Virus record (IMG/VR): IMGVR_UViG_3300030118_003062
Span: 5,446 to 30,771 of that record
Length of the DNA stretch: 25,326 bases
Direction: 5' to 3' (one strand)
DNA from: a virus
In this document: positions 1 to 25,326 of the stretch, in pieces
Position numbering within the stretch: the stretch's first letter is position 1
How the letters are laid out: each line of letters opens with the position of its first letter
The notes under the pieces: generated by a model
Told to the model about the DNA's origin: nothing
Database searches by the model: none
Seen by the model: the letters and a program-made list of their open reading frames with translations, nothing else
Position numbers and translations under genes: made by a program

Positions 1-1
1 T

Positions 2-1705
2 GATGGAGAAGTTCAATTTCCTAGTGATGTAGGAGAAGTTTCTGAGCATGAATATATTAGAGGTTACGAGCGTTTTTACAAAGTAAACGAGGATATGTTT
101 AGAGTCTTTGAAGAGTTTTCTGGTAAAGAGTTCAGATTTGACGAAGAATCATTTCAATTATACTTACAAACACCTGTAGGTATACTCGATGATAATATCT
201 ATGAAGGCGAAGAAATAGCAAAAGTCCAAGAATCAACTAATCAGATGAAGCTTAAGGTTTTAGAAAAGAACGAAAAGTTTATTAATGAAGAGGTATTTAA
301 AATACAAGAGCAGTTAGAAATTGAGTATATGGAGACAGAAAAAAGACTGCAAGAACAAGTTGAACTTGGTAGTATGATTCCTGAAAGAATGGAATATGAG
401 TTAACACAACTCAGAGAGCAAATGGATAAGGCTATTGAAGATGCTAAAACAAATGCTCTCGAAGAATCAGGCTTGGCTACAGAGCTTCCTGGTATTGAAA
501 TGAAAATAAAAGCAGATCTAGTATCTGATGGCATGATAGATGTTGTTCCAATTAGCGTAAAAAAAGTAAAACAATGCGTAGTACTTGGTGATAAGCATAT
601 CTATTCAAGGGTGTTACCAACTAGTAACTACCCTATAGTTCCTGTAGTTAATTTACATACGAGAACACCTTTTCCCGTTTCAGATGTTCGTATGGTAAAA
701 GGATTACAGGATTACATCAATAAAACCCGTTCTTTAATTATAGCACATGCTACAACTTCTACAAATATGAAGGTATTAGTTCCTTCTGGTAGTGTAGATA
801 TGGCTGAATTTGAACAGAAATGGGCTCAACCTGGTGTAGGAATAGAGGTAGACTTTGATATGGGGCAGCCTGTTGTTGCGAGCCCAGCACCGCTACCGAA
901 TGAGCTCTACAATAACGAACAGACGGCCAAAAACGACATCGATCATCAGCTCGGATTGTATGAAATGATGATGGGCAATTCTCAAGCTGCCCCACAAACT
1001 TATAAAGCAACTATATCTCTAGATGAGTTTGGTCAAAGAAAGATTAAATCAAAATTAGCAGATATAGAAGGCGCGTTAACTAGAGTCGCTAAAGTGGCTA
1101 TACAAATGATGCAAGAATTATATCAAAATGAAAAAGTATTTAGAATTGTGCAGCCAAACAATTCATTAAGCGAATATGCTATAAACAAAAAATTATATGA
1201 CGACAAGTCAAACGAAATTTCAGTAGCAAACGACATTACTGTTGGTAAATACGATGTAGTATACGTATCAGGTTCGACACTTCCATCAAATAGATATGCG
1301 GAACTCGAATTTTATATGGATGCATACAGTAAAGGTATTGTTGACAGAACTGAAGTATTAAAGAAGACAGAGGTCTTCGATATGGAAGGAGTTCTACAGA
1401 GAACAGATACTATCGAACAGCTTACAGCACAACTCGAACAGGCACAAGAGCAAATCAAAGATATACAAGGTGATATGCAAACGTTGACTAGAGAGAATGT
1501 CCACCTGAAGCAAAAGGTAGAAGTAGAGAAGTTTAAAGGAGAGTTAGATGCCACTTCAAATAAAGCGAAAATGGCTGGAACTCTTTTTGAAAGACGACTC
1601 GAAGATAATCTTTCAATGATTGGAAAAGAACTTCAAGATGCCGCCAAAGACAACAACACTGGCTCACCTTCTAGCGGTAAGAAGCAGCCTAAAGAGAGGA
1701 AATAA
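2..1705 (+). CDS. Portal protein, 5' end outside the window
   Basis: The reading frame is open from base 2, so this gene enters from the left; the ATG at 95 is internal. 567 residues are visible. Portal proteins form the dodecameric ring at one capsid vertex through which DNA is packaged and ejected. The call rests on the central region: SNYPIVPVV at visible residues ~208-216, then a helix with QDYINKTRSLI, resembling the portal pattern in which a YP-x-P strand precedes a Q-x-x-x-N helix. It also rests on position, directly before scaffold and capsid genes. Two helical heptad-rich stretches stand out, at ~73-152 and ~467-520; the second leads into a Lys-rich polar tail. A patch at 861-960 is more GC-rich than the rest. 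The terminase gene is probably just upstream, outside the window. Family assignment is by pattern and synteny only. Confidence 0.85.
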   Translation, partial: DGEVQFPSDVGEVSEHEYIRGYERFYKVNEDMFRVFEEFSGKEFRFDEESFQLYLQTPVGILDDNIYEGEEIAKVQESTNQMKLKVLEKNEKFINEEVFKIQEQLEIEYMETEKRLQEQVELGSMIPERMEYELTQLREQMDKAIEDAKTNALEESGLATELPGIEMKIKADLVSDGMIDVVPISVKKVKQCVVLGDKHIYSRVLPTSNYPIVPVVNLHTRTPFPVSDVRMVKGLQDYINKTRSLIIAHATTSTNMKVLVPSGSVDMAEFEQKWAQPGVGIEVDFDMGQPVVASPAPLPNELYNNEQTAKNDIDHQLGLYEMMMGNSQAAPQTYKATISLDEFGQRKIKSKLADIEGALTRVAKVAIQMMQELYQNEKVFRIVQPNNSLSEYAINKKLYDDKSNEISVANDITVGKYDVVYVSGSTLPSNRYAELEFYMDAYSKGIVDRTEVLKKTEVFDMEGVLQRTDTIEQLTAQLEQAQEQIKDIQGDMQTLTRENVHLKQKVEVEKFKGELDATSNKAKMAGTLFERRLEDNLSMIGKELQDAAKDNNTGSPSSGKKQPKERK

Positions 1706-1707
1706 TA

Positions 1708-2694
1708 ATGGAAGCTAATCCAGAAATGGCTCCTGAAACACCTGACGTTCCAGCAATAGAACAAGATATGGTTCAGGATACCCAAGAAAATAACAACATG
1801 GACTTTAATGAAATCATTGGAGCTCCACAAGCAGAAGCGACCCCTGAAACTCAGGATACTCCACAACCTGTTTTAAATGAGCAAGAAGCACCAGTTCAAG
1901 ACTTTAGTGCAAACGAAGTTGAGAATGGTGGCGACAATGATAAAGTAAGGTACCAATATTGGCAGTCGCAAGCTGCTAAATTGCAGAATCAAGTTGATGA
2001 AATGAAAGAGTATCAGCCTATGGTTGATTATCTTCGTTCTAATCCGCAGGCCGTGCAAAACCTAACTCCTGGTGGTGAAAAACCAGAAGCTACAGCACCA
2101 ACAAGTCAGGCTCAAGAGGAGTTTCCTCCTCCACCTGAGCGTCCTGAGCAACCTGCTGGATTCTCTAGAGAAGAGGCGTACGGTGATCCTGCAAGCGCAT
2201 CTGCTAAATATTTAGATGAAGTTGATAAATGGCGTGATGATATGCAAACCTACAATCAATTAGCATCTCAATATCAAGTAGCTGTTTTAAGAGAAACATA
2301 CAATAAAAAAATCGAGAATCTAGAAAAGGTAGAAAAAGATAGGATTGCTCAGCAACAACAAGCTCAGCAAATGAATGAGGTCAAGAATTACGTTGCATCT
2401 AATTATGATTTAGGCGATAAGCTTGATGATTTTTTAACAACAATGAATGACCCTAATTCTATTAATATGGATGATTTGGTTGGATACTATAAGTATAAAA
2501 ATGGAATGGGTGTAGCTCCTGCTAAACCTAATGCTACTGCTCAACCGAGTAGTACATTTAATCAGCTAAAAAGAGCTCAATCAGTTCCACAACCTATGGG
2601 AGTACAATCAGCTCAATCTAATCAACCTACTGACCCTACCGACGGATTCATGGATGCTTTATTGAAGAACAATAACAAACAAAACATCCTATAA
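1708..2694 (+). CDS. Capsid scaffolding protein
   Basis: 328 residues starting at the ATG at 1708, two bases after the portal stop and preceded by AGAGAGGA. Scaffold proteins act inside the procapsid, guide coat-protein assembly and then leave. The sequence fits: an acidic, Pro/Gln/Glu-rich, probably disordered N-terminus (~1-75), a helix at ~82-113, a Pro-rich linker with a PPPPERPEQP stretch, a long charged, Gln-rich helix at ~195-230, and a short helical C-terminus (DGFMDALLKNNN) of the kind that contacts coat protein in other phages. No catalytic motif is visible, so it is not evidently a protease-scaffold fusion. Its place between portal and major capsid protein is the standard one. The call comes from composition and synteny; scaffolds diverge too far for motif recognition. 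Confidence 0.8.
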   Translation: MEANPEMAPETPDVPAIEQDMVQDTQENNNMDFNEIIGAPQAEATPETQDTPQPVLNEQEAPVQDFSANEVENGGDNDKVRYQYWQSQAAKLQNQVDEMKEYQPMVDYLRSNPQAVQNLTPGGEKPEATAPTSQAQEEFPPPPERPEQPAGFSREEAYGDPASASAKYLDEVDKWRDDMQTYNQLASQYQVAVLRETYNKKIENLEKVEKDRIAQQQQAQQMNEVKNYVASNYDLGDKLDDFLTTMNDPNSINMDDLVGYYKYKNGMGVAPAKPNATAQPSSTFNQLKRAQSVPQPMGVQSAQSNQPTDPTDGFMDALLKNNNKQNIL

Positions 2695-2704
2695 GGAGGG
2701 ATAA

Positions 2705-4171
2705 ATGAGCAATATATTATCAAGCACCCCTGGTGCTAATTTTAATATTGGTACTAGTGCCCCTGAAGTAGATAATATAAGAAGAACGTTTGGTATTGGT
2801 GATAAAGTTGCAGAATTAGCTCCAGAAACATCAATTTTCTTCTCATATCTATCTAAGTTAGGCAAAAAGCCAATTGACGAAACGGTTTGGAGACCGTTAG
2901 AATACAGAAACCAATGGCAACGTAGAAACTTTTTAGTTGGAACTGTTGCTGCTGCTAACGATAATGATGCTACTACAGATTATGCATTTGAGGCAGCTCA
3001 CTGGAAAATCTGGGTAGACTACAACTATCAAGGTATAGTAAGTAAAGATGAGACTTACTCGCCTATTTTTGTAGTTCCTGGACAAGTACTAAGAATTGGC
3101 AATGATGTATACAGAATATCTGAAACTGCTAACCTTACATACGCTACAGGCACTAACGTTAAAGCTGATAAATCTGCTGCAGGTAAAGCTGACGGTGGAT
3201 ATGTAACTGTTAAACAATCTGACGTTTCATTAATTAGTGGTGGTACAGCAGTTGCTGACATTGGTGCTGCTGCATCTGCTCCTGCGAAAGGTCAAGTAAT
3301 TGGCTCTCAGTGGTCAGAAGCTTCAGGCGCTCCAGATGGATTCAGAGATGAACTATCAAGTGTAGAATTTTACACTCAGATATTTAAAACAGCTGTTCCA
3401 TTAATGTCTGGTTCAATGATGGCTACTAAGTATAGAGGCTATGCTAACGAATGGTCACGTATCTATTCTGAGCACTTAAAAACTCACAAAATGGATATGG
3501 AAAACGCATTCTTATTTGGGTATGGTAAATATACTAACTCTAATGAGAGATCTTCTTGGGGTATGGTTCCTTTTGTTGAAGCAAAGGGTAAGAAATACCA
3601 ATTAGATTACAATACTGCTGGAGATAATCCAGGTACTGATGCTACTGGCTTTGATGGCAAGTTTGACTTTACTTATGATGGTATTACAGGACTTATGGAT
3701 GACTTCATGTCTTATGAGTCAGGTAACGCTGGTCAAAAGTTATGTCTAACTTCTAGAAAAGTAATTAATCACTTACATAAAATGAATGGTGGATTTGTAT
3801 CTAATTCATTAGGTTCAGGTAACCCACTATCAACAGTGTTTAGTGCTAATCTAGATGTTAAGAAGTCTAGCTTTATGCCAATAGACATTACTTCAATATC
3901 TACTTCATGGGGTTCTATGAACTTTATAGCTCACCCATTATTTAGAGGTAGTGCCGAAGATAAAGCTGTATGTATCGACCTTTCTAATGTATCATATAGA
4001 CCATTATCAGGAAACGGAATATCGAGAGATACTTTTGTTGAAACTAATGTTCAAGAAAATGATATTGACGGAAGAAAAGACCAAATCATTACAGAAGCTG
4101 GTCTGGAAATTATGCTTCCAGAAACTCACGCTGTAATCGATTTTGTTGACGATTCTACAGTAGCTGGATAA
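2705..4171 (+). CDS. Major capsid protein (HK97 fold)
   Basis: 488 residues. The ATG at 2705 follows AAGGAGGG at 2693-2700, the strongest Shine-Dalgarno sequence in the window, as expected for the most abundant virion protein. It would form the icosahedral shell. The N-terminal arm (to ~60) leads into a core with FLVGTVAAANDNDAT. Residues ~121-205 look like an inserted strand-rich domain beginning VVPGQVLRIGNDVYRIS. The core then resumes with the helix HKMDMENAFLFGYGKY (~259-274), a motif typical of HK97-fold coat proteins such as the SU10/phiEco32-type and N4-type families. The C-terminus, TEAGLEIMLPETHAVIDFV, matches the usual closing P-domain strand with an acidic end. Exact family is uncertain. 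No prohead-protease cleavage site is obvious. A strong hairpin follows the stop codon. Confidence 0.88.
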   Translation: MSNILSSTPGANFNIGTSAPEVDNIRRTFGIGDKVAELAPETSIFFSYLSKLGKKPIDETVWRPLEYRNQWQRRNFLVGTVAAANDNDATTDYAFEAAHWKIWVDYNYQGIVSKDETYSPIFVVPGQVLRIGNDVYRISETANLTYATGTNVKADKSAAGKADGGYVTVKQSDVSLISGGTAVADIGAAASAPAKGQVIGSQWSEASGAPDGFRDELSSVEFYTQIFKTAVPLMSGSMMATKYRGYANEWSRIYSEHLKTHKMDMENAFLFGYGKYTNSNERSSWGMVPFVEAKGKKYQLDYNTAGDNPGTDATGFDGKFDFTYDGITGLMDDFMSYESGNAGQKLCLTSRKVINHLHKMNGGFVSNSLGSGNPLSTVFSANLDVKKSSFMPIDITSISTSWGSMNFIAHPLFRGSAEDKAVCIDLSNVSYRPLSGNGISRDTFVETNVQENDIDGRKDQIITEAGLEIMLPETHAVIDFVDDSTVAG

Positions 4172-4183
4172 TAGTTAAAAAAT

Positions 4184-4209
4184 GTGCCCCTGCTTAACTG
4201 TGGGGGCAC
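4184..4209. terminator. GC-rich hairpin after the capsid gene
   Basis: GTGCCCC (4184-4190) pairs perfectly with GGGGCAC (4203-4209), with possible extra pairs (T-G, G-T, C-G) narrowing the loop to about 6 nt. It lies in the 53-bp gap behind the capsid stop. On the + strand it is followed by TATTAAAA, not a T-run, so it looks more like a leaky terminator or an mRNA-stabilising/processing stem. On the - strand the same stem is followed by ATTTTTTAAC, which is the better intrinsic-terminator arrangement. A hairpin after the major capsid gene is a common phage feature that raises capsid expression over downstream genes. Confidence 0.65.
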
Positions 4210-4224
4210 TATTAAAAGGAATAT

Positions 4225-5034
4225 ATGAGCTTACTTACAAACATAACAAATGCAATAGGATTAACAGAATCTACCTTTTTTGACGATATGCAAGATGAAT
4301 ATGCTATCGTAACAGAAGGGGTATGGAAAGCAGTAAATGCTTTGCCTCCTACATTTATAATGAAAGCAGTTGAGCCATTAGATCCTTTAAATATTCCAGA
4401 TGATGTAACTACAGGACAAGGTGAAAACCAAGTTACTGTAGATGGTACAGATTATTTAATAAAAGACGGTTCTGAGTTTAAAGCTACAGATATATTGTTA
4501 GCCGTTGAAAGAGTGGTAAATACTGATGGAACTCTTAATACTGATGGAACTGCACTAAACAACAGAGAGGGTTTAGATAGATTTTGTAAAAAAATAATGG
4601 TTACTGAAAAACATTCTGCTCTTGATTCGGGAAGTATATACTATGCAACAGACTGGAGTCCAGTATATTGGTGTGAAAGTGTTGCTGACACAGATGAAGA
4701 TAAATATGCAATATATTCAGCACCCGCATCAAACCCTACTGTATCTCAAATTAATGAACATAATGTAATGATGAGACATGGTGCTCTTAGAGTATGGGTA
4801 TATAGTAAACAAACTATAGACTCTAACACAACCACTTTAAAAGATATTCCAACTACGGGATTAGATTTTGTGTACAAATTTGCGGGACTAGAGCTAATCA
4901 ATGCTCTTGTTTCAAGACAAGCCTTAGAAGAAGAAGATGTAGAAATGTATCAATTATTAATGGGGCATAAAAAAGCATTAGAAGAGGAACTTGCAAATGA
5001 ATTAGTAAGCTTTAAACAGAGGTATGGAAAATGA
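4225..5034 (+). CDS. Head-completion or neck protein, unknown family
   Basis: 269 residues starting at the ATG at 4225, preceded by AAAAGGA. I do not recognise the family. The N-terminus is helical with acidic residues (TFFDDMQDEYAIVTEGVWKA), the middle (~65-200) is mixed and strand-rich with two copies of NTDGT(L/A), and the C-terminal ~55 residues form a helix with LVSRQALEEEDVEMYQLL and a basic end. Its place between the major capsid protein and the adaptor-like genes, and its ATGA overlap with the next gene, suggest a head-completion, connector or minor capsid role. A non-virion function cannot be excluded. No signal peptide, membrane segment or catalytic motif is visible. Confidence 0.5.
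   Translation: MSLLTNITNAIGLTESTFFDDMQDEYAIVTEGVWKAVNALPPTFIMKAVEPLDPLNIPDDVTTGQGENQVTVDGTDYLIKDGSEFKATDILLAVERVVNTDGTLNTDGTALNNREGLDRFCKKIMVTEKHSALDSGSIYYATDWSPVYWCESVADTDEDKYAIYSAPASNPTVSQINEHNVMMRHGALRVWVYSKQTIDSNTTTLKDIPTTGLDFVYKFAGLELINALVSRQALEEEDVEMYQLLMGHKKALEEELANELVSFKQRYGK
4519..4551 (+). repeat. Short in-frame direct repeat
   Basis: AATACTGATGGAACT occurs at 4519-4533 and again at 4537-4551, with an 18-bp period. In protein this is NTDGTL followed by NTDGTA. It keeps the frame and probably reflects a local duplication in a surface loop of the gene at 4225-5034. Confidence 0.8.
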
Positions 5035-5303
5035 CGCAAAAAGAAATGATAGAAATAATACAACAACATCACCCTGATATTAATGAAACTGCAATTCGTA
5101 AAGCCTTAAATAGAGCTCAAGATGATTTTGCAGCAAAAACTAAAATATTACGAGTAGCCTCAAATAATGCAGATACTACAGTAGCAGATCAAAGATATTA
5201 CAGTTTACCTCCTGAACTATTAGAAGTAAAAAGAGTAGAACTAGACGAAGTTGCTATTCAAAGATTAATAGATAGACCAATTAAAGGAGATTATAGCTCG
5301 TGA
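5031..5303 (+). CDS. Head-tail adaptor, N-terminal part
   Basis: 90 residues starting at the ATG at 5031, which overlaps the previous stop as ATGA. The first half is helical (EMIEIIQQHHPDINETAIRK, then ALNRAQDDFAAKTKIL), followed by DQRYYSLPPELLEVKRVELD. A helix bundle followed by an aromatic strand, LPxELLEVKRV, is the pattern seen in podovirus and siphovirus head-tail adaptors that bind beneath the portal. At 90 residues it is short and stops where such proteins usually continue into a beta domain. The next ORF, in the -1 frame and overlapping as GTGA, begins with YYWFINGNRIAIVE, which looks like that continuation. It may therefore be half of a two-gene adaptor, or the product of a disrupted gene. 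Confidence 0.6.
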   Translation: MTQKEMIEIIQQHHPDINETAIRKALNRAQDDFAAKTKILRVASNNADTTVADQRYYSLPPELLEVKRVELDEVAIQRLIDRPIKGDYSS

Positions 5304-5683
5304 GCATAGATGAAATAAGAAAGAATTATTACTGGTTTATCAATGGCAATAGAATAGCTATTGTAGAAAAGAATCAAAAGTTAGATGGAGGAGATGACTT
5401 TATATCGGTTCAGAAATCTGGAATGAACATTAGGATAGAATATATTACTAGGCCTATACCATTTACTGAAACATTAACAGAATCAAGTGAGCTTCCAGAC
5501 CAGTTTCATGAGGCTATATGTTATAAGGTAATATCAGATTTATATAAACTTCCTGGAGAATCTTATAACTTGCAAAATGCACAATACTATGATCAGCAGT
5601 ATATGCTTCAAGTTAGAGAAGGTAAGAAATATAGCAGTCGAAATAGGCAGTCTGGCGGAACAATTAAACCTTGGAGTTATTAA
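5300..5683 (+). CDS. Head-tail adaptor, C-terminal part
   Basis: 127 residues from the GTG at 5300; GTG is shared with the stop of the preceding gene (GTGA), so translation is probably coupled. The sequence opens with a strand motif (YYWFINGNRIAIVE), continues with IRIEYITRPIPF, then SSELPDQFHEAICYKVISDL and a helix ending in QYYDQQYMLQVREGKKY. This strand, LPxxFHEAI helix and terminal long-helix order is the usual second half of adaptor proteins that join portal to tail. With the 90-residue ORF before it the total is ~217 residues, a normal length for such a protein. I infer two chains of one assembly, or a frameshifted gene. I found no classical X-XXY-YYZ slippery heptamer near the junction. 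Confidence 0.6.
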   Translation: MSIDEIRKNYYWFINGNRIAIVEKNQKLDGGDDFISVQKSGMNIRIEYITRPIPFTETLTESSELPDQFHEAICYKVISDLYKLPGESYNLQNAQYYDQQYMLQVREGKKYSSRNRQSGGTIKPWSY

Positions 5684-6025
5684 ATGGCTTTTACTAGGCA
5701 AAATATAGGGTCAACTCAAACATTTAGTAGGAATGGTGCTATACAAACAAGCACTTCTCCTTCTTTTCAAATATTTAATGTAGATGCTTCTGCTACTAAT
5801 TATAGTTTAGGTAGTAGTTGGTCTATATCGATAAACAACACAAATAATACTTTAAGTTTTAACAATAACAACAATAGCGTTTTAACGATTGGTAGCACGG
5901 GCATACAAGGTCTAACTAATGATAGTTTAAAGTTAGGAAACAATACAAACGCACCTTCATTGTCATCTTTTACTGATGGCGATATGGTCAAGATTAATGG
6001 CGAACTATATATAAGGACTACCTAA
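5684..6025 (+). CDS. Small Asn/Ser-rich structural protein
   Basis: 113 residues; the ATG at 5684 follows the previous stop directly, with GGAG upstream. Composition is strongly Asn, Ser and Thr, with low-complexity segments (NNTNNTLSFNNNNNS) and no Cys. The C-terminus, DGDMVKINGELYIRTT, resembles the short strands that end phage fibre or decoration domains, and a comparable ending (NNVLYICTDSN) occurs in the gene at 6065. I infer a small beta-structured virion protein, perhaps a head fibre, decoration protein or adhesin base. No family is recognised. Confidence 0.5.
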   Translation: MAFTRQNIGSTQTFSRNGAIQTSTSPSFQIFNVDASATNYSLGSSWSISINNTNNTLSFNNNNNSVLTIGSTGIQGLTNDSLKLGNNTNAPSLSSFTDGDMVKINGELYIRTT

Positions 6026-6064
6026 TGCTTATCATAGCTAACGCTTTAACAAAAAGGAGATAAA

Positions 6065-7057
6065 ATGGCAATATGGTCAAAAGTGCTAACTGCCAATCCA
6101 AAGCCCGCAGATATGTCGGAAGACACTCCTGCGGACGGATACGCGTTAGTCAAAAAAACAGGTGAAGCAAAACTTGGCTGGTCTTCAATACCAGGTGCTT
6201 ATACTTTACCAACTGCATCAAGCAGCACGCTTGGTGGTATTAAAATACCTAGTGATACAACGCAAACTGTAGCACCTAACAGTGTAACAGATACGGCAAG
6301 TAGAACGTATGCAGTTCAATTAACTAGTTCTAATACAGCAGTAGTAAATGTACCTTGGGCTAACACAAATACAAATACTCAGAATGTGTATTCTACAAGC
6401 ATTCCTTCTTCCACTACTAAGTTAAGATTAAGTGGATCTGGTCATGATGGGAATACAACAGATGACATTGAATTTGTAGGCAGTGGAGCTACTACTGTTA
6501 CTAGAACAAACGGTAGTAAGTTTACAATAAGCTCTACAGATACCAATACTACTACAACAGCAGCTGTTAAAACTGCATTAGGCGCTGCAATGCCAGATGA
6601 TGCATTGACTCTTGGAGATGCAAGTTCTACAATTACAGTTCCTGGAACGCTAGATGTTGCAACTATTAATTATAGTAGCACAACTGAGACAAACTTAGAT
6701 ATTGTAGACAAAACCATCACTGTGGCTAAAGGGGCAGGATCTGAAGCAAATGCAGATGGTGCAGGAATAACTGTAGACACTGGAGTAAGTGGAAAAGTTC
6801 CTGATTTAAAATGGTACAACGACTCTACTACTACTAATACTTCAGGATGCATAGGACTTGGATGGAAAATAAAAGCTACCAATGAAGATGATACAAAATA
6901 CCATTTAATGGGCTTTAGAGAAGGTAATGGAGCACCAACATCAAACACTAATAGTACTAGCACAAGAGCAGAAGGAGAAGGGGCATTTTATTGGGATAAG
7001 ACTAATAATGTTTTATACATATGTACAGACTCTAACTCAAGTGCGGGCGGTGGTTAA
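6065..7057 (+). CDS. Fibre-like or decoration structural protein
   Basis: 330 residues; the ATG at 6065 has AAGGAG upstream after a 39-bp gap. The N-terminus MAIWSKVLT is shared in pattern with the gene at 7261 (MAIWKKIAT). The body is rich in Thr, Ser, Asn and Gly. Residues ~180-260 carry ITVPGTLDVATINYSS, then NLDIVDKTITVAKGAGSEA and GAGITVDTG, a sequence style I associate with structural proteins of marine T4-like and related phages. The C-terminus (GAFYWDKTNNVLYICT) is a typical fibre-end strand. It is probably a trimeric beta-structured surface protein of head or tail. Two TAA codons end the frame in tandem. The structural role is well supported; the location in the virion is not. Confidence 0.65.
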   Translation: MAIWSKVLTANPKPADMSEDTPADGYALVKKTGEAKLGWSSIPGAYTLPTASSSTLGGIKIPSDTTQTVAPNSVTDTASRTYAVQLTSSNTAVVNVPWANTNTNTQNVYSTSIPSSTTKLRLSGSGHDGNTTDDIEFVGSGATTVTRTNGSKFTISSTDTNTTTTAAVKTALGAAMPDDALTLGDASSTITVPGTLDVATINYSSTTETNLDIVDKTITVAKGAGSEANADGAGITVDTGVSGKVPDLKWYNDSTTTNTSGCIGLGWKIKATNEDDTKYHLMGFREGNGAPTSNTNSTSTRAEGEGAFYWDKTNNVLYICTDSNSSAGGG

Positions 7058-7060
7058 TAA

Positions 7061-7261
7061 GTGCCTATAATTAAAAATGACGGAAAGGCGCTTGGGGTAA
7101 AACCTGAGCGCCAAACCTTAACAATAGAAGATACTGATTTTTTAATTAGAACTTTAACTGAAGCTACATATCCTGGGCATCAGGTAATTATGGCTTCTAA
7201 AGTACTAACAAAACTACAAGCTTATCAAAGTGAGCTTATGGAGAAAACTGTAAAAATATAA
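7061..7261 (+). CDS. Small conserved-looking phage protein, function unknown
   Basis: 66 residues from a GTG at 7061. An in-frame TAA immediately precedes it, so no longer start exists; GGCGGTGG (7046-7053) is a plausible ribosome site. The stop shares a base with the next ATG (TAATG). The sequence has a basic N-terminus (KNDGKALGVKPERQ) and then two probable helices with TIEDTDFLIRTLTEA and SKVLTKLQAYQSELM. No motif is recognised. Its position between two MAIW-type structural proteins suggests an assembly partner or chaperone for them, which is inference from context only. Confidence 0.6.
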   Translation: MPIIKNDGKALGVKPERQTLTIEDTDFLIRTLTEATYPGHQVIMASKVLTKLQAYQSELMEKTVKI

Positions 7262-7773
7262 TGGCAATTTGGAAAAAAATAGCAACAATAGATGATATAC
7301 CTTCAAACACTAACGGAGAAAGCTCTTATGTTAGTGGAGACATAACAAATGATTGGGGTGGTAGTGACTATAGTGCTTTAAATGCAGCAGGGAAATGTTA
7401 TGGAGAATCTATACAAGTTGGGACTGCTATTAGTTTTACAGCAGGTAAAATATATGCGTTAACCCCTTCAGGTTGGACAATAGCATCACAAACAACTGCC
7501 TCTCATGGAAAATACTTACTTGCAGTTGCAACAGGCACTACAACTAACGCTTTTCCTTCTAATGGAATGCTTATTAAAGGAATAATAAGGCTAAACACTA
7601 TTAGCGGGACCGATATAAAAGGAAGTTTATTATACCTTAACACTTTAGGAAATGCAACAGCATCAGTTCCTACTTCATCAGGAGCTATTGTTAGACCTAT
7701 AGGATATTCAGTAGACCCCACTTATCATGCAGTTTACTTTAATCCAGACACAACATGGGTGGAGTTATCATAA
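7261..7773 (+). CDS. Small beta-rich decoration-like virion protein
   Basis: 170 residues starting at the ATG at 7261. It begins MAIWKKIATIDDI, matching the N-terminal pattern of the gene at 6065. The rest alternates short strands with Gly/Thr turns: FTAGKIYALTPSGW, GKYLLAVATG, GMLIKGIIRLN, then GAIVRPIGYSV and the ending VYFNPDTTWVEL. The ending I-x-R-x-I-G-Y followed by a Y-F-x-P-D-T-x-W-V strand is common in phage head-decoration and fibre-tip domains that present a small beta barrel. I infer a capsid decoration or surface protein, probably sharing an attachment site with its paralogue. Confidence in a structural role is moderate to good. Confidence 0.6.
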   Translation: MAIWKKIATIDDIPSNTNGESSYVSGDITNDWGGSDYSALNAAGKCYGESIQVGTAISFTAGKIYALTPSGWTIASQTTASHGKYLLAVATGTTTNAFPSNGMLIKGIIRLNTISGTDIKGSLLYLNTLGNATASVPTSSGAIVRPIGYSVDPTYHAVYFNPDTTWVELS

Positions 7774-7982
7774 TGGTATGCGAGTACTGCAAGAACAATA
7801 CTGGTCTAGATGTAGAATTTGAAAATGTTACCGTAAGCGTATATGGTGGCAAATATAATTTCAAAAGGAACGACAACACTTTTGTGTACGAGGAGCGCTT
7901 AGATCCAGAAGACTACAGCGTATTTTCTAATGGGGCTAAAATATTAATATGCCCTAGTTGTTATCTTTTGGAGGAGGCCTAA
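7773..7982 (+). CDS. Zinc-ribbon miniprotein
   Basis: 69 residues. I take the ATG at 7773, which overlaps the previous stop as TAATG; an ATG at 7755 would add six residues inside the upstream gene and has no better ribosome site. C3-x2-C6 near the N-terminus and C60-x2-C63 near the C-terminus form a classic four-Cys zinc site, separated by an acidic and aromatic strand region. The final codons contain GGAGGAGG, which is the ribosome site for the next gene. Such miniproteins can bind nucleic acid, other proteins or simply fold around zinc; the function is not identifiable. It lies between structural genes, so it could be a small virion or assembly factor. Confidence 0.65.
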   Translation: MVCEYCKNNTGLDVEFENVTVSVYGGKYNFKRNDNTFVYEERLDPEDYSVFSNGAKILICPSCYLLEEA

Positions 7983-9409
7983 TGTCTCAATTATGGTCTG
8001 AAAATTTTGACTCAGGTAATCCTCATGTAACTGGGGGCATTACAACTGATTTAGCGTATAGTTATAGCACTTCTAGTTCTGTATCTTATTTTCCTACAGG
8101 TTGGGTAAAATTTTCTGATATATCTGCTTTAAGTAACGGGATGGCTGTAGGTACAGCATTTACTGGAACACAAATAGGGCCAGCTAAACAGATTGCAACT
8201 TGGGGTGGGACTAAGCATGACGCTGACCACAGAGCGAGAGGTTGGGTTATGATGTATGGTGGCACAACCTCTGGTAATTCAGGAGTTGAATCGAATAAAA
8301 CTGGTCCAACTGGTGGCCATAACCCTGTAAATAATGGACATGTTTCAACTGGTAGACATTTAGGCATTGAAGCATCAACGCTTGGAAGTTCAGGTTATTC
8401 AGATTCATCAAGTAGAAATAGGTCTCTACATTTAATTAGAACAGGTGCAATTGATTTAACAGCAAGAACATCAACAGAAACTATAGAATTATCTGGGTAT
8501 TACCATGCAAAAGGAACCGCAATAGGGGCTTTTGGAATTGCATGTACAACAAGCTCTGTTACTGCATCATCATCGCAAGAAGCATTTAGTGGATCAGGAT
8601 TTACAGGTTTTACGAATAACAATGGAAACGGATTAGGTGGAGGCGGTTGCGCTATACGTTATGCTGGTAGTGGATCAACTGCTATAAATGTTACAGGTAA
8701 AACAAGAATTGTAGGGGAGCAGCATGCTACTCAAAGTGAAAACTGGAAACCTTTTATAGCAGACCTTACTGGAGCAGGTGGTCAAACAGTATATATATAC
8801 TTTTTATATGAAAGTCTTAATTATTATAGTTATAACTGGAATACAACAACTCAACTTAATAATAATTATTGGAGAGCAGATTTTTGCATAGACAGTCTAT
8901 CTATAGATGCTGTTACTCCAGCAGACACCGATTATACTGGTAAAATTTTTAGTGTAGCAGGCTCAAGTATTGAAAATATATTTGGAGAAGATTTAGATGA
9001 AGGAGATAAAGTACTTAATTCTGATGGAGAAGGTGTTCCTAATAGAGTCTTAAATGTAACACAATCATTTGATGCTCCAGGTACACTTGGTGGTACATAT
9101 TTATTGTTATTTAGAACAGGATATATGACCTGGGAAACAATTGAATCAGGAAATATGTCAGATATAGGTCAAAGTGATTTTACCTTAACTATACCTTCTA
9201 CATATACACCGTTTGCAGGGTCTGGTAATCATTTTGCTTTACATTTTAGCCTTAATACTGGCGACTATGATTTGACTAGTATAAGCGTAACAAATACATC
9301 TCCATCTAATGCAAATTTTTATTTAAACGTAGTAACTATGCAATCTGTTTTAGGAACATGGACAGTCGCTGGAGAAGCAGAATTAGAACTTGATTGGGAA
9401 GGTAATTAA
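7982..9409 (+). CDS. MAM/lectin-like beta-sandwich surface protein
   Basis: 475 residues. I chose the ATG at 7982 because GGAGGAGG lies at the right distance and it overlaps the prior stop as TAATG; an in-frame TTG at 7958 is less likely. The protein opens SQLWSENFDSG and has WKPFIADLTGAGGQTVYIYF at ~255-275 and FCIDSLSIDAV at ~300-310. This order of an ENFD-type first strand, W-x-x-F-x-x-D-L-x-G-x-x-G-Q-x-V strand and final I-D-x-x-x-I strand matches MAM and related jelly-roll sandwiches that bind glycans. A second region (~316 onward, FSVAGSSIENIFGED) resembles linker modules of phage tail proteins, followed by another beta-rich domain. I infer a virion adhesin or decoration protein acting on host surface sugars. 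Only three Cys are present. Confidence 0.6.
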   Translation: MSQLWSENFDSGNPHVTGGITTDLAYSYSTSSSVSYFPTGWVKFSDISALSNGMAVGTAFTGTQIGPAKQIATWGGTKHDADHRARGWVMMYGGTTSGNSGVESNKTGPTGGHNPVNNGHVSTGRHLGIEASTLGSSGYSDSSSRNRSLHLIRTGAIDLTARTSTETIELSGYYHAKGTAIGAFGIACTTSSVTASSSQEAFSGSGFTGFTNNNGNGLGGGGCAIRYAGSGSTAINVTGKTRIVGEQHATQSENWKPFIADLTGAGGQTVYIYFLYESLNYYSYNWNTTTQLNNNYWRADFCIDSLSIDAVTPADTDYTGKIFSVAGSSIENIFGEDLDEGDKVLNSDGEGVPNRVLNVTQSFDAPGTLGGTYLLLFRTGYMTWETIESGNMSDIGQSDFTLTIPSTYTPFAGSGNHFALHFSLNTGDYDLTSISVTNTSPSNANFYLNVVTMQSVLGTWTVAGEAELELDWEGN

Positions 9410-9411
9410 TA

Positions 9412-9570
9412 ATGATTGATACATTAAAAACATCAGCTGTAGGAGTTATGGGATCTACAACAGCACAAATGATGCACTGGACAGAATGGGTTCCACCAGT
9501 TTTTAGCGCGGCAGCAGCATTTGCAACACTTATATACATGTTAATTAAAATATACAAGGAGACAAAATGA
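9412..9570 (+). CDS. Short one-TM protein, holin candidate
   Basis: 52 residues starting at the ATG at 9412, two bases after the previous stop. The first ~25 residues are polar to amphipathic (MIDTLKTSAVGVMGSTTAQM), followed by one membrane segment at ~27-48 (VPPVFSAAAAFATLIYMLIK) and a short basic tail (KIYKETK). This size, single helix and charged tail fit small phage holins or pinholins that open the inner membrane for lysis, but also many unrelated small membrane proteins. No endolysin is adjacent. A second membrane protein lies at 10824-11084, so either or both may act in lysis. The stop overlaps the next start as ATGA. Confidence 0.55.
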   Translation: MIDTLKTSAVGVMGSTTAQMMHWTEWVPPVFSAAAAFATLIYMLIKIYKETK

Positions 9571-9740
9571 AAGAACTAATAGCTAATTATTTGTTCAATG
9601 ATGAGATGAAAGCAAAAGTTGTCAAAGAGCTAAACGACAACATAAATATTCCTATCATTAACGAAAAGACAGAAGAAAAAATAATCACTGCTATATGGGA
9701 AACTGTAGAAGCTGTTCTTAAAAAAGTAATACTTAAGTAA
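9567..9740 (+). CDS. Small helical phage protein, unknown
   Basis: 57 residues; the ATG at 9567 overlaps the previous stop and has AAGGAG at 9556-9561. The sequence is mostly helical and charged: MKELIANYLFNDEMKAKVVK, then INEKTEEKIITAIWETVEAV and a Lys-rich end. No Cys, membrane segment or known motif is visible. Small charged helical proteins of this type often sit beside lysis or virion genes in phages. Its stop shares a base with the next ATG (TAATG), so it is probably co-translated with the zinc-ribbon gene. Function unassigned. Confidence 0.6.
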   Translation: MKELIANYLFNDEMKAKVVKELNDNINIPIINEKTEEKIITAIWETVEAVLKKVILK

Positions 9741-10072
9741 TGATTAGAGAAAAGCGTGTCACAACAGAAATGATGATTTACTCTGATTTGGTTATCCAAA
9801 GCGGTAATAGTTTCTTAGAAGAACTAGGGATTGAAGATTTACATATCTATAAGACGAAACCAAAATGTTGCCCTAGTTGTAAAAAAACGCACATTATAGG
9901 ACTTGAAATACTTGGAACAAGAGAAGGTACAATAATGTGGATTTGTGATGATTGTGATGCGCTTTTTTTAAAATACGATATTGAAAGAACTGAAGAGTGG
10001 ATTAGTAGAGGTAAAAACTTTTGGACTACGCCTCAAGATTGGCTAATTCCTCAAAGAGGAGAGCTAAATTGA
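9740..10072 (+). CDS. Zinc-ribbon protein coupled to the phosphoesterase gene
   Basis: 110 residues from the ATG at 9740. A four-Cys zinc ribbon is clear: C44-x2-C47 (CCPSCKKTH) and C69-x2-C72 (WICDDCDALF), with strands between. The N-terminal 40 residues are helical, and the C-terminus is Trp-rich (EEWISRGKNFWTTPQDWLIP). The stop overlaps the next start as TTGA (9069-style coupling at 10069-10072), so the two proteins are probably made in fixed ratio and may act together. A ribbon of this kind could bind nucleic acid or a partner protein. No closer family can be named. It is unrelated in sequence to the ribbon protein at 7773 beyond the Cys pattern. Confidence 0.65.
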   Translation: MIREKRVTTEMMIYSDLVIQSGNSFLEELGIEDLHIYKTKPKCCPSCKKTHIIGLEILGTREGTIMWICDDCDALFLKYDIERTEEWISRGKNFWTTPQDWLIPQRGELN

Positions 10073-10821
10073 AAAAGTATATTGTTACACCAGACAAGCA
10101 TTTTCCGTTAGCTGATAAAAAAGCTATAAATGTAGTCTGCAAGGCTATTAAAGCCGTTAAGCCTGATGCATATATTGATTTAGGGGATACAGGAGAATGG
10201 AATAGTGCTAGTCATTGGAGATGGAAAAGAAAAAACAAGCCACCTTTAGAGTATTATTTGCCTGAAATAATACAAGAAATAGAAGAAGTAAACAAAGGAA
10301 TGGACGGCATAGACGAAGCATTAGATAAAGCTAATGTTAAGGAAAAGCATTTCATTACAGGCAATCACGATCAGTGGTTAGAGTATTTTGTAGAAGAATA
10401 CCCTTATTTAGACCAATATGGGCTAAACAAAGCACTTAAATTGGAAGATAGAGGGTATGATGTACAACCATTAGGAAAACTCCTAGAAATAGGAGATATG
10501 AGCTATTATCATGGTCATAACTATAGTGGTATACAACATGCTGCTAATCATTGTAGACAATATAAACAAAACATTATGTATGGACATCATCATGACATAC
10601 AAGTCTATTCAGACAAAAGTGCTAAGGGGCCAATTACAGCATATAGTATAGGCTGTTTAAAAGATTTAAGCCCTGAAACAAATGGTTTCGTAGGTGGTCG
10701 ACCTATGAACTGGAAACATGCATTTGCTATTGTAACATATCATGGTCCTAACAGTTTTGTAGATATAGTCGAAATAAAAAACGGTAAAGCAATAGTAGAT
10801 GGCAAACTTATTGAAGGGTAG
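10069..10821 (+). CDS. Calcineurin-type metallophosphoesterase
   Basis: 250 residues. I start it at TTG 10069, which overlaps the prior stop as TTGA and follows AAAGAGGAGAG; an upstream in-frame TTG at 10021 lacks such a site. All metal-binding motifs of the calcineurin-like superfamily are present in order: D9-x-H11 (TPDKHF), G39-D40 (IDLGDTGEW), G98-N99-H100-D101 (ITGNHDQW), H148/H150 (YYHGHN) and G172-H173-H174-H175 (MYGHHHD). It should be an active di-metal phosphoesterase or nuclease. The substrate cannot be read from sequence: nucleic acid, cyclic nucleotide or protein phosphate are all possible. It has no signal peptide and is likely cytoplasmic. It sits between two small membrane proteins and beside a zinc-ribbon protein, an unusual setting for structural-region genes. 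Confidence 0.88.
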   Translation: MKKYIVTPDKHFPLADKKAINVVCKAIKAVKPDAYIDLGDTGEWNSASHWRWKRKNKPPLEYYLPEIIQEIEEVNKGMDGIDEALDKANVKEKHFITGNHDQWLEYFVEEYPYLDQYGLNKALKLEDRGYDVQPLGKLLEIGDMSYYHGHNYSGIQHAANHCRQYKQNIMYGHHHDIQVYSDKSAKGPITAYSIGCLKDLSPETNGFVGGRPMNWKHAFAIVTYHGPNSFVDIVEIKNGKAIVDGKLIEG

Positions 10822-10823
10822 GT

Positions 10824-11084
10824 ATGGACATATTGCAAATAATAGAAACATTTGGAGTTCCTATTGCAGTTGCTATAGCGTTTGGTTATTTCATATGGAA
10901 ACAGAATAAATATATTCAAGATGATTTAACGAAAGATATTAAGGATCAGTTTCAGAGACTAGAAGGGATAATAATACAATTGATTAACCAGCAAAAGAAA
11001 ATGCAACTAGAACAGAAAAATTTACAATCAAGTTACGAAAGTCTTGTTGAAATAATTACGTCGTTGTTAAACAAAAAAGGATAA
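10824..11084 (+). CDS. One-TM plus coiled-coil protein, holin candidate
   Basis: 86 residues starting at the ATG at 10824, two bases after the phosphoesterase stop. A membrane helix spans ~5-26 (QIIETFGVPIAVAIAFGYFI), followed by WKQNKYIQ and a long charged helix with heptads at ~30-75 (QFQRLEGIIIQLINQQKKM). This layout, an N-terminal TM and a cytoplasmic or periplasmic coiled coil, matches BhlA/UviB-like phage holins and some spanin-like proteins. It lacks a lipobox Cys, so an outer-membrane lipoprotein spanin is not supported. It is the better holin candidate of the two in this window. The start of the 1653-aa gene follows two bases later. Confidence 0.6.
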   Translation: MDILQIIETFGVPIAVAIAFGYFIWKQNKYIQDDLTKDIKDQFQRLEGIIIQLINQQKKMQLEQKNLQSSYESLVEIITSLLNKKG

Positions 11085-11085
11085 G

Positions 11086-14000
11086 ATGTCTAAGAAAATA
11101 CTAGAGTTAAAGCGATTTTTAAATGGAATTGTGGCTGCGCCTTCTGATTCGGATATACCAGAAGAGTCGCCATCTTTTTCTAAAAATATCGATGCCATAT
11201 CAGAAGAGGGCAAATTAAAAGCAGTTAAAGGTGATTTATTAATAAGTGACGATGAAACACGTAATACATCATTAAAGATATTTAAAGACGGCTCTAGTGC
11301 AACCACACCATTATCTACGGGACAAAAGGTTGTATTAAAAATAGACGGAAATACTATATTTGAAGAAGTAGTGCAAGAATCAGGAGGTTTTCATTCTGGT
11401 TTAGACATGTATTATGCATCATATTTTATAATAACTAACGCTAATTGGCCAGCCTACATTGTTGATAAAACAAATGCAGAAGAAATTACTGACACTTCTG
11501 ATATAGGAGTAAAACTAACAGAATTAGCATCAGCAGTATCTTCTACTGATACTACAATAGAAGTTGACAGTATATCATCTATAATTGCTAATTCCAGTAT
11601 TACCTTAAAAAATGTAAGTACTAATGCTACTGAAGACATGGATATTACTAGCATAGACACACAAAGTAATCCACCATCTTTGACTGTAGAAAGAGAAGGT
11701 GATGCTACATTTGATGTAGATGATGAAGTATATGGATTACAAGGATATAATTTATTAAAGTTAGAGTTTGATGAATATGTTAGGTCAGTAGAATACAGTA
11801 TAACAAACTCAGATGGAACTCTTCATTTTAGCTCGGAACAAGACGAATACACAGAAAGTTTAGATATTAATCCTCACCATATGATTCTTATTAACGATAA
11901 AGAAGAGGACGATGACAAAACATATACTAATATTGTAGTGTATGATAAAAATGCAGAGACTAATGAGGCACAATTAAAAATTGTTGAAAACTTTTATGAA
12001 GAAAATGGTAGAGCTAGAAGTATAATTACAAACAATACTGATTTAGGTCAAAATTGGGGATTAGCTAACCCAGAAAAAATTACAATAAACAAAGGTGCAA
12101 ATTCACTATTTATTGGTACAGGAGGTACTACAGGCAGTGTTCCAAAATGGTTTGGTAAAATAGAGCACAAACCTTTTAATAATGCAATAGAAGGATACCA
12201 CTTAGAAGATGCAAGATTAAAACCATTAGATGAAGACTCTACAGTTTTAAATGTATCTTATTCTGAAAATCCTGTTTATGGGGCTAATCACAACAACGAT
12301 GCTGCTATGAAAAGAACTCATAATCAAACGCTAGCTCTATCTGAATCTGATAGGTCAATATATTGGATTAAAGAAAATAAAATAGGCAGCGAAACTGATG
12401 ATGTAATTGGAAATCAATATAAAAGTAACACTATAGGGTTTATCCCTTCAGCAATGTGTACAAGTGAGATTGTAACGACTAAATTAAGCGATACATCTTC
12501 TGTTTATACTCCATGGGTAAATGGTTCTTGGGAAACAAATAACAGTCTTACTAATGTAGATTCTCAAATCAATGGGCATGTATATAATGATCCAGCCACT
12601 GTTACGGAAAATGATCCATATGTAAGGCAGACTTATTCTTGGGTTGCAAGTAAAGATTCTTACGACCAAATAAACTTAATGTCAGTCAGATTTATTGACG
12701 ATGGTACAGCTGATGGTAAAAAGACACTAGTAAACGAGCAACTTGCTTATTTTAAATTGGATTTTAATTTAACTACTACGGCAGAAATGAATACTCATCT
12801 TGGTTCAGGCAAAAAGATTACAAGAAAGCCGCCTTTATCTGCTAGAATATCAGATTTATATGAAAAAAATGGAACATTATATATACAATATTACAGGACA
12901 GAGGGTTTTACACATTATGATGAATGGTTGTTTGCTGTAGATCTAACTACTTTAAACGCAACAACAGATTACTTAAATGGAGATTTAGTAGATGCTAAGC
13001 CTATCACGCCAAACTATGTTGAATTAAAAGAGTACGCTAAAGATTATAGAAACACTGGTAAAAAGTGGTTTACAAATCCTGAAGTTTTTGATGCATCTAA
13101 AATAAGTTCTAGAAAAAAGGTTTATTGGCAAAACTTTCATGATGTCTATTCAAATAGATATAGATGGAGAGCAACTGATTGTTTAGGATTTTTAGAAAAC
13201 GGAAAACATGTATCTCAAGCAACTACTGTTGATGGTGTTAATAATGAGTTTGACGAAGATACTGGATGGTATGACGCTTACGCAAAACATAGTGTTAGTG
13301 AACAGAATAGTCATTTTCATGGATGGGAAGATAGGCCTGCTGCTGATAATGACGAGGAATACGAATCGCCTGATGGAAAAGCAGACGAAGCTAACTTTAC
13401 AAGAATTTATTCTGGACCGCCTCTTAGTTATGGAAAAAGTTATGGTTTTAAGCAAGGAACTTATAATGTGACTCCAGCTAAAAAAGGATTAACTAATTAC
13501 AGAGACAGTAATGACGACATAGGTGTTTTAGTATATTTAGAAGGAGAACAGCTTACTACAGATTTAAGTATTGACTATGAATCTAAAACTGTAAAAAAAG
13601 GTCTTAGGTATTGGCATAAATATAAATGGATGAGAAACCTAACAGAACCAGAATTTAAATCATATTCAGAATGGGTAATTATGTCAGCATCAAAGCATAA
13701 TTATGGAGCGCTACAAAGATCAATGGCAGATGGAGGCAGTCATTTTAGAGGATTTGATACAGGATCTAATAATGATGCAACACATTTTTACCAAACTATA
13801 GGTAATGAACATATTGATGGAGCAACAACAACTAATTGGTCCTCAGCAAATTTACAATATAATTACGAAGATGACACTGAACTTATAGATGGAAGAATTA
13901 TACGTAAAAAATCTGGACTTAGAATGGGAAGTGTTTTTAATAATAATAGCAGTTCAGGAAGTAAAGAGGCTGCAAACACTTGGACAAGAGGAAGCAATAG

Positions 14001-16047
14001 AACTATAACGCCATTACAAACATCTGCTACATCGTCAAGTCAGCCTAATGTAGATTTAATAACAAAAACACCTCCAAGTAAATATGGTGTTATTTCTGTA
14101 AGTAAGGGATTTGAGTATACACCTGCCAACAGTGATAAACTAAGCGGAAATACTGAAAAGACTAATAATAAAATATATATAACTGGAGTATATGACGAAG
14201 TTAGTCAAAATGATACTGCTATACATAAGTGGAATCTAAATAGTTCAGGAGACTTTATTCCTTCAGACACAACAATAAATAGTACGACACAAGAGTTAAT
14301 TGCAGATACAACTTTTGGTCCTTTATTTTTACCTGAACTTGGAACTGCAAATATAAAAGTTGGTCACGATGGTACTTTTGAAAACGCAAAACTATTTACA
14401 ACAAGGGGAGACATTAGAAGTGGTTCTGTAAAATATAATAATTCTGGAGTGGCTCAAGACCCAGGAGAAAGTGACGCGCAGCATAGCACAGAGACACCGC
14501 TTTTCTTTAATGACCCAGGGGGTGAATTAGATGTAGATTTAGAATTTAACCCTATAGATCCTACAGATACAGAAACTGGAGACTTTGATAACGACCCAGA
14601 GACTGATGATACAACTAGATATAAATCAGGTTCATTTAATAACGGAAGTACATACCAGTACAAAATGGCATTAGTGTATGATAGTTTTCAAGAAGGGCCA
14701 TTATCTAAAACTACACGTTCTGTAACAGTTACTGATTCTGAAGAAAAGAACTTTAAAGCAATGCAAATTACGTTAAATGTATCTAATCCTCCTAAAAGAG
14801 TAAGTCATATAACAATATACAGAAGGAACGATGAGGAGGAGTTTTTTAGGTTAGTAACAGAAGTTGGCTTAGAGGAAGACGGATGGTCTTATAATTCTGA
14901 AACAGAAATCTATACATATTTTGCAACAGATAACGGAACGTTAGGAGCACACTACGAAGCAGTAACAGGTATGCCTGAAGATTTAGAATATACTATACCT
15001 CATTATAGTTTGTCTACAGAGGCGTCGGGTACTCTAATTGTTGGAGACTGTTGGCACCCAGAAATAAAGCAAGCAAAGAACTTTTTATTTAAGTCACAGC
15101 CTCAAAGTTATTCTAATTTTAATTGGTCAAAAGACTATTGCGTATTACCTAATAGGCCAACAGCAATACAATGGTTTGCTGGAAAATTATATGCTTTTGA
15201 TTTGCACAACATGTGGAGAATAAATGTCGACACTATGGTTATAGAAGACGCTTTTGAAGGTATAGGTTGTATAGGTCCAGAAAGTATAGTCGTTACTGAT
15301 TTAGGTATGTATTTTGCTGATTATCAAGGTATATATGACCATAATGGAAATAAGGCAGAAAATATATCTAGAGACATATCACATAGCAGCGCTGCAGAAA
15401 CTTTAGATGCTATTGATGGTATTAATTATGACTATAACTATAATTGGTCTCCATGGCAAAATATAGCACATAAAAAGAACCCGCATTTATTATACGACCC
15501 TAAAGATCAAAGCGTACTAATATGTTTTACAAATAACAAAGATGGAAATAGCGATATTAATGCTGCTTGGAAATTTAGCGTAACTAGAAAAAGATGGGAC
15601 TTTTTAGACTTAGAAGACTTTAGCGCAGTACTTACAGGTAATCAAAATGATATATACTTAGGTGGGCAACAAAAGTTGGTAGAGATAGGCGGTAATAAAG
15701 GTATAATAAAACCTTATAGTTGGACTTCTAAGTCTTTTAATATGGGTAGCCTTTCAGAGTCTAAAAACTTCTTAGGAATAAAGTTTCAATTTAACACTAA
15801 TGCAGACGCTATAGACTTTAAGAACAAAATATCAGCTGCAAACCAAAATTCAAGTTTAACGTTATGGTTAGATGAAACTAAAAAAGAATATGGAACGGGC
15901 TATTCGTTAAAAGTCTCTAAAAATAGCGTAACTGCAAAAATTAAAAGTAGTAAACAGTTTAAAAAATGTAGGTTTGATATTCAAAACATAAGACAAGAGA
16001 TTGACTCTATTACTCTTGTGTATAGAAATAAAAGTGTTAAGGTATAA
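11086..16047 (+). CDS. Very large tail nozzle/stabilisation-type protein
   Basis: 1653 residues from the ATG at 11086. The N-terminus (LKRFLNGIVAAPSDSDIPEE, then NIDAISEEGKLKAVKGD) is the usual opening of podovirus tail nozzle and head-stabilisation proteins: F-x-x-G, D-I-P-x-E-x-S and a K-x-x-x-G-D segment. Near ~1185-1245 a fibronectin-III-like stretch follows (YQYKMALVYDSFQEGPLSK, then ITIYRRND). A propeller-like region comes at ~1350-1420: LPNRPTAIQWFAGKLYAF, MWRIN, and GIGCIGPESIVVTDLGMYF. In T7 and P22 the analogous proteins (gp12, gp10) are about 800 and 470 residues, so this one is roughly twice that size; the extra ~700 residues lie mainly in the central part and are unassigned. It overlaps the fibre gene by one base. 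The role is inferred from pattern and synteny. Confidence 0.7.
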   Translation: MSKKILELKRFLNGIVAAPSDSDIPEESPSFSKNIDAISEEGKLKAVKGDLLISDDETRNTSLKIFKDGSSATTPLSTGQKVVLKIDGNTIFEEVVQESGGFHSGLDMYYASYFIITNANWPAYIVDKTNAEEITDTSDIGVKLTELASAVSSTDTTIEVDSISSIIANSSITLKNVSTNATEDMDITSIDTQSNPPSLTVEREGDATFDVDDEVYGLQGYNLLKLEFDEYVRSVEYSITNSDGTLHFSSEQDEYTESLDINPHHMILINDKEEDDDKTYTNIVVYDKNAETNEAQLKIVENFYEENGRARSIITNNTDLGQNWGLANPEKITINKGANSLFIGTGGTTGSVPKWFGKIEHKPFNNAIEGYHLEDARLKPLDEDSTVLNVSYSENPVYGANHNNDAAMKRTHNQTLALSESDRSIYWIKENKIGSETDDVIGNQYKSNTIGFIPSAMCTSEIVTTKLSDTSSVYTPWVNGSWETNNSLTNVDSQINGHVYNDPATVTENDPYVRQTYSWVASKDSYDQINLMSVRFIDDGTADGKKTLVNEQLAYFKLDFNLTTTAEMNTHLGSGKKITRKPPLSARISDLYEKNGTLYIQYYRTEGFTHYDEWLFAVDLTTLNATTDYLNGDLVDAKPITPNYVELKEYAKDYRNTGKKWFTNPEVFDASKISSRKKVYWQNFHDVYSNRYRWRATDCLGFLENGKHVSQATTVDGVNNEFDEDTGWYDAYAKHSVSEQNSHFHGWEDRPAADNDEEYESPDGKADEANFTRIYSGPPLSYGKSYGFKQGTYNVTPAKKGLTNYRDSNDDIGVLVYLEGEQLTTDLSIDYESKTVKKGLRYWHKYKWMRNLTEPEFKSYSEWVIMSASKHNYGALQRSMADGGSHFRGFDTGSNNDATHFYQTIGNEHIDGATTTNWSSANLQYNYEDDTELIDGRIIRKKSGLRMGSVFNNNSSSGSKEAANTWTRGSNRTITPLQTSATSSSQPNVDLITKTPPSKYGVISVSKGFEYTPANSDKLSGNTEKTNNKIYITGVYDEVSQNDTAIHKWNLNSSGDFIPSDTTINSTTQELIADTTFGPLFLPELGTANIKVGHDGTFENAKLFTTRGDIRSGSVKYNNSGVAQDPGESDAQHSTETPLFFNDPGGELDVDLEFNPIDPTDTETGDFDNDPETDDTTRYKSGSFNNGSTYQYKMALVYDSFQEGPLSKTTRSVTVTDSEEKNFKAMQITLNVSNPPKRVSHITIYRRNDEEEFFRLVTEVGLEEDGWSYNSETEIYTYFATDNGTLGAHYEAVTGMPEDLEYTIPHYSLSTEASGTLIVGDCWHPEIKQAKNFLFKSQPQSYSNFNWSKDYCVLPNRPTAIQWFAGKLYAFDLHNMWRINVDTMVIEDAFEGIGCIGPESIVVTDLGMYFADYQGIYDHNGNKAENISRDISHSSAAETLDAIDGINYDYNYNWSPWQNIAHKKNPHLLYDPKDQSVLICFTNNKDGNSDINAAWKFSVTRKRWDFLDLEDFSAVLTGNQNDIYLGGQQKLVEIGGNKGIIKPYSWTSKSFNMGSLSESKNFLGIKFQFNTNADAIDFKNKISAANQNSSLTLWLDETKKEYGTGYSLKVSKNSVTAKIKSSKQFKKCRFDIQNIRQEIDSITLVYRNKSVKV

Positions 16048-19000
16048 TGGCGAGAGATATTTCAAGAAAACGTTCTGAGATAGGAGCATCTTCTAATAAA
16101 AATGCACCAAAAATAACGGACAGTAATCAACAGAATGTAATAGATTCAATATACAGAGAACTAAATCAGTTAAGACGATCTATTAACAGTTCTTCTAAAT
16201 TAACTGCGAGTACACCAGTTGAAGGCAAAAGCGGTGATATTAGGCTATATACTGAAACAGCCAACGATGGTAGTAAAGGTTACTTTTTACAGGCTAAATT
16301 TGGCAATTCTTGGGCATCTGGAAGACTATCATTAGATGAATTAGCACCTAAACGAATTAAAAGTGACGGAACACCTTCTACAGTACAATCATATGAATCC
16401 GATGGTGGAGGTTATATAACTAAAGACGATGTTACTTATGAAACTTTAGATAGTAATAATGATGTTGGAGTAGGAAACACACAAGTCGCTAAAGGGTCGC
16501 ACGTACACGACCATAATAGTGCAAATATATTAAATACTGGAACTAATACTCACGATCAGATAGACGATCATATAGAAGATTTATCAATACACCGTGAACC
16601 TAATGATAATGTAGCTCACATAGGTGTTGTAACCAACCAAACAGGATCTACTGGTACCAGAGATAAATGGGCTAGAAGTGACCATCAACATGTATTAGAC
16701 CAGTCAAGAACATATGATTTTACAGCAGAACAAAAGATTAGTGTAGGAACAGGCAATCAAGCCTTAACTATTACTGGAGATGTAGATATAACAGGAAATC
16801 TTACTGTAGACTTCGCAGAAGCAGGAACAGGGGACACTACAGTAGAAGCAGACCTTTCAGTAGGTAAAGATGTAGTTTTAAATAATGATGCTACTAATTT
16901 ATCAGGTAATGTAAATAATACAAACACAACTACCATACATGGAGTTGCTACATCTTATAACAAGTTTATTATTGATTATCAGCCAAGTTCAGGAAATTCA
17001 CATTTAGAACTAAAATATGATAGTTCGAATACTTCTAAATTATTTACAGGCAGTACAGGCAACTTTACATTAGAACCTACATCTGATATTATATTATCCC
17101 CTACAAGCGGCAATGTAATACCAAAAGGTAATTTAGAAGTTGATTTAGGAACAGATGTACGTAAATGGAGAAGTTTATTTATAGGTGAACTTGTAGCCGA
17201 TCATTTAGTTGCGCAAAACGTTATGGCCACTATTGGTGGTAAAATACTTGTAGCACCGACTACAACATTAATGGAAGATTTTCCATCTACTGAGAGTATA
17301 AGTATTAAACTGAAACATAACGACCCTAACTTTAGAAATGCGTTTATATATTTACAAAAAGCAGACTTTAGTAATGGTACTGTGCAATATGAAGTTGTAG
17401 AAACAGCAGATGCAGCTCCAGCTCAAACTACTAATTCAGACGGAGAAACTTGTTATTTATATGTTATTACTGCAAGAAACAAAGATTCAAGTGGTATTAA
17501 TAGTTGGACAAAGAATGATGCTGTAGTTTCATTGTATAGTAAAGGAACTGGTGGCAATAAAGGATTTATAGAACTTACATCTTCAGGAAGTATATTTAAT
17601 AATACAGGTCCAAGAATTACGGCTTACGCTGCAAGTAATTCAGACACTGCTTGGGATGCTGCTAAGCCAATATTTAGTATAGGTAGAATTGGTGGATATG
17701 GAGGAGTACCTACTAATGATGATACTGCAGGTCTTGTTATTGGAGATAATTTAACTGCAGGCCCTAGTGATACTACAAATCCATTTAGAGGTTTAGTAGC
17801 GCAAAGAACTGGAATGAAGTTATTTAATACACCAATAAAGATGTATGATGGTGATAAGTTAAATGTACTTATAGATAGAGATGCTAATGGTAAAAATGTA
17901 TTTGCTATAGGGCCAGAAGTAGACGAATCTGATTACTCAGGCTCTTCTTTGTTATTTAGTTATGTAAATAATGCATATACATTATCAATAGATGGAAATA
18001 TAGATTTATCTGAAAACGTTGATTTTACAATTGATGCAGACGATATAATGAATAGTATAGATCATTTCTTACCTACTACTGATATGGGAAATGTAAGTCA
18101 AAGAGGATTATACTTAACTCCAGGTTGGCTAGGGTTTTGGGAAACAACATCTGGAGGATACTGGCCAGTTAAAATTGGTGCTACAGCATCTGGAACAACT
18201 GGAGATCCATTCTTTGAGATTAAAAATCATCCATCTAGTCCTACAGAGTTTATAAAATATACTACAGATGACGGCTTAGAAATAGCAGGTAAGGTAACTA
18301 TAATTGGTGAACAACCTCCAATTACGATAGCTAGTACACCAAGTATGAATGTCGATGTGTCAGATGGGGTAAACAAACCTCAACAAATTTATCAACTTAC
18401 TAGTGAGGCAACTACAATATATATTCATGTTAAAGTTGAAAATGCTGTAAATGGTAAAATAGAGTGGACTAATAATATTATGGACGAACCTGCTCCAAAT
18501 TGGTCTCAAACAGTACTTTCAGATATAAATGGATCGGGTTGGTTTACAGGAGAAATATCTCATTCTGGTTCGAACAATTATAGAGCGTTTAGATATGTAA
18601 ATATTCAAGCAGATACAAATCATTTTGTTAAAGGATTTTTAGTAACAAAATATAGACCTGGCGATCCACAGGCAATAATTGATGCAATAAATGCGCAAAC
18701 AACTGCAGACAATGCTATACCTGGAAATTCAGACTTTACTACCTCTAACACTATAACTTTAGGTAGCGGCTCAATAGAAGTAGGAAATGCAACAGTAAAT
18801 ACAGGAATATATAGCTATGGAAAGAATAGTCTTGTAAGCAATACTGCAGGGTTTTACTTGGGTACAGGAGCATCAGACATTACTCAATTCGGAATCAATA
18901 TTGGTAACGCAGATAGCTTTTTAAAATATGAAAGTCTAAACGGCAATTTAGATATTCAAAACGCTAGCATTAATATGCTCTTTGATGGCGATGTTGATAT

Positions 19001-19877
19001 ATTTATTGGAAAAGATATTGCTTCCAATGCTTCAACTGATGGTAATGCTGACGATATAATGATAGGTACTTGGGATGAGCAAACAGACGTTGGGGCCGCT
19101 GCAGGACATGGCATACTAATAAAACATGGTGCGGATGATTATAGTAAAATATACAAAGGTGGCTTTAATAGAAGAGGCTTTAACTATCCTGTAGTAATTT
19201 ATACAGATTATCATTGGGGAGGACCTGTAAACCTAAGTGGAACTAATGTTGGTACAAACACATTTAATGAAAACTATTTTGATTATGCAAATCATAGCAC
19301 ATATGGTAGTAATGATGGCCTAGGTTTTATTACTAAAGAAAATAAAATATCATATTTCTGGGGTTATGATAAAACTACTGTTCCAAGCGATAGAAAGTTA
19401 ATTTGGACTTTTACTCCTAGTATAAAGAAAAATGGCTGGGGAGCTACAAGCAACGATGCTTACTCTGATCCTGATATTTATCCATATACGTTTTGGGGTT
19501 CTGGAAGTGACGCAGACACTTTTACTGGAGGTGACGGTGGTGGCTCAGAGTATCATTACGATTTTTGTTTTATGCATTATGAAAGCACTTATGATGGCGG
19601 ATATAATGACCACAGCTACGTAGATGGTGATTTTAATGCAAGAGCATGGGGTAATCCTACTGGTACTTCTACCTACAAGTATAATGGGCACCAAATACCT
19701 TCATATATAAAGGGTAACTTAAATAAGTCTGTTTCTTTTGGAGTGATTCCACCTAATACAAACGTTAGTAATCTGTGGTTAATTTGCGGTAGATCTGGTA
19801 GAAGATCAGAATTGGGATGGGAAAGTCACGTTTTTGGTGGAATATTAACTATACAAGAAGTAGAGTATGTCAGTTAG
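16047..19877 (+). CDS. Tail fibre / receptor-binding protein
   Basis: 1276 residues; ATG at 16047 shares a base with the previous stop (TAATG). The N-terminal ~50 residues are basic with a heptad helix (VIDSIYRELNQLRRSINSSS), probably the virion anchor and trimerisation start. His-rich motifs follow, GSHVHDH at 150-156 and SDHQHV at 212-216, which recall the metal-binding H-x-H motifs of T4 gp37-like fibres. The phrase RSLFIGELVADHLVAQNVMA (~377-396), then IGGKILVAPTT, is a linker common in phage tail proteins. Repetitive Gly/Thr/Asn strands fill the middle. The end is aromatic and ends in GGILTIQEVEYVS; residues ~1080-1276 probably form the host-binding tip. No S74 domain is on this protein. 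Confidence 0.8.
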   Translation: MARDISRKRSEIGASSNKNAPKITDSNQQNVIDSIYRELNQLRRSINSSSKLTASTPVEGKSGDIRLYTETANDGSKGYFLQAKFGNSWASGRLSLDELAPKRIKSDGTPSTVQSYESDGGGYITKDDVTYETLDSNNDVGVGNTQVAKGSHVHDHNSANILNTGTNTHDQIDDHIEDLSIHREPNDNVAHIGVVTNQTGSTGTRDKWARSDHQHVLDQSRTYDFTAEQKISVGTGNQALTITGDVDITGNLTVDFAEAGTGDTTVEADLSVGKDVVLNNDATNLSGNVNNTNTTTIHGVATSYNKFIIDYQPSSGNSHLELKYDSSNTSKLFTGSTGNFTLEPTSDIILSPTSGNVIPKGNLEVDLGTDVRKWRSLFIGELVADHLVAQNVMATIGGKILVAPTTTLMEDFPSTESISIKLKHNDPNFRNAFIYLQKADFSNGTVQYEVVETADAAPAQTTNSDGETCYLYVITARNKDSSGINSWTKNDAVVSLYSKGTGGNKGFIELTSSGSIFNNTGPRITAYAASNSDTAWDAAKPIFSIGRIGGYGGVPTNDDTAGLVIGDNLTAGPSDTTNPFRGLVAQRTGMKLFNTPIKMYDGDKLNVLIDRDANGKNVFAIGPEVDESDYSGSSLLFSYVNNAYTLSIDGNIDLSENVDFTIDADDIMNSIDHFLPTTDMGNVSQRGLYLTPGWLGFWETTSGGYWPVKIGATASGTTGDPFFEIKNHPSSPTEFIKYTTDDGLEIAGKVTIIGEQPPITIASTPSMNVDVSDGVNKPQQIYQLTSEATTIYIHVKVENAVNGKIEWTNNIMDEPAPNWSQTVLSDINGSGWFTGEISHSGSNNYRAFRYVNIQADTNHFVKGFLVTKYRPGDPQAIIDAINAQTTADNAIPGNSDFTTSNTITLGSGSIEVGNATVNTGIYSYGKNSLVSNTAGFYLGTGASDITQFGINIGNADSFLKYESLNGNLDIQNASINMLFDGDVDIFIGKDIASNASTDGNADDIMIGTWDEQTDVGAAAGHGILIKHGADDYSKIYKGGFNRRGFNYPVVIYTDYHWGGPVNLSGTNVGTNTFNENYFDYANHSTYGSNDGLGFITKENKISYFWGYDKTTVPSDRKLIWTFTPSIKKNGWGATSNDAYSDPDIYPYTFWGSGSDADTFTGGDGGGSEYHYDFCFMHYESTYDGGYNDHSYVDGDFNARAWGNPTGTSTYKYNGHQIPSYIKGNLNKSVSFGVIPPNTNVSNLWLICGRSGRRSELGWESHVFGGILTIQEVEYVS

Positions 19878-20346
19878 ATCGGATATAGTGGCTAAAATAC
19901 AATCGGTAGACTCATCTTCTTCAGTTAGTTCGTCAGACATTACAGATTCAATTATATCCTCTGCATGGGAAAGGGTTTGTGACTCTGTTCAAGATGAAAA
20001 CAGTGATATATCAGATAAGTCAACAGGAACTACATGGAGTGCTACAGAAAAAAGAGCTTATGGTATTGCGCATTTTAGACCTGATTTACAATCAGCAATT
20101 ATATCGGGTAAAGTTACAATGCCTTATAAGTCTGATATAGTAGGCCATATACGCAGAGTAGTCTACACACAGAATAAACTTTATAAATTTCCTACAAATA
20201 ACGTAAATTACTTTAATAGTGCAGTTGATAATGTAAGTTACTATGGTGCAGTATCTTACTTCAATTCAATTCAATCAAACTATGAAACAAACGCAACAAC
20301 TGTAGCTAATGCTCAAGTTGCAAATTATAACTACAATACAGAATAG
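19867..20346 (+). CDS. Hypothetical small virion-region protein
   Basis: 159 residues from the ATG at 19867; it overlaps the fibre gene by 11 bases in another frame. The sequence is Ser/Asp/Asn/Tyr-rich: a helical start (RSDIVAKIQSVDSSSS, DSIISSAWERVCDSVQD), then WSATEKRAYGIAHFRPD, GKVTMPYKSDIVGHIRRVVY, and an Asn/Tyr-rich end (NNVNYFNSAVDNVSYYG). I do not recognise a family. Because it is coupled to the fibre gene, it may be a fibre-assembly protein or a minor tail component. There is no membrane segment. Confidence that it is a real gene is good; its function is unknown. Confidence 0.65.
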   Translation: MSVRSDIVAKIQSVDSSSSVSSSDITDSIISSAWERVCDSVQDENSDISDKSTGTTWSATEKRAYGIAHFRPDLQSAIISGKVTMPYKSDIVGHIRRVVYTQNKLYKFPTNNVNYFNSAVDNVSYYGAVSYFNSIQSNYETNATTVANAQVANYNYNTE

Positions 20347-20355
20347 GAGAATACG

Positions 20356-20505
20356 ATGTCATTAAAAGAAGAAATAGAAAGCGTAAAGGCGCAACAAGAA
20401 CAAGCTAAAACTGTTTGGACTAAGTACCAAGGTATACTCGAATACCTAGAAGGTAAGCTAGAACAGGAGAAATTGGCCGCTAAAGAGGCTAAGAAGAAGA
20501 AATAA
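20356..20505 (+). CDS. 49-aa charged coiled-coil peptide
   Basis: 49 residues, from ATG 20356 to TAA 20505, preceded by TAGGAGA. The sequence is one continuous helix with heptad spacing (MSLKEEIESVKAQQEQAKTV, then LEYLEGKLEQEKLAAKEA) and a run of lysines at the end (KKKK). There is no Cys and no motif. The ribosome site, intact frame and operon position argue that it is real. Such small basic coiled-coil proteins could bind DNA or a virion partner. Function not assigned. Confidence 0.6.
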   Translation: MSLKEEIESVKAQQEQAKTVWTKYQGILEYLEGKLEQEKLAAKEAKKKK

Positions 20506-20584
20506 TCGTTGTAAATGTCAGTATATCAATATTATATTATACTGGCTTAAAGTAACTTATTAAGTATACGGGGGTATCACAAAT
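20506..20584 (+). promoter_or_regulatory. Gap with hairpin and promoter-like sequence
   Basis: This 79-bp region is the longest gap in the window. CAGTATA (20519-20525) and TATACTG (20538-20544) form a 7-bp stem with a 12-base loop. TTGTAA at 20509-20514 and TATATT at 20533-20538 are 18 bases apart and resemble a sigma70-type promoter, although AT-rich sequence gives many such matches. AAGTAACTT (20550-20558) is a small inverted repeat, and a GGGGG run (20570-20574) lies before the next gene's ATG. I infer a start or control site for the ejection-protein module. Confidence 0.35.
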
Positions 20585-21358
20585 ATGACAGGATTAGAAA
20601 TAGCCGCATTATCTGGAGGTATAGGAACACTAGCCTCTAGTTTAACAAATGGGTTTCAAGGAGACTTTTATAAGCCTTTACATGCTTCTGATATTGGTAA
20701 GCAATTTGACCAAGGTGGCTATGTAGGTAAGATAGCAGCAAGATCTGATGAGCTTATGGATCCGTCTTCTAATTATAATGTCGGTGTTCGTGATTCATTA
20801 AAACAACAAACCAACGATCAAGTATTTGCTCAAAATCTTTTAAATAGACGTAATATGGCAGCATCTGGAATGATTGGTCAATCTGGTGTTTTACAGCAAC
20901 TTCAAAGCCAAAATCAAAATCAAGCATATAATAACATGGTTGCTCAGACTAGAGCGGGCATATCTGCTAATTTAGATAGAAGTAATACATTATTAAATCA
21001 AGCAGCACAGTTTGACCTAGCTAAAGGAGAAGCAATGGCTTCTGCTTATGGTCAAAACATTACTAATCAAAATAACTTAGCTGCTGCAAGGGCTGGAAAT
21101 TTAACTAGTACTCTTGGAGGAATTGCAAGTGCTGGTGTAATGATGATGTCTGATAAACGTAAAAAAGAAAACATTAAAAAAATTGGACAAGCAAAGACTA
21201 AGAGTGGAAAATCTGTAAATCTTTATAGTTATAACTTTAAAGGTTCTAAGAAAAAGAATGTAGGAGTTATTGCTCAGGAAGTTCAAAAGTCTCATCCTAA
21301 AGCCGTTAAGAAACAAAAGAACGGAATGTTAATGGTTAATTATAAGGAGTTGTTTTAG
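20585..21358 (+). CDS. Ejection-like protein with C-terminal S74 self-cleaving chaperone
   Basis: 257 residues from the ATG at 20585. The first ~188 are Gly/Ala/Gln/Asn-rich with a short hydrophobic start (LEIAALSGGIGTLASSL) and helices such as QLQSQNQNQAYNNMVAQ, resembling T7 gp14-type small internal virion proteins more than fibres. The C-terminus is an S74 (intramolecular chaperone, endosialidase-type) domain: SDKRKKENIKKIG starting at S189, LYSYNFKG, GVIAQEVQKSHPKAV, and a terminal VNYKELF. Ser189 and Lys194 match the Ser-Lys pair used for self-cleavage by S74 domains and by MyRF. Cleavage would release a ~69-residue chaperone. The stop overlaps the next GTG as TAGTG. The domain assignment is firm; the ejection role is inferred. 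Confidence 0.85.
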   Translation: MTGLEIAALSGGIGTLASSLTNGFQGDFYKPLHASDIGKQFDQGGYVGKIAARSDELMDPSSNYNVGVRDSLKQQTNDQVFAQNLLNRRNMAASGMIGQSGVLQQLQSQNQNQAYNNMVAQTRAGISANLDRSNTLLNQAAQFDLAKGEAMASAYGQNITNQNNLAAARAGNLTSTLGGIASAGVMMMSDKRKKENIKKIGQAKTKSGKSVNLYSYNFKGSKKKNVGVIAQEVQKSHPKAVKKQKNGMLMVNYKELF

Positions 21359-22014
21359 TGAACGTTCCATGGGATGAAGCACCACCATCGGGAACGCCAG
21401 AAAGAAGAGCGTTTTACGATTATTATAAACTCGATTATGATGATTCAATAGACCAAAATGTACCCGCATCTAAAGAGTTACCCAAGTCTCCAGCGTTAAA
21501 GCCAAAGCAAGATAAATTATCTTTTCTAAAGCCTCTAAATATTAGAAAGGTTGACCCTAACGCTTTAAAAGAATATGGTGGTGACTTTAATGTAAAAGAT
21601 ATAAAGCCTTATAGTCAGCAAAGTTTTCTAAAGGATGCTATTAGTAACGTAAAAGATTTCTGGAAAGATTTAAGACCAGAAGAACGTAGAGCTGCAGAAG
21701 TTACAGATAGAGAGCCTATTAAGTATGCTCCTCAAGAAATAATGGAGAATTATGACCCAGATAAAGACCCAAGGATGCTACAGCCAGAAGTAGAAGTTAT
21801 TGGTAAGCGTCCTTCATTTTTAGAGGCAGCAATGAGTCCAGGGGCAATAGACCCTGAAGCTATGCAAGCAAGTATGGTTATAAATAAAAGAAAACAAATG
21901 GCTGGAGATTTGTTTAAAACTGAAACAGTACAAGCACAACCATTTAGCATAAAAACTAAGAAACTATCAAGTCAAGGATTTGGGGGAGCAGGAGGCTACA
22001 AGTATGGCGGTTAA
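21358..22014 (+). CDS. Pro/Lys-rich protein, putative virion ejection component
   Basis: 218 residues from the GTG at 21358, overlapping the previous stop. Rich in Pro, Lys, Asp and Glu, low in hydrophobics, with probably disordered segments (NVPASKELPKSPALKPKQDK). A short motif EVEVIGKRP occurs at ~144-152, and the end is Gly-rich (SSQGFGGAGGYKYGG). No catalytic motif, Cys or membrane segment is present. It overlaps the next gene by 11 bases. Its position between an S74-tailed protein and a coiled-coil protein suggests a shared ejection module, as with adjacent internal-virion genes of T7-like phages. Function is inferred from context only. Confidence 0.55.
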   Translation: MNVPWDEAPPSGTPERRAFYDYYKLDYDDSIDQNVPASKELPKSPALKPKQDKLSFLKPLNIRKVDPNALKEYGGDFNVKDIKPYSQQSFLKDAISNVKDFWKDLRPEERRAAEVTDREPIKYAPQEIMENYDPDKDPRMLQPEVEVIGKRPSFLEAAMSPGAIDPEAMQASMVINKRKQMAGDLFKTETVQAQPFSIKTKKLSSQGFGGAGGYKYGG

Positions 22015-23581
22015 TTTTGGAACATTCGAAGGTCATAGAATATTATCAGATTCTACAAATAAAACTGTCGACAGGCTACTTAATGCTGTAAAAGAAAAAC
22101 AGCGTCAAGAAGAAGAGAAAAAAAGACTTGAATTAGAACAGAATAGATTTAAAGAATCAAAAAGGCAATTTGATGAGAGGTTAGAGTTCGATCAAGGCGT
22201 TTCCGACAGGGATTATGAATTTAAAGAGAAAGATTTTATACAAAGCGAAATAGAAAGATATCAAAATACTACTGGGTATGCAGGAGTAGCGCAATATGAT
22301 GATGAAGGAAACTTTATAGGAGTTACATCACCATTAAAAGATGGTAAGAAAACACCTACGTTTGCAAAGACAACATCTGACCGTACTTTTAACTTAGAAG
22401 AAAGAAAACAAGGCTTTGTGGAAGATTCTTTTAAGAAAGAACTTCAGTATAAGTATGACCTTAAAGATCAAGATGATCGTCAATTTTTCGCTAAACTAGA
22501 TTCTACAGAAGCAATGGCGCTAGATAGATTAATACTTGACTACGATAAAATGGATCAAGACTGGGCTAAGTTTTCAGAGTCTATAGCTTTAGAAGCCGAC
22601 AAATTAGGTTTTGATATTTCCAAGTGGGACGATACTAAAATAATGCAGTTTAAGCAATTTGCTGAAAATCAAAGGCAGTTCAATGTATCGTCAGCTCAAA
22701 AAGATAAAACGATTGAGCAAAATCAGCAACAAATAGATTCAAATTTACAAAATGATGAACAAAACAGAATAATAAAGGCTTACAATCTTGACCAAGTTAA
22801 GAAGGGTAACAAGAAGATAGAAAGCAGAGAAGATAATGTTGCTTTATTTAATGATATAATTAGTTCTCTACCAGCAAGTGAGGGAACGTCATCAGAAGAA
22901 GGTATAACCCCTTCTTTACTAGATGTTGCTCTTTTTTCTGATGCACAACTTAATAACATGCTAATTGAAGCTGGTGGTAAAGCGCTAGATGCTCAAGGCA
23001 TAAAGGAAGTTCGACAGAACATAAAAGACCAGAAAACTAGAAATGTCTCTGCATACGAATTAGATATGGTTCCTGGAGACGACCCTGCAAAACGTATGGT
23101 ATTTGGTGTTGAAGGAGAAGTTCCTGCTGATTTAAATAAGCAAATGCTAAAAAAGACAGGCAACGTTGGAGGAATAAACTCATACGATATTAATGACTCT
23201 TCAAATGATGATACAACAACACTTCTTAATACTGTTAAAGCAAGTAAGTTTCAGAACGATATAGTGTTAGACGGAGATACAGAACTTTCGTTTAGTAAGC
23301 CTAGTAAAAGAAAAGTTGATTATCAAAAAGATGGTACACTATTAAATGCGTGGAAAAAAGAATTAACAAAAATAGCTAGAGATAATGATGACCTTGACGA
23401 TATGGATATACGTGCAAACAATGATGGCACATATACTTTATCAGAGTGGGATCCACTATTCAATGATACAGTAAAAATTAAAGTAGATGAAAACGGCAAC
23501 CCAATGTTCCTAGATCCTGATAGCGGAGAATATGTTTTATTAGGAGCCAATCTAGATGCATTTTTAGACGAGCTGAAGTAA
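22004..23581 (+). CDS. Coiled-coil internal virion-like protein
   Basis: 525 residues. I choose the ATG at 22004 because AGGAGG (21990-21995) precedes it; an in-frame TTG at 21980 would add eight residues. The N-terminal ~300 residues are dominated by long charged helices (AVKEKQRQEEEKKRLELEQN, DERLEFDQGVSDRDYEFKEK). The C-terminal ~200 residues are mixed, with acidic turns (ARDNDDLDDMDIRANNDGTY) and a terminal strand/helix pair (DPDSGEYVLLGANLDAFLDE). No enzyme motif is recognised. A long coiled coil with a terminal globular part, next to a large membrane-active-looking protein, suggests an internal virion or DNA-ejection protein. Confidence 0.6.
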   Translation: MAVNFGTFEGHRILSDSTNKTVDRLLNAVKEKQRQEEEKKRLELEQNRFKESKRQFDERLEFDQGVSDRDYEFKEKDFIQSEIERYQNTTGYAGVAQYDDEGNFIGVTSPLKDGKKTPTFAKTTSDRTFNLEERKQGFVEDSFKKELQYKYDLKDQDDRQFFAKLDSTEAMALDRLILDYDKMDQDWAKFSESIALEADKLGFDISKWDDTKIMQFKQFAENQRQFNVSSAQKDKTIEQNQQQIDSNLQNDEQNRIIKAYNLDQVKKGNKKIESREDNVALFNDIISSLPASEGTSSEEGITPSLLDVALFSDAQLNNMLIEAGGKALDAQGIKEVRQNIKDQKTRNVSAYELDMVPGDDPAKRMVFGVEGEVPADLNKQMLKKTGNVGGINSYDINDSSNDDTTTLLNTVKASKFQNDIVLDGDTELSFSKPSKRKVDYQKDGTLLNAWKKELTKIARDNDDLDDMDIRANNDGTYTLSEWDPLFNDTVKIKVDENGNPMFLDPDSGEYVLLGANLDAFLDELK

Positions 23582-23590
23582 GGAGATATA

Positions 23591-25326
23591 ATGGCAATTA
23601 CGTACAAACAATATGGTGGTGGTAGTAGCAGTGATATAACACCTGAAGAAAGACAATTAAAGAACGAACGTACTCGTATTGAGTCTATGATTCGTTCTTA
23701 TGAGCGTAATCCAGATAATTATAATCCTAGAATGGTAGCATCGTTAGAAAGAATGGCTACTCAGTATGGTTTAATGTTTAATAGAGTAGAACCAGAGGCT
23801 AGTACAGGTGCTAAAGTTATGGCAGGTGTCGGAGGCTTTGCTGATGCTATACTAATGGACTTAATACCTGATAGCATATATTCTGATGACTCTACAACAG
23901 ATATACGTAATAAGGCTAAAATGGTAGGTACTGGAGCGTCATTTTTACTAGGTACAGGGTTAGCCAGTGCTGGAGTTAGAACTGCCGCTAAATTAGGTGC
24001 TAAAGGTGCTACTGCATTAGCTGCCAAGCAAGCCACTAGAGCAGCCGCTAAAAAATCATCTAAAGAAGTAGCAGAAGAAGCTGCTAAAAGTCAAGCTAAA
24101 AGAGCTCGTCAAGGTGATGTTGGAGTTGCAGGTGAAAAAGTTGGAGAAAGTATAGGCGGAGCAGTCTCAGGTGGTGGGGCTAGAAAAGCTGCAGGCGAAG
24201 CATTTGATAACATTGATTCTAATGCTATTAAAAATGCTGCTAAAAAATTAGAGGATAGTGAAGTAGCAAAAGGTCAAGCCTTTGGCTTTGATTTAAAAAA
24301 CGCTGGTGCGCCCGCTGCTTTAGGTAATATGGCAAAGAAAAATATATCTGAAGGGTTAACAGATATTGGGCAAGCACAAGGCTTTAAATGGGCCCAAAAC
24401 GCTCTTAGTAAGAATGTTATAAAAGTTATTGAAGACAATCCTATGTCTGGTGCCGAAATTACTAAACTAATTAAAGGTCACAAGTTAACTAAAGACCAAA
24501 TTTTAGACATAACAAAAGCTATTTCTACTAAGCATGGCGCTAACAGTGCTTATGGTAAGAGCCTTATTGCTAAAGTAAAAGGAGCAAGTAAAGATATAGA
24601 CTTAGATCCTGAATCAATATTAAAGATTGTACAGAATATAGGTCCTAAAATGGATATTGCTAACAAAGCAAACGTTACAAAAGTCATACAAAACGCTGGT
24701 TTTAAATTTAACAAGGCTGGAAATGGCGCAGGTGACGAAGTATTAGAATTACTTAACAAGGCTAAACTTATTGGTAAGGATAAAAAGATTAGTAATGTTA
24801 TAGAATATTTAGAACAAGCAGGTTTAATTACAAGACCAAGAAATAATTATGAAATAGTAGGTAATAGTTTTTTTAATACAACAACAGAATTTGATGAGCC
24901 AAATATTTTAAATGAAAGAACTGTTAAGTTAGCTAAGTTAATTAGTCCAAATAAAGAAGTTGAATTAGTTATAAATAAACTCTTAAGGGCTGGTGGTATT
25001 GAAGGTTATGTAAATCAACCGTTCTTACCTATGAAAGATATTTTAACTGAAGCTGAACGCATGGGAACTTTTATTACTTTGTTTGACCCTAATGACTATG
25101 CAGGTGTTGGTAAGCATGTACCTATTGTAAGAATAGATAATCCAGAAACTTTTGTAAGACTACATAATCGAAAAAATACTTTGACGTTAACAGGTCAGTT
25201 TGACACAGTTCTAAGTAAAAACACACCACCATTAACTAGGTATAAAGATTTAAATATTGCTTACGACCAAAGAGTACTAGATGAAGGATTTGAAAGCCGT
25301 GTACTATTTGATAAAGGATTTAATGT
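23591..25326 (+). CDS. Large internal virion/ejection protein, 3' end outside the window
   Basis: The ATG at 23591 follows AAGGAGATATA and the frame stays open to the last base, giving at least 578 residues. The N-terminal ~80 residues are polar and charged. A Gly/Ala-rich amphipathic stretch follows at ~100-160 (GASFLLGTGLASAGVRTAAK, TALAAKQATRAAAKK), the kind of segment by which ejected virion proteins insert into membranes. Long helices continue, and around residues 375-430 a region with VLELLNKAKLIGK and IEYLEQAGLITRPRNNYEI looks like a winged-helix unit. The visible C-terminal part (TLFDPNDYAGVGKHVPIVRI) is unassigned. Position and size fit the largest ejection protein. Whether it carries a transglycosylase or polymerase domain downstream cannot be seen. 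Confidence 0.6.
   Translation, partial: MAITYKQYGGGSSSDITPEERQLKNERTRIESMIRSYERNPDNYNPRMVASLERMATQYGLMFNRVEPEASTGAKVMAGVGGFADAILMDLIPDSIYSDDSTTDIRNKAKMVGTGASFLLGTGLASAGVRTAAKLGAKGATALAAKQATRAAAKKSSKEVAEEAAKSQAKRARQGDVGVAGEKVGESIGGAVSGGGARKAAGEAFDNIDSNAIKNAAKKLEDSEVAKGQAFGFDLKNAGAPAALGNMAKKNISEGLTDIGQAQGFKWAQNALSKNVIKVIEDNPMSGAEITKLIKGHKLTKDQILDITKAISTKHGANSAYGKSLIAKVKGASKDIDLDPESILKIVQNIGPKMDIANKANVTKVIQNAGFKFNKAGNGAGDEVLELLNKAKLIGKDKKISNVIEYLEQAGLITRPRNNYEIVGNSFFNTTTEFDEPNILNERTVKLAKLISPNKEVELVINKLLRAGGIEGYVNQPFLPMKDILTEAERMGTFITLFDPNDYAGVGKHVPIVRIDNPETFVRLHNRKNTLTLTGQFDTVLSKNTPPLTRYKDLNIAYDQRVLDEGFESRVLFDKGFN

What the first reader, a model, noticed from the sequence alone, without database searches (positions are those of the whole stretch)
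21149..21358. S74 self-cleaving chaperone on a protein that is not a fibre
S74 domains normally end tail fibres or endosialidases, trimerise the beta-helix and then cut themselves off. Here the domain (S189, K194, GVIAQEV) ends a short helical, Gln/Asn-rich protein at the head of the presumed ejection module, while the 1276-aa fibre has none. This suggests a use of the autoprotease in trimerising or timing a tail-tip or ejection protein, or supply of the chaperone in trans.
Basis: partly seen in the sequence, partly recalled or inferred. Interest (0 to 1): 0.65.

Follow-up and report, generated by a model that had tools for sequence, protein, structure and literature searches.

The report
Self-cutting tag on phage ejection protein
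A protein-cutting folding domain known from phage tail fibres here ends a small protein that probably belongs to the phage's DNA-injection machinery; a stripped-down form of that domain sits in the same place in many short-tailed phages and may cut itself off to finish a membrane-pore protein, which I found described nowhere.

Summary
ORF 20585-21358 (257 aa) ends in a Peptidase_S74 domain (Pfam E=6.6e-12, residues 189-242) with S189, K194 and GVIAQEV. It is the only S74 in the 30.8-kb record. Residues 1-188 show no fibre or beta-helix signal.

It is not a one-off. Short S74-tailed proteins sit at the head of ejection modules in many podoviruses. With S74 cut off, three of them (PAE2, vB_PspP-H6/1, Vibrio 199E37-1) still match the P22 gp7 ejection-protein family (E=4e-30 to 6e-12). 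The window's own N-part matches nothing, so its gp7-like role is inferred.

New here: (1) ejection-type S74 lacks the C-terminal coiled coil that trimerises fibre S74 and MYRF; (2) the Ser/Lys dyad is kept anyway (44/46; the other two have Cys for Ser); (3) the scissile Ser follows a Gly-rich hydrophobic tail like the one ending S74-less gp7, so cutting would restore a gp7-type end; (4) some ejection proteins carry one or two internal S74 domains, a possible self-cutting polyprotein.

Best reading: an appended, coil-less autoprotease capping a gp7/gp14-like pore protein. The 'trimeriser' and 'in trans' ideas are disfavoured. Cleavage is not shown.

The parts
20585..21358 (+). Whole gene, 257 aa: putative first ejection protein (gp7/gp14 slot) with C-terminal S74
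   Evidence: ORF; Pfam; relatives
20585..21148 (+). Residues 1-188: Gln/Asn/Gly/Ala-rich, predicted helical; predicted mature product
   Evidence: no PHROG match on its own; conserved in L002-L005 and L121
21092..21148 (+). Residues 170-188: Gly/Ala-rich, uncharged hydrophobic tail just before the predicted cut (AGNLTSTLGGIASAGVMMM)
   Evidence: same kind of tail ends S74-less P22 gp7
21149..21355 (+). Residues 189-257: coil-less Peptidase_S74 domain
21149..21151 (+). Codon of S189, predicted nucleophile; predicted cut is between residues 188 and 189
   Evidence: alignment; conservation
21164..21166 (+). Codon of K194, predicted general base
21358..23581 (+). Next two genes (218 aa, and 525 aa from 22004), presumed ejection-module members
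   Evidence: position only; no family match
23591..25324 (+). Start of a further long gene (578 aa or more, runs off the window), presumed ejection-module member
   Evidence: a relative's module ends in a 3141-aa protein

Best explanation
The gene encodes the first, small protein of a podovirus ejection module (the slot of P22 gp7 and T7 gp14; T7 gp14 makes the outer-membrane pore), with an extra C-terminal S74 autoprotease that lacks the usual trimerising coiled coil. Proposed working: S74 covers the Gly-rich hydrophobic C-terminal tail while the protein is made and assembled. Then Ser189, helped by Lys194, breaks the 188/189 bond and leaves a 188-residue protein that ends, like S74-less gp7, in a free hydrophobic tail ready to insert in the envelope. 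Shown: the domain, its truncation, the conserved dyad, the recurrent position, and the gp7 homology of several S74-tailed relatives. Inferred: that the window protein itself is a gp7 analogue, that it is cleaved, and when.
For: S74 domain. S74 protein is first of the ejection genes in H6/1, phiGT1, Vibrio 199E37-1 and phiM5, and in the same slot in EBPR podovirus 2, PAE2, pCB2047-C and RHph_N2. S74-cut N-parts of PAE2, H6/1 and 199E37-1 match phrog_598 = P22 gp7. Ser and Lys kept in 44/46 short and 22/22 internal domains; the two exceptions, and a third relative found later, have Cys, another nucleophile. The Gly-rich uncharged tail before Ser resembles the natural end of gp7. Predicted product of 188 aa and 20% Gln+Asn resemble gp7/gp14 (PMC8954989). 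In a relative the downstream run ends in a 3141-aa protein.
Against: Known S74 cleavage needs the trimer and, in MYRF, the coiled coil that is absent here (PMC8326128, PMC3742443). The window's N-part has no detectable relation to gp7 and its neighbours have no family match. No mass or gel evidence of cleavage in any ejection-type S74 protein was found.
Confidence: 0.55

Rival explanations
1. The S74 domain no longer cuts. Without the coiled coil it stays attached and serves as a folded docking or solubility cap, for example holding the ejection protein to the portal or a partner; Ser and Lys are kept for the fold.
For: The coil needed for MYRF trimerisation and cleavage is missing (PMC8326128). 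Ser is replaced by Cys in L004, L005 and L121.
Against: Lys at +5 is invariant and Ser nearly so across very diverged families; the replacement seen is the other usual nucleophile; the domain is placed exactly after a gp7-type tail.
Confidence: 0.25
2. The protein is not an ejection protein but another small virion component (tail tip, connector or head-inside protein) of a diverged podovirus, with S74 doing an unrelated assembly job.
For: The N-part has no detectable relation to gp7, and none of its neighbours has a family match.
Against: Composition and length like gp7, the Gly-rich tail before Ser, the slot after the tail genes, and a downstream run ending in a 3141-aa protein.
Confidence: 0.13
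3. Classical use: a trimeric fibre, needle or appendage whose beta-helix is too diverged to see, folded and released by S74 in the usual way.
For: Every S74 protein with a solved structure found here is a trimeric fibre, appendage or MYRF (PMC4690869, PMC8326128).
Against: No strands in residues 1-188 of the model (low confidence); no similarity to fibre N-parts; no coiled coil; gp7 homology of relatives.
Confidence: 0.05
4. S74 is supplied in trans as a folding helper for the 1276-aa fibre.
For: The fibre lacks S74 and lies nearby.
Against: S74 is fused to the same protein in all relatives; no coil for association; no precedent found for action in trans.
Confidence: 0.02

Closest known systems
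P22 gp7 / phrog_598 (first ejection protein; T7 gp14 analogue)
   Same: Same slot before the other ejection genes in named relatives; similar length (229 aa) and Gln/Asn/Gly/Ala-rich make-up; Gly-rich hydrophobic end; some S74-tailed relatives are members by profile
   Different: P22-type gp7 has no S74 (0 of 80); P22 gp7 loses 20 N-terminal residues to host OpdA (record note); the window N-part itself does not match the family
phrog_4287 'DNA ejection protein' and phrog_6121 'virion structural protein'
   Same: Contain S74 at the C-terminus of ejection-slot proteins, so the architecture is already clustered and named in a database
   Different: The window matches them mainly through S74; its N-part alone does not match
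Fibre and endosialidase S74 (K1F, T5 pb1, GA-1 appendage)
   Same: Same domain, SDxRxK dyad, C-terminal place
   Different: They have a C-terminal trimeric coiled coil and an upstream triple beta-helix; the window has neither
MYRF ICA domain (7dc3)
   Same: Closest solved structure to the model (1.6 A over 52 residues, 35% identity); short hairpins; internal position like the polyprotein type
   Different: MYRF keeps the coiled coil and needs it for cleavage

Membership tests
Peptidase_S74 (PF13884) | Profile match over the gathering score | tested here: met
   46 bits against 22
Peptidase_S74 (PF13884) | Ser/Lys catalytic dyad (SDxRxK) | tested here: met
   S189, K194
Fibre/endosialidase-type intramolecular chaperone | C-terminal coiled-coil helix that makes the trimer | tested here: not met
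   Only 24 residues after GVIAQEV; protein ends at the equivalent of MYRF residue 675
Fibre/endosialidase-type intramolecular chaperone | Upstream triple beta-helix | tested here: inconclusive
   No strands modelled in residues 1-188, but pLDDT is low; profile comparison with fibre stalks gave nothing
Fibre/endosialidase-type intramolecular chaperone | Autocleavage before Ser | not testable with these tools
   Needs expression or virion mass spectrometry
P22 gp7 / T7 gp14 first ejection protein | Sequence profile match (phrog_598) | tested here: not met
   No match for the window N-part, hhalign not significant; met by the S74-tailed proteins of PAE2, H6/1 and Vibrio 199E37-1
P22 gp7 / T7 gp14 first ejection protein | First gene of an ejection cluster | tested here: inconclusive
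   Order and sizes fit, but the window's downstream genes have no family match
P22 gp7 / T7 gp14 first ejection protein | Located inside the virion and ejected to the outer membrane | not testable with these tools
   No proteome for this phage; phiM5's S74 protein is recorded as a particle protein

The most novel reading that the evidence does not exclude
Phages use a coil-less, trimer-independent S74 autoprotease as a general maturation switch for ejection proteins. It trims a gp7-like pore protein to expose its membrane tail, with Ser or Cys as nucleophile. In giant fused proteins with one or two internal S74 domains it cuts an ejection polyprotein into its working pieces.
Probability: 0.33. 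Interest if true: 0.75.

Novelty: new variant of a known kind. Interest (0 to 1): 0.58.

Why it matters
How ejection proteins stay soluble and harmless in the infected cell and become membrane pores later is not well understood; T7 gp14 is water-insoluble on its own (PMC8954989). A removable cap at exactly the tail that ends gp7 would be a testable answer in cultured phages such as PAE2, phiGT1 or vB_PspP-H6/1. It would also show that S74 can work without the coiled coil now thought essential, and would correct the common 'tail fibre' or 'endosialidase chaperone' annotation of these proteins.

Tried and rejected
Fibre or beta-helix origin of residues 1-188: no strands in the (low-confidence) model, and fibre profiles gave nothing. 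Direct homology of the window N-part to gp7: not significant. Foldseek against PDB: no match at E<=0.001; the second look put MyRF first, at a modest Z of 3.8. S74 in trans for the 1276-aa fibre: no evidence, one S74 per record and in cis. Genome collection scan with the N-part: no relatives. Structure prediction of a double internal S74 stretch: low confidence, mean pLDDT 37.5, though S74-like strand order appears at both places. Family tree of S74 domains: only 62 columns, poorly resolved; 31 coiled-coil domains form one branch (99/96), the short type is not one clade. The regular expression behind the dyad counts needed Lys or Arg at +5, so a domain that had lost it would have been dropped; only one (L075, a coiled-coil type) was dropped. 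A domain motif spelled differently (e.g. phiM5, 199E37-1) was missed by the script and read by eye. Papers: searches for S74 with ejection, injection or internal virion terms found no description; the phiM5 paper was not held.

Full report
What is there. The window ORF 20585-21358 codes for 257 residues. AlphaFold models residues 190-257 at pLDDT about 95 and the rest as low-confidence helices with no strands. The whole 30,771-base virus record has one S74 domain, and so does each of four relatives' records; the 1276-aa presumed fibre has none.

Where it sits. Gene order in the window is portal (phrog_156, 4.8e-39), 328 aa, major head protein (phrog_1328, 1.8e-13), small genes, 1653 aa, 1276 aa, 159 aa, the S74 protein, 218 aa, 525 aa, and 578 aa or more. 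In the 53-kb relative (L002/G001) the same run ends in a 3141-aa protein. None of these downstream proteins has a convincing family match, so 'ejection module' for this lineage rests on order and size. In named phages the slot is clearer. vB_PspP-H6/1 has coat, head completion, a DUF2824 head assembly protein, one hypothetical protein, the S74 protein ('putative ejection protein'), two more ejection proteins, tailspike. phiGT1 has tubular tail A and B, acetyltransferase, S74 protein, two internal virion/injection proteins. Vibrio 199E37-1 has 'DNA transfer protein' (S74), 'DNA injection protein', '16'. phiM5 has the S74 protein (recorded in the particle proteome) followed by three internal virion proteins. 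P22 itself has 26, 14, 7, 20, 16. Among sampled loci, the two genes upstream are often GNAT acetyltransferases and the two downstream often endolysin, transglycosylase or internal virion families.

Homology to gp7. With S74 removed, the N-parts of PAE2 (4e-30), H6/1 (1.8e-16) and Vibrio 199E37-1 (5.6e-12) match phrog_598, the family of P22 gp7. So S74 can be an appendage on real gp7 homologues. The N-part of the window protein matches nothing, and profile comparison with gp7 is not significant. For the window protein the gp7-like role is therefore an inference from position, length (188 aa before the cut, against 181-240 aa for gp14/gp7 proteins, PMC8954989), composition (20% Gln+Asn against 18% in P22 gp7 and 8-13% in five other window ORFs) and the tail described below.

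A coil-less S74. In 80 IMG/VR loci and the named phages, the length after the GVxAQEV motif falls in two groups: 22-36 residues (median 25, 46 domains, the window 24) and 40-66 (median 45, 36 domains). In most of the second group the extra residues are a helix of the LIEAIKEQQxQIDEL kind. The boundary was set after looking, and a few cases lie near it. In T5 pb1 and MYRF this helix forms the trimeric coiled coil (PMC4690869, PMC8326128), and in MYRF single changes at L685, L692, I696 or L699 block trimerisation and cleavage (PMC8326128). The first row of the structural comparison is the MYRF ICA domain 7dc3 (Z 3.8, 52 residues, 1.6 A, 35% identity); Z is modest. The alignment ends at MYRF residue 675, before all four of those residues. 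Roseobacter phage CRP-235 carries a long-tailed S74 in gp33 and a short one in gp25.

The dyad is kept. Ser is present in 44 of 46 short domains and all 22 internal ones; Lys at +5 is present in all. Codons at Ser are mixed (TCN and AGY). The two exceptions (L004, L005) and a third relative found later (L121) carry Cys. A change only to another nucleophile, with Lys kept, reads more like a working site than a dead one; this is inference.

What lies before the cut. In the short type the 20 residues before Ser are 22% Gly, 4% charged and mildly hydrophobic. The last 20 residues of six S74-less gp7 proteins are 28% Gly and 2% charged; fibre-type S74 is preceded by 11% Gly and 11% charged. Examples: P22 ...AAIGGGIGLLGSLF-end; EBPR podovirus 2 ...SSLLGGIGGLFSL|SDENAK; window ...STLGGIASAGVMMM|SDKRKK. 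All 80 gp7 proteins fetched from IMG/VR lack S74, and most end in GLLGSLF or GGLGSLF; these are close relatives of P22, so they are not 80 independent cases. The predicted cut would thus give back the natural kind of end of the pore protein.

Internal S74. More than a dozen contigs, and the named record MW202675.1 ('internal virion protein D', directly after an acetyltransferase), encode proteins of about 1100-1700 aa with one or two internal S74 domains, at least one followed by a lysozyme-type part (GH108 in L042). Every internal domain keeps Ser and Lys. Parts up to the first S74 match ejection PHROGs (L012, phrog_4287 1.4e-31, residues 4-347). If these domains cut, the protein is a self-processing ejection polyprotein with the topology of MYRF. 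Low-confidence modelling neither supports nor excludes this.

Mechanism proposed. S74 covers the hydrophobic end of a small pore-forming ejection protein during synthesis and assembly, then removes itself (Ser or Cys nucleophile, Lys base), possibly when the oligomer forms. T7 gp14 is insoluble alone and is 8-fold in the virion, 6-fold after ejection (PMC8954989, PMC11784390), so a three-fold chaperone would fit poorly and the loss of the coil makes sense. Against this, cleavage of known S74 domains depends on the trimer (PMC8326128, PMC3742443), and no gel or peptide shows cleavage here. A retained, inactive cap is the main rival.

Known or new. PHROGs already cluster S74-tailed 'DNA ejection' proteins (phrog_4287, phrog_6121), and several depositors noted S74 in this slot. 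I found no paper that describes it, its missing coil, its gp7-like junction or the internal doubles, within an open-access library only. I rate it a new variant of a known kind.

Noticed in passing
L022:1968-7052, L039:4083-8003, L042:2871-7256, L047:2874-7256, L064:2775-7250: Giant presumed ejection proteins with two internal S74 domains each, all with intact SDxRxK; possible self-cutting polyproteins.
   Followed up: partly
L004:5944-6639, L005:5944-6639, L121:3004-3693: Relatives of the window protein with Cys in place of the catalytic Ser (CDARMK, CDAKMK), Lys kept.
   Followed up: partly
L096:5383-6213 (Vibrio phage PVA1, NC_023605): An S74-tailed gp7-like gene is left unannotated directly before the 'released from the phage upon host infection' gene.
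   Followed up: no
L023, L036, L037, L038, L044, L082, L083: Adjacent gene pairs that each end in a coiled-coil S74 domain (a roughly 190-230-aa protein followed by a 550-620-aa one), apparently tandem fibre genes.
   Followed up: no
L110:4282-13704 (IMGVR_UViG_3300030118_003137): A 3141-aa protein with no Pfam or PHROG match closes the module in the relative of the window's phage.
   Followed up: partly
L004:6640-7062 and L005:6640-7065: An extra 140-aa gene with a PEGDGIVGPET-like peptidoglycan-binding look (GVTVDGIVGPETQGAYD) follows the S74 gene in two relatives but not in the window; recognised by eye only.
   Followed up: no
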